From: Thermoproteota archaeon
Lineage (GTDB): Archaea > Thermoproteota > Thermoprotei_A > Sulfolobales > Pyrodictiaceae
DNA length: 64,000 nucleotides
Direction: 5' to 3'
Assembly (NCBI GenBank): GCA_013153145.1
Contig: JAADEY010000019.1
Span: 1-64,000 of the forward strand
This document shows, one piece after another, positions 1 through 64,000 of the stretch. Under the pieces are notes generated by a model. The model was not told the origin of the DNA, ran no database searches, and worked only from the letters and a program-made list of their open reading frames with translations. Both the position numbers and the translations under genes were made by a program. The stretch's first letter is position 1. The number at the start of each line of letters is the position of its first letter.

Positions 1-2
1 TT

Positions 3-737
3 GATGTTGGTGTTGAGGCGGCGTGGTTTGTTGGGCATGTCTCTGCTCAGAGGGTTATGCATGGCGTCATCTCTTCCTGTGTCTCTGCTGTGAGGCGTGG
101 GCTTGCTGCTGGTGGTGGGGTTGTTGTTGATACTGATGGTTTTGTTTCTGGGCAGGGGGTATTGTATAAGCTTTGGCTTGCTGAGGCTGTTGGTGCTGAT
201 GTTGTCGTGTTGATGGGTTGTGGTCGGCTTGGCGGCGTGTTTCGTGGTGCTGGTTTTGAGGTTGTTGAGGCTCCTAGTCCTCCTCAGGCTATTGATCGTG
301 GTAGGTTTGATAGGAGGGTTTACCGTGAGCGTATGTATGCGAGGCTGTTTGCGGATACCTATAGCCTTGTGCTTGATGGTGTCGTTGTGGCTAATGTGTG
401 TAGGGTTTCTGGTGTTGTTAGGGAGCGTGGGAGAACGTGCTTTGAGTGTGATGGTAGGCGTGTCTGTATTGGCCGTGGTGGGCTTGATCGTAGGTGGGCT
501 AGGGGGCTTATTGCAGGGTTGAGGGTTGGTGGTGGGATGGTGTATGTGCCTGGCCTTGTCGAGTCCTATGATGTTTGCTCTGGGAGGCTGGTGGTTAGGG
601 TTCCGAGGAGGTTCAGTGTCTCTAGGGGTGATGTGGGGATGGTTGTGTTGGGGTGTGTTAGGCTTGGTGAGGGGTTCCGCGAGGTTTGGAAGGGGCAGTT
701 CTGCTACTATCCCTTCGACCTGTTGAGGGGGCGTTAG
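3..737 (+). CDS. Polynucleotide 5'-hydroxyl-kinase, Grc3/Clp1 type (5' end outside window)
   Basis: The reading frame is open from the first bases of the window, so this is the C-terminal part of a longer protein. It carries the family segment VVVDTDGFVSGQGVLYK followed by a hydrophobic strand with VVVLMG, which matches the region after the P-loop in Grc3/Clp1 RNA kinases, and a C-terminal half with small beta-rich repeats. The family phosphorylates 5'-OH ends of RNA using ATP/GTP; in archaea a role in RNA end processing is suspected. The Walker A motif would lie upstream and cannot be seen. An internal ATG at 57 is unlikely to be the start, because residues encoded before it still look like the family. 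The coding strand is extremely G/T rich. Confidence 0.75.
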   Translation, partial: DVGVEAAWFVGHVSAQRVMHGVISSCVSAVRRGLAAGGGVVVDTDGFVSGQGVLYKLWLAEAVGADVVVLMGCGRLGGVFRGAGFEVVEAPSPPQAIDRGRFDRRVYRERMYARLFADTYSLVLDGVVVANVCRVSGVVRERGRTCFECDGRRVCIGRGGLDRRWARGLIAGLRVGGGMVYVPGLVESYDVCSGRLVVRVPRRFSVSRGDVGMVVLGCVRLGEGFREVWKGQFCYYPFDLLRGR

Positions 738-1393
738 CCCCTTATCGCCTCGAGTATGGTCTTTATGGCTTCTTCGGGGTTCTCTGAGCGTGTTATGTAG
801 CCCCCTACTATGATTATGTCTGCTCCCTTCTCCGCCGCTATCCTTGCCGTGTCTGGCCTTATGCCGCCGGCGACTGCTACTATGCGGCCGGTCTCCTTCT
901 TGACTCTCGGGACGAGGTCTAGGAGTTGCTGTATTGTTACTCCTAGTCTCCTCTGCACGTCTACGCCGACGTGTAGCTCTACTATGTCTGCGCCTAGCCT
1001 AGCCGCCCTTACCGCCTCCTCCAGGGGGTTCTTCGAGGATATCGTGTCTATTGATACTATTAGTCCTCTCTTGTGGGCCTCCTCTACGGCCATTTTTATA
1101 GTCTCGTCTGCGGCGGCGGAGAGGACTGTCACCTCCTCCGCGCCGTATCTAGCCATGGTGTCTACCTCTAGGTCTGCAGCGTCCATTGTCTTAGTGTCTG
1201 CGACCACGGGCTTGCCCTGGGATGAGGCTGAGAGTATGGAGATGCTCCTCGCACCCTCAGCCTTTATGAGTGGTGTGCCGGCCTCTATTATCGTGTGTTT
1301 GAAGCGTGAGGCTATGGATGCTATCCTTACGGCGGGCTCGAGGCTCGTGTAGTCTAGGGCTATTTGTAGGATTGGGGGGTTCTCAGTGGCCAT
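734..1393 (-). CDS. hps: 3-hexulose-6-phosphate synthase (OMP decarboxylase superfamily)
   Basis: A 219-residue TIM-barrel protein. Visible family residues are the ALD motif (D14), EAGTPLIK (residues 38-44) and the catalytic D-x-K-x-x-D as ADTKTMD (D66, K68, D71), plus the phosphate-binding VAVAGGI and IIVGGYIT segments near the C terminus. ADxKTMD and the T-P-L-I context point to hexulose-phosphate synthase rather than orotidine decarboxylase. In archaea lacking the oxidative pentose phosphate pathway the enzyme usually runs backwards, giving ribulose 5-phosphate and formaldehyde from hexulose phosphate for nucleotide synthesis; that role here is inferred. No phosphohexuloisomerase domain is fused and none is adjacent. 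It is convergent with the RNA kinase gene, overlapping by 4 nt. Confidence 0.85.
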   Translation of the reverse strand: MATENPPILQIALDYTSLEPAVRIASIASRFKHTIIEAGTPLIKAEGARSISILSASSQGKPVVADTKTMDAADLEVDTMARYGAEEVTVLSAAADETIKMAVEEAHKRGLIVSIDTISSKNPLEEAVRAARLGADIVELHVGVDVQRRLGVTIQQLLDLVPRVKKETGRIVAVAGGIRPDTARIAAEKGADIIIVGGYITRSENPEEAIKTILEAIRG

Positions 1394-1500
1394 GTGGAGG
1401 ATCCGGTTACGCGTAGCCGTCCACCTCCCCTCTCCTCCGGGCGGTGTTCTGTTGTTGAGGCGGAAGGATTATGTAAGGTGTTCCCGGGTGAGCCGGTTAG

Positions 1501-3114
<1,614 letters not shown>

Positions 3115-3177
3115 GGGGCTAGGCACCTATCCCCGGGAAGTGTGAGGGGAGGCTGTGAGGAGGTACCTCCACGTAGC

Positions 3178-3203
3178 ATGAGCCCCGTGGGGACGGCGGG
3201 GCT
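3178..3203 (+). terminator. Hairpin between pyrG and cutA, sharing a 13-nt motif with 10757-10769
   Basis: A perfect 7-bp stem, AGCCCCG (3181-3187) with CGGGGCT (3197-3203), lies 67 nt after pyrG and directly in front of a TATA-like ATGATATAAGG (3204-3213). The preceding sequence ATGAGCCCCGTGG (3178-3190) recurs at 10757-10769, where it also forms a GC hairpin in front of a promoter. It could be a terminator for pyrG or a regulatory stem for cutA; the sequence does not decide. Confidence 0.35.
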
Positions 3204-3241
3204 ATGATATAAGGGCAAGGTGCCGAGCCCTCCTAGGATGG

Positions 3242-3601
3242 GTGGGCTGCTCCTTGGCCGGTGTTAGTGGTGTTGTTGTTGTCTTGACTACTGTTGGTAG
3301 GGGTCGTGGGGAGGAGCTTGCATCAAGGCTCGTTGAGGATGGTGTTGCGGCGTGTGTGAGCATTGCTCCGGTTAGGAGTGTGTATTTCTGGAAGGGGCGT
3401 GTTGAGAGGGATGACGAGGACTTGTTGATCATAAAGACTAGTGTTGAGATGCTGCCGGAGCTGGTCTCAAGGCTGAGGAGTATCCATCCCTACGAGGTGC
3501 CGGAGCTCCTCGTCATACCGGTTATGGGGTTCGGGCCCGACTATGGCCGGTGGGTCGAGGAGGTGACGGCAAGAAATAAAACCCCCAGTGGCCGCGGATA
3601 G
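3242..3601 (+). CDS. cutA: CutA1-like divalent cation tolerance protein
   Basis: 119 residues matching the CutA1 ferredoxin-like fold: an N-terminal TTVGRGRGEELASRL helix entry, the conserved ACVSIAPVRSVYFWKG strand (about 37-52), LLIIKTS, and the C-terminal IHPYEVPELLVIPV signature. CutA1 forms very stable trimers and is linked to metal tolerance; its cellular function in archaea is not firmly known. The track start is GTG 3242; a TTG at 3254 would give a length nearer to the family norm (about 105-115). A TATA-like ATATAAGG at about 3206-3213 would place transcription start only a few bases upstream, consistent with a leaderless mRNA. A tRNA gene follows 14 nt after the stop. Confidence 0.92.
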   Translation: MGCSLAGVSGVVVVLTTVGRGRGEELASRLVEDGVAACVSIAPVRSVYFWKGRVERDDEDLLIIKTSVEMLPELVSRLRSIHPYEVPELLVIPVMGFGPDYGRWVEEVTARNKTPSGRG

Positions 3602-3615
3602 TGCATGGACTGTAT

Positions 3616-3718
<103 letters not shown>

Positions 3719-3813
3719 TAATTCCTAAATTTCTCTCCGGGAAAACAAAACGCCGAGTGGTAGTGGCGTCGAGGGCGTTGACCCTCCCGGGCTTGCAGTG
3801 AAGGTGTCATGTG

Positions 3814-5529
3814 ATGTGGTTTCAACACTATAAGGGCTTCCTGGCCGATGTTGGTCTCGCGGCGGTCATCGGTGTTGTTGTTGGCGTGTTGACTGCTGGT
3901 TTTGGGTTTGCGTTTGAGCATCTTGGGGCGTTTAGTACGCATATTCCCTGGCTCTGGGCCCGTGTTGTCCTCGGATTCTGTGGTTTCGCTCTCTCGGCGT
4001 ACCTCTTGTTGAAGAGTATTGGTAGTCTTCATGGGTCGAGCACTGATTACTTTATTGAAGCGTATAACTTTATGTATGGCCGTATCGATACTAGGCATGC
4101 TGTAGCGTTCATACTGCTTGCTCTGCTCACGGTCGCCGTCGGCGGCAGCATAGGCCCGGAGGGCCCGGCACTCATACTCGGCGGCTTCGTGGCGTCATGG
4201 TTGACTCTTCTCGTGCGTAGGGCGTTCTTCGAGGAGAGGTACTTCACGCTTGTTGGTGGTGCTGCGGGTGTATCGGCTGTCTTCCGTGCGCCGCTGACTG
4301 CACTTAGCTTTGTGATTGAGCTTCCTTACAGGATGGATATTGAGAGTGGTGTGTTCATCGAGACTCTTGTATCATCGATTACGGCTTACCTCGTTGCCGC
4401 ATATCTTCTGGGCCCGTTGCCCCTCATAGCGAGGGTCTCGAAGCTCCTGGCCATATCGCCTCACGGCATAGTGATTGGTATTGTTGCTGGCGTGATGGGC
4501 GCCATTGCCTCGATGGTGTTTATCGGGGCTAAGAGGGTCTTTGTGAGGATATCTGACGCTGTGGTGAGGAGGCCTAGGCTCGCGATACTGGCTGCGGGCG
4601 TTACTGGTGCCGTGATAGCGATACTCGGCTACTACCTCCCCGGCGTCTCGGGGCCGGGTACTGAGAGGGTTGTAGAGGTATGGCATATGCTTAGGACTGG
4701 TGAGCTGAGGCCCGCAGTAATATTCCTCCTGATAGGCCTCCTGAAGATAATCGCGACCGTTATGACACTCACGCTCGGCGGGACCGGCGGAGTATTCTTC
4801 CCCATAGTCGCGATAGGAGTCTTCCTCGGCGTCGGCGCGGCGCCGCTCCTAGGGCTTCACGGCCGCGACGAGATAGAGGTGTTGTCGGCGGCGCTCGTAT
4901 CCGGCATATTCGCGGGTGCAAACAAGGTGGTTGTTGCAGCGATATTCTTCGGCGTAGAGGTGGTTGGATTCGGTAGCGTGTTGTCATCTGCGCTTGCAGC
5001 CTCGATATCATACCTGCTGACGGCGAGGTTCGGCCTCCATGCATCTCAGATATTCTACCGCTCGACCGCGAAGGTGCAGGCACTGCTCGAGGTCTATAGG
5101 AAGCTGCATGAGAAGGGGGCGAAGGAGATACTAAACATACCAGCCATAGAGGTCGCCAAGAAGGACAACATAGTGGCAGTCAACTACAAGGATACAGTCG
5201 CAGAGGCACTGGTCAAGGTACTCTCAGCCTCCAGCGGGGTATACGTCTCATACCCCGTCGTCGACCAGTTATGGCACCTACTAGGCTACGTCGAGCTCGA
5301 GGACATGCTTGCAGCGGATAGGTCTATGAAGATCCACGAGATAATGCGTCCAGCACCAGTGGTATTCGAGGACATACCATTAGCACACATCATAGAGGCA
5401 TTCGCGAGATACGGGCTTGACAGGGTGTTCGTGACCAACGAGAGGTATGTGCTCCGCGGCATAATAACCAAGACCGATATACTGAGGGTATTGTCGGCGA
5501 AGCTAGGGCCATCGATGTGGCTCAGCTAG
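3814..5529 (+). CDS. ClC-family chloride channel/antiporter with C-terminal CBS pair
   Basis: About 571 residues. The first ~400 residues are a multi-helix ClC domain with the ion-path motifs GGSIGPEGP (about 110-118), GVSAVFRAPLTALSF and GGTGGVFFP. The last ~130 residues form two CBS motifs ending in RVFVTNERYVLRGIITKTDIL, which probably bind adenine nucleotides and gate transport. The protein sits in the cytoplasmic membrane and moves chloride or similar anions, either as a channel or in exchange for protons; the glutamate in GPEGP is the gating position. GTG at 3811 and ATG at 3814 are both possible starts; ATG is preferred. As in pyrG, the 5' third is T/G rich and the 3' end A/C rich. Confidence 0.93.
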   Translation: MWFQHYKGFLADVGLAAVIGVVVGVLTAGFGFAFEHLGAFSTHIPWLWARVVLGFCGFALSAYLLLKSIGSLHGSSTDYFIEAYNFMYGRIDTRHAVAFILLALLTVAVGGSIGPEGPALILGGFVASWLTLLVRRAFFEERYFTLVGGAAGVSAVFRAPLTALSFVIELPYRMDIESGVFIETLVSSITAYLVAAYLLGPLPLIARVSKLLAISPHGIVIGIVAGVMGAIASMVFIGAKRVFVRISDAVVRRPRLAILAAGVTGAVIAILGYYLPGVSGPGTERVVEVWHMLRTGELRPAVIFLLIGLLKIIATVMTLTLGGTGGVFFPIVAIGVFLGVGAAPLLGLHGRDEIEVLSAALVSGIFAGANKVVVAAIFFGVEVVGFGSVLSSALAASISYLLTARFGLHASQIFYRSTAKVQALLEVYRKLHEKGAKEILNIPAIEVAKKDNIVAVNYKDTVAEALVKVLSASSGVYVSYPVVDQLWHLLGYVELEDMLAADRSMKIHEIMRPAPVVFEDIPLAHIIEAFARYGLDRVFVTNERYVLRGIITKTDILRVLSAKLGPSMWLS

Positions 5530-5768
5530 GGGGCCACATCCCCACCCCCGCCTCCCCCATCCTCGCCGGGAGGGAGGGGGTCGGCCTAGGGGGATGAATC
5601 CACCTCATCGCCTTGAGTATTGTGGGTTCAGTGTGAGACTAGGCATCTCATCGCCCCTCCTCCTGCGGGGCTCGTCGACTGCCCGCCTCTACATCCCCGT
5701 CTAATCTGCTAGTTAAACCTCTAGGCTTAAATAAGCCCCTTTTAAGTGAGGCTTATAAGGGGTATTTC
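5530..5768. other. Intergenic region between ClC gene and tbp
   Basis: 239 bp without a convincing gene. Just after the ClC stop is a G/C tract with a small stem CCTCCC/GGGAGG (5551-5556, 5568-5573) that could end transcription. On the minus strand GCGATGA occurs twice with a CTGA between (about 5595-5665), which resembles box C/D elements but has poor spacing. The last 50 bp hold the tbp promoter. Confidence 0.4.
5726..5734 (+). promoter_or_regulatory. TATA box for tbp
   Basis: CTTAAATAA at 5726-5734, preceded by the BRE-like TCTAGG, lies about 35-43 bp before the TTG start at 5769. A second TATA-like GCTTATAA is at 5751-5758. With transcription starting about 25 bp downstream, the first would give a very short leader and the second an mRNA starting at or just after the TTG. 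Confidence 0.45.
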
Positions 5769-6386
5769 TTGACTGCGCGTGGATTGCCCTATAGCAGTGA
5801 GGCGGCTAGGGAAGAGGAGGAGAAGTCGCCGCGCCCAACGATAAACATAGAGAATATCGTCGCGACGGTTACGCTCGACCATCCCCTCGACCTCCATGCT
5901 ATCGAGCATGCTATACCCTCAGTCGAGTACAACCCTGAACAGTTCCCCGGGCTGGTCTATAGGCTTGAGGAGCCGAAGGTAACGGCGCTTATCTTCAAGT
6001 CGGGTAAGATGGTTGTCACAGGTGCTAAGAGCACGAGGCAGTTGATCGAGGCCGTGAAGAAGATTGTTAGAAACCTGAAGAAGCACGGCATAATGATTAT
6101 GGGTAGGCCGAAGGTGCAGATACAGAACATCGTGGCTTCGGCGAACCTCCACATCTGCGTGGATCTTGAGAGGGCCGCCTTGACGCTCGAGAACAGCATG
6201 TATGAGCCGGAGCAGTTCCCCGGCCTAATATACAAGATGAGTGAGCCAAGGGTCGTCCTGCTGATATTCAGCTCCGGGAAGATGGTGATAACTGGCGCTA
6301 AGAGGGAGGAGGAGGTATTCAGGGCTGTGAAGAACATATACGAGAAGTTCAAGGAGATAAGGGCACTGAGGCCCTGTATAGTCTAG
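5769..6386 (+). CDS. tbp: TATA-box binding protein
   Basis: 205 residues with the two direct repeats of the TBP saddle: [12 protein letters not shown] through [10 protein letters not shown] (about 25-96) and [12 protein letters not shown] through [10 protein letters not shown] (about 115-187). Each repeat carries EQFPGL(V/I)Y. It is the general transcription factor that binds archaeal TATA boxes and recruits TFB and RNA polymerase. About 24 residues precede the first repeat, rich in E and R, longer than in many archaeal TBPs. TTG 5769 is the only usable start in frame near the promoter. Having its own TATA-type promoter is compatible with autoregulation, which is inference. Confidence 0.97.
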
Positions 6387-6607
6387 CATTCAAGGAGGTC
6401 GCGCGCCAGGAGTCTTGATGCGAGCCTCCTGGCCAGGCTCCTCGACTTCACCAGGACGACTACTTTATCCCCAACATCAACGACCTGGATCCCGTCAAGG
6501 TCTTTGAGGATGTTGATGGCTGCTTGCCTGCAGGGGAGGAGGTAGTAGCCGTCCGGTGTTTTCCTCCTGAGGATCTCCTCAATACATCTCCTCCCAGTGC
6601 CAGTCAT
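6383..6607 (-). CDS. Small unknown protein, last gene of the Lon-like/Cas4-like/PHP operon
   Basis: 74 residues, unrecognised. The sequence is mixed alpha/beta, with a charged N terminus ([13 protein letters not shown]), a beta hairpin-like core ([16 protein letters not shown]) and an Arg/Leu-rich C-terminal helix. Its ATG at 6607 lies within the 3' end of the PHP gene (29 nt overlap), so the two are probably translated together. The stop overlaps the end of tbp on the opposite strand by 4 nt. Codon use resembles neighbouring genes. No function can be given. Confidence 0.6.
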
Positions 6608-7274
6608 GGCGTGGAGGCCTCACCCTCCTCCTTATACTCCACACTACGGACTTCAACCTCCCCCTGATACTGGCCCTTCTTATCCCCGCTCTAACCCTTC
6701 CATGTTTTATGGCTTTGATGACCTCCTCGGGGTCTGGCTCGGCGTCTATGAGCGTGTATGCTGCCCCTATATTGTCTAGTACGTGGGCGTCGCTACCGCC
6801 TATTCCGGGTAGGCCTAGTAGCCTTGCAGCCTCCAACGCCTTCTCGTTGAATACTGGGAGTGATTTCGCGTTGTAGACCTCTATAGCGTCTATCTTTCCG
6901 CGTAGCTCGTATACGGCGTCCCCGAGGCCGCCGCGGAAGACGTCGAAGGGGTGTGCGGGCGCTATGATGCAGCCGTGTGCATGTGCCTCGTCCGCGAGTT
7001 CGCCGGGCTCCCTCGGCATCCTCTCGGGTGGCGTGTCTGGGCAATAGACTAGTACATCGCCGAGGCTTGTCCTAATCTCGGCGGCTATCAATACAACTAA
7101 CTCTAGCCTGCTGCTCAACGCTATCCTTCTAGCGGTTAGTGAGCCGCGGAAGGTGTCGTGATCGGTGACAGCTACAACGTCTATACCCTTGTTTATAGCC
7201 TCGTACAGGATCTCCTTTGGGTGTGGCTGACCATCACTATACATGCTGTGTATATGGAGGTCCGCCCTGAGCAA
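6579..7274 (-). CDS. PHP-domain metal-dependent phosphoesterase
   Basis: 231 residues with the complete set of PHP metal-ligand motifs in order: DLHIHSMYSDG (H7, H9), VVAVTDHDT (about 34-42), AAEIRT, IIAPAHPFD (about 109-117) and GGSDAH (about 161-166). These trinuclear-metal enzymes hydrolyse phosphoesters such as histidinol phosphate, pAp or nucleic-acid ends; the substrate here is not evident. The length matches stand-alone PHP proteins (YciV/TrpH-like) with a shortened C terminus. The start is TTG 7274, 4 nt after the stop of the upstream gene, indicating operon translation. Confidence 0.85.
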   Translation of the reverse strand: MLRADLHIHSMYSDGQPHPKEILYEAINKGIDVVAVTDHDTFRGSLTARRIALSSRLELVVLIAAEIRTSLGDVLVYCPDTPPERMPREPGELADEAHAHGCIIAPAHPFDVFRGGLGDAVYELRGKIDAIEVYNAKSLPVFNEKALEAARLLGLPGIGGSDAHVLDNIGAAYTLIDAEPDPEEVIKAIKHGRVRAGIRRASIRGRLKSVVWSIRRRVRPPRHDWHWEEMY

Positions 7275-7278
7275 TGCC

Positions 7279-7524
7279 TCACGGCACCTCCCTTACCTCG
7301 ATCGTGTAGTGGGTGAGGGTGTCGGCTATCCCGCGCAGTATCCTGTCCTGGCTTTCTCGTTGCCCGAAACGGTAGAGCCTCACGGATACAAGCCTATAGA
7401 GGTTGTGGACGTGTATGAAGGCTTCGAGCCTATCATCGTATACGAGCATGCTGTAGCCGTGCCGGGCAACAATGAACCCCATCCTCGACAAGGCCTCCTG
7501 TAGGAGTATCTCAGCTGGCTTCAT
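7279..7524 (-). CDS. Small unknown protein between Cas4-like and PHP genes
   Basis: 81 residues, unrecognised. It begins MKPAEILLQEALSRMGF and then has alternating strands (YSMLVYDDRLEAFIHVHNLYRLVSVRLYRFG). The pattern loosely recalls a small alpha/beta domain but no motif is diagnostic. The ATG at 7524 lies 14 nt inside the end of the Cas4-like gene, and the stop is 4 nt before the PHP start, so it is a firmly embedded member of this operon and may act with one of the two nucleases/phosphoesterases. That partnership is inference from position only. Confidence 0.65.
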   Translation of the reverse strand: MKPAEILLQEALSRMGFIVARHGYSMLVYDDRLEAFIHVHNLYRLVSVRLYRFGQRESQDRILRGIADTLTHYTIEVREVP

Positions 7525-8149
7525 GGCGTGGCTCCTGCCTCCTACGCGGTATGGGGCATATCTTTCTGTATATGCAGTAGCGGCACTCCCAGCCGTACCT
7601 GGGCGCTCTCCGCATGTACACAGTCTCCTCCATCATGGATCCGAGGTCTAGCTCGCGGAAGTGGACAGGTATCTCGACCAGTGTGTCGGGCGCGACGTAG
7701 AGGAGTGTTCCCTCGCTCACGCCGAGGAGGTTCATGTAGACTTGTAGCTGTAGTTCGTGGTGTTCGAGGGGCAGGCTGAGTGATGACTCCTTCATGGTCT
7801 TGACCTCGACGACGTGGACTGGTTTATCGCCGCTGTATTGGACTAGGTCGGCGCGCCCTAGCAGAGTATACCTCTTGCCGTCTATGTCGAAGCTCCTCCT
7901 GACCTCTACCTCGCTCCTCCACTCACCGGTGCTTGTTACCAGGGTTGAGAGCCCCATGTGGACTAGGTCTCCGAGGACGAGTGAGGGCTCGAACTTGAAG
8001 CTTAGGTGCGGGTAGTGTATCCTGTAAAAACGCTTGTAGCTGCACGAGGTGAGGTCGGTTACATATACTATTGAGGGGTCTGTTAGCTGCCTGAGCCTCT
8101 CCTCGTACTCCTTTAGCTTGTGTTGGTATAGTATGTCGAGTATCCTCAT
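7511..8149 (-). CDS. Cas4-like (RecB-family) nuclease with four-cysteine Fe-S motif
   Basis: 212 residues. The PD-(D/E)xK core is visible: LVLGDLVHMGL with the motif-I His (about 59-69), GRADLVQ (Asp about 98-100) and VVEVKTM (Glu and Lys about 112-114). One cysteine near the N terminus (LTSCSYKRFYR) and three near the C terminus (WECRYCIYRKICP) fit the 4Fe-4S cluster of Cas4/AddB-type nucleases. The family degrades single-stranded DNA ends. There is no CRISPR array or cas1/cas2 in the window, so this looks like a solitary Cas4-like nuclease for housekeeping DNA metabolism. The ATG overlaps the stop of the Lon-like gene (ATGA type) and the stop overlaps the next start. Confidence 0.8.
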   Translation of the reverse strand: MRILDILYQHKLKEYEERLRQLTDPSIVYVTDLTSCSYKRFYRIHYPHLSFKFEPSLVLGDLVHMGLSTLVTSTGEWRSEVEVRRSFDIDGKRYTLLGRADLVQYSGDKPVHVVEVKTMKESSLSLPLEHHELQLQVYMNLLGVSEGTLLYVAPDTLVEIPVHFRELDLGSMMEETVYMRRAPRYGWECRYCIYRKICPIPRRRQEPRHEAS

Positions 8150-10143
8150 TCTCTCCTCCTCGCCAGTAGCTGTGGCAGTATTGCCGCAATAGCTATAGCT
8201 GCGATGATTACGGTGGCTGGCAGGCTTGGAGCGGAGCCCAGCCTTAGCGGTGTCGGTGTCTTTGTTATTGTTGGGGCTGCGGGGGCTGCCATGGCGGCTG
8301 ATGCCTTGTGGCCGGTGAACTTGGTTCCGAGCACGTATAGTAGTAGGCTATAGGCGGCGGCGCGCTCGTAGAGGTCTAGTTTTGCTTCGGGCTGCTTGAG
8401 GTTTGATGCTAGTTCAATGTATATTGCTGGCACTATTGCGCTTATGTTGTCCATGACGAGCCTGCTTAGGAGGTACCTGGTGTTCAGCGCTATGTCGGGT
8501 AGCTGTATATTCGTGGTGTTGTACATCTGGTGTATTGTGACCATTACGTCCGAGAGCGTTGAGACTATCTTCGACGCGGCCTCTGCAACCCGGTATGCAG
8601 TCTTGGCGCGCTGGAGCAGATACATGTTGGCGGCCATGCTGCCAGGCCCTATGCTCCTAACGGGGGCGCCGAGCCAGAAGAGGTATGATACGAGGTCGGA
8701 CGCGAACTGGTTCAAGGTGTAAAGCTCGCTCCTTATGGCGCTGACCGGTACACAGTAGCCAGTGGTGCTTGCCGAGGCGGCGACGCTTATCCAGTCAAGC
8801 GCCGAATGAGCCCTGGCAAGCGCGTATGCCGATGTTGATAGGAGTTTTAGGAGTAGTGGGGTTGGTGCTGGTACCGGGCCGCTGAGGAGGGTCCTCACTA
8901 CATGCATCATGCCCGCTATCGTTGCATTGGCCTCGCTTATCCTCTCATAGATCGATGAGAGCAGCTGGAGCTCGAGCAGGTTTATGCACGTCTTGTTCCC
9001 GAGCTTGACGAAGTCGTTGTAGGCCTCATTCATTATGCGTGTCGCGTTGTCAAGCAGTGACTCGGCCACACGGGTGGCGGCGTGCTTAAGGTCTGCACCG
9101 GAGCTGTAGAACTTGTACGTCTCTGTTATGGCGTAGGCGTATAGAGTGTCTATCCATGCACGGAACGCGTCCGACGCAGCCGCGTAGTACTGGCCGCTCT
9201 CCATGAGGCTGCGTGCCTCGCTCAGCAGACTTGAGGCCTCATCTATGGCATCGCTGTACGCCTTCGCCATATCGGTGTTCGTTATGTTGGGGCGGCTCTG
9301 GTTGAGCTCTCCGAGAAGGGTGTCGGCCCTCTCAATTAGGCTCTGTGCGGGCCCCCTCCAGTATACTGAGGCATTCTTTATGGCTGTACCGATGATTGAC
9401 ATGTTTATAGTCTTCGTTATATTGTAGCCGGTGAAGTAGTAGAGAGCGTCTATTATCGAGCCGGCCTGCACAAGCCTTACGTGGAGCTTTTCTGCGAGCC
9501 TCGTCAAGTTAAACTTGACTTCCTTCACTACGAGCTTTGTTATGACCGTTCCGTTCCCGCTTGTGTATGTCTGGTTGACGAGCCTGGGCTCGGTGACTAT
9601 AACCTCCCCCTTGGGTATGATGAAGGTCTTTATCCCGGCTCTTGCGGCGGCCTCGAGCTTAGATGCCACGCCGCCGACGGGGCCTATTGTGCCGTCTGGG
9701 CATATCAGCCCGGTCATCGACGTGGTGTTCGTCATGTTTAGCTTGAGGAGCAGGGCCATGAAGGTTGTGGCTGTTAAGCCGCCGGCGCTGGGCCCCCCTA
9801 TTATGCTTGAGTTAGACTTCACGCTCACGAAGAAGTTGTACTTGTTGAAGTTCTTGCCGGCGAAGATAGCGGCTATTATTGCGGCTATCCTAGATGTAGC
9901 CTGGAAGTCAACCTCGGTCCTCGGCCTGGTCGATATGTAGACTATGCCGTGGCCGGGCTCTGCCACTGATATATCGAAGATAGATATGGTTCCTTTGAAT
10001 GTACCGAGGCTAGTCATAGTGACCGCTGGGGCGAGTACAGACTGGCTCCTAACAACCATGATCGTTGTCTGGTACGCGGCGGCAGGGATCAAGGCAGGGA
10101 GTAGTGCAAGGAACACCAACAGCAGGGTGTAGGCGGCACGCAC
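8146..10143 (-). CDS. Exported, membrane-anchored Lon-like (S16) serine protease
   Basis: 665 residues. The N terminus is a signal peptide (hydrophobic residues 5-23, ending AAA). Residues about 30-200 form a Lon proteolytic domain with the catalytic serine in GGPSAGG (Ser119) and the dyad lysine in GGVASKLEAA (Lys162). No AAA+ ATPase is present. The long C-terminal part is alpha-helical with many N-x-S/T sequons, and the last ~25 residues are a membrane helix (PATVIIAAIAIAAILPQLL) followed by RRRE. This predicts a protein facing the outside with a C-terminal anchor. Substrates are unknown; surface-protein turnover or peptide use is conceivable. It leads a five-gene operon with Cas4-like and PHP genes. 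A TATA-like GATAAATTG is on the minus strand at about 10183-10191. Confidence 0.85.
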   Translation of the reverse strand: MRAAYTLLLVFLALLPALIPAAAYQTTIMVVRSQSVLAPAVTMTSLGTFKGTISIFDISVAEPGHGIVYISTRPRTEVDFQATSRIAAIIAAIFAGKNFNKYNFFVSVKSNSSIIGGPSAGGLTATTFMALLLKLNMTNTTSMTGLICPDGTIGPVGGVASKLEAAARAGIKTFIIPKGEVIVTEPRLVNQTYTSGNGTVITKLVVKEVKFNLTRLAEKLHVRLVQAGSIIDALYYFTGYNITKTINMSIIGTAIKNASVYWRGPAQSLIERADTLLGELNQSRPNITNTDMAKAYSDAIDEASSLLSEARSLMESGQYYAAASDAFRAWIDTLYAYAITETYKFYSSGADLKHAATRVAESLLDNATRIMNEAYNDFVKLGNKTCINLLELQLLSSIYERISEANATIAGMMHVVRTLLSGPVPAPTPLLLKLLSTSAYALARAHSALDWISVAASASTTGYCVPVSAIRSELYTLNQFASDLVSYLFWLGAPVRSIGPGSMAANMYLLQRAKTAYRVAEAASKIVSTLSDVMVTIHQMYNTTNIQLPDIALNTRYLLSRLVMDNISAIVPAIYIELASNLKQPEAKLDLYERAAAYSLLLYVLGTKFTGHKASAAMAAPAAPTITKTPTPLRLGSAPSLPATVIIAAIAIAAILPQLLARRRE

Positions 10144-10209
10144 ACCTATCCCCGTGTGTGGCGTGACCCATGCCTACACCCCAATTTATCGGGATTGGAT
10201 ACGCTGGGT

Positions 10210-10539
10210 TTACAACACGAGATATTTGTCGAGGAGGCGTAGGAGGTGGGAGAAGTAGCGTATCCTCCTCCTTAACGGTCTAAGCCATCTTGCGAGGTTG
10301 TAGCAGCCTTCACCCCTCTCGACTACACCAAGCTCCCTGAGCCTCCTCGCGACGACGTGGGGTTTCTCGATGCCGTAGTGGCGGAACATGTCACGCTCAT
10401 ATATTATCTCTCCGACTGATATATTGTCCCAGATGTAGCCGAAGGCCTTCAGCTCCTCAGCAGTCATTGATGCAATGAGTTGTTTTAGTCTCCTTAGCGC
10501 GGCGAGCTCCTCTCCCCGCAGCTTCATACCCGTAGGCAT
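10210..10539 (-). CDS. Small winged-helix-like DNA-binding protein
   Basis: About 109 residues from ATG 10539, which is chosen because GGGAGGAGG lies just upstream; an earlier ATG at 10587 would add 16 residues. The protein is helical, with a segment DMFRHYGIEKPHVVARRLRELGVVERGEGCYNLAR that reads like the recognition helix and wing of a winged-helix domain, then a basic tail (LRPLRRRIRYFSHLLRLL). It overlaps the ribbon-helix-helix gene out of frame by 83 nt, so the two are probably translationally coupled. A regulatory role is inferred from the fold only. Confidence 0.6.
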   Translation of the reverse strand: MPTGMKLRGEELAALRRLKQLIASMTAEELKAFGYIWDNISVGEIIYERDMFRHYGIEKPHVVARRLRELGVVERGEGCYNLARWLRPLRRRIRYFSHLLRLLDKYLVL

Positions 10540-10708
10540 AACCGGTACCCTCCTCCCCCGACGAGTATCGTTGTAGTAGGAGTGCAAGGGCCCTTCTTAG
10601 CGCCTCGCTCCGGCTGGCGAAGAGCCCCCGAGATACAAGGTCGTCTAGCTGGTGCAGCAGCTCCACTGGTATCTTGAAGGTGACTATTACGCTGCGTGGC
10701 ACAAGCAT
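10457..10708 (-). CDS. Ribbon-helix-helix (CopG-type) regulator
   Basis: The core VIVTFKIPVELLHQLDDLVSRGLFASRSEALRRAL (split here only for description) shows one beta strand then two helices with the G-x-F/x-S-R-S-E-A turn, the classical CopG/MetJ-like pattern. The ATG at 10708 fits a TATA-like element at about 10745-10753 on the minus strand better than the upstream ATG 10738. The C-terminal ~35 residues after LLLQRYSSGEEG look poorly structured and run through the start of the next gene, which raises the chance of a frameshift-joined or recently altered gene pair. It would bind DNA as a dimer; the target is unknown. Confidence 0.65.
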   Translation of the reverse strand: MLVPRSVIVTFKIPVELLHQLDDLVSRGLFASRSEALRRALALLLQRYSSGEEGTGYAYGYEAAGRGARRAKETKTTHCINDC

Positions 10709-10759
10709 CCCCGGAACAAGTGCTTGGTATCGTAGCATAATGCGATAATTAAGGTATGA

Positions 10760-10776
10760 GCCCCGTGGCCCGGGGC
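10760..10776. repeat. GC hairpin upstream of the first lhr gene
   Basis: GCCCCG (10760-10765) pairs with CGGGGC (10771-10776), loop TGGCC. It starts with the same ATGAGCCCCGTGG (10757-10769) found at 3178-3190. It lies between the divergent RHH and lhr genes, just upstream of the TATA-like GCTTAAAAG (10786-10794). Confidence 0.35.
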
Positions 10777-10826
10777 ACCCTCTATGCTTAAAAGACCATT
10801 AACTCCGGAAATGTTTCGAGCGGAGG

Positions 10827-13499
10827 GTGCCTTTGATAAGGCTTCTGACGAAGTGTTACAGCGACGAAGAAGTATATGCAAGACTCAACCCCTTCGTAGC
10901 TGAGTGGTTTAGGCGTAAGTATGGATCCTTCACTGTCCCGCAGCGCTGTGCAATACCCTTGATAAAGGATGGCTACAACGTGCTAGTATCATCACCGACT
11001 GGGACTGGTAAGACTCTCGCAGTCTTCCTGGGGATTATAGACGACCTCATAAACCTCTGGCTTGATGGGAGGCTTGAGGAGCAGGTCTACGCGATATACG
11101 TGTCGCCGCTCCGTGCACTGAACAATGACATGTACCGGAACCTCATAAAGCCCCTCGAGGAGATATCAGAGATAATGGAGAGGGAGGGCGCCGGCAGACC
11201 CGAGATAAGGGTCATGGTTAGAACCAGTGATACTCCGCCGAAGGACAAGCAGTACATGGTTCGGCATCCACCACACATACTCATAACAACTCCCGAGAGC
11301 CTGGCAAACGCCCTTGTCGCCCCAAAGTTTAGTGAGAGGCTCCTAACAGCCCGCTGGATGATAGTCGATGAGATACATGAGCTTGCGTCGAGCAAGAGGG
11401 GTGTCCATCTAGCGCTGAGCATTGAGAGGCTAGAGTACAGGGCGGGGCATAGGCTTCAGAGGATAGGCCTCAGCGCGACGATAGCTCCTCTCGAGGAGGT
11501 TGCAAAGTTCCTGGTGGGTTTCAAAGATGATGGTTCTCCGCGTGACTGCATCATAGTTGATGCCCGCTTCGCAAAACCCATAGACGTTAAGGTGTTGATC
11601 CCCGTAAGCGACCTCATACACACGCCTCCGGAGGAGATAAATAAGGGGATCTATAGACTCCTAATAGAGTTGATAAAGAAGCATAAGACGGTATTGGTGT
11701 TCACGAATACTAGGAGTGCGACCGAGAGGGTTGTCTACAAGCTCAGGAAGTTGATAAAGGACGAAGGTATAGCCGATATGGACCAGGTTGAGGCGCATCA
11801 TAGTAGTTTGAGCAGGGATTTGAGGCTTGATGTCGAGGAGAGATTGAAGCAGGGGAAGCTGAAGGTTGTGGTCTCTTCAACGAGTCTCGAGCTAGGCATA
11901 GATATAGGATACATAGATCTCGTGGTGTTGCTGAGTAGCCCGAAGAGCGTATCGAGGCTGTTGCAGAGGATTGGGAGAGCTGGGCACCACATAAGGCAGG
12001 TGAGTAAGGGCAGGATAATAGTTGTTGACAGGGATGATCTTGTTGAATGCACGGTACTGGCGAAGGCGGCCCTCGATAGGAAGATAGACAGGGTCCATAT
12101 ACCGAGGAACGCGCTCGATGTGCTTGCACAGCACATAGTGGGCATGGCCCTTGAGAGGGAGTGGAGTGTTGAAGAGGCGTATAGGCTGGTGAGGAGGGTC
12201 TACAACTACCATGATCTCTCCTGGGAGGATTTCATGGCCGTTATACGGTACCTGGCAGGCCGGTATGAGGGTCTCGAGAGGTATAATGTCTATGCAAAGA
12301 TAAGGCTCGATGAGAACGAGATGACGTTTAGGCGTAGGAAGGGGGCCAGGATGATATTCTACTTGAACTCCGGCGTCATACCCGAGGAGACAAAGATACA
12401 CGTGTTTACTACCGATGGTAGGATGGTGGGTAACCTGGAGGAGGCCTTCCTGCAGATACTCACACCAGGCGACACATTTGTCCTCGGCGGACGCACGTAC
12501 GAGTTCATAAGGGCTGTAGGCACTAAGGCGATAGTTAGGAGGGTTGAGGGTGTAAAGCCTACTGTTCCGAGCTGGTTCTCCGAGATGCTCCCCTTATCAT
12601 TCGACTCGGCACTGCTCGTAGGAGAGTTCAGGCGTAGGGTTGCGGAGATGATTGAGGCCGGGGTGGAGCCCAGCAGGATCGTTGAATGGATAATGGAGGA
12701 GTATAACCTTGATAGGGATGCTGCCGAGAACATCTACCAGTATGTGCTCGAGCAATACCTCTACACGGAGGGGCTAGTCCCCTCCGACAAGCTCCTCCTC
12801 GTAGAGATCTATGTTGACGACGACTCAACCAACTACATCTTCCACTACCTCTTCGGCCGCAGAGTGAATGATGCACTCTCCAGAGCATATGCATACTACC
12901 TTAGCAGGATGGTTAACGGTAATGTGAGGATAACGGTGACGGATAACGGCTTCATGCTCTCCGTGCCGGGCAGGTATAGGCTTGTCGACGTCTACAGCCT
13001 GGTCTCAAGCGTTACGCCGGAGAACCTGCGAGAGGTGTTGAGAAGGGTTCTACGCTACACGGAGCTGCTGAAGAGGAGGTTCCGCCACTGCGCGCAGAGA
13101 GCGTTCATGATACTCCGCCGCTACCGGGGCAGGGAGAAGAGCGTCCACCGCATGCAGCTCAACGCCGACACGGTGCTTGAGGCTGTGGAGTCGATAGACC
13201 CGGAGTTCCCGGTTTTGAAGGAGGCTTATAGAGAGGTCATGGAGGACTACATGGACGTCGAGGATGCAGAAAAGGTGTTGGAGTGGATTAGGAGTGGCAG
13301 GGTCGAGGTGAAAGTCTTCGGCCCGGTGGAGGTGCCTTCACCATTCGCGCACAACATAGTTGCGAGAGGATACAGCGACATAGTATTGATGGAGGATAGG
13401 AGGAAGCTGATAGCAGAGCTGCACCGCCGTGTAATGGAGCTGCTAAGGAAGAGGGGAGTCCAGCCCTCCGGCCTGGGTGTGGGAGAGGTGGCAGTGTAG
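10827..13499 (+). CDS. Lhr-type superfamily 2 helicase (first paralogue)
   Basis: 890 residues. Helicase motifs in order: Walker A SSPTGTGKT (about 55-63), Ia YVSPLRALNND, TTPES, DEIH (about 180-183), GLSATIA, and RecA2 motifs FTNTRS, SSTSLELGIDIGYIDLVV and QRIGRAGH. The C-terminal ~450 residues match the Lhr winged-helix/beta-barrel core. Lhr helicases translocate 3'-5' on DNA, prefer DNA:RNA hybrids or forked DNA, and are linked to repair. The GTG at 10827 directly abuts GGAGG (10822-10826); TTG 10833 would have a better ribosome-binding spacing. A TATA-like GCTTAAAAG at 10786-10794 fits either. A second Lhr-type gene lies at 48209. Confidence 0.92.
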   Translation: MPLIRLLTKCYSDEEVYARLNPFVAEWFRRKYGSFTVPQRCAIPLIKDGYNVLVSSPTGTGKTLAVFLGIIDDLINLWLDGRLEEQVYAIYVSPLRALNNDMYRNLIKPLEEISEIMEREGAGRPEIRVMVRTSDTPPKDKQYMVRHPPHILITTPESLANALVAPKFSERLLTARWMIVDEIHELASSKRGVHLALSIERLEYRAGHRLQRIGLSATIAPLEEVAKFLVGFKDDGSPRDCIIVDARFAKPIDVKVLIPVSDLIHTPPEEINKGIYRLLIELIKKHKTVLVFTNTRSATERVVYKLRKLIKDEGIADMDQVEAHHSSLSRDLRLDVEERLKQGKLKVVVSSTSLELGIDIGYIDLVVLLSSPKSVSRLLQRIGRAGHHIRQVSKGRIIVVDRDDLVECTVLAKAALDRKIDRVHIPRNALDVLAQHIVGMALEREWSVEEAYRLVRRVYNYHDLSWEDFMAVIRYLAGRYEGLERYNVYAKIRLDENEMTFRRRKGARMIFYLNSGVIPEETKIHVFTTDGRMVGNLEEAFLQILTPGDTFVLGGRTYEFIRAVGTKAIVRRVEGVKPTVPSWFSEMLPLSFDSALLVGEFRRRVAEMIEAGVEPSRIVEWIMEEYNLDRDAAENIYQYVLEQYLYTEGLVPSDKLLLVEIYVDDDSTNYIFHYLFGRRVNDALSRAYAYYLSRMVNGNVRITVTDNGFMLSVPGRYRLVDVYSLVSSVTPENLREVLRRVLRYTELLKRRFRHCAQRAFMILRRYRGREKSVHRMQLNADTVLEAVESIDPEFPVLKEAYREVMEDYMDVEDAEKVLEWIRSGRVEVKVFGPVEVPSPFAHNIVARGYSDIVLMEDRRKLIAELHRRVMELLRKRGVQPSGLGVGEVAV

Positions 13500-13530
13500 C
13501 TGTCGGCGAAGGACCACCTCTTCACCGCCC

Positions 13531-13567
13531 GGAGACCCCCGGGCTCTGCATGGTCCCGGGGTTCTCC
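13531..13567 (+). terminator. Long GC-rich hairpin after the first lhr gene
   Basis: GGAGACCCCCGGG (13531-13543) pairs with CCCGGGGTTCTCC (13555-13567) with one mismatch and an 11-nt loop. It lies 31 nt after the lhr stop and about 150 nt before pgk. There is no strong U tract after it, so it may be a processing or structured RNA element rather than a classical terminator. Confidence 0.4.
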
Positions 13568-13717
13568 CCATAGCCGCTTAACAGTATCATGTTTCTACAC
13601 TACGCACCGGGAAGCTTAAATCCTGCCCAGCCGCCTCCTTCGAGTCTGGGATTTCTTGGATAACTACGGGGACTCAATAGTCCTCCCCCGCCGGCTTAAC
13701 GTTAAAGCACTGAGGGG

Positions 13718-14992
13718 GTGTCTGCGCTGACAAACCTTTATGTGCCACGCATACCGACGATCGACGATCTAGTTGCCAGGTATAAGCTTGAGGGCTCTAA
13801 GGTTCTGTTAAGGGTTGATTTCAACAGCCCTATTAACCCGAAGACAGGCGAGATACTTGACGATACGAGGATTAGGGCTCATCTAGAGACCATAAGGGAG
13901 CTTGTTGAGAGAAAATGTGCGGTCGTCATAGTGTCGCATCAGGGGAGGCCTGGGGAGGATGACTTCGTTACGCTCGAGAGGCATGCTGAGAGGCTAGAGA
14001 AGCTGCTCGGCATGGAGGTCGACTTCGTCGATGACGTTATAGGCCCGGAGGCTAGGAGGAGGATTAAGGAGCTTGAGCCCGGCAAGATATTGATGCTTGA
14101 TAATGTGAGGCTTGTCTCGGAGGAGATGATTGAGGCTCTCCCGGAGAAGCAGGCGAATACGATCTTTGTTAAGAGGCTTGCACCACTATTCAACTACTAT
14201 ATAAATGATGCGTTTGCGGCTGCACACCGAAGCCAGCCCAGCATAGTAGGCTTCCCGATGGTGCTGCCGTCGGCGGCTGGCAGGCTTATGGAGAGGGAGG
14301 TGAATGCGCTAAGGTTCCTTGCATCGCCAGCCGAGAGGCCACGCGTATTCGTCCTAGGCGGGGGGAAGGTCAGGGATACATTGAGGATTATTGAGCACCT
14401 CCATGCGGGCCGTGCAGCCGACCGCATACTGACGACGGGGCTCGTGGCTGAGGTCTTCCTGGCGGCCAAGGGGGTTGACATAGGGGCTGTTAATAGGAGG
14501 ATGCTTGAGGAGAAGGGCCTCCTATCACTCATACCTAGGGCGAGATACATACTCCTAAAGGGAGCGCCAATAGAGACGCCGATAGACTTCGTGACATTGA
14601 CGGAGGACGGCGAGATAAAGGTGGAGACCGTGGGGGCGATAAAGCACCTTATAAGGGACGTGGGGCCGGCAACCGTCAGCATGTACGGAGAGCTGATGAA
14701 GGACTCGAAGGTCATTGTGCTGCGTGGGCCAGCGGGTGTCATTGAGGATCCGAGGTTCAGGAAGGGGACCATAGGTATACTCGAGGCAGCGCTGAGCACA
14801 AGGGCCTACGTGATTATAGGCGGCGGCCACCTCTCCAGCGTGATTTCGGAGGTGAGGAAGCCCAGCACAGCACTCTACCACGTTAGCACGGGTGGCGGCG
14901 CACTGCTACTCTTCCTGGCAGGCGAGGAGCTCCCAGCACTTAAGGCTCTGGAGCTATCTGCAAGGAAGCATCTCGGGTGGGGTGAGGAGTAA
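13718..14992 (+). CDS. pgk: Phosphoglycerate kinase
   Basis: 424 residues. Recognisable family segments are KVLLRVDFNSPINPKTG (about 28-44), VVIVSHQGRPG, the IND AFAAAHRSQPS region (about 166-178), VLGGGKVRDT and the C-terminal nucleotide site HVSTGGGALLLFLAG. It catalyses the reversible ATP-forming step between 1,3-bisphosphoglycerate and 3-phosphoglycerate. The start is GTG 13718; TATA-like elements are GCTTAAAT (about 13613-13620) and GCTTAACG (about 13693-13700), the latter compatible with a leaderless transcript. gap starts 2 nt after the stop, so the two glycolytic/gluconeogenic genes form an operon. Confidence 0.96.
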   Translation: MSALTNLYVPRIPTIDDLVARYKLEGSKVLLRVDFNSPINPKTGEILDDTRIRAHLETIRELVERKCAVVIVSHQGRPGEDDFVTLERHAERLEKLLGMEVDFVDDVIGPEARRRIKELEPGKILMLDNVRLVSEEMIEALPEKQANTIFVKRLAPLFNYYINDAFAAAHRSQPSIVGFPMVLPSAAGRLMEREVNALRFLASPAERPRVFVLGGGKVRDTLRIIEHLHAGRAADRILTTGLVAEVFLAAKGVDIGAVNRRMLEEKGLLSLIPRARYILLKGAPIETPIDFVTLTEDGEIKVETVGAIKHLIRDVGPATVSMYGELMKDSKVIVLRGPAGVIEDPRFRKGTIGILEAALSTRAYVIIGGGHLSSVISEVRKPSTALYHVSTGGGALLLFLAGEELPALKALELSARKHLGWGEE

Positions 14993-14993
14993 G

Positions 14994-16022
14994 TTGGCCG
15001 TGAAGGTCGGTGTTGTAGGCTATGGAACCATTGGCAAGAGGGTTGCGGACGCAATACTGAAGCAGCCGGACATGGAGCTCGTCGGTATAGTGAAGACGAA
15101 GCCCGACTACGAGGCGAGGATAGCGGCCTCCAAGGGTATACCCGTCTACACGCTCTCGGAGAGGCTCGGATTATTCCGTGAGGCTGGTTTCAGGGTAGCC
15201 GGTTGTCTAGAGGATTTATTGGAGTCCATTGACGTGGTCGTTGACGCGACACCTGCAGGCATCGGGGCCAAGTATAAGCCCGTCTACGAGAAGCATGGCT
15301 TAAAGATGATCTTCCAGGGTGGCGAGTCTGCAGACGTCGCCGAGGTATCGTTCAACTCCTTCTGCAACTTCGACGATGCCAGGGGGAGGGGTAGTGTCAG
15401 GGTCGTCTCATGTAACACGACCGGCCTGCTACGCATCCTATGTACGCTGAACAAGGCGTATGGACTTGGACGTGTGAGGGCAACGATTGTGAGGAGGGCT
15501 GCTGACCCGAAGGAGGTTAAGAGGGGCCCCGTGAACGCGATAGTGCCTAACCCCGCCAGCATACCAAGCCATCATGCTCTGGACGTGAAGACAGTGCTAC
15601 CGTGGCTGGATATAGTGACTGCTGCTGTCGTTGTACCAACGACGCTGATGCATGTGCACATAGTCTATGCGGAGCTCAAGAACCCGCCAAGCAGCGTCGA
15701 CGATGTAGTCAAGCTGCTCGAGGAGACCCCGAGAATAGTGCTGGTTGACAGCAATGAGGGGTTCAAGAGCACGGCGGATATAGTTGAGGCGGCGAGGGAC
15801 ATCGGCAGGAAGAGGTATGATATACCCGAGCTAATCGTCTGGAGGGATAGCGTGACGCTAAACGGGAGCGAGCTGTACTGGATACAGGCAGTTCATCAGG
15901 AGTCCATCGTTGTACCAGAGAACATAGACGCAATAAGGGCTATAACAGGCCTCGCGACGGCTAGCGAGTCGATAAGACTCACGGACGAGACCCTGGGCCT
16001 TAGGAGGGGTAGACTCTTTTAA
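14994..16022 (+). CDS. gap: NAD(P)-dependent glyceraldehyde-3-phosphate dehydrogenase, archaeal (type II)
   Basis: 342 residues from TTG 14994. The longer open frame from 14892 only adds residues inside pgk, and the family N terminus is VKVGVVGYGTIGKRVADAI. GTG 15000 is an alternative start; GGTGAGGAG at 14981-14989 serves either. The Rossmann motif GYGTIGKR (about 8-15) and the catalytic cysteine in SCNTTGLLRI (Cys about 140) are present. It interconverts glyceraldehyde 3-phosphate and 1,3-bisphosphoglycerate. In hyperthermophiles this enzyme usually serves gluconeogenesis while GAPN or GAPOR handles catabolism. It is coupled directly to pgk. Confidence 0.96.
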   Translation: MAVKVGVVGYGTIGKRVADAILKQPDMELVGIVKTKPDYEARIAASKGIPVYTLSERLGLFREAGFRVAGCLEDLLESIDVVVDATPAGIGAKYKPVYEKHGLKMIFQGGESADVAEVSFNSFCNFDDARGRGSVRVVSCNTTGLLRILCTLNKAYGLGRVRATIVRRAADPKEVKRGPVNAIVPNPASIPSHHALDVKTVLPWLDIVTAAVVVPTTLMHVHIVYAELKNPPSSVDDVVKLLEETPRIVLVDSNEGFKSTADIVEAARDIGRKRYDIPELIVWRDSVTLNGSELYWIQAVHQESIVVPENIDAIRAITGLATASESIRLTDETLGLRRGRLF

Positions 16023-16094
16023 GGACTGGACGGCTAGCAGGGTAACCTACATACGCTACTCGTCGAGGCAAGCCCCTGGAAGAAGGGGTCTGTG

Positions 16095-16511
16095 ATGTAC
16101 ACCCCCGAGCCCATGTATACCATAAGCTTCCTGTTCAGGAGGATACTGGTGCCGTTTGATGGCTCGGAGCACAGCAAGAGGGCGCTCGAGGTAGCCATAG
16201 ACTTTGCCAAGAGGTATGGATCCAAGATAACGGTCCTATACGTCCAGGAGACGCCCGAGGCCGGGAAGGGTATAGAGGACTACGTGAGGAGGCTCGCGGA
16301 GCGCAGCGGGGTCGAGCTAGAGTTGAAGATACGGAAGCCGAACCCCTACTCCAGCGTGGCTAACGAGGTTATCAGGGAGGTCACTGAGGGCGGCTACGAT
16401 ATAGTCATTATGGGTGCCAGGGGGAACACGTTGAACGAAGACCTATTGATAGGCAGTGTGGCCCTAGCCCTCATAGTGAACGCGCCAGTATCGGTCATGG
16501 TGGTAAGGTAG
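16095..16511 (+). CDS. UspA-family universal stress protein
   Basis: 138 residues from ATG 16095 (a GTG at 16092 and an ATG at 16113 are also possible). It begins with FRRILVPFDGSEHSKRALE, the first strand and helix of the Usp fold with the conserved Asp, and ends with IVIMGARGN and GSVALALIVNAPVSVMVV, the G-x2-G-x9-G-(S/T) nucleotide-binding pattern in slightly degenerate form. Usp proteins bind ATP or related nucleotides and respond to stress; the specific role is not predictable. The stop is 1 nt before the next start, so it may be co-transcribed with the two genes that follow. Confidence 0.88.
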   Translation: MYTPEPMYTISFLFRRILVPFDGSEHSKRALEVAIDFAKRYGSKITVLYVQETPEAGKGIEDYVRRLAERSGVELELKIRKPNPYSSVANEVIREVTEGGYDIVIMGARGNTLNEDLLIGSVALALIVNAPVSVMVVR

Positions 16512-16512
16512 C

Positions 16513-17118
16513 ATGAATAGCGGGCGGAAGCTAGTAATCATATACCCTGGCGGCGTGCGGGTCATCGATAATGCATCAAGGCTCGTTGAAGAGATAAGAG
16601 ATGTTGCAAGACGCATCGGCAGGGGCAGAATAATCGTCGCGGAGCTGGGCAGGGTGCTGCTCGAGGCTGACGCATCGGTGCTCTCAGAGCTCATGGGCTA
16701 TGGTGCTGAGCGCCGCCCCGAGGAGGCGCCGGTAACTAGGAGTGGCAGGGTCTGTGCAGTCTTCGACCAGATGTACAAGGGCTTCGCAGACATCATAGCT
16801 AGGGAGTTGAGGGATGATAGACTGGTGCTGCACGAGATAGTTGGACGTGGTCTCGAGAAGCCGGTCAAGGCATCTGAGAGGGTGTTTAGGCAGCCGGCAC
16901 GCGACGACTATGATATACTGAGGCTCCTCCGTAGGCTGGCGAGGGAGTGTAGGGTCGTGTTCTTTACGGGTGATAAGAAGCTCGCGAACCAGGCAGCTTT
17001 GATAGAGAATGTCGAGGTCGAGTACATGCCGCCGGGCGAGTTCACGGGCAAGGAGGCAGCAATAGATGCGATGATAGCTGTGCTGAGGAAGGCGATGAAT
17101 ATTGGTGGGGCGGAGTAG
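16513..17118 (+). CDS. Unknown protein, possibly PIN-like
   Basis: 201 residues, not confidently assigned. The N-terminal half is alpha/beta (KLVIIYPGGVRVID, GRIIVAELGRVLLEADASVLSEL). The C-terminal part DDYDILRLLRRLARECRVVFFTGDKKLANQAAL (described here as two pieces: DDYDILRLLRRLA and VVFFTGDKKLANQA) resembles the later acidic motifs of PIN nucleases, where an Asp follows a T-(G/N) strand end. A clear first catalytic Asp is not visible, so the assignment is weak. The gene starts one base after uspA and overlaps the next gene by 17 nt. Confidence 0.6.
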   Translation: MNSGRKLVIIYPGGVRVIDNASRLVEEIRDVARRIGRGRIIVAELGRVLLEADASVLSELMGYGAERRPEEAPVTRSGRVCAVFDQMYKGFADIIARELRDDRLVLHEIVGRGLEKPVKASERVFRQPARDDYDILRLLRRLARECRVVFFTGDKKLANQAALIENVEVEYMPPGEFTGKEAAIDAMIAVLRKAMNIGGAE

Positions 17119-17767
17119 GTGTATTGATGAGGTAATAGAGTTTGTTCTTGAGAGGTTGAAGTCAGCTATAATGAGTGATATTGGGCGTGGCCAGGCATCG
17201 CCTATGAAGACCTACATGAGGCTCGTATCGGCGAGTGTGGGGGAGGTAGTGTCGGCGGCTGCAAGCTGCACCGGTGATGGCATGGTGAGGCTGGTTGATG
17301 GGGAGCTTAGGGCTGTTGATGTCGGGGAGTATAAGAGGTTTCTCGAGAAGGCGTTGCTCGAGCTTCGGATGAAGGTCTTCGATAAGGCTATGGAGACGCT
17401 ATCCAAATACGTTGACATCTCCGGGACCAGCCTCTATGCAAGGTTATCCGCGCTACTACTCGCGTATGCATCCTCGGTTATGGAGATCGTCGACCATGCA
17501 TATGTCGTGGTGGCTGCGGGTGATCTGCCACCAGAGCTAATGGGCTTCGTCGAAGGCGTTGTCGTTGTCTCGGCGGCGAGGTTCTATGCTCTCTGCAGGC
17601 TACTATCGACGCTGACACCGCATAGATTGTCGAAGATTATGAGGAGGTTGGAGTCTGTTGTAGAGAGCTTTATAGGGCAGGATGTGGCAATGAAGTACGT
17701 ATTGGTTAACACGGTGACGGGGCTTAGAAATCGGGTGGCTCCACGTACTCGTATACCAGGTCTTTAG
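17102..17767 (+). CDS. Unknown helical protein
   Basis: 221 residues, unrecognised. The predicted structure is mostly alpha-helical with several hydrophobic helices (YARLSALLLAYASSVMEIVDHAYVVVAAG, described as Ala/Val-rich) but no clear signal peptide. The start TTG 17102 overlaps the upstream unknown gene by 17 nt, suggesting coupling; GTG 17105 is an alternative. The 3' end overlaps trpS on the other strand by 44 nt, a tail-to-tail arrangement. No motif suggests catalysis. Confidence 0.6.
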   Translation: MVGRSRCIDEVIEFVLERLKSAIMSDIGRGQASPMKTYMRLVSASVGEVVSAAASCTGDGMVRLVDGELRAVDVGEYKRFLEKALLELRMKVFDKAMETLSKYVDISGTSLYARLSALLLAYASSVMEIVDHAYVVVAAGDLPPELMGFVEGVVVVSAARFYALCRLLSTLTPHRLSKIMRRLESVVESFIGQDVAMKYVLVNTVTGLRNRVAPRTRIPGL

Positions 17768-18842
17768 CCTTCTCAAGCCTCCTCTGGTGCTCGCTCAGCA
17801 TCTTCTCGAGGAGGTCTGCTGCTAGCCTCTTACACTCACCACAGAGCAGGTTGCCTGAGCGGCAGTCCTCGTATATTTTGCGTAGCTTGTTGTCATCGTC
17901 TATTAGGTGGTAGACGAAGAGCTCGTAGACGCTACACTTCTCGGGGTGCCCTCCGAGCTCCCTCTGCTCCCTGATAGTGGGCTGCCCCCCGGTTAATGCC
18001 TTGAACACTTTTCTTCTCGCCTCCTCCGGCGGGTCTGTTAGGAATATGGCGTAGTCGGGACGCGAGCTGCTCATCTTGTTCCCGTCGAGGCCTATGATGA
18101 ATCTATGGTAGGTTGATGCGGGGCGTCTCAAGCCTAGTTCGTGCTCGTATCTATCAGCTATGTCCCTGGACAGCCTAATATGGGGGTCTTGATCCGCCCC
18201 TACGGGTACGAGAACGTGTTTGAAGCCTCCGAAGTATTCTAGCTCTGGGTGTAGTATGTCGGCGGCCTGCGCCAACGCTGACATAACCTTGCATGGCTCC
18301 ATAGAGCCGTATATTGCTTCGAGCTCGGCCATTGTTATCCTGCGTGAGAACATTTGCAACAACCTATAGTATGGGGTCTTGTAGTTGGTCTGGAAGTATA
18401 GGTGTAGCCTCTCCTTCCTCAGGCCAAGCGCTATGAGGTTTGCGACGTACTCGTAGAGGCCGTAGTTTATTACATCTCTCCTACTGAGCCGTCTAACAGC
18501 ATACGCCTCGGCATCAGCAAGGACTATGAAGGTCTCGAACCCCACACGCTGGTAGTATATTATCTGGTCGGCGACCATCTTGTGGCCGAGGTGAAACCTC
18601 CCGCTCGGCATAAACCCTGTCAGCAGCGCAACCGGCTCCCCCCTGGCGAAGGCCTCGACTATCTTGTCGTAGTCGCGGTGGCCGAATACGACGCCCCTCC
18701 TTATCAATGGGTGGAGCTCCCCGAAGGCCTTGCGGGCCTTCTCCTTTAGCTCGGCGGTGAAGGGTGTTATGCCGAAGTATTTGAAGAGCTTCTCGTACTC
18801 CACCCTAACCGCGCTGGCCCAGGGGTCTAGCCGGACTTCCAC
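17724..18842 (-). CDS. trpS: Tryptophanyl-tRNA synthetase
   Basis: 372 residues, class I synthetase. The HIGH-type motif is in LTGFMPSGRFHLGHKM (HLGH about 123-126) and the KMSKS-type motif is DGNKMSSSRPD (about 250-260). The sequence VPVGADQDPHIRLSRD and the C-terminal EYVEPPDF resemble the crenarchaeal TrpRS known from Aeropyrum, which has an extended N terminus. TyrRS is the main alternative but lacks this ADQDPH context. It charges tRNA-Trp. It is divergent from the alcohol dehydrogenase gene with only 66 bp between starts. Confidence 0.92.
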   Translation of the reverse strand: MEVRLDPWASAVRVEYEKLFKYFGITPFTAELKEKARKAFGELHPLIRRGVVFGHRDYDKIVEAFARGEPVALLTGFMPSGRFHLGHKMVADQIIYYQRVGFETFIVLADAEAYAVRRLSRRDVINYGLYEYVANLIALGLRKERLHLYFQTNYKTPYYRLLQMFSRRITMAELEAIYGSMEPCKVMSALAQAADILHPELEYFGGFKHVLVPVGADQDPHIRLSRDIADRYEHELGLRRPASTYHRFIIGLDGNKMSSSRPDYAIFLTDPPEEARRKVFKALTGGQPTIREQRELGGHPEKCSVYELFVYHLIDDDNKLRKIYEDCRSGNLLCGECKRLAADLLEKMLSEHQRRLEKAKDLVYEYVEPPDF

Positions 18843-18908
18843 AATAATCGGTCACCGTAGACCTGCCTAGACATGTGAGGATAAAATAGTTCCCCGCGCT
18901 GCAACTAG

Positions 18909-20102
18909 GTGCGTTACACGGGGTATAGGGTTATGAAGAAGACGTGCCGCATGTGTATAAACGGCGTCAATGTATGCTTCGGTATTGGATGTTTCGACGA
19001 AATGCTCGAGGATATCGCACTCCTCGGCCGCAGATGGTACGTAGTGACGACGCGTGGAGGCTCAATGGAGAGGTATGGATGGATCCCCCGCCTCCGCGAG
19101 GCAGCCGAGAAGTATGGCGCCGAGATCAAGGTCTGTAGATGCGTCTCAACAAACCCGACTACGGCACAGGCTGATGAGGCGTATAGGGATGCATCATTGT
19201 TCCGTGCGACCGTCGTGATAGGTATTGGTGGCGGGAGCGCTATAGACGTTGCAAAGGCTGTAGCAGCAGGCATAGCGTCTAAGGCGAAGCCCTCAGAGCT
19301 GTACCGTAAAGCCAGGCCTATACGTGGCTCGGTGCCACTAGTTGCGATCCCGTCAACGCATGGCACTGGAAGCGAGGTGGACGGCTTCGCAGTTCTAAGC
19401 GATGAAGAGACTAAGAGCAAGGCAGCAATAGTGTCCGGCATGATTAAGCCGAAGATAGCGGTGGTTGATCCACGCCTAACCAGGACACTCCCCCAGCCTC
19501 TCGCAGGAGCGACTGTCGTTGACGCCTTCTCGCACGCGATTGAAAGCTACGTAGCGAACAACGCCTCTACGTTATCAAGGGGGTTCGCGAGGGAGGCGTT
19601 GATAGCCATTGGGAGAGGCCTAAGACTACTCGATGAGAGGGGGTGGAATGATCTCGGTGTCCGTGAATGGTTCCACTACGCCTCAATGATGGCCGGTGTC
19701 GCAATAGACCTCTCGAGGACCACGCTGCTCCATGCCCTTGAGCACCCAATAAGCTTCTATCACCCAGATATACACCATGGCATCGGCCTTGCACTGCTCC
19801 TACCATTCTGGGCCAGTATAGTGTCTAGACATGCAGGCCCTGACCTCGTAGAGGCGGTCAGCTATCTAGGACTAGGGATCAGCGACCCCGTCGAGGCGGT
19901 GAAGAGGCTTGTTGTCAAACTCCTAGGCGAGACGCCAAGCCCGGCTAGCCTTGGAGTGGAACCCGCGGAGGCTGAGACCATAGTAGCTGACGCATATAGG
20001 TACCTTGAGCCGCTCGTGAGGAATACTCCAGGCTATCCCTTTGATAAGAAGGGGCTTGCAGAGGAGCTCAGGAGGTACCTGGAGTCTTGGACGAAGACGT
20101 GA
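18909..20102 (+). CDS. Iron-containing (group III) alcohol dehydrogenase
   Basis: 397 residues. The nucleotide site is GGGSAIDVAKAVAAG (about 98-112), followed by IPSTHGTGSEVDGFAV and the metal-ligand helices with DAFSHAIESYV and HALEHPISFYHPDIHHGIG, which supply the Asp/His3 iron site of the family. It would reduce aldehydes or ketones with NAD(P)H; a fermentation role (alcohol formation) is plausible but not shown. The protein starts with an unusual Cys-rich stretch (TCRMCINGVNVCFGIGCF). Starts at GTG 18909 or ATG 18933. The stop overlaps the next gene by 16 nt. Confidence 0.9.
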   Translation: MRYTGYRVMKKTCRMCINGVNVCFGIGCFDEMLEDIALLGRRWYVVTTRGGSMERYGWIPRLREAAEKYGAEIKVCRCVSTNPTTAQADEAYRDASLFRATVVIGIGGGSAIDVAKAVAAGIASKAKPSELYRKARPIRGSVPLVAIPSTHGTGSEVDGFAVLSDEETKSKAAIVSGMIKPKIAVVDPRLTRTLPQPLAGATVVDAFSHAIESYVANNASTLSRGFAREALIAIGRGLRLLDERGWNDLGVREWFHYASMMAGVAIDLSRTTLLHALEHPISFYHPDIHHGIGLALLLPFWASIVSRHAGPDLVEAVSYLGLGISDPVEAVKRLVVKLLGETPSPASLGVEPAEAETIVADAYRYLEPLVRNTPGYPFDKKGLAEELRRYLESWTKT

Positions 20103-21040
20103 TCATATACGATAGCGTTGAGGAATTTGTAAAAGATTTTTCCCGGGAATTCAATGCAGCAGCAATAGAGGTTGAGAAGCTCAGGGAGAAACTTGGCGAT
20201 TTGATAAAGAGGTATAAGTGTGGCTCAGCGGCAAACACTATAGACTCTGTTGTAGTCGACACAGCTTATCCCCCCTCGCCAATAGACCTCCTAGGATTAT
20301 CAATCTCGATCATAGGATGCGCAGTTCTCGGGGTACGGGGCGGCAGGCTTGCAGAGCAGCATACAAGCCATGTCGTGCTGGCCTCTAGGAGAGGACTAGA
20401 CCAAGACTATGTGGCGGCATACGCCCGGCTTATCGAACGCCGAGAAGCTCTGAGACACGTCGAGGACGGCGGCTACGAGCTTGTAGTCTTCGACGGCGAG
20501 GTAGTTCCCTACAAATGCCTATATAGCAGGAGGCCGCGTGGCGCCTGGCGCACCTACTGCAACGACATAGGGGCGCTAGTTGATAGGCTGACACGTAGTG
20601 TAAAGGCCCTGGTCGGGGTCATTAAGAGGAGCTACTCCTCCATACTATCCCTGTACGGCATTGACTTGTCGGATAAACATGCGGCTTCAATCATCCTGCG
20701 TCGCGGCGAGTACGTGGTGGCCGGTAAGACTATCTCATCATCGCTGGGCATTGAACTTGTTGAGGTCTATTATAAGCCGCTGCGCGGCATGCCTCTTGCC
20801 GTGAAGCTCGAAATAGGAGCTAGGAGGGTTGATGAAAGCCTTGTGGAGGGCATCGTCGAGCACCTTGCATGCACCTCGTCCCCGACAGGGCTACCCATAT
20901 TCATAGACCTTGTTGACGCGCTCGCCCGGCGCGAGCTGCGTGTAGTTGACGCGGTACGCCGCTACATGCTTAGCAGGGTTGGTGGTGGGGCCTCCGTCTC
21001 TACGAATCCGCAGAAGTATTATCTTGAGGGTAGGCTTTGA
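20087..21040 (+). CDS. NurA-domain nuclease-like protein
   Basis: 317 residues. The order of motifs resembles NurA 5'-3' nucleases: an Asp-containing strand SVVVDTAYPPSPIDLLG (about 55-71), a second acidic strand YELVVFDGEVVPY (about 137-149), the basic helix LVGVIKRSYSSIL, and a C-terminal GLPIFIDLVDALARRELRVVD segment. NurA normally works with the HerA ATPase in DNA-end resection, but herA, mre11 and rad50 are not in the window. The partner or a different role is therefore open. TTG 20087 overlaps the alcohol dehydrogenase stop. The end overlaps the PTPS-like gene on the other strand by 41 nt. Confidence 0.65.
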   Translation: MDEDVIIYDSVEEFVKDFSREFNAAAIEVEKLREKLGDLIKRYKCGSAANTIDSVVVDTAYPPSPIDLLGLSISIIGCAVLGVRGGRLAEQHTSHVVLASRRGLDQDYVAAYARLIERREALRHVEDGGYELVVFDGEVVPYKCLYSRRPRGAWRTYCNDIGALVDRLTRSVKALVGVIKRSYSSILSLYGIDLSDKHAASIILRRGEYVVAGKTISSSLGIELVEVYYKPLRGMPLAVKLEIGARRVDESLVEGIVEHLACTSSPTGLPIFIDLVDALARRELRVVDAVRRYMLSRVGGGASVSTNPQKYYLEGRL

Positions 21041-21470
21041 GCAGCTCTATGCACTCAGCATACCTATCATAGCTCTCCCAAACCCTTACCCTAACCCCCG
21101 TAACCAGTCCGGTTGCCGCCTCGAGTATTGCGTTGAGGGTTTCATCGAGTATTGTGCAGGCGATGTTCTCTGTTGTTGCCTCGCCTCTAACCCTTTTGAC
21201 TTTCACGCTGAAGGGCCCCTCGAACCGCGTCGAGGCGTCTACCGGTAGTATGACTGCCTCGTCCCACTCCCTTAACCTGTCCTCTAGTATGCTGCGTAGG
21301 CTGCGGAAGTCTATCAGTAGACCGTGTTTATCCGGCCACCCCTCGACTACCACGTCAACGCGGAAGCTGTGGCCATGAAGCCTCGGCTTCTCGGATGGTG
21401 TTGAGGTGTAGTGTATAGCTTCGAAGCGGAGCCCTTCAATCCCTACACGGACAAGACGATGCCTCTGCAA
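21000..21470 (-). CDS. 6-pyruvoyl-tetrahydropterin synthase/QueD-family protein lacking the usual Cys
   Basis: 156 residues. Zinc ligands are visible as FEAIHY (His20) and RLHGHSF (His31/His33), with LLIDFRSLRSIL, WDEAVILP, TTENIACTIL and VRVWES completing the PTPS fold. The catalytic cysteine normally four residues before the HGH histidine is absent (sequence SEKPRLHGH), which argues against ordinary QueD. Because the adjacent genes look like modified-folate genes, it may act in formation of the 6-hydroxymethylpterin precursor, like PTPS variants with altered active sites; this is inference. It overlaps the 3' end of the DUF447 gene by 35 nt in the same operon. Confidence 0.8.
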   Translation of the reverse strand: MQRHRLVRVGIEGLRFEAIHYTSTPSEKPRLHGHSFRVDVVVEGWPDKHGLLIDFRSLRSILEDRLREWDEAVILPVDASTRFEGPFSVKVKRVRGEATTENIACTILDETLNAILEAATGLVTGVRVRVWESYDRYAECIELLKAYPQDNTSADS

Positions 21471-22110
21471 GGTCGACGGCCCTCCTAAGCACCTCCTCCG
21501 CGACTCTGGCTATGGTGCCGCGTCTATCAGTGTGTTTGATGCAGTTTAGGGCTACTCGTCCGAGTGTGCACCATTTTGCTGCTTCGCTGCATGCCCGTAT
21601 ACGTGCGAAGTAGGTGATGCGTGAAACTGCTATTAGGAGCTCGATACTGCAGCCGAGAACCCTACTGTAGCCGGTGCAGCGGCTGCCGTGTCTACAGCAG
21701 AGCGGCGTTAGCCTCACCGTGACCGGCTCTACGGCGGTGCATGGGGGCCGTGGCCTGTCATCTATGCTGCACTCTACGGCTAGGGAGCAGTTGGCCGGGC
21801 AGTATGCCTGGCTGCATAACCCCGGCTCTGCGTCGATTCTGTGCAGTATTAGGCTCTTGTAGAACAATGTCGGGTCGAGGGTGAAGCAGATGCAGACCGT
21901 GTGCTCCCTTGTGAAGTACTCTGCTAGTCTGCTGCCAGGGTATATGCGTGCCCGGAAAGACCCCTCCTCGATCCATACTCCAACTGGGGCAGCATAGATG
22001 CCGTCGGGGCCTCTGAAGACGGCTATGGCCTCGTATACGAAGCCGCTCTCCAGGCTGCCGAGGCATGCCTTGCCTGGCGAGGTGTATTGGCTTGAGCTGT
22101 ATGATGTCAT
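21436..22110 (-). CDS. DUF447-family flavin-reductase-like protein
   Basis: About 224 residues from ATG 22110. A longer frame to 22467 exists but its first ~119 residues are antisense to the MptE-like gene and low-complexity. The real protein begins near LGSLESGFVYEAIAVFRG and has the DUF447 pattern AAPVGVWIEEG, ARIYPGSRLAEYF and LDPTLFYKSL. The middle is unusually Cys-rich (CSQAYCPANCSLAVEC). DUF447 proteins have a split-barrel flavin-binding fold and recur beside methanopterin/methanofuran genes; the biochemical role is not established. Its start region overlaps that of the divergent MptE-like gene by about 29 nt. Confidence 0.72.
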   Translation of the reverse strand: MTSYSSSQYTSPGKACLGSLESGFVYEAIAVFRGPDGIYAAPVGVWIEEGSFRARIYPGSRLAEYFTREHTVCICFTLDPTLFYKSLILHRIDAEPGLCSQAYCPANCSLAVECSIDDRPRPPCTAVEPVTVRLTPLCCRHGSRCTGYSRVLGCSIELLIAVSRITYFARIRACSEAAKWCTLGRVALNCIKHTDRRGTIARVAEEVLRRAVDLAEASSCPCRD

Positions 22111-22807
22111 AAGATCACTCCTCGGCTTCAGCCTGGAGGACGACCTTGAGGCAGGGAGGCTGGCGGACAGTCTTATGCTTGAGGCGTTGCTTAGAGGCCG
22201 TGCAGCTGGCATGGAGGAGGTCTGTGGCGTTATCCTTGAATCTCGAAGGGTCTGCGTTACCGGTGCAGCTGCGACACTTGCAAGGCAAATCAATGACGTG
22301 TGGGGTTGTGATGCCGTGATTGCTGCTGACGGGTCATCCTGCCTCCTACTTGATAACGGCGTTGTGCCGGATATTGTGGTGACTGATCTTGATGGACCGC
22401 TTTCATGCATTCTGCGCGCCAATACTGAAGGAGGACGGGTTGTCGTCCATTCACACGGCGATAACATGGATATGGTTGTTGCTGTCTCCCCCTATCTAAC
22501 GAGAGTGCTCTACACTGTTCAGGTTAAGGCTGTTGCAGCTGTGGTTATTGGGGGATTCACCGATGGTGACAGGGCCTTAGCACTGGTTCTGCATTGTCTA
22601 AGACACTACGGCGGCGGTACTGGAGAGGTTGTGTTGCTCGGAATGGATTTCAAGGCACGGGTAGGGCCCTGGAGCAAGCCCGGCCTCCGCAAGCCCGTTG
22701 AACCTTGGCCGCTAAAGAGGGCGAAGTTGAGGATAGGGCAGCTACTAGTAGACAGAGTACTCGTGCCGGGTCTCGAAGCGATGGGTGTGAGGGTAGTTCG
22801 TCCATGA
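22082..22807 (+). CDS. 6-hydroxymethylpterin pyrophosphokinase, MptE-like (DUF115)
   Basis: About 241 residues from GTG 22082; the open frame extends to 21998, but those codons are opposite the DUF447 gene. Motifs of the archaeal DUF115 pyrophosphokinase are clear: VCVTGAAATLARQI (about 56-69), VIAADGSSCLLLDNGVVPDI, VVTDLDG and VVHSHGDNMD, then GGFTDGDRA. The family transfers pyrophosphate from ATP to 6-hydroxymethyl-7,8-dihydropterin, the step before condensation with the aminobenzoate moiety. It is unrelated to bacterial FolK. Its TGA overlaps the ATG of the DmrX-like gene (ATGA). Confidence 0.85.
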   Translation: MYWLELYDVIRSLLGFSLEDDLEAGRLADSLMLEALLRGRAAGMEEVCGVILESRRVCVTGAAATLARQINDVWGCDAVIAADGSSCLLLDNGVVPDIVVTDLDGPLSCILRANTEGGRVVVHSHGDNMDMVVAVSPYLTRVLYTVQVKAVAAVVIGGFTDGDRALALVLHCLRHYGGGTGEVVLLGMDFKARVGPWSKPGLRKPVEPWPLKRAKLRIGQLLVDRVLVPGLEAMGVRVVRP

Positions 22808-23559
22808 AGAGGGTGTTGTGGGTAGTTACTGGTGCTGGGTGTTTCATGAGGTGCTCGGCAGGGGTCTTCCTGGAGACCTCTAAGGATGTATTGGCTGACG
22901 TGGTGTTTACCGCTGCCGGCCTGGAGGTTGCCAGGATCTATGGTGTCTTGGACGTCTTCATTAGGCATTCGAGACACATATACTATGAGTTGCCGGCATC
23001 CGGCGGCGTCTTAGCGGGGAGGGTCGCAGGCGGATTCTATAGCCTCGTTGTGGTCGCCCCGGCAACAAGCAACACGGTCGCCAAGATAAGACATGGCATC
23101 GCGGACACGCCGCCGCTCACAGCGGTACTGCAGGCGGTGAAGAACATGATACCGGTAGTCATACTCCCCACCGATGCGTTGGCCGTAGTTGAGACTGAAC
23201 TACCCTGCATGATAGAGCATGGTCTCTGCAACGGTTGCGGCTCATGCATGGAGACGTGTCCCGCGGGAGCCATATATATGGCTGATGGAGTAGCCCATAT
23301 AGACTACCAGAAGTGCATCGGGTGCACAAGATGCGTGGAGGCGTGTATGCGTGGTGCGATCAAGTGCTGGGAGAGGATCAGTGTAGAGTGTAGCCCGCTA
23401 GACCTGGAGAATGCATGGCTCCTGGCCAGGGTAAAGCCAGTAAGACTTGTTGTAAACTGTCATGAACTGAGAGAGGAAATTAAGCGCCTGCTTAGCGGTT
23501 CCGGAGAGGTAAGGAGCGATGCCCGCTGCAAGGGGGGTTGTCGTCACCACCGGCGCTAG
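22804..23559 (+). CDS. DmrX/DmrB-like dihydromethanopterin reductase: flavoprotein fused to ferredoxin
   Basis: 251 residues. The N-terminal flavoprotein domain starts WVVTGAGCFMRCSAGVF and has the FMN-site motif VVVAPATSNTVAKIRHGIADT (about 81-101, T/S-N-T-x-A type). A two-cluster ferredoxin domain follows, CNGCGSCMETCPAG and CIGCTRCVEACMRG (about 143-192). This arrangement matches archaeal DmrX, which reduces dihydromethanopterin to the tetrahydro form. The start ATG 22804 overlaps the preceding stop; the frame extends upstream but that part lies in the MptE-like gene. The last ~25 residues are rich in Cys/Arg and overlap the next gene by 41 nt. Confidence 0.85.
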   Translation: MKRVLWVVTGAGCFMRCSAGVFLETSKDVLADVVFTAAGLEVARIYGVLDVFIRHSRHIYYELPASGGVLAGRVAGGFYSLVVVAPATSNTVAKIRHGIADTPPLTAVLQAVKNMIPVVILPTDALAVVETELPCMIEHGLCNGCGSCMETCPAGAIYMADGVAHIDYQKCIGCTRCVEACMRGAIKCWERISVECSPLDLENAWLLARVKPVRLVVNCHELREEIKRLLSGSGEVRSDARCKGGCRHHRR

Positions 23560-24481
23560 GCTTCACTTCGGCTTCTACGGGCTGGCGACCGGCCCGAGAC
23601 GGTATGGCGGTCTAGGCTTGTATATCGACAAGCCCGGCTATAGGATAGTATTCAGGAGGTCTGATTCTCCACGCATAAGGGGATGCCAGGCGGGTAGGGC
23701 TGGTGAGATACTTAGAAGGGTTCTCGACGTCCTCGGGCTCTCCGTGAGCGTCGATATAGAGCTCAAGGAGTGCGTCGATGAACATGTAGGGCTTGGATCT
23801 ACGACACAGCTAACACTCGCAATACTGAGCGGTGTTGCACGCATTGAGGGGGCGGACGTAGACCTCGTTAGTGCTGCGAGGAGGCTTGGTATAGGTGTGC
23901 GCTCTGGTGTGGGGCTTTGGGGGTATAGGTATGGGGGCTTGATAGTTGATGCGGGTGTTAAGCCGCCTTACCGTGGGCCGGCAACCCTCCTTGCGCGTTA
24001 CATGTTCCCCTCGAACTGGGTCGTAGGAGTGGTCATCCCCGGCTCTGTGTGGAGGGTTAGCGGTGAGGAGGAAGAGAGGCTCCTAGCATCCCTCCCCGAA
24101 CCCCCGGAGAGCCTCTATTATCGTGCACTCGAGATAGTGTTTAGGAGGCTCCTGCCGGCGGTCGTGGAGAGGGATTTCATGGAGTTCGCCGAGTCTGTCG
24201 AGGAGCTCGACAAGATTAATGGGAAAGTATTTGCACCCGTCCAGAAAGGCGTCTATGCGTGTAGGGAGGCTGAGCTAGCGGTGAAGCTGCTGAAGGATCA
24301 TGGTGGGCTCGGCGTTGGGCAGAGTAGTTGGGGGCCGGCGGTATACAGCTTCTATGACTCTGTGAAGGAGGCTAGGGAGACGCTTACATCAGTTAGAGAG
24401 GAGCTGGCGAGGAGGGGGGTTGATGCAAGGATACTTGTCACTACTGCTCGGAATTCTGGGGCTCGGGTTGAGCCTCTCTAG
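23519..24481 (+). CDS. Beta-ribofuranosylaminobenzene 5'-phosphate synthase (MptG-like, GHMP fold)
   Basis: 320 residues. The family opens with a T-x-A-R-L-H-F-G-(F/L) signature, here TTGARLHFGFYGL (about 10-22). The GHMP glycine/serine motif is HVGLGSTTQLTLAI (about 90-103), and RSGVGLWGYRYGGLIVDAG and GVGQSSWGPAVY complete the pattern. It condenses a hydroxy/aminobenzoate with phosphoribosyl pyrophosphate, the first committed step of methanopterin-type folate analogues. AAGGAG at 23511-23516 supports ATG 23519. It is the last gene of the three-gene plus-strand pterin operon and overlaps the tmcA stop region by 41 nt tail to tail. Confidence 0.9.
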   Translation: MPAARGVVVTTGARLHFGFYGLATGPRRYGGLGLYIDKPGYRIVFRRSDSPRIRGCQAGRAGEILRRVLDVLGLSVSVDIELKECVDEHVGLGSTTQLTLAILSGVARIEGADVDLVSAARRLGIGVRSGVGLWGYRYGGLIVDAGVKPPYRGPATLLARYMFPSNWVVGVVIPGSVWRVSGEEEERLLASLPEPPESLYYRALEIVFRRLLPAVVERDFMEFAESVEELDKINGKVFAPVQKGVYACREAELAVKLLKDHGGLGVGQSSWGPAVYSFYDSVKEARETLTSVREELARRGVDARILVTTARNSGARVEPL

Positions 24482-27017
24482 GCTCCTCCCCGCCATGCTC
24501 CTTAAACAAGTCTGTTGCCTCGAGACCTACGGGTGACCGTTCATCCTTTCCATAATAATGCTCAAGCACTCTGCGCGCTATACGCTTCATTAGCACCATT
24601 AAGTTGTATGGTTTGGTGTTCAGTTCCTCGGCTATCTTGCCCCAGGGCTTGCCCTGCAACGCCTTGGCGGTGAGTAGGTATTCCTCTTTCCACGACAAGT
24701 GTAGGCCGCCGGTCTTAGGATAGCTATACCAGTAGAATCTAGCATAGTCGTGCATCACGTCGCACATAGCCTCGTAAGTCATAGGGCCATACGCGTATAT
24801 CCAGAGCCTATCAACCTGTATCTCGCTCAGCGGCGGCCTCCTATCCTCATAAACCTTTACTGGCTCACCGGCCTTCATAATCATTATCGCTACCTCCGTC
24901 TCAAGGTCATGGTAGGTATCGTGAAGGCTCTCGATCAGCTTCCTCTTAAACTCTCTATTAGCCAGCTCGGTGAGCCGCTTCATGATATCAGAGATCGGGT
25001 TGAGGACTAGGATGGTGTATTCGCCGCTGACAGGGTTCCTATCCGGCGACATGTGGACTGGCAGGAACCCGTTCTTGAGCCAGAAGTTTAGCAGCTTCTC
25101 GTTAACGCCGAAGCCGCTTCCAACCCAGTCGAGCCTCTGGAGGCTCTTGGCCTCTTCATAGACGTTCTTGAGCATGAATGAGCCTATGCCCTTCCCCTGC
25201 ACCTTGGGGTGTGTCGCTATGCGTACTATCCTCCAACCCACTAGCCTCCCGAACTCTCTCACTCTGAAGTGCTTAAGCATACGGTCCGGGATGATGTTGC
25301 CGGGTATCTTCTCCCCGCGAAGTAGCTCATCGATGGTGTCGTCATCGAGGGCCCCCTCACGTGCTATCTGTGCCGCGCATACTATCTTGCCGGAGGGCAC
25401 CCTAACGGCTCTAATGAGGTGGTGTGGTGCGTCGGCAAGTATGCCTAGGTCGTCGGGCTCGTTGCGGTAATGCGCTATAACGTATATGCCGAAGAGCTGT
25501 CGAAGCGTCTCCTCTCCCTCTGGGCTGAAGAGCCAGTTTGGATCGAGTTTCAAGTATTCAAGCTTGCCCTCCTCAATCGCCTTGAGGTCGTCCTTGTCGA
25601 GCTCGGCCGGCTCAGCGTTTAGCAGCAGTGCATTAAACAGCCACTCCTCTATCGGGTCGTTTGGAGCATATCTTATCGGTTCATGCATTTCAACTTCTAT
25701 GAGCTCCGTACGCGGATCGCTCCTTATCGCTGATAGGAACCTTACCGAGAAGCCCCTGCCGGCGCCCTCGTAGCCGTGGATTGTTGTTGCGAAGATTAGT
25801 CTACGGTGCCTCTTCCAAATCTTGTGTAGTAGTGGTACATAGACGCCTGCAGCCTCGTCGACGACTACTATGTCTCCGCGTATCTTGGTTGCCTCCAGTG
25901 GGCTCCAGTACTCGATGCTGAACCTATCACTGTACAGCTCGATTATCTTGCCTCCCCGTTCCACGGTTGACGCATCTAAGCCCACGGCCTCTGCCGCCTT
26001 CTGTGCAAGGGCGAAGAACGACTGCACGCTTGTCGGGCTAGGCGCTGTTAGGAGTACTCTGACCTTTCTCTTCTGCTTCATGAATACCTTGATTAAGCCT
26101 ATAACGGCTATTCCAACTGCACATGACTTACCGCGGCCCCTATCAGCTGTTATTACTATTGCTTTTCTCTTTTTCTTGGGGACTTCTACGAGCTCCTCTA
26201 TAGTCTTTATGACCTTTACCTGGTCTTGCGTCAAAGCGAGCTCATATAGTTCTCTTGGAAAGATGGTTTCATCGGGTATTCGGATCTCGGGTCTTGTATA
26301 TGCAGACTCCTTGATAGGCTTCATGTGTATTATGTCATCGTCCACGGCATCGTAGATGTATATTCCTTTATGCTGCTTCAACTTCATCTTGAACCATTTG
26401 ATGAAAATGTGGCGGGTTGTCTTGTAGCCGGGTACGAGGAGGTTCCTCTTGAATATCGTCATCCAGGTATCCCATTTCTCCCATGGCGGGATGAGGAATA
26501 CGATTACACCACCGCCTTCAACCACATCTACGAGTCTGCCTACATCGTTTGGTTTTAGATCATTGTAAAGGTCTAGGACTAGGCCTTGGAATGTTGTGCC
26601 GAGGTATCGGTCGCTCTCCTCGTACCTGGCGATTGTTATCTTCGAGACAACGGCCCTTGACTTTATAGCCCGCTTTATGATCTCCTTTCTTAGCTTCGCG
26701 TCCTTAAACTCGTCGTGGAACATGTAGAGTATATTGATTTCCTTCCCTGCTACGTGGCGGCGGACGTACTTATCAACCCGTAGTAGCAGTGCGGCGCCGA
26801 GGACACCATGCACTGCTGGGTCGTCTGCACTTATGACGACGAGTCTTCGGTGCCGGGCCTTTATAGCGTTTTTCAAATCCTTTATGAAGGTGTTTAAAAG
26901 CTTCTTGTAGGTGTTTGGGAGGTAGTCATCTATATGGCGTACATAGTGCTGTGCCATATCCTCTATATCCTTCTTGGTCAGCTCCTCGATGTTGACTCCT
27001 TCCTCGAGTAGCCGCAA
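24441..27017 (-). CDS. tmcA: tRNA(Met) cytidine acetyltransferase (TmcA/Kre33 type)
   Basis: 858 residues. Order of domains: an N-terminal TmcA domain (to about 260), a RecD-like ATPase with Walker A ITADRGRGKS (about 289-298) and VVDEAAG (about 380-386), a GNAT acetyltransferase domain with IATHPKVQGKGIGSFML (about 610-630), and a C-terminal RNA-binding region ending in an acidic tail. The enzyme uses acetyl-CoA and ATP to form N4-acetylcytidine in RNA; in hyperthermophiles ac4C is abundant in rRNA and tRNA. It lies upstream of rtcB on the same strand but with 104 bp between, so it may have its own promoter. Confidence 0.95.
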   Translation of the reverse strand: MRLLEEGVNIEELTKKDIEDMAQHYVRHIDDYLPNTYKKLLNTFIKDLKNAIKARHRRLVVISADDPAVHGVLGAALLLRVDKYVRRHVAGKEINILYMFHDEFKDAKLRKEIIKRAIKSRAVVSKITIARYEESDRYLGTTFQGLVLDLYNDLKPNDVGRLVDVVEGGGVIVFLIPPWEKWDTWMTIFKRNLLVPGYKTTRHIFIKWFKMKLKQHKGIYIYDAVDDDIIHMKPIKESAYTRPEIRIPDETIFPRELYELALTQDQVKVIKTIEELVEVPKKKRKAIVITADRGRGKSCAVGIAVIGLIKVFMKQKRKVRVLLTAPSPTSVQSFFALAQKAAEAVGLDASTVERGGKIIELYSDRFSIEYWSPLEATKIRGDIVVVDEAAGVYVPLLHKIWKRHRRLIFATTIHGYEGAGRGFSVRFLSAIRSDPRTELIEVEMHEPIRYAPNDPIEEWLFNALLLNAEPAELDKDDLKAIEEGKLEYLKLDPNWLFSPEGEETLRQLFGIYVIAHYRNEPDDLGILADAPHHLIRAVRVPSGKIVCAAQIAREGALDDDTIDELLRGEKIPGNIIPDRMLKHFRVREFGRLVGWRIVRIATHPKVQGKGIGSFMLKNVYEEAKSLQRLDWVGSGFGVNEKLLNFWLKNGFLPVHMSPDRNPVSGEYTILVLNPISDIMKRLTELANREFKRKLIESLHDTYHDLETEVAIMIMKAGEPVKVYEDRRPPLSEIQVDRLWIYAYGPMTYEAMCDVMHDYARFYWYSYPKTGGLHLSWKEEYLLTAKALQGKPWGKIAEELNTKPYNLMVLMKRIARRVLEHYYGKDERSPVGLEATDLFKEHGGEEPREAQPEPQNSEQ

Positions 27018-27121
27018 TACCGTTTCCCTCGCCGACGCCTAGTCACGCGTAGTGCGTGTTTTTGGGGCAAAAGTAGGCTGGGTTCGGCTCCCCGGATGCA
27101 TTGAAAGAATTATTGAGTTGT

Positions 27122-28576
27122 TCAGCCCTTGACGACGCCTAGCGGCCTAAGCTTGGCCACTATCTTTGCTATCTTGACCTTCTCGGCAACCTTCACGACT
27201 CTGTCAGATGGCTTGTATGCTCCTGGAGCCTCCTCGGCTATTATCCTTCTTACCGCAGCCTTCAATAATATGCCCTGCTGGGCGAGCTGCTGGACTATCT
27301 CTGAGGGCCTGTAGGTTCTGACGGCTCTCTCTCTTGACATCCAGCGGCCGGAGCCGTGAGGCGCGGTGTACCATGTCCTGGCGCCTTCAGGTACGCCGGC
27401 TAGCACGTAGCTTGGTGTGCCCATGCTGCCGGGTATGAGCACTACCTGTCCGTAGGGTCTATGATCGGCTGGTATCTCGGGGCTGCCTGGCGGGAATGCG
27501 CGTGTGGCGCCCTTACGGTGTACTATTAGCTTCTTCCGCTTCCCGTTGACGTCGTGCTCCTCTATCTTAGCTATGTTGTGTGCCACATCGTATACTATCT
27601 GTAGGCCTAGCTTGTCGGGGTCCTGGTGGAAGACCTTCTTGAAGCTCTCCCTCACCCAGTATGTTGCTAGCTGGCGGTTCGTCCACGCATAGTTGGCTGC
27701 GGCTGCCATTGCGTGTAGGTAGTCCTGCGCCTCACGTGTACTATAGGGTACGCTGGCCAGCTCCCTGTCCGGCACCCTTACGCCATACTTCCTCATTGCG
27801 CGCTCCATTATCATTAGGTAGTCGCTTGCAACCTGGTGGCCGAGGCCCCTAGAGCCCGTATGTATCATTACCATTACCTGGCCTTCATGGTCTATCCCGT
27901 ATGCCTTGGCGCGCTCGGGGTCATAGATCTTTTCGACTACCTGTATCTCTAGGAAGTGGTTGCCGCTCCCAAGGGTGCCTAGCTGCGGTGCACCCCTACG
28001 CTTAGCCCTTATGCTGACCTTGCTTGAGTCTGCAAGGCTCCAGCTACCCCTCTCCTCGATATGCTCGGGGTCATCGCTCCACCCATAGCCGCGCTGCACA
28101 GCCCACATGACGCCTTCGTCCAGCACGCGGTCAAGCTCCTGTATGCTCAGCCTTATCCTTCCTCCCCTGCCTAGGCCGCTGGGGATGTTCCGGAAGAGTT
28201 CGTCTATGAGCTCCCTTAGCTTGGGCCTCACATCGTCCGCGTCGAGGTTTGTTCTTAGGAGCCTTACGCCGCAGTTGATGTCGTATCCGACTCCTCCGGG
28301 GCTTATGACACCATCCTCGTCTATGGCGGTTGCGGCGACTCCGCCGATGGGGAATCCGTATCCCTGATGGCCGTCTGGCATTACATAGCTTGCGACCTGT
28401 ATACCTGGTAGGCATGCTATATTGGCTGCCTGCTCGAGGGTCAAGTCCTCCTTCATCTTCTTTAGGAGGTAGTCGTCAGCGAATATTATCGCTGGCACGC
28501 GCATACAGGGCTTAGCGCCTTTTGGGATCATCCACTCGTACTCGGAGACCCTCTGCAGCTTTGAGGCTACGTGCAT
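27122..28576 (-). CDS. rtcB: RNA-splicing ligase RtcB
   Basis: 484 residues, full length without intein. Diagnostic segments are VMPDGHQGYGFPIGG (about 65-79), the metal ligands GGVGYDINCGVRLL (Asp99, Cys102), GTLGSGNHFLEIQ, MIHTGSRGLGHQV and the guanylated-histidine motif TAPHGSGRWMSR. It joins 2',3'-cyclic phosphate and 5'-OH ends with GTP and Mn2+, the ligation step of archaeal tRNA splicing. The structural subunit of the tRNA splicing endonuclease is encoded 1.4 kb away on the same strand, separated by hisS. Confidence 0.97.
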   Translation of the reverse strand: MHVASKLQRVSEYEWMIPKGAKPCMRVPAIIFADDYLLKKMKEDLTLEQAANIACLPGIQVASYVMPDGHQGYGFPIGGVAATAIDEDGVISPGGVGYDINCGVRLLRTNLDADDVRPKLRELIDELFRNIPSGLGRGGRIRLSIQELDRVLDEGVMWAVQRGYGWSDDPEHIEERGSWSLADSSKVSIRAKRRGAPQLGTLGSGNHFLEIQVVEKIYDPERAKAYGIDHEGQVMVMIHTGSRGLGHQVASDYLMIMERAMRKYGVRVPDRELASVPYSTREAQDYLHAMAAAANYAWTNRQLATYWVRESFKKVFHQDPDKLGLQIVYDVAHNIAKIEEHDVNGKRKKLIVHRKGATRAFPPGSPEIPADHRPYGQVVLIPGSMGTPSYVLAGVPEGARTWYTAPHGSGRWMSRERAVRTYRPSEIVQQLAQQGILLKAAVRRIIAEEAPGAYKPSDRVVKVAEKVKIAKIVAKLRPLGVVKG

Positions 28577-28644
28577 GCTGTCCCCACCTCTCCCCTTTAA
28601 TGGTATACTCCATTGGTTTAGGCGCTCAACTTGCTTAATTAGTG

Positions 28645-29952
28645 TTACGTTGGTTTAGTCTCTGCAGCGGATAATGCAGCCACTGCTTCCTCCACGCTGC
28701 TGTATTTAGTTTGACGCCTCTCCCTAAGGTCTCTGAGGGTTACCGTGCCCTCCTTGGCCTCCTTCAAGCCTATTATTGCGGCGTGTGTGTAGCCCTCTTC
28801 GACGAGCTTCCCGAGCTTCTTAAGCACCTTCTTAGATGCATACACCACCGTGGCGGGTAGGCCTGCTTCTGTGAGGCTGTGTTGAAGTCTATAGGCGTGT
28901 AGGAGTGCTTGTGGATCCCTACCTATCACGATGACTGCGACACGGTGTGGTGGCTTCTCTATTGTCTTCTCCTCGAGGCCTAGGTGTCTGAGTGCCGCCG
29001 CTGTTCGATCTAGTCCTATTGCGAAACCGGTGCCAGGCACATCTTCGCCTCCGTAGAGGGCTATTAGGCCGCTGTACCTCCCTCCGCCAGCTATGCTTAC
29101 AGGGAAGCCGGGAACCTTCACCTCGAATATTATTCCATCGTAGTATGCGAGGCCCCTCGCGAAGGAGAGCTCTGGCTTTATCTTCGCGGCTGGCTTGTAT
29201 GCTTGGAGCAACTTTACGAATACTAGTAGGTTCTTTACCTCGTCGCTATATGGCTCCACGTTGCACTTGTCAAGCGCTTCCTCCGGGCTCCCGCTGTCCC
29301 ATAGGCATTTTACTATCTCTCTAAGCTCGTCGCCATGTCTCTCCAGGAGTTCTGTTGCTTTCTCATACTCTTTCTTATCCATGTAGTGTAGTATCCTGTC
29401 CTGCTCCTCTTCAGGTACATTGTATTTGTTGAACAGCTTCCTGTAGATTGCTATATTGTTGACGACGACCTCTATGTGTGGGAGCATTGAGAGTTTCTCA
29501 TAGTAGTCCAGCAGTATCTTTGCAACCTCTATGTCTGCCTCCAGGCCTGGTAGTCCCAGTAGCTCTACGCCTGCCTGCCAGAACTCCCTGTACCTAGCGA
29601 ACTGGGGCTCCTCGTAGCGGAAGCAGTTGACGATATAGTATAGCCTTATTGGTTTTGGTTCTCCTCTCAAGTGCTTCAAGTATATTCTGGCGATGCTTGC
29701 GGTTGCCTCCGGCCGCATTGCGACCTCGCGGCCAGCCTTGTCGCGGAAGACATACATTGTCCTCCGTATCTCCTCCCCGGATTTGAGTGCGAAGAGCTGG
29801 AAGCGTTCAAGTGTTGGCGGTATAACATACCTGTACCCCTGCAGCTCTACGAGCTCCCGGAAGATGTCTGCCAGTGCGGCGAGTAGCTTCGAGTCTGGCG
29901 GTAGAAGATCCCTGAATCCTCGGAGTGGTTCGAGGGGCAGCCTCGGCTTCAA
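28645..29952 (-). CDS. hisS: Histidyl-tRNA synthetase
   Basis: 435 residues, class II synthetase. Motif 1 region GFRDLLPPDS (about 12-21), motif 2 VNCFRYEEPQFARYREFWQ (about 108-126) with the T-I/L-x-R-x-E-A equivalent MRPEATASIAR, the HisA-type motifs GLAYYDGIIFEV and GGRYSGLIALYGG, and motif 3 GTGFAIGLDRTA are present. The C-terminal anticodon-binding domain follows after about residue 335. It charges tRNA-His. The stop of the upstream EndA-like gene overlaps its start by 4 nt, so the two form an operon. Confidence 0.96.
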   Translation of the reverse strand: MKPRLPLEPLRGFRDLLPPDSKLLAALADIFRELVELQGYRYVIPPTLERFQLFALKSGEEIRRTMYVFRDKAGREVAMRPEATASIARIYLKHLRGEPKPIRLYYIVNCFRYEEPQFARYREFWQAGVELLGLPGLEADIEVAKILLDYYEKLSMLPHIEVVVNNIAIYRKLFNKYNVPEEEQDRILHYMDKKEYEKATELLERHGDELREIVKCLWDSGSPEEALDKCNVEPYSDEVKNLLVFVKLLQAYKPAAKIKPELSFARGLAYYDGIIFEVKVPGFPVSIAGGGRYSGLIALYGGEDVPGTGFAIGLDRTAAALRHLGLEEKTIEKPPHRVAVIVIGRDPQALLHAYRLQHSLTEAGLPATVVYASKKVLKKLGKLVEEGYTHAAIIGLKEAKEGTVTLRDLRERRQTKYSSVEEAVAALSAAETKPT

Positions 29953-30509
29953 GGTATCTCCCTGGCACCTGGTGCTGCGCGGAATATTATGGGTGTATAG
30001 TAGACTATGTCCCCGTACCTGTCGACTATTGCTAGTAGGGGTGTCCAGTCGTTCTTCCTTGCCTCCTCGACGAATTCTGTGAGTTGTCTTAGGGGTATTA
30101 GCCGGTTCTCTTCAAGTACTAGGACGTAGTAGTCGTAGGCTGGCGCATTCTTTCTGCGCTTGACTAGGAAGGTGTGTGGTCTTGGTCCTCGGTGTATTAT
30201 TCTGCCTCTTCTCCTAAGGTCTATGTAGACCTCCAATTCGACCCATGCATAGGGGTTTGTGCGTGCAGATTCTGCTAGGAGTTCCTTGAAGCTCTTTTCC
30301 TCGCCGTTGACCTCTATCTTGTACCCCTTGTAGATGAGGTATAGTGCCTCTGTGAGCGTTATGCCGGTTCTGGATAGTGTCTCCTTTGTATAGCCTAGTT
30401 GTCTAGCTGCCTGCTCGGCTGTTTCATCGTCCATGGGGTATAGTGTTGTGCCGGCTGGCTTGAACCTTAGTCTCTTCTGCATAGCCTTCTTTTCCCTCCA
30501 CTCTACCAT
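29949..30509 (-). CDS. tRNA-splicing endonuclease, structural (non-catalytic) subunit
   Basis: 186 residues with the EndA two-domain layout: an N-terminal alpha/beta domain and a C-terminal domain containing YIDLRRRGRIIHRG and PLLAIVDRYGDIVYY. The catalytic Tyr-His-Lys triad expected in active subunits is missing: FLVK replaces FLVY, PAYDYY replaces the H-S-E-Y motif, and NDWTPLLAIVD has no Lys in the usual place. This fits the beta subunit of the crenarchaeal alpha2-beta2 enzyme, which shapes substrate recognition and permits cutting of introns at non-canonical positions. The catalytic subunit is not in this window. It overlaps hisS. Confidence 0.88.
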   Translation of the reverse strand: MVEWREKKAMQKRLRFKPAGTTLYPMDDETAEQAARQLGYTKETLSRTGITLTEALYLIYKGYKIEVNGEEKSFKELLAESARTNPYAWVELEVYIDLRRRGRIIHRGPRPHTFLVKRRKNAPAYDYYVLVLEENRLIPLRQLTEFVEEARKNDWTPLLAIVDRYGDIVYYTPIIFRAAPGAREIP

Positions 30510-30536
30510 CCTGTCCGTGTTGGAGGGTGGGCTTTA

Positions 30537-31625
30537 TTGGAAGATATCGCGTCTAGGTTGAAGGTTAAGCCGCTCTGGTTTGATGATGCTGAGAGGAAGT
30601 TTGTGTGGCTTGATACGCGTCTCCTGCCGTGGGAGGAGGTATATAGGTCTACGACGGATTACCGGAGGGTTGCGAGGGCTATTAAGGATATGGAGATACG
30701 TGGTGCGCCGGCGATCGGTGTCTCTGCAGCATTCGGCATGGCACTTGCAGCCATATACTCTGGTGCAGGCACAGTGGAGGAGTTGTTGAAGAAGCTTGAG
30801 GAGGCGAAGAGGGTACTAGCATCTACCCGTCCTACAGCCTATAACCTCTTCTGGGCCCTTGAGAGGGTGTGGCGTAGGGCTGTTGAGGCGGCGTCAGGCA
30901 CTAGTAAGGTCTCAGAGGTTGTTGAGGCTGTCCTTGCTGAGGCGAAGGAGATCTACTATGAGGATATAAGACAGAACATGGCTATAGGGAGGTATGGCGC
31001 GGAACTCATAGAGGATGGCGATACAATTCTAACTCATTGTAACGCTGGAGCGCTTGCAACCGCGGGTTACGGAACTGCCCTCGGCGTTATTAGGGCGGCT
31101 GTTGAGCAGGGTAAGAGGATTAAGGTCTTCGCCACGGAGACCAGACCTCTCCTTCAGGGTGCAAGGCTTACTGTCTGGGAGCTTATGAAGGAGGGTGTCG
31201 ATGTGACTCTGATAACGGACAACATGGTTGGCTACGTTATGAGTAAGGGCATGATAGATAAAGTTGTTGTTGGAGCTGATAGGATAACCGTTGACGGGTA
31301 TGTTGCAAACAAGATAGGTACATACATGATAGCGTTGGCGGCTAATAGGCATGGCATACCATTCTATGTTGCCGCCCCGACATCAACATTTGACCCTAAC
31401 CTGCGGGGGCCTAGCATACCCATTGAGGAGCGTGACCCATCGGAGGTCTATACGGTTCTAGGGAGGCTACGCATAGCACCCGAGGGCGTGAAGGCGTATA
31501 ACCCGGCTTTCGATATAACGCCGCCGGAGCTTGTGACAGCAATAATCACTGAGAAGGGTGTCGTGACGCCGCCGTATGTAGAGTCCATACCGAGGCTATT
31601 AGGGCTAGGTGCTAGGCGAGGGTAA
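30537..31625 (+). CDS. mtnA: S-methyl-5-thioribose-1-phosphate isomerase (MtnA / aIF2B-like family)
   Basis: 362 residues. Family motifs: MEIRGAPAIGVSAAFGMAL (about 52-70), the catalytic cysteine in LTHCNAGALATAGYGTA (about 165-181), ETRPLLQGARLT and the catalytic aspartate in VVVGADRITVDGYVANKIGT. It isomerises methylthioribose 1-phosphate to methylthioribulose 1-phosphate in methionine salvage. Ribose-1,5-bisphosphate isomerase is the nearest alternative, but the GYGTALG/ETRPLLQG context favours MtnA. Start TTG 30537, divergent from the EndA-like gene with only 27 bp between the starts. Confidence 0.92.
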   Translation: MEDIASRLKVKPLWFDDAERKFVWLDTRLLPWEEVYRSTTDYRRVARAIKDMEIRGAPAIGVSAAFGMALAAIYSGAGTVEELLKKLEEAKRVLASTRPTAYNLFWALERVWRRAVEAASGTSKVSEVVEAVLAEAKEIYYEDIRQNMAIGRYGAELIEDGDTILTHCNAGALATAGYGTALGVIRAAVEQGKRIKVFATETRPLLQGARLTVWELMKEGVDVTLITDNMVGYVMSKGMIDKVVVGADRITVDGYVANKIGTYMIALAANRHGIPFYVAAPTSTFDPNLRGPSIPIEERDPSEVYTVLGRLRIAPEGVKAYNPAFDITPPELVTAIITEKGVVTPPYVESIPRLLGLGARRG

Positions 31626-32973
31626 CCATTGTTGCAGCGATGCCTGCGAGTGAGATGAGGGGCGGTGAGAGCGCTAGGAGTGGGCTTGATCTCGTCACAG
31701 CGGCTATGGCGGCTGCGGCTGCGTCCAGCACTATTATAATGCTCATGAATGTTATTTTGAGCAATGGCTCTGAGGGCACACTTATGATCTGCTCAAGTCC
31801 AGGCATGAAGCCGTACTGTGTGCCTACCTCTGAGGCGGCTCCGGGCAGGAGGGGTTTGGTCATATAGCTGCAATAGGTCTTGATAGATGCTATCATTACT
31901 ATTACTGCCAGAGCCAGTATTACCTCATAGAACAAGCCCCTATTATTCAAGCCTGTTATGAAGGTTCTCATTCTCGATAGGAGGCTTGAGGCTGTCGTTA
32001 TCGCTCTTGACGCCTCTGCGCCACTCCTAACCAGCACCGCTAGGAACTTCTTCACAATGCCCGTTAGAGGGTCTTCACGTACAGCATAGGATGGCTCAAG
32101 CCCTGTTCGCAACACATATGATAATGCGAGCAGGCGAGGGTTTGCACGCAGCCTCTCTAGTACAACTTGCGTATCCAGTCTAACCCCTGTTCTAACTTCA
32201 TCAGCTATTACTTCAAGGAAGGATGTTATATCATCGAGTACCCTAAGCTCCATCCTAATTTTATACATTATGTACACGGCTATGACGAGTCCTGGGATGA
32301 GCAGTGCTAGGGCTGGTGTGAGCCCCATGTATAGGTAGACAGCATAGCCTGCCAGGGAGAGTGCCCAGGAGACTGAGGAGAGCAGGGTCATTGTCTTGTC
32401 GGGTAGTCCTAGGTAAATGTTGAGTGAGGGGGTCTGTAGGTAGAATCCTGCCGCTAGCATCAAGCCTCCCATTGCAAGGGTCATTGTGGCGATTGTCGCG
32501 ATGCTGTTTAGGTTGAGGAAGAGTATGCTCAGCATCAGCATGGTAGACGAGAGGACTACGACTTCAAGAAGTGTATTGACTAGTTCCCCCCTATCTTCTA
32601 TGAATCTATCGACGCGGTGAAGGAATGTCTGTGACCAGGTCTCGAGGAAGTCTATCATATCACCACTTATCCTGAGTACTTGTGCGTAGCTTGCTAGGAG
32701 GCTGCTGACAGGCTCGTCGACGCGTTTTGCTATGCTCAGCAGCGCGGTGCCTGGGTCAATATTCCTCCTCACTAGATCCTTGAGCTCGTCTCCCAGGCGG
32801 CAGTAGCTCTTAAGCATCTTGCAGAGGCTCCGATCCTCTACGAGGCCGAGGAAAGCGTCGACTATGCTGAGTCTGCCGGAGTGGTATGCGAGTGCGTAGA
32901 GTAGGAAGAGGGGGGTTTCGAGGAATACTCTAACTTTGTTGAGTCTTAGGGTCTTACTTCTCCGTCTCAGCAT
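31612..32973 (-). CDS. Archaeal type IV pilus assembly membrane protein (TadC/ArlJ-like)
   Basis: 453 residues. Several hydrophobic segments alternate with soluble helical stretches: a pair near 145-200 (VVLSSTMLMLSILFLNL and following), a pair near 215-260, and C-terminal ones at about 345-365, 410-430 and 435-453. This is the pattern of GSPII_F/TadC platform proteins, which sit in the membrane beneath the pilus and work with the secretion ATPase. The start overlaps the ATPase stop by 20 nt. Low sequence conservation is normal for this family, so the call rests on topology plus context. It overlaps the mtnA 3' end by 14 nt. Confidence 0.82.
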   Translation of the reverse strand: MLRRRSKTLRLNKVRVFLETPLFLLYALAYHSGRLSIVDAFLGLVEDRSLCKMLKSYCRLGDELKDLVRRNIDPGTALLSIAKRVDEPVSSLLASYAQVLRISGDMIDFLETWSQTFLHRVDRFIEDRGELVNTLLEVVVLSSTMLMLSILFLNLNSIATIATMTLAMGGLMLAAGFYLQTPSLNIYLGLPDKTMTLLSSVSWALSLAGYAVYLYMGLTPALALLIPGLVIAVYIMYKIRMELRVLDDITSFLEVIADEVRTGVRLDTQVVLERLRANPRLLALSYVLRTGLEPSYAVREDPLTGIVKKFLAVLVRSGAEASRAITTASSLLSRMRTFITGLNNRGLFYEVILALAVIVMIASIKTYCSYMTKPLLPGAASEVGTQYGFMPGLEQIISVPSEPLLKITFMSIIIVLDAAAAAIAAVTRSSPLLALSPPLISLAGIAATMVTLA

Positions 32974-34477
32974 GCTTCATCACCTTCTTCGATAATGCTG
33001 CTATCAACATGTTTGCGGCTAACTCATCAATTCTTCTTGCAACTTCACTGTAGTCTGTTAGCTGCCTGGACAGCATGTCTTCGAGTAGGCGAACCCTTTT
33101 CTCAAGTTCATGAACGATCCACTCTTCAGCCAGTCCGTAAGCCATGGCCATTCGTCGCAGGCGGTAGGAGTTCTTGACAAGTTCCCTTGGGTCGGAGGGT
33201 TCGTGGTCGTCCTTCCTTGGATTCCAGGTTATCACGCGGTGTAGGCTCCACCGTCCCCGGCTCTCCTCAATTATTTCAACTATCTCTGAGACCCTCCTAA
33301 CCTCCTCGCCAACTAGGCCTCGACGTAAACGCTTCACTATCACTATGGCCGATATCAATGGTATGAAGCTGTCACCTATGGAGATGGGTGGCGCCTTGAG
33401 CCTCATGATGGCTGACTCGGCTGTATCGGCGTGGAATGTTGCTAGTGCACCGTGCCCGCTTGCAGCGGCGTGGAGTAGTATTCTGGCCTCCTCACCCCTA
33501 ACCTCGCCGATCACAATGTAGTCTGCTCTCCTACGGAGCGCAAACTTTGCCAACTTGTATAGGTCTATATCCTCTCCTCCCCTCGCATAGGAGTATCGGG
33601 TGACGAGGCTGTCCCAGCGGGGATGATGTGATAGGTTAAGCTCTGGTGTGTCCTCAATGGTCACAATCCTCTCTAATGAGGGTATAAGGCCTAGGAGGGC
33701 TTGCAGGAGTGTGGTCTTACCTGATGCTGCAGGCCCTGCAATTATCATTGCAGCTTTGAAGTCGAGTAGTAGCCAGAGGTAGGCAGCGGTAAGAGTACTC
33801 AGCACCCGGTCACGTATCAGCGATACGATGCTTATAGGCTCCTCCAAGTGCTTCCTTATGACGAGCGAGGAACCGAACCTGGATACCTCACGCGCATAGG
33901 TTGCGGCAAGCCGGTGCCCCTCGGGGAGTAGGCCCTCAGCGTAGGGGTGGGCTATACTCAGACTCCTGCCAGCACGCCTGGCGAGAACAAGAACCAGCCG
34001 GTCAACCTCGCTGGCCGGTAAGACTATGTTAGTGTCAAGCCACCCGAAGGGATACCTCCTATGGAAGATGGAGACTGGCCTCGAGGGCCCGTCTACTGCT
34101 ATCTCTTCAACGTTAACGTCCCTTATCAAGGGGTAGAGGGGCCCGTAGCCACTTATCTCCCTCTCAATGAAGTATTGCAGCTCTATGAATTTCTCGCTGA
34201 TGTACTGGTATGGCAGCTTGTATCGCCTGCAGAGCTTTACCAGCTCCTCCCCCGAGGGAAGCGTATCATATCCTACAGAGACTATGATATCGGTGAGCTT
34301 ACGTACAACATCATAATCCTTGGGAGTTAGGGAGGGCTCATCAATACAGTATATGGGCTTCATGTTCATCAACCCTATGATAACCTTGACCGGCCCTATC
34401 ATGTACTCGTCGAGCTTAACAGAGATGCTCGACCTAGTGCAGTGATAAACCGGTATAGTGTTTGTAGCCGCCTGCAA
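32954..34477 (-). CDS. Type II/IV secretion system ATPase (pilus motor, TadA/GspE family)
   Basis: 507 residues. N-terminal domain with the signature EISGYGPLYPLIRDVNVEEI (about 107-126), Walker A AGPAASGKTT (about 247-256), Asp box VTIEDTPEL, Walker B ADYIVIGEVRGEEA and the His box GHGALATFHADTAESAI. These are the complete motifs of hexameric secretion ATPases. It powers assembly of archaeal type IV pili or an adhesion filament. It has no ArlH/ArlB-type partners nearby, so an archaellum is unlikely. The last ~90 residues form a helical tail. Operon: pilin, ATPase, platform protein. Confidence 0.94.
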   Translation of the reverse strand: MQAATNTIPVYHCTRSSISVKLDEYMIGPVKVIIGLMNMKPIYCIDEPSLTPKDYDVVRKLTDIIVSVGYDTLPSGEELVKLCRRYKLPYQYISEKFIELQYFIEREISGYGPLYPLIRDVNVEEIAVDGPSRPVSIFHRRYPFGWLDTNIVLPASEVDRLVLVLARRAGRSLSIAHPYAEGLLPEGHRLAATYAREVSRFGSSLVIRKHLEEPISIVSLIRDRVLSTLTAAYLWLLLDFKAAMIIAGPAASGKTTLLQALLGLIPSLERIVTIEDTPELNLSHHPRWDSLVTRYSYARGGEDIDLYKLAKFALRRRADYIVIGEVRGEEARILLHAAASGHGALATFHADTAESAIMRLKAPPISIGDSFIPLISAIVIVKRLRRGLVGEEVRRVSEIVEIIEESRGRWSLHRVITWNPRKDDHEPSDPRELVKNSYRLRRMAMAYGLAEEWIVHELEKRVRLLEDMLSRQLTDYSEVARRIDELAANMLIAALSKKVMKHAETEK

Positions 34478-34502
34478 GGTGAAAAACCCTGACCGGAGAG
34501 AG

Positions 34503-34952
34503 TTAGCCGTATATGAGTACGGGTACTGGCCTCGTCACGTAGGTGTAGCTCCTACCCGGTACCTTGTACTCTACATACATGTAGCTCGGCTGACACCCCG
34601 TCACAGTTATTATAGCGGTTAGTGTATCACTTGGTGAGAGCACTCTACCTATCAAACTAGTCGCGTTTACAGTGCATGCGGTTCCGCCAGCCCCCTTAAC
34701 GACAATGCCGGTTATGTTTACGGTTGTCATGCCGCTATTTGATAGCCTTAGGTACAGCGTGTAGGACGTTGGATTATATGATGCATCCTCGACCACGAGC
34801 TCCGGTTTATTAGTTACAACGTATGATGCTGTGACGAAGTATCTATACACCATCGCAGCTCCTATGAGCGCGGCTGCGATGAGTATTAGTGTGGCTATTA
34901 TCGGTGAGAGACCTCTAACCCTCCTGCTTGGTGCGTTCATCTCGCCTTGCAC
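34503..34952 (-). CDS. Archaeal type IV pilin
   Basis: 149 residues. The N terminus has a class III signal: basic RRVRG followed by LSPIIATLILIAAALIG (about 15-31), so the prepilin peptidase should cut after Gly14 of RVRG-LS. The hydrophobic helix is both assembly helix and membrane anchor before processing. The remainder is beta-rich with Thr/Val/Tyr, two cysteines (about 92 and 118) that may form a disulfide, and N-x-T sequons consistent with surface glycosylation. It precedes the pilus ATPase gene by 25 nt. A candidate processing enzyme is encoded at 46086. Confidence 0.88.
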   Translation of the reverse strand: MQGEMNAPSRRVRGLSPIIATLILIAAALIGAAMVYRYFVTASYVVTNKPELVVEDASYNPTSYTLYLRLSNSGMTTVNITGIVVKGAGGTACTVNATSLIGRVLSPSDTLTAIITVTGCQPSYMYVEYKVPGRSYTYVTRPVPVLIYG

Positions 34953-35004
34953 CGGGTTCCGGGTATATCGAAGTGGTTGTGGGTAGCCATTTCATAGGGG
35001 CAAG

Positions 35005-35057
35005 ACATATTATAGGCGAAGACTCTTCGCCTAGGATGCCCTGGTACCGCTTATAGA
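35005..35057 (+). promoter_or_regulatory. Promoter region of top6B: two TATA-like boxes flanking a palindrome
   Basis: ACATATTATA (35005-35014) and CTTATAG (35050-35056) lie before top6B. The second is about 40 nt from the ATG at 35094, leaving a leader of about 15 nt with the purine-rich GAAGGGAAAG as possible ribosome-binding site. A perfect inverted repeat (35013-35033) lies between the two boxes. Confidence 0.5.
35013..35033. repeat. Perfect 21-bp palindrome in the pilin/top6B divergent region
   Basis: TAGGCGAAGA (35013-35022), one central C, then TCTTCGCCTA (35024-35033). The two 10-nt arms are exact reverse complements. It overlaps the end of one TATA-like box and is 17 nt upstream of another. 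This is the size and shape of a dimeric repressor operator; an RNA hairpin is the other possibility. Confidence 0.75.
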
Positions 35058-35093
35058 ACCCCTTACAGAAGCAATCTGAAGGGAAAGTGATCA

Positions 35094-36692
35094 ATGCCGC
35101 AGCGCGCAGCAGTAAAAGAGACGTTCAAGAGCATGTCGCCATCACGCTTCTTCTACGAGTACAAGGAGCTAGCAGGCTTCAGCAACCCCGCCAGAGCACT
35201 ATACCAGACCGTGAGAGAGCTTGTGGAGAACGCCCTCGACGCGACGGACGTGCACGGGATAAAGCCAGACATAGTAGTCGTAATAAGGAGGTTCGGAGAG
35301 GCGAGAGACAAATACACAGTAGCAGTACTCGACAACGGTATAGGCATCGACCCCAAGCACGTACCCTACGCGTTTGCACAGGTACTCTATAGCTCAAAGT
35401 ACAAGCTTAGACAGTCTAGAGGCAGGTTCGGCCTAGGAGTGAAAATGGCTGTCCTCTACGCCCAGATGACCACCGGGGAACCCGTCGAAGTATACACATC
35501 ACCACTGGGCTCCAAGCGCATCTACTACTTCAAGCTCAAGATAGACATAGAGAAAAACAAACCGATAGTACTCGGAAAGGGATCATGGTCTAAAACAAAC
35601 GACTGGCACGGCACCCTAGTCAAGATAACAATCAGGGGAGACTGGCAGAGAGCTGGCTGGAGGATAAAAGAATACATAAAGAGGACAGCAATAGTAACAC
35701 CATACGCAAGAATAGTACTGATAACACCCGATGGGAGTATCGCGATCTACCCGAGAGTCATAGAGAAGGTGCCGCCGGGACCCAAGGAGGCCAAGCCCCA
35801 TCCGCACGGAGTAGACATAGAGATGCTGAAATACCTCATAAAGAACTCGAAAGCAAAGACGCTCAGAGAATTCCTCATAGAGTCCTTCCAGGGAGTTGGA
35901 AGAAAAACAGCAGACAAATTCCTGAAAGAAGCTGGCTTTGACCCCAACCTCGACCCCCATAAGCTAAACGACAAGATGCTCGAGAAGCTAGCTGCTAAAC
36001 TAAAGGAGTATAAGGGCTTCAGAAGCCCGAGCGCCAGCGCCCTCTCACCGCTCGGCGAGGAGGTCATAGAGGCAGGCCTCAAGGCAATATTCTCGCCGGA
36101 ATTCGTAACAGTAGTCACAAGGAAGCCTAAAGCGTACGAGGGACACCCATTCATAGTCGAGGTCGGAATAGCATATGGCGGAGAAATACCGCCAAGCAGC
36201 GAACCGATACTCCTCAGATACGCGAACAAGATACCACTACTCTATGACGAGAAATCGGACGTCGCCTGGAAGGTCGTAGACCCCAACAATTTTGACTGGA
36301 AACAATACCTGGTAACATTCCCAGCGCCGCTAGTGGTACTGACACATATCTGCAGCACCAAGATACCCTACAAGGGTGTAGGCAAGGAGAGCATTGCCGA
36401 CGTGTCAGAGATAGAGCACGAGTTAAAGAACGCAGTGAGAGAGGCCGCCAGGAAGCTCAGAGCCTACATACTCGAAAAGAAAAGGGAGCAAGAGACTAGA
36501 CGCAGACTAATAACATTCCTGAAATACATGCCCGAGATAACGAGAAGCCTGGCCGTGATAGCCGGTGATGGCAAGGTATCCGAGGAGCAGTTGAAGGAGA
36601 AGCTAGTTGAATGCATAGTAAGAAAGCTCGGAGTACCCAAAGAACATGTAGTAAAAATGATTAGCAGCTATGAAGTAAAGATAGAAGAGTAG
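35094..36692 (+). CDS. top6B: DNA topoisomerase VI subunit B
   Basis: 532 residues. The GHKL ATPase (Bergerat fold) has LVENALDATD (about 43-52), VAVLDNGIGID (about 76-86) and GRFGLGVKMAVLYAQM (about 111-126). A helix-two-turn-helix insert (GVGRKTADKFLKEAGFDP) and a transducer domain with KTNDWHGT follow. Together with subunit A it forms the A2B2 type IIB enzyme that relaxes and decatenates DNA with ATP. ATG 35094. The A subunit begins 17 nt after the stop. The coding strand is A/C-rich, unlike the G/T-rich genes near the start of the window. Confidence 0.97.
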   Translation: MPQRAAVKETFKSMSPSRFFYEYKELAGFSNPARALYQTVRELVENALDATDVHGIKPDIVVVIRRFGEARDKYTVAVLDNGIGIDPKHVPYAFAQVLYSSKYKLRQSRGRFGLGVKMAVLYAQMTTGEPVEVYTSPLGSKRIYYFKLKIDIEKNKPIVLGKGSWSKTNDWHGTLVKITIRGDWQRAGWRIKEYIKRTAIVTPYARIVLITPDGSIAIYPRVIEKVPPGPKEAKPHPHGVDIEMLKYLIKNSKAKTLREFLIESFQGVGRKTADKFLKEAGFDPNLDPHKLNDKMLEKLAAKLKEYKGFRSPSASALSPLGEEVIEAGLKAIFSPEFVTVVTRKPKAYEGHPFIVEVGIAYGGEIPPSSEPILLRYANKIPLLYDEKSDVAWKVVDPNNFDWKQYLVTFPAPLVVLTHICSTKIPYKGVGKESIADVSEIEHELKNAVREAARKLRAYILEKKREQETRRRLITFLKYMPEITRSLAVIAGDGKVSEEQLKEKLVECIVRKLGVPKEHVVKMISSYEVKIEE

Positions 36693-36709
36693 ACCCGGGT
36701 GAGCACAAG

Positions 36710-37873
36710 ATGACAGCAGAGTACATAGACATAGTCGACACCCAGGCACGTAAAAAGGCATTAAAGGTGTTCAGGGAGAAGTTCCAGAAGCTCATAGACC
36801 AGATAATGAAGGGGAAGCCACCAGTACTACTCCTACCCAAGAGAACACTGCAAAACACCATATACGATGAAACACGAAAACTACTACTGCTAGGCCCGGA
36901 GAAGCTAAAGAGAAGCTTCCTAGACCTCCACGAAGCAAAGAAATTCATGCAGACACTGCTCATGACCAGGATAATATATGAGGCCCTCGCAAGAGACGAG
37001 TACCCAACCATCCGTGACCTATACTACAGAGGGAAGCACACGATCATCTTCAGGGATGAGAAGGGAAAGCGCCACGAGGAGAACACGTGGGACGAACAGC
37101 GTGAATCAGACGCGGTGATCCGAGACATAGAGGTACTGACGGGGCTACTTCGCGAGGAGATGCTGATACTGAGCAAGGAGAAGGGCAAGGTCGTCGGAAA
37201 TATGAGGATACGTAGCGGTGGAGACGTCATAGATCTAAGCCGCATGGGTCATGGAGCCTACTCGATAGAGTCAACACCCGACCTCATAGAATTCCTTGAC
37301 GTCGACGCCGAATTTGTACTAGTTGTGGAGAAGGACGCAGTCTTCCAGCAGCTTCACAGGATAGGCTTCTGGAGAAAGTACAAGGCAATACTAATAACAA
37401 GCGCCGGGCAGCCCGACCGCGCCACACGCAGATTCGTCCGCAGGCTAAACGAGGAACTAGGCCTACCAGTCTACATACTCACGGACGCAGACCCTTACGG
37501 ATGGTACATCTACAGCGTCTTCAAGATAGGCTCAATAACACTCTCCTACGAGAGCGAGAGACTCGCAACACCAGCCGCACGCTTCCTCGGTGTATCAATG
37601 TCGGACATCTTCGGCGCAAAAGGCAAGAAACCATACCTAACAGAAGCAGAACGCAGGAACTTCATAATCAAGGCCAAAGACGCCGACATAAAAAGAGCAA
37701 AGGAGCTACTAGCCTACAAGTGGTTCCAGACACCCAAGTGGAAGACTGAGATAGACATATTCCTCAAGAAGAAGGCAAAGCTGGAGATAGAAGCACTTGC
37801 AGGCAAGGGGCTACGGTTCCTAGCCTTCAAATACATACCCGAGAAGATAGAGACCGGTGACTGGATCGAATGA
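36710..37873 (+). CDS. top6A: DNA topoisomerase VI subunit A
   Basis: 387 residues, Spo11 homologue. The catalytic tyrosine lies in TIRDLYYRGK (about 101-110) of the winged-helix (CAP-like) domain. The Toprim domain shows the metal-binding glutamate in VLVVEKDAVFQQL and the Asp pair in ILTDADPYGWYIYSVFK. It makes the double-strand break with 5'-tyrosyl linkage. It is translated after top6B, and its last 4 nt overlap deoC, giving a three-gene operon. Confidence 0.97.
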   Translation: MTAEYIDIVDTQARKKALKVFREKFQKLIDQIMKGKPPVLLLPKRTLQNTIYDETRKLLLLGPEKLKRSFLDLHEAKKFMQTLLMTRIIYEALARDEYPTIRDLYYRGKHTIIFRDEKGKRHEENTWDEQRESDAVIRDIEVLTGLLREEMLILSKEKGKVVGNMRIRSGGDVIDLSRMGHGAYSIESTPDLIEFLDVDAEFVLVVEKDAVFQQLHRIGFWRKYKAILITSAGQPDRATRRFVRRLNEELGLPVYILTDADPYGWYIYSVFKIGSITLSYESERLATPAARFLGVSMSDIFGAKGKKPYLTEAERRNFIIKAKDADIKRAKELLAYKWFQTPKWKTEIDIFLKKKAKLEIEALAGKGLRFLAFKYIPEKIETGDWIE

Positions 37874-38601
37874 AGATGGAAATACCACCGCTACACGAAA
37901 TACTTAGGCGCATAGACCATGCAGTCCTAAAACCCTGGCAGACAAGGCATGATGTAGACAGAGCCGTGAGGGAGGCAACAGAACTGGGACTTAGAGGGAT
38001 AATAGTATCACCGTCTCTCCTCCACTACCTTAGAGACACCTACAGCGAGGGTATCCGTGGAGTAGTCGTAGGCTTCCCGTTTGGCTACCATCACCTCGAG
38101 GCAAAAATAAAGGAGCTCGAACGCGCGCTAGCAGACGAACCCGATGAGGTGGATGCAGTAATAAACTACCAACGCCTCATCCTCGGGGACTACAATTACG
38201 TATACAATGAGGCGGCAGCACTAACCGAGCTATGCCACGATGTAGGGGTAAAAATAAAGCTAATCATAGAGACACCCGTAACCGCACAAAACCCCCAGAC
38301 ACTCTACAAGGCAGTAGAAATAGCCGTTAAAGCTGGCGCCGACTACATAAAGACAAGCACGGGTTTCGGCCCAAGAAAGACAATACCAGAGGATGTGGCG
38401 GCAATAAACAAGATACTAGAAGACATGAATGTAAGGAGCAAGATCGGCATAAAGGCTGCCGGAGGCATACGCTCAGCACTACAAGCAATACTGATGCTCA
38501 AAGCTGGCGCCGACATAATAGGCACAAGCACACCCTCAACCATACGAGAGACATATACATTCCTAAAACAATTCTACGAAAAGAAGCTAGATAACCAATG
38601 A
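37870..38601 (+). CDS. deoC: Deoxyribose-phosphate aldolase
   Basis: 243 residues, class I aldolase TIM barrel. The Schiff-base lysine is in GADYIKTSTGFGP (about 155-167) and the second active-site lysine in GIKAAGGIRSALQAI (about 198-212); the N-terminal IDHAVLKPWQT region is also typical. It splits 2-deoxyribose 5-phosphate to acetaldehyde and glyceraldehyde 3-phosphate. The ATG overlaps the stop of top6A by 4 nt. The link to topoisomerase VI is probably only transcriptional. Confidence 0.95.
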   Translation: MKMEIPPLHEILRRIDHAVLKPWQTRHDVDRAVREATELGLRGIIVSPSLLHYLRDTYSEGIRGVVVGFPFGYHHLEAKIKELERALADEPDEVDAVINYQRLILGDYNYVYNEAAALTELCHDVGVKIKLIIETPVTAQNPQTLYKAVEIAVKAGADYIKTSTGFGPRKTIPEDVAAINKILEDMNVRSKIGIKAAGGIRSALQAILMLKAGADIIGTSTPSTIRETYTFLKQFYEKKLDNQ

Positions 38602-38604
38602 TGC

Positions 38605-38661
38605 TCAGCTGAGACAGGTTATCTCATCCCCAGGGTAGGTCGTTACCCCTTATCTCATCAC
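38605..38661 (-). ncRNA. Candidate box C/D sRNA
   Basis: Read on the minus strand: C box GTGATGA (38655-38661), a 16-nt spacer ending before a CTAC that may be a degenerate D', C'-like GGGATGA, a 15-nt guide GATAACCTGTCTCAG, and D box CTGA (38605-38608). TGC and GCA flanking the boxes could form a short terminal stem. Total 57 nt, typical for archaeal C/D guides. It lies 61 nt downstream of the zinc-ribbon gene on the same strand and right after deoC on the other. No rRNA target was identified from memory. Confidence 0.5.
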
Positions 38662-38722
38662 GGCAGGTGGTGACGAAACGACGGTCTCCAGACCCCGGGG
38701 AAGACACCCGAGGGGATGAAGA

Positions 38723-38902
38723 TTATTCTCCTTGCTGAGCCTCGTGCTCGCCGACCCTAGCTACGACTACATGGAACTGGTTAGACTTGCAACGGGGGCA
38801 GTATAGGTATATCCTGCCTCCCCCGACGAGGTATAGATTGAAGCTAACCTCGAGTATCCGCTCGTTACCACACTTGCTGCACTTAATCAGCCATTTAGTC
38901 AC
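38723..38902 (-). CDS. Small zinc-ribbon protein (59 residues)
   Basis: Short gene starting GTG 38902 and ending TAA 38723. It reads MTKWLIKCSKCGNERIL..., with two CxxC knuckles, C8/C11 and C35/C38 (CPRC), separated by a strand-loop-strand segment containing VGGGRIYLY. This is the spacing of a classical zinc ribbon. Its start shares one base with the stop of the ASCH-domain gene (TAGTG), which is strong evidence for translation as an operon. Nucleic-acid or protein binding is likely; the exact role is unknown. Confidence 0.8.
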   Translation of the reverse strand: MTKWLIKCSKCGNERILEVSFNLYLVGGGRIYLYCPRCKSNQFHVVVARVGEHEAQQGE

Positions 38903-39525
38903 TATTGATTCCCTCCACTCTTCCTCAATATGCCTCTACGAACAAGCTCCCGCAGTACACGCTTAAGTAGCCTACGAATAATCCACCTCTTCTCTATAGT
39001 TCCGAAGAACCTTATGCTGGTAGCCCTAATACTCCTCGTCACTGTCAAGTCTCGCAGAATCTCGGCCTCCTTATCGCTGAGCTCACCCCTTAGGTACCTC
39101 AAGCCCAGCCTTGCTACATCGGCTGGTTCGAGCCCCAGATATGGGTGCTCCGGCTCTAGTTTTGAAAGATCCTGCGTAACCTGGAACTTTATTATCGTGA
39201 CGTAGTCGTCCGGCTTCACGTCCCCGTAGACACGTCGGAGTACATCGAGGAGCTCCTTGACATTATTAAACCCGTCTTCACGTGCATCCTCATCAGTCAG
39301 TTCTGAAACCCTTTTATGGACTACATCAGTCACTTTAACCTTTGCAATAGGCCTACCCCCTCCATGCACTATTAACTCTGGATACTTCACCTTCACTATC
39401 CCAAGCCTTATCGTTGCACGTTTGCGACCAGAGAGTATCATGTCAACGTACTCTCCCTTAACCATGAGATGCCTTCCGAGAAATACCACCCGGCTACCCT
39501 TCCTACGCTGGGCAGCCATGACCAC
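38902..39525 (-). CDS. ASCH-domain protein with C-terminal helical extension
   Basis: 207 residues. The ASCH domain spans about residues 10-120, with GRKRATIRLG (about 33-42) as the characteristic G-x-K-x-x-(T)-x-R motif near the N terminus and KVKVTDVVHKRVSELTDEDA further on. ASCH domains bind RNA or nucleotides, and some are amidohydrolases or translation coregulators. The last ~85 residues are basic helices (IEKRWIIRRLLKRVLRELVRRG) and could contact RNA. It is followed without a gap by a zinc-ribbon gene, suggesting a two-protein RNA-related unit; this is inference. Confidence 0.82.
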   Translation of the reverse strand: MVMAAQRRKGSRVVFLGRHLMVKGEYVDMILSGRKRATIRLGIVKVKYPELIVHGGGRPIAKVKVTDVVHKRVSELTDEDAREDGFNNVKELLDVLRRVYGDVKPDDYVTIIKFQVTQDLSKLEPEHPYLGLEPADVARLGLRYLRGELSDKEAEILRDLTVTRSIRATSIRFFGTIEKRWIIRRLLKRVLRELVRRGILRKSGGNQ

Positions 39526-39577
39526 CCTTTCCCGCCGGAGACATAAGAAGGCATCCTAATAGTATCTCTCGACACGG

Positions 39578-39641
39578 GTGATGATGGAGTAGCTGGGCGC
39601 TGCGAGGCTAAAAAGCCCATGAAGACGGGCCAAAGCCCTGA
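39578..39641 (+). ncRNA. Candidate box C/D sRNA
   Basis: C box GTGATGA (39578-39584), C'-like ATGAAGA followed by exactly 12 nt (CGGGCCAAAGCC) and D box CTGA (39638-39641). D' is unclear (CTGC or CTGG). A TATA-like CCTAATAG lies about 24 nt upstream. The element is 64 nt, antisense in direction to both flanking minus-strand genes and inside their 137-bp gap. Target not identified. Confidence 0.4.
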
Positions 39642-39662
39642 ACCCCTCTCTTCTAAACTCCT

Positions 39663-40790
39663 TCACACTATTGTTAGCGGCTTCAGTGTTGCATGAGGCT
39701 CCACATGGGCACCAGCAGTTATTACTGCGCCGAGCTTAAGTCTTTCAAGAGGCATCGAGGTCGTTATACGCACACTCTCCGGAACGCGGGAGACATCATA
39801 GACTATGTTCCTAGTCACTGTGAAGGGAGCTACTGATGCAGATTCTCCTACAACGGAGTCGGCGATGTAGCAGTGGGATGCAATATACGCAGCATCAAGG
39901 GCAGTGGAACGCTTGAACTCTGTATAGGCGCCGACCACAGCTCCCGGTGCAAGGAATGCATGGTCACGTAGGAAGGCATTTACACCGACAAGGCATCCCC
40001 TTCCAACATACACCGGTCCCTTGAGGACCGCATAGTGGTCGATGCGGGCTGAATCATCTACATATACCGGGCCATCGATAACGGCCCTATCGCTCACCCT
40101 CGCAGTATCACTAATGTAAACACCCCTCAGCCTGTCCAGGTGCAGTCTTATAGCAACCATGTAATCCCATGGAGTGTCCATATCCACCCATGGCCCGAGC
40201 CACTCGATAGCATAGAGGCGCCTCAATCCGCGCAGGAACCCCTCTATATCGGCGGCTCTACTCCACTCTTCAAGATCCCTAAACCTCAGCACCGAGGCGC
40301 CTGCATACACGAAGCCTCCTTCACCTATACCTATTACAGTCCGGTCAACGTCGTTAACATCTATCCGCATAAACCTCTCATGTATATAGGCCGGCACAGT
40401 TACGACAATACCAGGCACGAGTCCACGTTCAGCGCCGACTATAGGCTGCCTGTAGAACTCGCGCTCCGCGTAAACATCGCCATATATAATTGTCACCAGC
40501 TCTTCCCGACTACATATAGCCCTAAGCCTTGAGACAACCGACCTTATGGCAGCACTAATACCTTCGCCACGCTGTTCAATGACCCGCATGCCTCGTTCAG
40601 CGGCATAGCGTAGGGCGTTAGGGTCGTCGGAGACAAACCAGACATCGACGCCAAGCCCCTCAAACGCTCCATAGATATGGTCGATAAGCCTGCCGCCGGG
40701 CAGCGGTACAAGGCTCCTCGAGCTATAGCTCTTATAGACCAGCCCTAACTGCCTAGGATTACCACCACCCAGCACAACGACCTGCATCAA
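39663..40790 (-). CDS. GlmU-like sugar nucleotidyltransferase/acetyltransferase with aberrant signature loop
   Basis: 375 residues. The N-terminal Rossmann-like nucleotidyltransferase domain (to about 225) begins VVVLGGGNPRQLGLVYKSYS; the standard G-x-G-T-R-L...PK loop is not present in recognisable form. Asp in IIYGDVY (about 102-108) and GPWVDMDTPWDY match the metal/sugar site. The C-terminal ~150 residues are a left-handed beta-helix with hexapeptide-like repeats (ARVSDRAVIDGPVYVDDSA). It lies 24 nt downstream of glmS, so it probably handles GlcN/GlcNAc 1-phosphate on the way to UDP-GlcNAc. Loss of the signature loop leaves real doubt about nucleotidyl transfer. Confidence 0.75.
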   Translation of the reverse strand: MMQVVVLGGGNPRQLGLVYKSYSSRSLVPLPGGRLIDHIYGAFEGLGVDVWFVSDDPNALRYAAERGMRVIEQRGEGISAAIRSVVSRLRAICSREELVTIIYGDVYAEREFYRQPIVGAERGLVPGIVVTVPAYIHERFMRIDVNDVDRTVIGIGEGGFVYAGASVLRFRDLEEWSRAADIEGFLRGLRRLYAIEWLGPWVDMDTPWDYMVAIRLHLDRLRGVYISDTARVSDRAVIDGPVYVDDSARIDHYAVLKGPVYVGRGCLVGVNAFLRDHAFLAPGAVVGAYTEFKRSTALDAAYIASHCYIADSVVGESASVAPFTVTRNIVYDVSRVPESVRITTSMPLERLKLGAVITAGAHVEPHATLKPLTIV

Positions 40791-40814
40791 GCATCACCTC
40801 CCGGGCCTCACCCC

Positions 40815-42617
40815 CTACTCCACGGTCACTGTTTTCGCCAGGTTCCTGGGCTTGTCGGGGTCATAGCCGCGTAGCACTGCAAGCCTATAGGCGAGCAGCT
40901 GGAGCAGCGGCATAATCGCGTAGGGGGCTAGTATGTCGTCGTCTACATCAAGTATTATCTTGTAGTCTGCATCAACATCCCTGTACTGCTGTGTGCCGAT
41001 AAGTATGGTTACCGCGCCACGCGCGCTCATCTCCTCTATGTTTGCGGCTATCTTCTCTACAAGCTCTGAAGGCGGAGTCCCGATGAATATCACGGGGAAC
41101 CCGGGCTCGACAAGTGCTATCGGTCCATGCTTGCTCTCGCCGGCAGGGTATGCCTCGGCATGAATATAACTAACCTCCTTAATCTTCAGGGCCCCTTCAT
41201 ACGCCATGAAGGCCCCAAGGCCTCTGCCGAGTACATATATGTGCTCTTTCCGGTAGAGCTTCCTTGCAAGTCTATCGATAAATACTTGGAACTTGGCCAG
41301 AGACCTAGCCGTGACGCGGTGTGCATCACCAAGAAGCTTGATGAAACCGTCACCGGTCATTTGCGAGACTAATGCCTGCAATACGAGCACTTGTGTCAGG
41401 TAGGTCTTGGTTGCTGCAACTCCTATCTCGGGTCCAGCCCTTGTATACAGCTTCACGTCGGATTCCCGTGGTATCGCGCTCTCAACAACGTTTGAAACCG
41501 CTATTACACGGGCCCCTCTCTGCTTGAATGATCTAAGTGCCGTGAGTGTGTCAATGGTCTCGCCGCTCTGACTGATCGCGATGAGTACGTCGTCTTGACC
41601 GGCAGCATTACTGTAGACGTAGAACTCGGAGGCTATGAATGTGAGAACGGGTCTTCCGGCGTACCTATACATGTAGTATTGGAATGCAAGCCCTGCATGA
41701 AAGCTGGTTCCAGCACCCGTTACGAAGACTGTACGGGCTTCATCAATGAGATCGACTGCCTTATGCAGGGCCGGGTCGGAGAGAACACCCAGGTAAGTCT
41801 CGTAGAGGGCCCGCGGCTGCTCCATAATCTCCTTCAGCATGTAGTGTGGATAACCAGCCTTCTCAATATCACTTACACTCCACGTTATAGTCCTAAACCT
41901 CTGGGAGGCGTCTATGGGTCTTCCATCGTGCTCGACATAGACCCTGCCTGGCTCTATGAAGCCATACTCGCCATCATGTAGTACTAGTACGCGCCTAGTT
42001 ATCTCTATGATTGATGGTATGTCGCTCGCGACGATGCTCACGCTTGGAGCAACGCCTACTATGAGGGGGCTGACCCTCTTCATGAAGTAGAGTCTTGATG
42101 GATCCCTGGTGCTTAGCACTACGACTGCGTAGCTCCCACGGAGGATGTTCATTGCCTTCCGAATGGCGCCTAGCATGTCGCTGTTCTCGTCTAAGAGATC
42201 CTCTAGGAGGTGTGCTATAACCTCCGTATCGGTGTCACTTCTGAATTTATGCCCCTTCTCAGCCAGCTTCCTCCTGAGCTCCAGGTAGTTGTTAATTATA
42301 CCATTATGTACGATGGCTATTGTACCTCCGCAGTCTACGTGTGGGTGAGCGTTAACCTTGCTTGGCGGGCCGTGGGTAGCCCACCTTGTATGAGCTATTC
42401 CCACCCTCGCAGCATACCTTTCAACAATGCCATAGCGAGCGACAACCTCATCTATCTTCCCCCTATCCTTGACCACGATTATCCTACCACTATCTGAATC
42501 TATGAACGCGAACCCTGCGCTATCATACCCCCTGTACTCAAGCCTCTTGAGACACTTAACGAGCAGTGGGAGTATGTTATCATTACCAGCTGAGACGAGG
42601 CCAACGATACCGCACAT
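40815..42617 (-). CDS. glmS: Glutamine-fructose-6-phosphate aminotransferase
   Basis: 600 residues from ATG 42617; the open frame extends 13 codons further upstream, but the catalytic Cys must follow the initiator Met (MCGIVGLVSAG). The N-terminal Ntn glutaminase domain has RWATHGPPSKVNAHPH and FRSDTDTEVIAHLLE; two SIS domains contain GAGTSFHAGLAF (about 300) and ISQSGETIDTL, and the C terminus is KPRNLAKTVTVE. It makes glucosamine 6-phosphate, the entry to amino-sugar and glycan precursors. It is followed by the GlmU-like gene. Confidence 0.96.
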   Translation of the reverse strand: MCGIVGLVSAGNDNILPLLVKCLKRLEYRGYDSAGFAFIDSDSGRIIVVKDRGKIDEVVARYGIVERYAARVGIAHTRWATHGPPSKVNAHPHVDCGGTIAIVHNGIINNYLELRRKLAEKGHKFRSDTDTEVIAHLLEDLLDENSDMLGAIRKAMNILRGSYAVVVLSTRDPSRLYFMKRVSPLIVGVAPSVSIVASDIPSIIEITRRVLVLHDGEYGFIEPGRVYVEHDGRPIDASQRFRTITWSVSDIEKAGYPHYMLKEIMEQPRALYETYLGVLSDPALHKAVDLIDEARTVFVTGAGTSFHAGLAFQYYMYRYAGRPVLTFIASEFYVYSNAAGQDDVLIAISQSGETIDTLTALRSFKQRGARVIAVSNVVESAIPRESDVKLYTRAGPEIGVAATKTYLTQVLVLQALVSQMTGDGFIKLLGDAHRVTARSLAKFQVFIDRLARKLYRKEHIYVLGRGLGAFMAYEGALKIKEVSYIHAEAYPAGESKHGPIALVEPGFPVIFIGTPPSELVEKIAANIEEMSARGAVTILIGTQQYRDVDADYKIILDVDDDILAPYAIMPLLQLLAYRLAVLRGYDPDKPRNLAKTVTVE

Positions 42618-42747
42618 GATCTGGTTCTCCAGGCTAGTCTCTTGGCGTGGTGCCACTTATAGGGTGAATCCTAAACAGATGGTAGGACGCGGGAATGCTG
42701 AAGGACCATTAACCGAGCCCGCTGCCGTAATGGGCTATGAGGAGCCT

Positions 42748-44616
42748 TCAGCGAGCTGAGAAAACACTCTTTTCAAGGTATGCTAGTGTGGGCCTCTGAC
42801 TCACCCTTACGGGTAGGGTCTGCTCCACTAATGGGTACCCCTTAAGCTCCTTCCTAAGCATGGCCAGCAGTTCATCGATGGTTACTGATAGACGATCATT
42901 AGTCTTGCGTACCGTGAGGTTAATGGTTTTGGTCTCGACCTCCCTGGAGCCTATGACTGCTATGAAGGGGATCCACTCCCTGGCAGCATCCCTAATCCTG
43001 CGTCCGAGGCTTATATCGCGGTCATCAATGTCTGCGCGGACACCTGCTTCGAGGAGTTTGTTGAGGACTTCCTCGGCGAAGGCTAGTTGCTCGTCGTGTG
43101 GCTTCACCGGTATAACCCTAACTTGTATCGGTGATAGCCAGACGGGTATTGATGGTGTACGCCCTTTCTGGTACTCCTGCACGGCGGTGTCGAGCACCAT
43201 GTAGATGTAGCGCTCTATCGAGCCTATGAGCGCAGTGTGTATTATCACTGGGTGTCTCTCCTTATCCTCGCTATCAACGTACTTGATTCCAAACCTCTTC
43301 GCATTCCCTATATCTATCTGAAACGTTGCTATCTCCCTAGGCCTCCCCGCCGCGTCTATGATGTGATACTCTACGTTTATCACCCAGTAGTAGAGCGGCG
43401 GTATTATCGACACTAGTGCTGGCCTTCCATCCCTCTTAACAAACTCCAGTATATCGTTGAATCTCTCCTCCCAGAAGCTGCTCGTGACATTGTAGAGTGC
43501 GACATAGCTCCTGCCAAGCTTAGAGGCCTCCTCATGAATCACCGGCTGTACCTTTTCACGAACTATCTTTATCGCTTCGTCAACATCCTTCGTCAATATA
43601 TGTAGGTCGGGCATATGGAACTTCCTCAGCCTAAATGAGAGTAGCAGCTCGCCTGGCTGCTCGAACCGGTAGCTATCGGCAACCTCGAACATCCCTAATG
43701 GTAGGTCGCGGTAGCTCAGTATATAGTCCTTGAGTATGGCGAACTGCTGGTGGCATGCAGCATACCTTAGTATCAAATGCTTCTTGTCAGCCCATATGTC
43801 GTAGAGCCTGTCACTGAATAGCTCGGCGTGTTCGCGTACAGCCTTTATAGACAAGTCGAACATATTGGTTCCATGGACCCGTAGAACCGGTATCCCTAGT
43901 CTCTGCGCTACAAGCCAAGAATACCTCGCGACTGCCTCAAGCATTAGTGCGGCGTGTGGCTCGTACCTCATGTGGCCATAGTCGGAGTAGGGCTCCCATT
44001 CAAAGCCAAACTTCCCTGCAAGCCTAGTGACGGGGTTCTCCGCCTCTCCAAGCTCCTTGCCGAGGGCCTCCTTCTCTATGAGTATGCGTAGCTCCGGGTC
44101 AGCCTTCTCCAGGAACTCCTCCGGCTCGTATACCTTACCATCGGGGGTCAATACCAGGTACTTCTTCTCGTAGCTCCTCCTCTCGGGGGGTGCGGTGTAG
44201 GTGCGTGAGAGCTCGGCTAAGGGGTGACCGTAGCAGTGCAGCTTGAACTCCTTGTACCAGCCGAAGGGTGCACGGTGGACGTCTACCTTACATGCACTGC
44301 TCAGCTCCTCCTCAAGAAGACGAAGTACCTTGACGGCTACATGTGGGGGGGCAAGCCTTGGTGATAGGTGTGCGTATGGGTATATGATGACGCTGGATGC
44401 CTTCACTCTCTCAAGGTGCTTGACTATATCGTCAACAGCTGCACTCACTACTCCCTTAGGGTTAGCCGAGTCTTGATCCTCCACGGTTACGAATACCACC
44501 AGTGCATTCTCGAAGCATTTCTCCTCGCCCTCCTTAACCTCGTCCCTGTACTCCTTTATGGCTGGCTTCACGGGCCTATAGCAGAACTCCTTTGCATGTA
44601 GCAATAGGCTCTTCAA
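42748..44616 (-). CDS. thrS: Threonyl-tRNA synthetase, archaeal type with D-aminoacyl-like editing domain
   Basis: 622 residues. The first ~140 residues form the archaeal editing domain (FVTVEDQDSANPKGVVSAAV; PYAHLSPRLAPP), which removes mischarged serine. The class II core includes LRYAACHQQF with the zinc cysteine, SYRDLPLGMFEVADSYRFEQ (motif 2), FHMPDLHIL (second ligand) and IIHTALIGSIERYIYMVLD (third ligand and motif 3), then the anticodon domain. Some crenarchaea split editing and catalysis between two ThrRS proteins; here both modules seem present in one chain. Confidence 0.94.
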   Translation of the reverse strand: MKSLLLHAKEFCYRPVKPAIKEYRDEVKEGEEKCFENALVVFVTVEDQDSANPKGVVSAAVDDIVKHLERVKASSVIIYPYAHLSPRLAPPHVAVKVLRLLEEELSSACKVDVHRAPFGWYKEFKLHCYGHPLAELSRTYTAPPERRSYEKKYLVLTPDGKVYEPEEFLEKADPELRILIEKEALGKELGEAENPVTRLAGKFGFEWEPYSDYGHMRYEPHAALMLEAVARYSWLVAQRLGIPVLRVHGTNMFDLSIKAVREHAELFSDRLYDIWADKKHLILRYAACHQQFAILKDYILSYRDLPLGMFEVADSYRFEQPGELLLSFRLRKFHMPDLHILTKDVDEAIKIVREKVQPVIHEEASKLGRSYVALYNVTSSFWEERFNDILEFVKRDGRPALVSIIPPLYYWVINVEYHIIDAAGRPREIATFQIDIGNAKRFGIKYVDSEDKERHPVIIHTALIGSIERYIYMVLDTAVQEYQKGRTPSIPVWLSPIQVRVIPVKPHDEQLAFAEEVLNKLLEAGVRADIDDRDISLGRRIRDAAREWIPFIAVIGSREVETKTINLTVRKTNDRLSVTIDELLAMLRKELKGYPLVEQTLPVRVSQRPTLAYLEKSVFSAR

Positions 44617-44698
44617 AAGCGATCTCCGTACCCCGCTGCCTATGGGTGCACGGATAACAACATTTCCCCTTGAATAGTTTCGGCCAACTAGGGTAGCC

Positions 44699-44706
44699 TA
44701 TATAAG
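44699..44706 (+). promoter_or_regulatory. TATA box for radA
   Basis: TATATAAG at 44699-44706, with purine/GC sequence GGTAGCC just before it as BRE. It is 37 nt from the radA ATG, giving a leader of roughly 15 nt that contains CGGAGAG as ribosome-binding site. This is the clearest promoter in the window. Confidence 0.65.
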
Positions 44707-44742
44707 GGTATTAACGCCCAGCCCTCCAAACCGGAGAGTGTA

Positions 44743-45726
44743 ATGCCCACATCCAAAGGTAGTAAGCAAATAAAGACGATAAGAGACCTGCCCGGAGTAG
44801 GCCCCGCAACCGCATCGAAACTAATAGATGCAGGCTTTGGGACGCTTGAAGCTATCGCGGTAGCAACACCACAGGAGCTAAGCGCAGCAGCCGGCATACC
44901 AATAGCCACCGCCCAGAGGATAATCAGAGCGGCTAGAGAGGCGCTCCACATAACATTCAAGACCGCCTACGAGGTCAAGCTAGAGAGAATGAACGCGAAG
45001 AAGATAACCACCGGGAGCAGGAACCTCGACGACCTCCTAGGAGGCGGGGTCGAGACAAAGACCATAACGGAGTTCTTCGGAGAATTCGGTACAGGCAAGA
45101 CACAGATATGTCACCAGCTTGCAGTGAACGTCCAGCTACCCATAGACAAGGGTGGCCTCTACACCGGCGACAAACCGGTGAAAGCAGTCTACATCGACAC
45201 GGAGGGCACATTCCGCTGGGAGAGGATTGAGGCAATGGCCAAGCGCTGGGGCCTGGATCCCGACGAGGTAATGAAGAACATCCTCTACATAAGGGCTATT
45301 AACAGCGACCACCAGATGGCAATAGTTGACGAGCTGTTCAACATAGCCCCCGAGCAGAACGTGAGACTAGTCATAGTAGACTCCGTCACAAGCCACTTCA
45401 GAGCCGAGTACCCGGGTAGGGAGAACCTCGCAGCAAGACAGCAGAAGCTCAACCGGCACCTACACCAGCTAGGCAGGCTCGCAGAGATATACGACATAGC
45501 AGTAGTCATCACCAACCAGGTAATGGCACGCCCCGACGTCTTCTACGGCGACCCGACGCAGGCTGTTGGAGGCCACGTCCTCTACCATGCACCGGGAGTA
45601 AGAGTGCAGCTTAGGAAGAGCAGGGGCAATAAGAGGATAGCGAGGGTAGTTGATGCACCACACCTCCCGGAGGGTGAAGCTGTATTCGTCATAACGAACT
45701 ACGGTATTGCCGACCCCGAGGAGTGA
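44743..45726 (+). CDS. radA: DNA repair and recombination protein RadA
   Basis: 327 residues. An N-terminal helix-hairpin-helix region ([20 protein letters not shown], about 13-32) precedes the RecA-fold ATPase with Walker [10 protein letters not shown] (about 113-121), Walker [12 protein letters not shown] and the L1/L2 DNA-binding region ([20 protein letters not shown]). It is the archaeal Rad51 homologue that promotes strand exchange. No intein is present. Own promoter at 44699-44706. The 3' end overlaps a small minus-strand ORF by 28 nt. Confidence 0.98.
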
Positions 45727-46070
45727 CAAACCCTCTTCAAACCCTCGGCGTCAAGGCAGAAGCTCGAGCCCTGCCATTTAAGCCATACAACTGAGTCGCC
45801 AATCCTAAGACCAGGCTGGGGCACCCGTAGCCTGAGTCCACTCATGCGGTCAGAGACCACCACAAATCTATAGATTGCATCGATGCTCGATCCACAGCAT
45901 ACTAGTCTCTGCAGTCCATCCTCAAAGCAGATGCAGCGCCTCCCGCCATCGGTATAGGTTCTTGCTGCGACGAGTCTTTTGAACCTCCCAAAATCACGGG
46001 TACAGTATGGCAGCTTAATACATACTCGCGGCACAGCACCACCCACCCGAGAACCCATAGGCCACAGCAC
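45699..46070 (-). CDS. Small unknown Cys-rich protein
   Basis: 123 residues from GTG 46070 (ATG 46058 also possible). It fills the 359-bp space between radA and the prepilin peptidase gene and uses AGG/ATA-style codons like the real genes. Features: [18 protein letters not shown] near the N terminus, [17 protein letters not shown] in the middle and [23 protein letters not shown] near the end. It may be a small beta-rich protein; eight cysteines suggest disulfides or metal binding. No family recognised. It overlaps the end of radA tail to tail. Confidence 0.55.
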
Positions 46071-46085
46071 AGCCTGGTGAGGTAA

Positions 46086-46844
46086 TTGACTGTACAGCCG
46101 CTGCAGCTCTACTGCCTACTCCTACGCTACCTAATAGTGCCAGCACTGCTGCTCGTAGCATCAGTAATGGATTTAAAATCGAGGGAGATCGACGTCTACA
46201 TCTTCTTAGCCGGTATCCTCCTATCAATCCCTGTAACTATCTCCGAGATCCTAGCTATCCATAAGGTGTTGCTGGCCCCCATATACCTCTTCGAAGACCT
46301 GCTCGTATTGGGAGTGCTCGCAGCCTTCGTCCTCCTAGGCTTCAAGGGCCTTGCAGACCTCCTCGCATTCATAGTAATAGCGCTAGCCTACCCCATACCA
46401 GCAGGAGGAGGCCCCTTCACACCTGTCTTCGCGACCTTCTTCTACTACGTCTCCATATCAATACTAATCGTATTGGGGTTGTTCGTATACAACCTCTTGT
46501 TCAATCATCGTGACCTGCGGAGACTCCCATTCCCATACAAGCTAATCTACCCCTTGATAGCAGTGCCGAAGCCCGTCAAGAAACTACTCGAGAACCCGGG
46601 CTGGTGGTATCCACTAAACCTCTGCAACTACAGCCTGGTCTACGACATAAACCTTGACCCCGAAGACATAAGACGTGAAGTGATGGACGCCCTGGAGAAG
46701 CAGTGTATAAGGCCTAATGATAGAGTCTGGTGCAGTTATGGAGTGCCAGCGATACCGTTAATCCTGGCTGCATACATGCTGTACATCGCGTTCGGCGGCG
46801 AACCAGTACTCAACTTGATAAAAATCCTGGCAGGGCTTCACTAG
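46086..46844 (+). CDS. Type IV prepilin peptidase (A24 family, PibD/ArlK-like)
   Basis: 252 residues with several hydrophobic helices. The first catalytic aspartate is in SVMDLKSREIDVYIF (about 27-41, D-x-K-x-R-E-I), the second in LGFKGLADLLAFI (about 90-102), a degenerate G-x-G-D/G-A-D motif. These are the two aspartates of aspartic prepilin peptidases. It lies in the membrane and cuts class III signal peptides; the pilin at 34503 is an obvious substrate. A soluble insert (about 150-215) is larger than in the bacterial enzymes. Start TTG 46086. HIT gene follows 15 nt later. Confidence 0.88.
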   Translation: MTVQPLQLYCLLLRYLIVPALLLVASVMDLKSREIDVYIFLAGILLSIPVTISEILAIHKVLLAPIYLFEDLLVLGVLAAFVLLGFKGLADLLAFIVIALAYPIPAGGGPFTPVFATFFYYVSISILIVLGLFVYNLLFNHRDLRRLPFPYKLIYPLIAVPKPVKKLLENPGWWYPLNLCNYSLVYDINLDPEDIRREVMDALEKQCIRPNDRVWCSYGVPAIPLILAAYMLYIAFGGEPVLNLIKILAGLH

Positions 46845-46859
46845 CACTAGGAGGGATGC

Positions 46860-47384
46860 TTGCACGGCTACGAGCTCCTATGGGCCCCATGGCGTGCACG
46901 ATACGTTAAATCGTTCGCAAAGAAAAAAGAGGATAAAACATGCATATTCTGTGAGGCACCCAAAAGAAGTGATGAGGAAGCACTAATACTATACCGCGGA
47001 GAGAAAGCATACATTATAATGAACCTCTACCCCTACAATGCAGGCCACGTAATGGTCGTCCCATACAAGCATGTGGCTAGCCTCGAGGACCTCGACGAAG
47101 ACGAACTATTAGAGCTCATGAAGCTAGTAAACCTAGCAATGAAAGTTATAAGGAGGCATATGAAGCCAGACGGCTTCAATATAGGAGTAAACATCGGGAG
47201 AGCAGCAGGCGCAGGCGTTGATAAACATGTACACATACACGTCGTCCCACGCTGGGTAGGCGACACGAACTTCATGACCGTCACAGCAGCGACGAGAGTG
47301 ATCTCAGAAGATATACGCGAAACCTACAAGGGGCTCAGGGAAACACTCCAGGAAGTCATGCAGGAGCGAAACACATCCTCCTAG
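46860..47384 (+). CDS. HIT-family nucleotide hydrolase/transferase
   Basis: 174 residues from TTG 46860. The order of motifs is WAPWRARYVK, a CxxC-like TCIFCEAPK (about 28-36), YNAGHVMVVPYKHV (about 59-72) and the histidine triad VDKHVHIHVVPRW (about 119-131). It resembles archaeal and bacterial Ap4A-type HIT proteins with an N-terminal metal knuckle, of which only one CxxC is seen here. Likely substrate is a dinucleoside polyphosphate or AMP conjugate. It may be co-transcribed with the prepilin peptidase gene. Confidence 0.92.
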   Translation: MHGYELLWAPWRARYVKSFAKKKEDKTCIFCEAPKRSDEEALILYRGEKAYIIMNLYPYNAGHVMVVPYKHVASLEDLDEDELLELMKLVNLAMKVIRRHMKPDGFNIGVNIGRAAGAGVDKHVHIHVVPRWVGDTNFMTVTAATRVISEDIRETYKGLRETLQEVMQERNTSS

Positions 47385-47616
47385 ACCCGTAATCGGGCAC
47401 CCTCCTAACCATGCCTCTACGCACCAGCATGCTCAGCGCCAGCCTCCCTATGAACTTTGAACACACCCCCGCCCGCGCCAAGACATCGAGGGAAGACAAG
47501 CATGCATTACTAGTCTTCAGCACAGCAAGAATACTCCTAGCAGCCTCCTCAACCCTACATACACCGGCCAACCAGCCCACCCTATCACGGCATGGTGGGG
47601 GAACCCCCTTAAACAC
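47356..47616 (-). CDS. Small winged-helix-like protein
   Basis: Up to 86 residues from GTG 47616; a later GTG at 47580 (VGWLAGVCRV...) is perhaps more likely because the plus-strand TATA for the next gene covers 47608-47615. The sequence EEAARSILAVLKTSNACLSSL, then LARAGVCSKFIGRLALSMLVRRGMVRRVPDYG (two pieces), reads as three helices with a wing, a typical small HTH regulator. Overlaps the HIT 3' end by 29 nt tail to tail. Function and target unknown; gene reality moderate. Confidence 0.5.
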   Translation of the reverse strand: MFKGVPPPCRDRVGWLAGVCRVEEAARSILAVLKTSNACLSSLDVLARAGVCSKFIGRLALSMLVRRGMVRRVPDYGSRRMCFAPA

Positions 47617-47652
47617 TCGGTGCGGCTCACTAGCCTAGGTAGGGAGGCTGCC

Positions 47653-47853
47653 ATGAAGCCCGAGGATCTAGAGATAGTGGAGGAGTATGAGCTGCTCGGC
47701 GAGAAGCGGTACCGGCTCCGGGTCAAAGGCACAAACATAGTAATCAATGTGGCAGCATCCACACCGGAAGAAGCAGTTAAAAAGGCGCTACAAGTCGCAG
47801 AGAGGGTTCAGCTAGACACCTTCCTGGAGAAGCTAAAGAAGCAGCAGGGATGA
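47653..47853 (+). CDS. Small unknown protein (66 residues)
   Basis: ATG 47653 is preceded by TAGGGAGG, so it is preferred over the longer frame from 47620. The protein MKPEDLEIVEEYELLGEKR... has a strand pair (YRLRVKGTNIVINVAA) and a long C-terminal helix ending KKLKKQQG, an alpha/beta layout with acidic start and basic end. A TATA-like CCTTAAAC lies at about 47607-47614. It is tail to tail with the L24e-like zinc-finger gene. No family recognised, but composition is strongly coding. Confidence 0.7.
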   Translation: MKPEDLEIVEEYELLGEKRYRLRVKGTNIVINVAASTPEEAVKKALQVAERVQLDTFLEKLKKQQG

Positions 47854-47862
47854 GAGCAACCA

Positions 47863-48096
47863 CTATATTATCTTGGACTTCGCCTGCCTAGCCCTCATCT
47901 TCTTGTATTCATCGATAAGCTCCTTGGCGACCCTCTTGAACTCCTTCTCCGGAAGCCTCTCAACCATCAACCTAAAGAACTTCGCGAGGCACGCCTTGCT
48001 GTGAAATGCTAGGGTGACGCCCGCACGCGTTATAACAATACCCTGCCCCTCAGGGAACACACGGCCACAGACTATGCACTCGTAGCGCCGCGACAT
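47863..48096 (-). CDS. L24e/TRASH-like zinc-finger protein
   Basis: 77 residues. YECIVCGRVFPEGQGIVITRAGVTLAFHSKACLAKF (described in parts: C7-x2-C10, then FHSKAC with His32 and Cys36) follows the CxxC...H/C-x3-C pattern shared by ribosomal protein L24e and TRASH domains. A basic, helical C terminus (LIDEYKKMRARQAKSK) could bind RNA. It is not the true L24e by its overall sequence, but a small relative common in archaea. A translation-linked or metal-sensing role is possible. Confidence 0.72.
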   Translation of the reverse strand: MSRRYECIVCGRVFPEGQGIVITRAGVTLAFHSKACLAKFFRLMVERLPEKEFKRVAKELIDEYKKMRARQAKSKII

Positions 48097-48208
48097 GGGT
48101 CATCCTTATTAGGGCGCTGAGGGCTCTAGGCTAATAAGTGTCCCCGTGACATGTAAGTGTGTTGCAAGGGGGCTCCAAGAGGGTGTAATGTCTGTATGAA
48201 ATGGTGGT

Positions 48209-51076
48209 ATGATGCCGCGACAAATGACGGCAATGGTGAGCCTTGAGAGCCTCGAGTCCAGCATGAGTCCACGCCTAATCGAGCTAATCCGCGAGAGGGG
48301 CTGGAGCGGGCTAACGAGGATACAGGCGGAGGCATTAGAGGCTGTAAGGAAGGGAATGAATATAGTGATAACGGCGCCTACAGGGTATGGGAAGACAGAA
48401 GCCGCGCTACTCCCGGTCTTCGACGAGATAATCCGCGGCCATGTCGAGGTGAAACCGATAACAATACTCTACATAACCCCGCTACGGGCACTGATAAACG
48501 ACCTCTACCACAGGATATCATGGTGGGCCAAGAGACTAGGCCTACGCGTAGCGAGGAAGCATGGAGACGTGCCACACATAGAGCGTGCAAGGAGGCTACG
48601 CCACGCGCCGCATATACTCATAACAACGCCGGAGAGCCTGGAGATAGACCTCGACTGGGCACACAAGTTTAGAAGGCACTATGTAAACGTCAAGTGGGTC
48701 GTCGTCGACGAGGTTCACGAGCTGGTAGGCGGCAGGCGCGGCGCCCAGCTCGCGGTACTGCTGGAGAGGCTACGCAGGCTCGCCGGAGACTACCAATTGA
48801 TACTCCTCTCAGCAACCACCGGCGATCCCAGGCTCGTTGGCAGGGTCTTCTCCGGCTCATCCAAGAGGAGCCTTAGCGTGGTCCAGCTGGCGGAGAGGAA
48901 GCCCATAGAAGTGACTATAGAGTACGCCGAGTTCACGGGAGAGCATAGCTGGAGGAGGATAGCTGAGAGACTCAAACAGCATATAGAGCCGCTGACATTG
49001 ATATTCGTTAATTCGAAGTATGTTGCCGAGAGACTGCATGAGGCACTACGCAAGGCATCCGACTACAGGATAGCAGTGCACCATGCATCAATGTCTGCAG
49101 CTGTGAAGGAGGACATAGAGCACAAGGCCAAGAACGGCGAGCTCGACGTAATAATATGTACGAAGACGCTGGAGCTCGGCATAGATATAGGCGTGGTGAG
49201 AAAGGTAATACTATTCAGGCCGACGGGGACTGTGTCGTCACTCCTACAGCGCCTCGGCAGGAGTGGCCACGAGATAGGCGGTGTAACGCGCGGAGTCGTA
49301 GTAGCTACCGATACAGCAGACCTCATAGAGGCGTTGGCCGAGGCCAGGCTAGCCGTACGCGGCGTAGTCGAGAAGCCATCACCGTTGAACTGTCCGCTCG
49401 ACGTCATGGCGCGGAGTATTGTCGGGATGGCCCTCTCCGGAGACTACACTCTCGAGCAGATCAAGGACATACTCGGAAACGTCTACTACTTCGCAGCATG
49501 CCTCGACGAGGAACGCTTCAAGATAGTCGTGGACAAGCTACTCGAGAACAAGCTGATAAAGGTAGACAGCAAAGGCCGCGTCACCGCTGGGCCGAGCTTC
49601 TACAGGATCTGGCGTTTCGAGTCGACGTCGAGGAGGTGGTGGGAGAAGAGCTTCACCGAGTTCTTCACGCTGATAAGTAACCGCGACACCTTCACAGTCA
49701 AGACCTCCTCCGGAAGGGTGGTCGGCGAACTAGACACAGAATATGTCCTCACAAGCCTAAGGATAGGCAGTGTGATCAAACTAGGCGGTAGAACATGGAG
49801 AGTCATAAGCATAGATGAGGTCGCACAGACAATAATAGTTGAGGAGGCGCCAAACCAGACACCCACCATACCATACTGGAGAGGCGAGGGCCCCGAAGTC
49901 TCAAGCCTCGTCGCCGAGGAGTCGCGCAGAGTATTACGGGAGCTGGTTGCCGACGGGCTGAAGCTACCACCGAATATAATGCTCACAGGGACTGCAGCGG
50001 CGAAGCTGCGTGAGCTACGCGACCGCATAATCAAGTATAGAACCATAGTGCCGGACGAGGACACCGTCATAGTCGAGCAGATGAACGACGAGATAGCATT
50101 CATAATGCCGTCAGCGAAGAAGATGATAAGGACGCTCGCCTACGCGCTCCTAGCCGAGGCGAGCAAGGCGAACATAGAGACGCATGTAAGGATAGCATAC
50201 CAGGGCTTCACAATACATCCTCCCCAGGGATATAACCCGATAGAGGACCTGGCATCCCTAACACCGGAGGAGCTTAGGGAGAGGATACGCGCAATCATCC
50301 CGAGGACAAGCTACTTCCTAAAGATAGTCAAGAACTACCAGCTCGCCTTCGCAATACTGAGAAAGTTCACCAGAAGCGAGGGCCCACTATACGATGAAGC
50401 CATCGAACAAACCATAAGGGAGTACTTCGACGTGGACGCTGCAGCGAGATTCATAGAACAGTTGAGGGCGGGGGTCAAGAGAATAGTGCCAAACACCGGG
50501 GCGGCGCTATTCTACACGCTAGACCTGCTCCGCAATGCACCGGAGAAGCTCTGGAGCCTAGAGGTCGACGAGATACTCGCCGAGGTCATGGAGGGACTCG
50601 CCTTCACCGTGGAGGAGCTAGCTGACGCGACGGGACTCCCAGAGAAAGTGGTTGAGTCGAAGCTAAAGGAGATGAGGAAGCCAGGACACCGTCACCGCGT
50701 ATTCCAATTCATAGACGTGGACACCGGGGAATGGCGCTGGGCGCTGGTGAGGGATGCAGTCGAGGTAGCGTCATCGGAGGAGTTTGCATCGTCTTTCCAG
50801 CCAATACGTGGCGACGGCCTATACATGGTACTAGTAAAGACCAAGGAAGGCGGATTATACCATGTAACGGTGACCCCCAAGGAGCTCATGGAGAACCCGT
50901 CACTCCTCGAAGAGAAAATACCGATAAAGGAGATCTACGAAGTGAAGGTCATCCCCCTAACAGCATACGACGATATATCCATCAAGTACTACCATGTACC
51001 ATCCAAGCTGCTGGGCATCATCGTCCTCAACGCGATAAGCGTGCTTCAGAGGGTAGAGGACTCCAACCCCTATTAA
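48209..51076 (+). CDS. Lhr-type superfamily 2 helicase (second paralogue)
   Basis: 955 residues. Motifs: Q-motif region GLTRIQAEAL, Walker A TAPTGYGKTE (about 55-64), TPLRALINDLYHR, TTPESLEID, DEVH (about 167-170), LLSATTGDP, then IFVNSKYVAERL, CTKTLELGIDIGVVRKV and QRLGRSGHE. The C-terminal ~500 residues match the Lhr winged-helix and barrel domains. It is clearly a separate paralogue from the gene at 10827 (DEVH against DEIH, PTGYGKT against PTGTGKT). Role: 3'-5' unwinding in repair or transcription-coupled processes. Start ATG 48209 or 48212. Two box C/D candidates follow the gene. Confidence 0.92.
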   Translation: MMPRQMTAMVSLESLESSMSPRLIELIRERGWSGLTRIQAEALEAVRKGMNIVITAPTGYGKTEAALLPVFDEIIRGHVEVKPITILYITPLRALINDLYHRISWWAKRLGLRVARKHGDVPHIERARRLRHAPHILITTPESLEIDLDWAHKFRRHYVNVKWVVVDEVHELVGGRRGAQLAVLLERLRRLAGDYQLILLSATTGDPRLVGRVFSGSSKRSLSVVQLAERKPIEVTIEYAEFTGEHSWRRIAERLKQHIEPLTLIFVNSKYVAERLHEALRKASDYRIAVHHASMSAAVKEDIEHKAKNGELDVIICTKTLELGIDIGVVRKVILFRPTGTVSSLLQRLGRSGHEIGGVTRGVVVATDTADLIEALAEARLAVRGVVEKPSPLNCPLDVMARSIVGMALSGDYTLEQIKDILGNVYYFAACLDEERFKIVVDKLLENKLIKVDSKGRVTAGPSFYRIWRFESTSRRWWEKSFTEFFTLISNRDTFTVKTSSGRVVGELDTEYVLTSLRIGSVIKLGGRTWRVISIDEVAQTIIVEEAPNQTPTIPYWRGEGPEVSSLVAEESRRVLRELVADGLKLPPNIMLTGTAAAKLRELRDRIIKYRTIVPDEDTVIVEQMNDEIAFIMPSAKKMIRTLAYALLAEASKANIETHVRIAYQGFTIHPPQGYNPIEDLASLTPEELRERIRAIIPRTSYFLKIVKNYQLAFAILRKFTRSEGPLYDEAIEQTIREYFDVDAAARFIEQLRAGVKRIVPNTGAALFYTLDLLRNAPEKLWSLEVDEILAEVMEGLAFTVEELADATGLPEKVVESKLKEMRKPGHRHRVFQFIDVDTGEWRWALVRDAVEVASSEEFASSFQPIRGDGLYMVLVKTKEGGLYHVTVTPKELMENPSLLEEKIPIKEIYEVKVIPLTAYDDISIKYYHVPSKLLGIIVLNAISVLQRVEDSNPY

Positions 51077-51111
51077 CACGCTCCCCTTCATCATATACCC
51101 CCAGAGAAGGG

Positions 51112-51164
51112 GCGATGAGGACGCCACGGCTTACCTGAAAAGTGATGAGGGTCCGTGATGCGGA
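51112..51164 (+). ncRNA. Candidate box C/D sRNA downstream of the second lhr gene
   Basis: C-like GCGATGA (51112-51118), 16-nt guide, perfect D' CTGA (51135-51138), 3-nt spacer AAA, perfect C' GTGATGA (51142-51148), 12-nt guide GGGTCCGTGATG and a weak D CGGA (51161-51164). GGG before C and CCC after D could form the terminal stem. The inner D'/C' pair is better than the outer pair, which is unusual, so confidence is moderate. No target identified. Confidence 0.45.
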
Positions 51165-51205
51165 GCCCCGCCAACACGAATAAGGCCCCGCTGCACAGCG
51201 TGCCA

Positions 51206-51253
51206 ATGATGAAAACGCCTGCACCTACGGGTGACGAGGTTATCCCCGGCTGA
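51206..51253 (+). ncRNA. Box C/D sRNA predicted to guide 2'-O-methylation in the 23S peptidyl-transferase centre
   Basis: C box ATGATGA (51206-51212), 12-nt guide AAACGCCTGCAC, D'-like CTAC, 2-nt spacer, C' GTGACGA (51231-51237), 12-nt guide GGTTATCCCCGG and D box CTGA (51250-51253). GTGCC (51200-51204) and GGTGC (51254-51258) form a five-pair terminal stem with wobbles. The D guide is the reverse complement of CCGGGGATAACC; the universally conserved 23S segment CCGGGGAUAAC (E. coli about 2442-2452, recalled) matches 11 of 12. By the N+5 rule the methylated base would be the third G of GGGG, about G2446. It ends 11 nt before the next gene. Confidence 0.75.
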
Positions 51254-51264
51254 GGTGCGGCGCC

Positions 51265-51780
51265 TTGAAGTGTAGGTACTACATGCTCGTGACGATCGCG
51301 GTTAAACCAACGGCTTCACTGGCATCCCTCCTCGCCAGGCTAGAGGGCAAGAACTGGGCAAGGATCATCGACCATGATGAGATCACAAGGAGGGTTCATA
51401 TAGCTATAGGCATGGATAAGTGGTTCCTCCTCGAGGACTTGCTAAGGCCATACGCCGACACAGCCTCAATAGAATTCAAGGCAGCCTGCTGGGGGCGGAA
51501 GGAGGTGATCAATGCACTTACAAGAGCAGGTAGAGTCGTCAATATCACGCCTAGAGGTGAGAAACAAGTAGTGATAATGTGCAGGGACGGCATGATACTT
51601 GCAACGTTGAAGAACAGACAGGTTAATGCGAAGTATTGTAGGCGGGTGTTGGGCCCCGTAACGCCGAGTGCCTGCACATTCTACTACCCCTACGATAACA
51701 TACCGACCCTCAGCGTCAAGGCAATCAACTGCTTCAGCGAGCTGAGCGACTACGTTAAAGAACTCAAGAAACATACATAA
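51265..51780 (+). CDS. Unknown protein (171 residues)
   Basis: Starts TTG 51265. The protein has alpha/beta character: YYMLVTIAVKPTASLASLLA, WARIIDHDEITRRVHIAIG, FLLEDLLRPYADTASIEFKA, RGEKQVVIMCRDGMILATL and a C-terminal helix ELSDYVKELKKHT. Cysteines occur singly. The fold may be an RNA-associated alpha/beta domain, but nothing is diagnostic. It lies between two C/D sRNA candidates and alba2, with 66 bp to the alba2 start. Coding is clear from codon use. Confidence 0.65.
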   Translation: MKCRYYMLVTIAVKPTASLASLLARLEGKNWARIIDHDEITRRVHIAIGMDKWFLLEDLLRPYADTASIEFKAACWGRKEVINALTRAGRVVNITPRGEKQVVIMCRDGMILATLKNRQVNAKYCRRVLGPVTPSACTFYYPYDNIPTLSVKAINCFSELSDYVKELKKHT

Positions 51781-51784
51781 GACA

Positions 51785-51790
51785 TTTAAA
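51785..51790 (+). promoter_or_regulatory. TATA box for alba2
   Basis: TTTAAA (in CATTTAAAGG, 51783-51792), 57 nt before the ATG at 51847. It would give a leader of about 30 nt. Confidence 0.45.
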
Positions 51791-51846
51791 GGCGTGTTTA
51801 CAACCCGCTTAGAGTATGAGGGTATTTATGGGACTGGGGTGTCGAT

Positions 51847-52116
51847 ATGCCCGCAGCCAGGGATAATGTCGTTGTAGTCGGTAGGAAGAGCGTCTCGGAC
51901 TATGTGCTTTCTGCAATCCTACTATTCAACGAGGGGAAGGACGAGATAATAATCAAGGGGCGAGGAGAGAACATAAGCAAGGCCGTAGACGTATATAATG
52001 CTCTCAAAGCAAGGCTCGAGGACAGCCTAGAGCTTGTATCAGTGAGGATAGACAGTGAGCGGGTCGGCCCAAGGCTCGTCTCCTTTATAGAGATAAAGGT
52101 CAGGAGAGTGCTTTAG
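51847..52116 (+). CDS. Alba-family chromatin protein (paralogue 2)
   Basis: 89 residues. NVVVVGRKSVSDYVLSAILLFN (described as the first strand and helix) and EIIIKGRGENISKAVDVYNAL carry the Alba DNA/RNA-binding face, with the Lys-Ser pair (K14, S15) at the position of the acetylated Lys16 in Sulfolobus Alba. The C terminus is more diverged and shorter than the 57484 paralogue. Alba dimers coat DNA and RNA. Heterodimers of Alba1 and Alba2 are known in crenarchaea. The 3' end overlaps reverse gyrase by 17 nt tail to tail. Confidence 0.93.
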   Translation: MPAARDNVVVVGRKSVSDYVLSAILLFNEGKDEIIIKGRGENISKAVDVYNALKARLEDSLELVSVRIDSERVGPRLVSFIEIKVRRVL

Positions 52117-55100
52117 CAGCCTCAGCGAGGCTGCCGGAAGCCTGCACAACCTCCAGCGGGTGCTCCAGTAGGCTCAGCTCGTACAGCTCTCTGTACAGCT
52201 CATCTACAAGCTCCACGGGATCAGCCCTACCCTCCTCAACACTCCTCATCTTCTCGTAGAGCATGCGCGTCCTCTCGAGCGACACCAGCCTGTTGAAGTT
52301 GTCTACAAGGTAAGTGTACACGTTAACACCGAGCCTTGTAGGTACCAGGTACTTCCGGTACTTGCTCTCTATAACATAGCCGTGCTGCCTCAGCACTGTG
52401 AGGGTGCGGGCATAGGTGCTGGGCCTGCCAATACCATTCTTCTTCATCAGCGCGACCACGTCTCCATGAGTATATAGCCTTACCTCAGACGACTTGTACG
52501 TCCTAACCTCTAGCGGCTTCACCAGGCGCCCCAATATATTGCCGAACTCCTTATCGATAACAACCGCGTCGTACATCCTCAGGAAGCCGGGCCGCACGGC
52601 ATCTATGTAGACGGTTAGCCTCGCCTCAACATCCCCAATGACCACCCGTGCATCAACCCTCCTCACCACTGCTGGCACCATCTGGCTCGCCATGAACCTG
52701 CGGAATATCAGCTCATACAGCCTGAAGTGCGACTCACGCAGCCTAACGCCTATGAATACGTTACCTACGGCTATCTCCTGCCTGAGCTCCTCCGGGTCGT
52801 GGGGCATTGTAGGTCTAATCGCCTCGTGATGGCCCGGCGGCCCCCAGGCCCGCGGCTTGAACTCCTCTGCGAGGCCGTGGGCTGACAGGTACTTCTTGGC
52901 AACCTCTATCCCTGTACTCGAGACGTGGGTCGAGTCTGTTCTATGGTATGTTATCAGTCCTGTCTCGAAGAGCTCCTGCGCCAGCTTCATTGTCTTTTCG
53001 GCGGTGTAGCGGTACCGGGCGGAGGCGTCAAACAACAGCTCCTCGGTGGTATAAGGTGGTGGCGGGTTCAGGGTAACCTCCTCGATTCTTAGTGGCTCTA
53101 CGGCTACGCCGTTGCTTGCCTCCTCTACGAGCTCCCTAAGCTTATCACGGCCATGTATGTATAGGCGTATGGCCGTCCTGCTCGTAAGCCTTAAGAGGAG
53201 TACGTAGCAGCGCCTCCGCCGCCACTCACGGTACCTGGCTATAATCCAGCCGAGCACCGGTGTCTGTACTCTGCCGGCTCCAAGCCCCTGTCTCCCAAAC
53301 TTCTCCTGTATGTGCCTGCTTAGCGAGAAGCCTATCCAGCGATCCTCTATCCTCCGCACTACCTGTGCGGCAACGAGTGCAGGGTTTATCCTGCGTGGGT
53401 TGGCGAGTGCACGGTAGAGTTCTCCGCGCGTTATCGAGTGTAGCTCTATCCTCTCTATGTCCTCTGCATATGGCCTGAGCGCGAGGTAGAGGTCCCAGGC
53501 TATCTTCTCGCCTTCGACATCTGGGTCGGTGGCTAAGTATACTTTGCCGCTCTCTAATGCTAGTTGCCTGAGCGCCTCAATGACGGAGAACTTGTCCTCT
53601 ATGTTTGTTGAGCCGCAGTATGGGCATGCGGTGTGTGTTGCGGCGAACTGTTTGCCGCAGCTGAGGCACCTCTTTATAGGCGCGTATACCGGGTGATAGC
53701 CTTCATTGTCTATTACTACGCCGTGTACACCCTTCTCCTCTATCGTGAGGTCATAGATATGGCCTATGCTTGCAGTCACCGATGCTATGTATAGTGTGTT
53801 GTTAAGCGGGTTGAAGAATGAAGCCTCATAGACCATTAGCGGGCCTACACGCCTCTTTGCAGGCTTCCCGAAGAAGTTGGCGATGGTCTTAGCCTTTGTG
53901 GGTGACTCCACGATAATACAGCAGGTCTCTATGTGCACCTTCTTCATCTTCCTGCCTTTTCTAGTCTCCTCTGCTAATCTGAGAGACTCCCTGACCTTGA
54001 CGGGGTCATAGCGCTGGAAGGCCACGTGACCGCCCATGAAACGCTGTAGACGCTCTGCAAGCAGGTCGACTAGCTCCCGGTTCTCCTCTATCACTATTAC
54101 AACTCCATGGGTCATTCCACCGTTTAGGAGCCTGCTCGTCCTCCCACTTGCCTGGACGAATGTTGCTGTATCCGGTGTCACGTAGAGGAGTTCTCCGTTA
54201 ACCTCTATTATGGCTGCACCCTGCGCCCTGATAGGCTTCGGCAGCTTCCCTACAACTGTAAGGATTTTCTCTGCGAGTCCCCTCGCTATCCCCACTAGCC
54301 TGCAGACCCTGTTATCCGTCTTACACTGCAGGTCATCCCGGATGATCCTGTACACTAGCTGTAGCTCGCTTGGTGTGAGCTTCGAGAGCAGCTTTACAGC
54401 CTCCCTAACCTCTTCATCGCCCGGTAGTATGCTTATGGCCAGCCTGACGAGCCTCCGGGGGTTCTTTACGGCCTTGTCTAGCGGCTGGGCTCTAACAGGG
54501 ACGCCGACGAAGACTGCATACTTTATCCTGTATGGCAGGTCTATTCCTCTGACTATGGTTCCATAGTAGCTCGCCTTCCCTATGATCACGTCTGCCTCGC
54601 CGGAGGCGAACATCTTTAATGCCTTGGTGCTCCTGCCCGCCTTCGCGTAGACAGCCTTGATCCCCTTCTCGGACAGCCTCGCTACCAGCTCCTCTACCTC
54701 CTCGTCGCTATGTAGTGTTGAGAAGTATACTATCCCCCCGGGTCCAAGCCTTGCTATCAGCTCTGCAGCTTCTTCAATGGGTCTCCTCCTAGGCTCTAGG
54801 TGGAAGTTGTCGACCTCTCTGAGTGCGTCGTATAGCCTTCCTATCTCGAATCCTAGGAGCTTGTTGAATATCTTCGAGTGTAGGCCGTAAGCCCTGCCGG
54901 TTGCGGAGGCTATTATTAGCTGGCCTGGGTTAGACTCTGCTATGGCGTCTGCAAGCCTGGCTTCGGCCTCTATGAGTCTTTGTAGGAGTATTTCGGCCTT
55001 CTTCTTCCTCCCGCGTACCTTGGCTGCGAGTATATCGAGCCTGAGTCTTAGAGTCTTGAGGGCGTAGTCGACGGCATCGGGGGTGAAGCCGAGTGCGACA

Positions 55101-55789
55101 AGCACCCTCTTTATGGACTTCGGGCTCCTCAGCATAGCGTCTACATCGTCAACGATAACCGCCTCGAAGACAGCTCCCCGGAGGAGCCCCTCCTGCTGTC
55201 TCGCCAGGAAACTCGACGTGGTGACAAGGATGTCATAGGCCCCCTCCTTTATCGCATTGACCGCCTCACGTTTCTCGGCTGCACGGAGGTGGGAATGGTA
55301 GCGGATTATCCTCGCGTCTATTCCGAGCCTCTCAGCGTACTTCGTCAGCTTCTCGTAGACCTGGTTTACGAGGTTCTCTGTGGGTAGTATGTAGTATACC
55401 GGCCTCCTCCCGGACCGGTATAGCCATAGGCAGTACACGCTCAGCAGCGTCGTCTTACCCACGCCGGTCGGCGCGATGATCGCAAAGCTCTCCCCCCGGA
55501 GGAGCCTCCTGGCCCAGAGCTTCTGCACCGGCCAAAGCTTATGGCCCGTGGCCTTCTCGAAGAAGTCCTCAAATTCTTGGAGGAGTACGTGCAGCTTATA
55601 GACTATGCCGTATCGCCTTAGCACGCCACGCTCAGCCAGCAGCTCCCCTATATGCCTACTATCACCGGCTGGTATGCGTGGCAGGCACTTCCTGCATGGT
55701 AGCCCCTTGCTAAGCCTCTCCTCGCTGCAGGGGCCTCCGCAGTTGGGGCAGAGGCCTTCATAGACGCCGCTCAGCTTCCGCAACGTCAT
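52100..55789 (-). CDS. rgy: Reverse gyrase
   Basis: 1229 residues, single polypeptide without intein. N-terminal zinc finger CPNCGGPC...CRKC (about 14-35), helicase-like ATPase with Walker A APTGVGKTT (about 106-114) and IVDDVDAML, latch region, then the type IA topoisomerase from about 640: Toprim IIVESPTKAKTIANFFG, a second zinc finger CLSCGKQF...CPYCGS, DPDVEGEKIAWDLY and the catalytic tyrosine in GLITYHRTDSTHVS. It introduces positive supercoils with ATP and is the hallmark of hyperthermophiles. Tail to tail with alba2. Confidence 0.98.
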   Translation of the reverse strand: MTLRKLSGVYEGLCPNCGGPCSEERLSKGLPCRKCLPRIPAGDSRHIGELLAERGVLRRYGIVYKLHVLLQEFEDFFEKATGHKLWPVQKLWARRLLRGESFAIIAPTGVGKTTLLSVYCLWLYRSGRRPVYYILPTENLVNQVYEKLTKYAERLGIDARIIRYHSHLRAAEKREAVNAIKEGAYDILVTTSSFLARQQEGLLRGAVFEAVIVDDVDAMLRSPKSIKRVLVALGFTPDAVDYALKTLRLRLDILAAKVRGRKKKAEILLQRLIEAEARLADAIAESNPGQLIIASATGRAYGLHSKIFNKLLGFEIGRLYDALREVDNFHLEPRRRPIEEAAELIARLGPGGIVYFSTLHSDEEVEELVARLSEKGIKAVYAKAGRSTKALKMFASGEADVIIGKASYYGTIVRGIDLPYRIKYAVFVGVPVRAQPLDKAVKNPRRLVRLAISILPGDEEVREAVKLLSKLTPSELQLVYRIIRDDLQCKTDNRVCRLVGIARGLAEKILTVVGKLPKPIRAQGAAIIEVNGELLYVTPDTATFVQASGRTSRLLNGGMTHGVVIVIEENRELVDLLAERLQRFMGGHVAFQRYDPVKVRESLRLAEETRKGRKMKKVHIETCCIIVESPTKAKTIANFFGKPAKRRVGPLMVYEASFFNPLNNTLYIASVTASIGHIYDLTIEEKGVHGVVIDNEGYHPVYAPIKRCLSCGKQFAATHTACPYCGSTNIEDKFSVIEALRQLALESGKVYLATDPDVEGEKIAWDLYLALRPYAEDIERIELHSITRGELYRALANPRRINPALVAAQVVRRIEDRWIGFSLSRHIQEKFGRQGLGAGRVQTPVLGWIIARYREWRRRRCYVLLLRLTSRTAIRLYIHGRDKLRELVEEASNGVAVEPLRIEEVTLNPPPPYTTEELLFDASARYRYTAEKTMKLAQELFETGLITYHRTDSTHVSSTGIEVAKKYLSAHGLAEEFKPRAWGPPGHHEAIRPTMPHDPEELRQEIAVGNVFIGVRLRESHFRLYELIFRRFMASQMVPAVVRRVDARVVIGDVEARLTVYIDAVRPGFLRMYDAVVIDKEFGNILGRLVKPLEVRTYKSSEVRLYTHGDVVALMKKNGIGRPSTYARTLTVLRQHGYVIESKYRKYLVPTRLGVNVYTYLVDNFNRLVSLERTRMLYEKMRSVEEGRADPVELVDELYRELYELSLLEHPLEVVQASGSLAEAAKALS

Positions 55790-55920
55790 TTTCCCAGGGG
55801 CTTGCTTCCTGCGGCATGGATGTTGCTATGTAGACGCGAGCCCAGTAACACTGCAGTAATCCTGGCAGCGTAAATTCCTCCTCGGAAACAATGTGTTACC
55901 ACCCGGGAGGGGTCGCCTCG

Positions 55921-57411
55921 TTGGCTAAGGTTTGCAGTGTACGTGAGATGAGGATTGTTGAGGAGAATGCGAAGTGGCTCGGAGTCTCCGAGGAGCTAAT
56001 GATGGAGAATGCCGGCGCTGCAGTGGCAAGAGCTGTGGAAGAGCTGGCCGCCCCGCCTGCAAGGGTTGCAGTACTGGCTGGTGTTGGGGGGAAGGCTGGC
56101 GACGGCCTGGTTGCAGCTAGGCACCTGGCTCTGAAGGGGTACCGGGTTGACGTGTTATTCGTTGAGTCGGCCAGAAGGATAGCACATCCAGCGGCAAGGA
56201 TGAACTACAGCATCGTATCGCGCATGCTCAGCATACGGGTGCGTGAGCGGTATGGACGCTGGATCAACAGCCTAAGCGAATACGATGTATTGGTTGACGC
56301 GATGCTCGGAACCGGCTTTAGACCACCACTCAGCGAGCCATACCTAACAGTGATTGTTAGGGCAAACAGCATTGATGCAGTTAGGGTCGCAATTGACGTG
56401 CCGAGCGGCGTTGAGCCCGACACGGGCAGTGTCGAGCCCACAGCATTCAAGGCTGACGTAACCGTTACAATGCATTGCCCGAAACCGGGGCTCTACCGTG
56501 AGCCTGGGCGGAGCTATGCTGGCCGCGTAGTCGTCGCGGATATCGGGGTGCCCCCGGAGGCAGAGAAGCTTGTCGGTCCAGGCGATGTGAAGTATAGGCT
56601 GCCCCCTCCGGATCCCCGTGGCCATAAGGGGGTTAACGGCCGAGTACTCGTGGTTGGAGGCTCAAGAGAGTATCATGGAGCGCCGTGGCTCACAGCGATC
56701 GCGGCCCTTGAGGCAGGCGCGGATCTCGTCTACCTGGCGGCGCCGAAGACCGTGCTTAGGGACGCCTATAGCCCGGAGATAATCCCCATGGAGATACCTG
56801 GCGAACGACTACAACCAGCTATCGTGGAGAGGCTCGCCAAGACAGCATCCGGCGTGGATGTCGTCGTCATCGGTCCTGGAATGGGGCGTGAGCCAGAGAC
56901 ATTGGAGGCCTTCACGAGACTTCTCCGTGTACTTGAGGAGATGAGGGCTAGGCTTGTGCTCGACGCGGACGCCCTCTACGCGCTGTCGGCATCACCACGC
57001 CCCATCCAGACGGAGGCTGTACTCACACCACACTTAGGCGAGGCTTCGAGGCTCCTTGGCAGCCGCATCCCCGACACACTTGAGGACAGGGTTAAGGCTG
57101 CTAGGGAGGCCGCCGCGAGATATAATGCCGTTGTCTTGCTCAAGGGCTGGGTAGATGTAGTGGCGTCCCCGCATGGCAAGTACCGCCTCAATGTGACGGG
57201 TACACCACAGATGACGGTGGGTGGTACGGGTGATGTCCTTGCAGGCGTGCTAGCAGCCCTCTGGTGCAGGGTTCGCGACCCCTACATTGCTGCATGTCTC
57301 GCGGCATACGTCACTGGGGCGGCGGGTAGGCTTGCGGAGGAGAAGTACGCCAGGGTGACGGCGCTCCGCGTTGCAGGTGAGGTACCAAGGGTACTGCGGG
57401 GCGAAGCCTAG
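55921..57411 (+). CDS. nnr: Bifunctional NAD(P)H-hydrate epimerase/dehydratase
   Basis: About 496 residues from TTG 55921, chosen because GGGAGG lies 9 nt upstream; ATG 55891 would place the ribosome-binding site inside the gene. The N-terminal YjeF_N epimerase domain has MMENAGAAVARAV and GGKAGDGLVAARHLA; the C-terminal ribokinase-like ADP-dependent dehydratase has GPGMGREPETL, VLDADAL and the GGTGDVLAGVLAAL motif. It repairs NADHX and NADPHX, which form readily at high temperature. Monocistronic, with a 72-bp gap before alba1. Confidence 0.95.
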   Translation: MAKVCSVREMRIVEENAKWLGVSEELMMENAGAAVARAVEELAAPPARVAVLAGVGGKAGDGLVAARHLALKGYRVDVLFVESARRIAHPAARMNYSIVSRMLSIRVRERYGRWINSLSEYDVLVDAMLGTGFRPPLSEPYLTVIVRANSIDAVRVAIDVPSGVEPDTGSVEPTAFKADVTVTMHCPKPGLYREPGRSYAGRVVVADIGVPPEAEKLVGPGDVKYRLPPPDPRGHKGVNGRVLVVGGSREYHGAPWLTAIAALEAGADLVYLAAPKTVLRDAYSPEIIPMEIPGERLQPAIVERLAKTASGVDVVVIGPGMGREPETLEAFTRLLRVLEEMRARLVLDADALYALSASPRPIQTEAVLTPHLGEASRLLGSRIPDTLEDRVKAAREAAARYNAVVLLKGWVDVVASPHGKYRLNVTGTPQMTVGGTGDVLAGVLAALWCRVRDPYIAACLAAYVTGAAGRLAEEKYARVTALRVAGEVPRVLRGEA

Positions 57412-57421
57412 ATGCAAAAAC

Positions 57422-57428
57422 ATAAATA
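57422..57428 (+). promoter_or_regulatory. TATA box for alba1
   Basis: ATAAATA (in ACATAAATACG) 55 nt before the ATG at 57484, leaving a leader of about 30 nt that contains GGCGAGGGG as ribosome-binding site. Confidence 0.5.
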
Positions 57429-57483
57429 CGACTGGGGTTAAGGAGTCTGCACACGACCAAGAGAAATAGGCGAGGGGTTGGCC

Positions 57484-57783
57484 ATGTCCCAGGCGTCCGC
57501 AACGCCGAGCAATGTCGTCCTCGTGGGTAAGAAGCCCGTCATGAACTATGTGTTGGCAACACTAACCCTGCTGAACCAGGGCGTCAAGGAGATTGTGATA
57601 AAGGCTAGGGGCCGCGCCATAAGCAAGGCAGTCGACACCGTCGAGATAGTGAGGAAGAGGTTCCTGCCCGGCAAGGTCGACGTCAAGGAGATAAAGATCG
57701 ACAGCCAGGTGCTGCAGAACCCCGAGGGCAGGCAGACCCGCGTCAGCACCATAGAGATAGTCCTAGTCAAGAAGGAGGACTGA
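57484..57783 (+). CDS. albA: Alba chromatin protein (paralogue 1)
   Basis: 99 residues from ATG 57484 (TTG 57478 also in frame). [34 protein letters not shown] (two pieces) and [30 protein letters not shown] match canonical crenarchaeal Alba1, including the adjacent Lys pair at the Lys16/17 position of Sulfolobus Alba. It is an abundant DNA/RNA-binding dimer whose affinity is set by lysine acetylation or N-terminal methylation in relatives. Promoter at 57422-57428. The short S30e-linked ORF follows. Confidence 0.96.
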
Positions 57784-57804
57784 ACACCATAGATACAAAC
57801 AGTG

Positions 57805-57812
57805 TTTTTAAG
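57805..57812 (+). promoter_or_regulatory. TATA-like box for the small ORF-S30e unit
   Basis: TTTTTAAG, 22 nt after the alba1 stop. Transcription would start near 57833-57838, before the small ORF that runs into the S30e gene. Confidence 0.4.
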
Positions 57813-57887
57813 ACACAAGCGCGACTACATTATTTCTTAAGGCGTCTGAAGCCACAACCACTAGACGAAGAGTTCATCCTCCGACGC

Positions 57888-58034
57888 ATGGTTCAGCTAT
57901 ACTCCTGGCGTGACGAGCCACCCCACGTACTCCTCGTCCATATTATGGAGTCCTCTCCTCACGAGGCAGTAGTACTTGCAAGGCTTCTTGATAGTAGCTT
58001 CAGGCTTTACTATGGAAAGTATAAAAACCTATAA
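57888..58034 (+). CDS. Small unknown ORF translationally coupled to S30e
   Basis: From ATG 57888 it encodes 48 residues, [20 protein letters not shown]..., ending LYYGKYKNL. The same frame stays open upstream with protein-like sequence (RRLKPQPLDEEFILRR), so a non-AUG start such as CTG 57846, which would add 14 residues, is possible and would better match the TATA-like box at 57805. The TAA (58032-58034) overlaps the S30e ATG by one base (TAATG), which strongly suggests coupled translation. No family recognised; the composition is coding-like, with conserved-looking aromatic and charged residues. Confidence 0.65.
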
Positions 58035-58228
58035 TGCCGGGTAAGGGCTCTGGTGTAGCGGCAGTGCCAAGCCACGGCTCGCTGACAAAGGCAGGTAAGG
58101 TTAGGAAGCAGACACCAAAGATACCGCCAAAGCCGAAGGATAATCCATGCCCCCGTGTACGTAACCGCCGCGAGTACCTAAGGTACCTCCGCCGCATGAG
58201 CCAGCAGGCTGTGAGGATAAGGCGCTGA
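58034..58228 (+). CDS. rps30e: 30S ribosomal protein S30e
   Basis: 64 residues, very basic. The signature [20 protein letters not shown] (about 13-32) and the C-terminal [14 protein letters not shown] are those of S30e (the ribosomal part of eukaryotic FAU). It is a small-subunit protein near the decoding site. The start ATG shares a base with the stop of the preceding small ORF. No ubiquitin-like fusion is present. Confidence 0.95.
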
Positions 58229-58355
58229 TCACCCCACTGAAGGAACACGGCTCCATGGATGTTTCGATGCGTGGCTTAGACCTCCTCTTTTAATGTCTGC
58301 CTCTCAGCCTGCATACTCCTAGAGAAGAGGCGTATGTAGTCCTCGGTGTCTGGTC

Positions 58356-59738
58356 TTGACGAGCCTATACGGGTATGAAGGCCCTGCGGCAGAGCTTGTG
58401 AAGGAGGCTGGCGCGAAGCCAGGTGATCTCGTCGAGGTATCAAGGCCTGATGGCACGCGGTACCGTGGGGTTCTCATGCCCAGGTATGCTTTGAGTGGTA
58501 AACCGATACTCGTCATCAAGCTTGATAATGGCTACAATATTGGTGTGCGTGTGACGCCCGGGACTAGGCTACGTGTCATCGCGACAAGAGAGGAGGTGCT
58601 GAAGGCGGCTAGGAGGTCGGGAGCACCAGCGGTGATCCCCCTTATAGAGGAGCAGCCTCCACCTGGCCCGAAGCCTAGGATAATGATAATAGGTACTGGC
58701 GGTACGATAGCTAGCAAGATCGAGTACGAGACTGGTGCCGTGAAGCCGGCGTTTAGCGCGGAGGAGATATTGGAGGCTGTGCCGGAGATAGGGTTCATAG
58801 CCGATATAGAAGCCGAGGTATTATTCAACATCCTAAGCGAGAACATGAGGCCAGAGCTCTGGGAGAAGATCGCGGAGAGAGTCGCGCGCCACATAGCCGA
58901 GGGATTCAACGGCATAGTGATCACGCACGGCACCGACACCATGGCCTACACCGCCGCCGCACTCTCCTTCGCCCTACGCGGACTACCAGTACCAGTGGCG
59001 CTCGTCGGCGCCCAGCGCAGCAGCGACAGGCCTAGCTCGGATGCAGCCTTCAACCTCCATGCAGCAGTACTCTTCGCTGCGAAGGCGGATGCCGCAGAGG
59101 TGGCAGTCGTCATGCATGGAGAGCCAAGCGACAGCTACGCCCTAGCACATAGGGGCACCAAGGTCAGGAAGATGCATACCAGTCGGCGCGATGCATTCCA
59201 ATCGATAAACTCGACTCCCCTGGCAAGGATAGTCCCGAAGGAGAACAAGATAGAGATGTTGATGAAGCCCCTTAGGCGGAGGGGTGAGGAGGAGCTCAGG
59301 CTTGAGAACGGCTTTGAGCGTAAGGTCGCACTCATAAAATACTATCCTGGCATGTATGGTGAGATAATAGACGTGCTCGTCGACAAGGGGTATCGGGGCA
59401 TTGTCCTCGAGGGTACCGGGCTCGGCCATGTGGGGGAGTGGCTCATCGAGCCTATAAAGAGGGCGGTGGAGGAGGGCGTGGCGGTAGTAATGACGAGTCA
59501 GTGTCTCTTCGGCAGAGTAAACATGAACGTCTACACCACCGGGAGGAAGCTAATAGCCGCGGGCGTCATACCGGGCGGCGACATGCTCCCGGAAACGGCG
59601 TTCGTGAAGCTCTCATGGATACTCCACCGCGTACACGATCTGAAAGAAGTACGGCGCATCTTCCTCGAAAACCTTGCAGGCGAATACAATCCCCGCCTCA
59701 CCCTACGCCTCTACCCGAGGTGGCCGCTCAATGGTTGA
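58356..59738 (+). CDS. gatD: Glutamyl-tRNA(Gln) amidotransferase subunit D
   Basis: 460 residues from TTG 58356. An N-terminal ~85-residue beta-barrel extension (GDLVEVSRPDGTRYRGVLMP) precedes an L-asparaginase fold with IIGTGGTIASKI (catalytic Thr about 114), VITHGTDTMAYTAAALSF (second Thr and Asp about 190-207) and the catalytic Lys segment GAQRSSDRPSSDAAFNL. It releases ammonia from glutamine or asparagine for GatE. Its stop overlaps the gatE start by 8 nt. A TATA-like CTCTTTTAATG lies at about 58287-58297. Confidence 0.96.
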   Translation: MTSLYGYEGPAAELVKEAGAKPGDLVEVSRPDGTRYRGVLMPRYALSGKPILVIKLDNGYNIGVRVTPGTRLRVIATREEVLKAARRSGAPAVIPLIEEQPPPGPKPRIMIIGTGGTIASKIEYETGAVKPAFSAEEILEAVPEIGFIADIEAEVLFNILSENMRPELWEKIAERVARHIAEGFNGIVITHGTDTMAYTAAALSFALRGLPVPVALVGAQRSSDRPSSDAAFNLHAAVLFAAKADAAEVAVVMHGEPSDSYALAHRGTKVRKMHTSRRDAFQSINSTPLARIVPKENKIEMLMKPLRRRGEEELRLENGFERKVALIKYYPGMYGEIIDVLVDKGYRGIVLEGTGLGHVGEWLIEPIKRAVEEGVAVVMTSQCLFGRVNMNVYTTGRKLIAAGVIPGGDMLPETAFVKLSWILHRVHDLKEVRRIFLENLAGEYNPRLTLRLYPRWPLNG

Positions 59739-61680
59739 CCCCAAGCTAGACACTAGCCGCTACGACCCCCGTAGCCTGGGCCTCAAGGTAGGCCTAGAGA
59801 TACACCAGCAGCTAGACACAAGGCACAAACTGTTCTGCAACTGCCCGACAAAGCTGGTTCACGGCGAGGCGGAGGAGGATATCTTCTACCGCAGGCTCAG
59901 GCCGACGAGGAGCGAGCTAGGCGAAGTAGACGTCGCGGCGCTCTTCGAGTGGAGGAAGGGTAGAATCTACGAGTACCATGCACCCCTAAACTGCAGCTGC
60001 CTAGTCGAAGCCGATGAGGAGCCACCTCACGAGCTTAACCGCGAGGCGCTAGTGATAGCCCTCGCGATAGCCAAGGCGCTTAACTCGAAGCCGGTCGACG
60101 AGATATACGTTATGAGGAAGATAGTGATTGATGGATCAAACACGACCGGGTTCCAGCGCACAGCCATAGTCGCACTCGGCGGCTACATAGACCTTCCAAG
60201 CGGTAAGCGCATCGGGATACAGACCATAGCAGTCGAGGAAGACGCAGCCAGGAAGGCTGGCGAGAAGGGGACAGTTACAAGCTATATGCTGGACAGGATG
60301 GGCATACCACTGATAGAGATCTCAACGGCGCCCGACATAACGAGCCCCGAGGAGGCATACGAGACAGCGCACACGATAGGCCAGCTCCTAAGGCTGAGCG
60401 GCCGCGTGAAGAGAGGCATAGGCACGATAAGACAGGACCTGAACGTCTCGATAAAGGGAGGGACGAAGATCGAGATAAAGGGTGTGCAGCTACTCGACCT
60501 ACTCCCAAAGGTAGTGTTCTATGAGGCGATAAGGCAGGCAAGGCTCCTAGAGATACGGGAGGAGCTCCGGAGGAGGGGGGTAACCGAGGAGTACATAGCC
60601 GAGAACGCCGTAGTCAAGGATGTAACTAGTATATTCAAGAAGACAAAGTGCAAGATAATAAGGAAGGTGATCAAGAAGGGTGGCCGCGTACTCGCACTAC
60701 GCCTACCCGGCTTCCACGGCCTACTAGGCGTAGAGGTTGAGCCGGGTAGGCGCTTCGGCACAGAGCTAGCAGACTACGCCAGGTTCTGGGGAGGGGTAGG
60801 CGGCATATTCCACTCAGACGAGCTCCCAGCCTACGGTATATCGGAGGAGGAACTAGCGGAGGTCTACAAGGAGCTCTCAGCCGACAAGGACAAGGATGCA
60901 GTAGTATTGGTCGCCGACGAGGAGAAGAAGGCAAGGAAGGCGCTAGAAGCTGTCCTCGACCGCGCAAAGTACGCGACAAAGGGAGTCCCCCCGGAGACGA
61001 GGGCTGCACTAAGCGACGGCACCACACGATACATGAGGCCGCTACCCGGCTCAGCTAGGATGTACCCCGAGACGGACGTGCCCCCATTCGAGGTAACCGA
61101 GGACGTGCTCGCCGAGGCGGAGAAGATAAAGCCAGTTCACCCAATGGTTAAGCTCGAGGAGCTTACAAGGAGATACGGCCTCTCAAAACAACTCGCAAAG
61201 CAGCTTCTCCACGAGCTAAGGCTGGACCTCTTCGAGAGGCTCGCAGCAAAGTACTCAGACAAGGTGCCGGCAACCTACATAGCATCAATATTCACAAACC
61301 TCCTACGCAGCCTACGCCGTGAGGGAGTAAACATAGACAACATAACGGATGAGGACATAGAGGCGATAGTGAAGGCGCTCGCAGAGCACCGTATACCTAA
61401 GGAGGCGGTTGAAGAGATAATTAGGAAGGCCGCAGAGACACCGAGCCATGACATAAACAAGATAATTGAGGAGGTAGCCTCCAGGCGGGTCAGCATCGAG
61501 GAAGTCGAGAAACTCGTAGACGAGGCGGTAGAGAAGCTAAAGGACGAGATAAGGGCTAAGGGCATGAGGGCGCTAAGCAAGGTAATGGGCCTAGTGATGC
61601 CGAAGCTACGTGGACGCGTAGAGGGAAGAGTAGTGGCTGAGATAGCAAAGAAGAAGATACAAGAGGTTCTAGGAGGCTAG
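59731..61680 (+). CDS. gatE: Glutamyl-tRNA(Gln) amidotransferase subunit E
   Basis: 649 residues from ATG 59731; the longer frame from 59674 lies within gatD. The GatB/GatE cradle begins GLKVGLEIHQQLDTRHKLFCNCP and continues with EIYVMRKIVIDGSNTTGFQRT; an AspRS-like insertion domain (about 290-420) and a C-terminal YqeY-like tail domain follow. With GatD it converts Glu-tRNA(Gln) to Gln-tRNA(Gln), the only route in archaea without GlnRS. Full length for the archaeal family. Confidence 0.97.
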   Translation: MVDPKLDTSRYDPRSLGLKVGLEIHQQLDTRHKLFCNCPTKLVHGEAEEDIFYRRLRPTRSELGEVDVAALFEWRKGRIYEYHAPLNCSCLVEADEEPPHELNREALVIALAIAKALNSKPVDEIYVMRKIVIDGSNTTGFQRTAIVALGGYIDLPSGKRIGIQTIAVEEDAARKAGEKGTVTSYMLDRMGIPLIEISTAPDITSPEEAYETAHTIGQLLRLSGRVKRGIGTIRQDLNVSIKGGTKIEIKGVQLLDLLPKVVFYEAIRQARLLEIREELRRRGVTEEYIAENAVVKDVTSIFKKTKCKIIRKVIKKGGRVLALRLPGFHGLLGVEVEPGRRFGTELADYARFWGGVGGIFHSDELPAYGISEEELAEVYKELSADKDKDAVVLVADEEKKARKALEAVLDRAKYATKGVPPETRAALSDGTTRYMRPLPGSARMYPETDVPPFEVTEDVLAEAEKIKPVHPMVKLEELTRRYGLSKQLAKQLLHELRLDLFERLAAKYSDKVPATYIASIFTNLLRSLRREGVNIDNITDEDIEAIVKALAEHRIPKEAVEEIIRKAAETPSHDINKIIEEVASRRVSIEEVEKLVDEAVEKLKDEIRAKGMRALSKVMGLVMPKLRGRVEGRVVAEIAKKKIQEVLGG

Positions 61681-61697
61681 GAAGGGAGACGCGGGCA

Positions 61698-61754
61698 GTG
61701 ATGTGTACTCCCGTCGCCGAGGAACCCCTTAATGAGGAGAAGGCATTTGTCTGA
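61698..61754 (+). ncRNA. Candidate box C/D sRNA after gatE, guide matching a conserved 23S segment
   Basis: C-like GTGATGT (61698-61704), 12-nt guide GTACTCCCGTCG, D'-like CCGA (61717-61720), C'-like ATGAGGA (61732-61738), 12-nt guide GAAGGCATTTGT and D CTGA (61751-61754). GGGC before and GCCC after the boxes can form the terminal stem. The reverse complement of the D guide contains CAAATGCCTT, which matches the CAAAUGCCU(U/C)G segment of archaeal/eukaryal large-subunit rRNA near the A-loop-proximal helix 71 region, as recalled. Both spacers of exactly 12 nt support the call, but the C box has one mismatch. Confidence 0.55.
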
Positions 61755-61776
61755 GCCCCTCTCTCCTCCCTGCACA

Positions 61777-62457
61777 TCACCCGCTCATCTTAGCAGCCAT
61801 GAAGATCCTCCTGACTAGTTCATCCTCATAAGGTACACCAACGTAGACAAGCTGCCCGTTCACTGCTATAGCAGGTACATTCACTACTCCATACCTATCA
61901 GCTATATCAGGGTTCTCGAACGCCTCAACAACTATCGAGTAGTAGTCCTTGAACCCCCTGCGCCGTGCCTCATACACGAGCATGTTAGCTATCAATGCTG
62001 CATAGGGGCAGTAAGGGCACGGAGGCGTCACTATAACCTCTATGTAGACCTTACGATCACCCAGCTCCTCAATCTTCTTAATAGTCTCCTTGTCGAGGCC
62101 GCTCTCCCCGTTGGATATACGGATTATTGTCTCTATGAAGCCCTTAAGCTCCTCCCCCCAGGGTAGGCCTAGGTAGCGTATGCCGCCGTCTAGCAGGAGT
62201 ATTGTTGGTGCACGGTCAACCCTATACTTTATGAAGTCGTCCTTGTCACGTGGCCATATGTGTACGTGGAGTCTGATTTTCCCCTTGGGGGCCTCCTCGA
62301 CAACCGCTTTGACTAGCTTCTCGGCTTCCCCACATGTATAGCAGTCCGACTCTGCTATGAAGAGGTGCATGTCAACGGGGTTCTTCATGTCGCGTAACGC
62401 GTCTCTCAGCGCCTCCCTCAGCTCCCTGGTTATCTCGACGCGTAGCATTTCCTCCAC
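61777..62457 (-). CDS. pdo: Protein disulfide oxidoreductase (two thioredoxin folds)
   Basis: 226 residues. The N-terminal unit has a redox motif SDCYTCGEAEKLV (CxxC about 39-42) and the C-terminal unit PPCPYCPYAALI (CxxC about 146-149), each followed by the cis-proline strand (RAPTILLL and VNVPAIAVNG). This is the glutaredoxin-like PDO of hyperthermophiles, which makes and shuffles disulfides in intracellular proteins. ATG 62457 has a preceding C-rich/GAGG context on the coding strand. Divergent from the HTH gene with a 114-bp shared promoter region. Confidence 0.94.
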   Translation of the reverse strand: MEEMLRVEITRELREALRDALRDMKNPVDMHLFIAESDCYTCGEAEKLVKAVVEEAPKGKIRLHVHIWPRDKDDFIKYRVDRAPTILLLDGGIRYLGLPWGEELKGFIETIIRISNGESGLDKETIKKIEELGDRKVYIEVIVTPPCPYCPYAALIANMLVYEARRRGFKDYYSIVVEAFENPDIADRYGVVNVPAIAVNGQLVYVGVPYEDELVRRIFMAAKMSG

Positions 62458-62522
62458 TGATTACCCCTCGTGAAGCCTGGCCGGCGGCGGGTTAAGTAAG
62501 CAGTGGGGATAAAAATGATTTA

Positions 62523-62532
62523 AACATATGTT
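62523..62532. promoter_or_regulatory. Palindrome AACATATGTT over the promoter of the HTH regulator
   Basis: AACATATGTT is a perfect 10-bp palindrome overlapping the end of the TATA-like GATTTAAAC (62517-62525), 40 nt before the regulator start at 62572. In the divergent gap with pdo it could be an operator for the regulator itself. Confidence 0.4.
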
Positions 62533-62571
62533 AATCTGGCTTACATCTCCCCGGGGAGGAATGAGGACATC

Positions 62572-62934
62572 ATGACGGGCGGTGTGGGGCGTAAGAGTGT
62601 GGTGGCGCCATGCGAGCTCTTCTCCAAGAGGCTTGTGCCGGCAATAAGGGCTGCAATGGTAATTATAATGGTTAGGGAGTATGGGTTAACGGCGTATCGT
62701 GCAGCAAAGATACTAGGCATAACGCCTGCTGCAGCCTCAAACTACGTCCTGAAGAGGAGAGGTAGCCGTATAGCCGAGGTCATCCTAGGCTATGAGAAGG
62801 CTAGGCGGAAGATAGCAGAGGTCGTAGAGCGTGCAATCGTGCAAGGCTCTGCAGGCCCGGAAGCGATATGTGAGGTTTGCAGGTTCCTGCGTAAAACCAT
62901 GCCCGAGCTGAGGGAGGTTCTAAGCTATCCCTAG
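62572..62934 (+). CDS. Archaeal HTH transcriptional regulator (COG2522-like) with cysteine tail
   Basis: 120 residues. APCELFSKRLVPAIRAAMVI is followed by the helix-turn-helix YGLTAYRAAKILGITPAAASNYVLKRRG (described in parts; recognition helix PAAASNYV) and a C-terminal CEVCRFLRKTMPELREVL. The combination of a Cys near the N terminus and a CxxC near the C terminus is typical for this archaeal regulator family, some members of which may sense metals or redox state. GAGG at 62563-62566 lies 5 nt before ATG 62572. A four-codon ORF (62561-62575) overlaps the start. Its stop overlaps the phosphatase gene by 4 nt. Confidence 0.85.
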   Translation: MTGGVGRKSVVAPCELFSKRLVPAIRAAMVIIMVREYGLTAYRAAKILGITPAAASNYVLKRRGSRIAEVILGYEKARRKIAEVVERAIVQGSAGPEAICEVCRFLRKTMPELREVLSYP

Positions 62935-63869
62935 CCGGCCTCAACGAGCCTCACATACCTCCGTAGCACCTCGGCTTTCTCCTCGCGAAGCCTCCATGGC
63001 TCCTCTAGCTGCAGGTACCCAGCAGCCTGGTTACCGTAGTGTGGTAATATGCAGCTGAAGAGCGTGAGAACCCTACCACCATGATTGAACTTGTATCCGT
63101 TGAAGCACGGCTCATGGGCCCTCACTATAGCTTTTATGTTCTCCCTCTCAAGCACTGCATCAGTCACCATGGGGCCCCAGAGGTACCCGGCTCCACGGGG
63201 CGAGGGAAGCCACTCGTCAGCATCCTCGGTCGGGTCATTCCAGAGTATCTCTTCGAGGACACGGTCGCCTGGGGGCCCGTTGGGGCATCGGAGTAGTTTG
63301 TGTAGGTCGGCTTTCTCCGTAACCTCCTCTATTGGGGGGCCACCATGTAGCATGAGTAGTATCTTGGGCAGCTTGGCTGCCAGGGGTAGCTTGTCGAAGA
63401 ACTCCATGCAGAGATTGTAGAGGCGGCGCGCCTTTGTCGGCCCGAGCCTAGTCAGCAGGAGGTATGGGAAGTCGTGGGGGTAGGGCTCAAGGCCCTTAGG
63501 TGGCTCATGATTGCCCCTCAGTACGACTACGTTATCCATAATGGTGTATGCGAGTGCAACGCTCAGCAGGGTCTCTATCTGGTACTCTCCTCTATCGATG
63601 TAGTCGCCTAGGAAGACTATATAGTAGTCCTCCGGGCCTAGACCCTTCTCCGCTACAGCCGCATCTATCCTTGATGCTATCTTGTGGAGTGTGGGCCAGT
63701 CGCCGTGGATATCGCCTATGACGAAGAGCGGTCTTGGCTCGCTGAGCACTACAAGCCTGCAGCCAGGAACCCTCCTAGAGGCGACGCTCTCGGCATCCCT
63801 TATTGCCTGCTCTATATCATTATAGTTTGTTGATATGCGTTTAGCTTTCTCAACGACGTCTCTTAGCAT
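62931..63869 (-). CDS. PPP-family serine/threonine protein phosphatase
   Basis: 312 residues. The metallophosphatase signatures are complete: IGDIHGDW (Asp53, His55), FLGDYIDRG (Asp89, Asp92) and LRGNHEPP (Asn120, His121), then LMLHGGPP and AHEPCFNGY with the later histidines. It resembles archaeal PP1/PP2A-like enzymes, which use Mn2+ and dephosphorylate Ser/Thr residues. ATG 63869. No kinase gene is adjacent. It is convergent with the HTH gene (4-nt overlap). Confidence 0.94.
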   Translation of the reverse strand: MLRDVVEKAKRISTNYNDIEQAIRDAESVASRRVPGCRLVVLSEPRPLFVIGDIHGDWPTLHKIASRIDAAVAEKGLGPEDYYIVFLGDYIDRGEYQIETLLSVALAYTIMDNVVVLRGNHEPPKGLEPYPHDFPYLLLTRLGPTKARRLYNLCMEFFDKLPLAAKLPKILLMLHGGPPIEEVTEKADLHKLLRCPNGPPGDRVLEEILWNDPTEDADEWLPSPRGAGYLWGPMVTDAVLERENIKAIVRAHEPCFNGYKFNHGGRVLTLFSCILPHYGNQAAGYLQLEEPWRLREEKAEVLRRYVRLVEAG

Positions 63870-64000
63870 AGCCTTGTCCCACGCCTCCGCTCAAATAATA
63901 CGCGGGGCGCCCTCTTAACTCTTAGCGTTAGGCATGTAAAGGTGAACGCTTCCAGGGACAAGCATACATCTTCATAACTCTCTCCCGGCCTTGGATGCTC
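63870..64000. other. Window-end intergenic region
   Basis: 131 bp upstream of the phosphatase gene. A minus-strand frame is open from the window edge to about 63866 (ending ...RRRGTRLC) but its composition is not convincing as protein. The sequence TATTATTTG on the minus strand (about 63892-63900) may be the TATA box of the phosphatase gene. Nothing else seen. Confidence 0.3.

Follow-up and report, generated by a model that had tools for sequence, protein, structure and literature searches.

A predicted tandem C/D box sRNA in a Pyrodictiaceae archaeon that would guide 2′-O-methylation of G2446 in 23S rRNA

Results

Organization of the locus and parts of the sRNA

The window, i.e. the whole 64-kb stretch of DNA analyzed here, contains a C/D box sRNA that lies wholly inside the 188-base gap from the end of a gene for an Lhr-like helicase (51076) to the start of a 171-aa ORF (51265). 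The features of the locus are listed in Table 1. The C box ATGATGA and the D box CTGA are located near the ends of the RNA as in archaeal C/D box sRNAs, and of the internal boxes, C′ (GTGACGA) fits and D′ (CTAC) is degenerate. A sequence-only reading of the window had described the C, C′ and D boxes as near-consensus and both guides as 12 nt long, and a letter-by-letter check finds this description, including its coordinates, right to the base. That a terminal stem can form, as the same reading had proposed, also holds, since CGTGCC and GGTGCG may form 6 bp including two G·U pairs at a distance of one base from the C box.

Table 1 Features of the sRNA locus and its neighbors
Feature	Position	Strand	Basis
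Lhr-like DEAD/DEAH helicase	48209–51076	+	syntenic neighbor
Second C/D box sRNA (sRNA-1), terminal stem GGGGC/GCCCC	~51109–51169	+	sequence, folding, homologues
sRNA-1 C box GCGATGA	51112–51118	+	sequence
sRNA-1 D′ guide core CGCCACGGC, complementary to 23S GCCGUGGCG	51122–51130	+	D′ register approximate
sRNA-1 D′ box CTGA	51135–51138	+	sequence
sRNA-1 C′ box GTGATGA	51142–51148	+	sequence
sRNA-1 D guide GGGTCCGTGATG, partly complementary to 23S AACACGGGCC	51149–51160	+	pairing
sRNA-1 D box CGGA, degenerate	51161–51164	+	sequence
Possible terminal stem, 5′ arm CGTGCC	51199–51204	+	read from sequence
C/D box sRNA body (C, D′ guide, D′, C′, D guide, D)	51206–51253	+	boxes checked letter by letter; homologues
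C box ATGATGA (consensus RTGATGA)	51206–51212	+	letter check
D′ guide AAACGCCTGCAC, 12 nt, without convincing target	51213–51224	+	letter check, target scans
D′ box CTAC, degenerate; then GG	51225–51228	+	letter check
C′ box GTGACGA	51231–51237	+	letter check
D guide GGTTATCCCCGG, 12 nt; 11 bp with 23S CCGGGGAUAAC; N+5 = G2446	51238–51249	+	letter check, pairing
D box CTGA	51250–51253	+	letter check
Possible terminal stem, 3′ arm GGTGCG	51254–51259	+	read from sequence
171-aa ORF, no Pfam family, conserved in Pyrodictiaceae	51265–51780	+	syntenic neighbor
Alba	51847–52116	+	syntenic neighbor
Reverse gyrase	52100–55789	−	syntenic neighbor

The C-C′-D arrangement occurs once on the two strands of the 64 kb, with 0.0 occurrences expected and none in 60 Markov-1 random windows. 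Rfam at the gathering threshold returns only a tRNA within the 64-kb window and no curated family for the sRNA. The context of the D′ box, CTACGGGTGA, is also found between the two guides of an unrelated sRNA-like locus in a relative (L027).

Single-strand MFE folding of the sRNA region gives z = −0.55, i.e. no excess stability, with a program that does not model kink-turns. Folding was rejected as support for a functional RNA, being uninformative in either direction. Within 51215–51262, the MFE fold would allow the D′ guide region (CGCC.UGCACC) to pair with flanking sequence on the 3′ side, GGUGCGGCG.

The sRNA is preceded at a distance of approximately 36 nt by a second C/D box sRNA (sRNA-1), which is absent from the sequence-only reading. 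The two guides of sRNA-1 fit 23S segments approximately 20 nt apart, AACACGGGCC and GCCGUGGCG, and its D guide has two mismatches to the 23S site beside the D box. Of the 44 distinct homologues of the 51206–51253 sRNA, 36 have this guide no more than 300 nt upstream. The variants in these 36 loci should be noted. They are GGTCC (18), GGCCT (10) and GGCTC (8) against an invariant GGGCC in 23S rRNA; the perfect complement GGCCC occurs in none of the 36, and exactly one G·U pair is kept, at three different places. A position near A575 obtained for the sRNA-1 target by pairwise alignment to E. coli is not relied on, since the region aligns poorly.

The D guide and its target

The 23S rRNA of the organism itself was sought in the source assembly (1.19 Mb, 79% complete) with a covariance model and BLAST and was not found, so the target sequence was read from the 23S rRNAs of relatives. 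The segment CCGGGGATAAC is present in those of the family and the order. The D guide GGTTATCCCCGG forms 11 contiguous Watson–Crick pairs with CCGGGGAUAAC (E. coli 2442–2452), and the 12th guide base is opposite A2453 and unpaired. Counting five from the D box reaches the third G in the GGGG run, which is G2446 when aligned to E. coli rrlB. Both the complementarity to approximately 2442–2452 and the N+5 assignment to about G2446 had been put forward from the sequence and agree with the relatives' rRNA.

Conservation of the sRNA and its neighborhood

By pattern scan, 79 of the 229 genomes in the class have the C′-guide-D pattern with at most one mismatch, and none of the 229 has the reversed pattern. 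The source family Pyrodictiaceae has it in 18 of 20 genomes, in a single copy each. When the 91-nt region is compared with 58 relatives by BLAST, the matches center on the C′ box, the D guide and the D box; matches outside this part (e.g. L012, L022 and L023) looked like chance and were set aside. A suitably spaced C box (at most one mismatch) is present in all 44 distinct homologues, whereas chance is estimated to supply one in about one in five of them, and the register of the guide to the D box is fixed in all homologues.

In many relatives, the order is Lhr-like helicase, two-sRNA tandem, ORF171, Alba and reverse gyrase, which is syntenic across the order, and Alba and reverse gyrase are still beside the sRNA locus in more distant families.

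A scan of 84,980 species of bacteria and archaea gives 42 loci, 39 of which are archaeal although archaea make up a small share of the collection. Methanothermococcus, Woesearchaeota, Marsarchaeota and two Asgard phyla (Baldrarchaeota and Hodarchaeota) are among them. In Methanothermococcus and some others, a reading of the sequence places the G2446 guide at D′ instead of D; loci of this form in other archaeal phyla are L043, L068, L069, L070, L076 and L084. The D′ placement in some archaea indicates either more than one gain of the guide or a shift from one position to the other.

Covariation of guide and target

The guide and the 23S rRNA of the same genome are both readable in 21 genomes, in every one of which the core pairs. 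Three variant forms of the target are accompanied by matched guides. In G137, the 23S sequence is CCAGGGATAAC (G2444A) and the guide is GTTATCCCTG; in G201 and G178, CCGAGGATAAC (G2445A) is matched by GTTATCCTC; and in G052, CCAAGGATAAC (A2444 A2445) is matched by TTATCCTTG. Each variant guide suits its own 23S rRNA better than the other variants do (for G052, 8 versus 6–7 core pairs). The guides of G137, G201 and G178 were found without the prompting of a complementary-form search, and that of G052 was found by searching six genomes for the complementary form with 2 mismatches, for which approximately 0.4 chance matches are estimated. No other evidence here argues as strongly as this covariation that the guide would act on the 2446 site.

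Three independent lines, namely conservation, guide/23S pairing within genomes with compensatory changes, and synteny, thus support the C/D box class proposed in the sequence-only reading, the target of the D guide and G2446 as the predicted nucleotide. Since the boxes are short, C/D-like words might arise by chance in an intergenic spacer; the conservation across genomes, the covariation and the motif statistics refute this explanation, to which we assign a negligible probability.

The D′ guide in the window and in relatives

The D′ guide had been described as having no nameable target, and this description stands after scans of relatives' rRNA and a tRNA check in the organism's own genome. 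The best guide-register matches in the 23S and 16S rRNAs of relatives are weak, scattered and not conserved, and none of the exact own-genome matches to GTGCAGGCGT, taken from the D′ guide, lies within a tRNA gene.

Some D′ guides of the relatives have recognizable targets. Versions of ATCGAGGTA make up the D′ guide in 19 distinct homologues (L009, L017, L103, L105 and 15 more), and the pairing of this guide with 23S UACCUCGAU puts C2498 at N+5. Where the 23S rRNA of genomes with this type of guide was read (G003, G044, G034, G110 and G088), position 2499 is C or U. None of the A2499 genomes has a guide of this type, a comparison in which phylogeny is not corrected for, and G104 and G063 have C2499 yet lack it. 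The D′ guide of two sister Pyrodictiaceae, G009 and G002, fits a different segment, GCGGGCGAGAGCUC, near 2460–2475 and just 3′ of the D target. The D′ guide at 51213–51224 fits neither the C2498 segment nor GCGGGCGAGAGCUC.

The D′ guide in the window is probably empty, and empty guides are documented for other archaeal sRNAs (PMC4644070). It would have lost or changed a partner target that is kept in relatives, i.e. C2498 in the 19 and the region near 2460–2475 in the two sisters. The degenerate D′ box and the targetless D′ guide, together with the two mismatches of the sRNA-1 guide beside its D box, could also be read as signs of a gene decaying in the source genome, with a non-functional D′ side and a D side that is a relic. 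However, the D guide is undamaged, as are the C, C′ and D boxes, and there is no mismatch in the 11-bp pairing; such decay is very unlikely.

Discussion

The 51206–51253 sequence is very probably the gene of a double-guide archaeal C/D box sRNA, the second of a conserved tandem, whose D guide is predicted to place G2446 for 2′-O-methylation. The RNA would assemble with L7Ae, Nop5 and fibrillarin. The genes for fibrillarin and Nop5 are side by side on another contig (C8) of the same genome, and to our knowledge L7Ae is universal in archaea. The D guide would then pair with CCGGGGAUAAC at 2442–2452 in the peptidyl-transferase ring, and the N+5 rule would position G2446 for ribose 2′-O-methylation, both the expression of the RNA and the methylation being predicted.

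The properties of this RNA resemble those of the archaeal C/D box sRNAs described in PMC4644070 and PMC7994747 in the boxes, the 12-nt guides, the N+5 geometry, the target near the peptidyl-transferase center, and a genome that encodes fibrillarin and Nop5, with no difference in kind. The same sources give helices 35/35a, 61, 68–71 and 90–93 as hotspots. Neither main text contains the E. coli number 2446, but both papers follow a numbering of their own, and an archaeal prediction at G2446 may already have been published, e.g. in their supplementary target lists.

The corresponding site in eukaryotes should be noted. Yeast Gm2815 is nearly fully methylated, with snR38 as its guide (PMC5199042). 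Human, Arabidopsis and Dictyostelium share the site (PMC8817022), to which one snoRNA of Plasmodium has also been assigned (PMC2656528). In PMC11542601, plants, human, yeast and an alga share one row for this site, in which the cell of the archaeon P. abyssi is empty, and Um2921 is paired with U2552 in the A-loop as its equivalent. The distance from Gm2815 to Um2921 is 106 nt, the same as that from G2446 to U2552, indicating that yeast Gm2815 equals E. coli G2446. The snR38 family (yeast Gm2815, human Gm4392 and Arabidopsis Gm2816) therefore has the same target nucleotide as the D guide of the 51206–51253 sRNA. The likeness noted is in the target, and membership in the family is not assigned.

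Since the 23S target is near-universal, the archaeal guides and snR38 can have converged. A G2446 guide inherited from a common archaeal–eukaryotic ancestor, by which the archaeal guides, those of the two Asgard phyla (L061 and L084) and snR38 would be of one descent, with the tandem and its neighbors fixed in one archaeal order, appears unlikely.

The main role of the RNA could alternatively be that of a chaperone, whose guide pairs with the peptidyl-transferase ring and so helps pre-23S rRNA to fold, while G2446 is methylated incidentally or not at all. Dual guides are proposed as chaperones in PMC4644070, and in the 19 relatives with the C2498 guide, both guides aim at the peptidyl-transferase ring, at sites 52 nt apart (G2446 and C2498). 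However, the D box–guide register that is fixed in all homologues is what methylation of a single nucleotide requires, and the equivalent base is methylated in eukaryotes. We consider a predominantly chaperone role to be quite improbable and methylation of G2446 to be the predicted function of the D guide.

The nucleotide placed by the D′ guides of the 19 relatives, C2498, is the one methylated by RlmM in E. coli (Cm2498, PMC11542601). RlmM is a protein-only enzyme in bacteria, whereas an RNA guide is predicted for the site in the relatives; the D′ guide of the window itself has no C2498 target.

The kind of RNA found here is well known, and what the analysis adds is the guide–target covariation, the conservation of the tandem and, in relatives, the link to C2498. 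The sRNA offers a concrete predicted archaeal guide for a site in the peptidyl-transferase center that is listed for eukaryotes and not for archaea in PMC11542601, and the natural compensatory changes between guide and rRNA are evidence of function for the G2446 guide. At C2498 in the related archaea, a predicted RNA guide would do the job that the protein RlmM does in E. coli.
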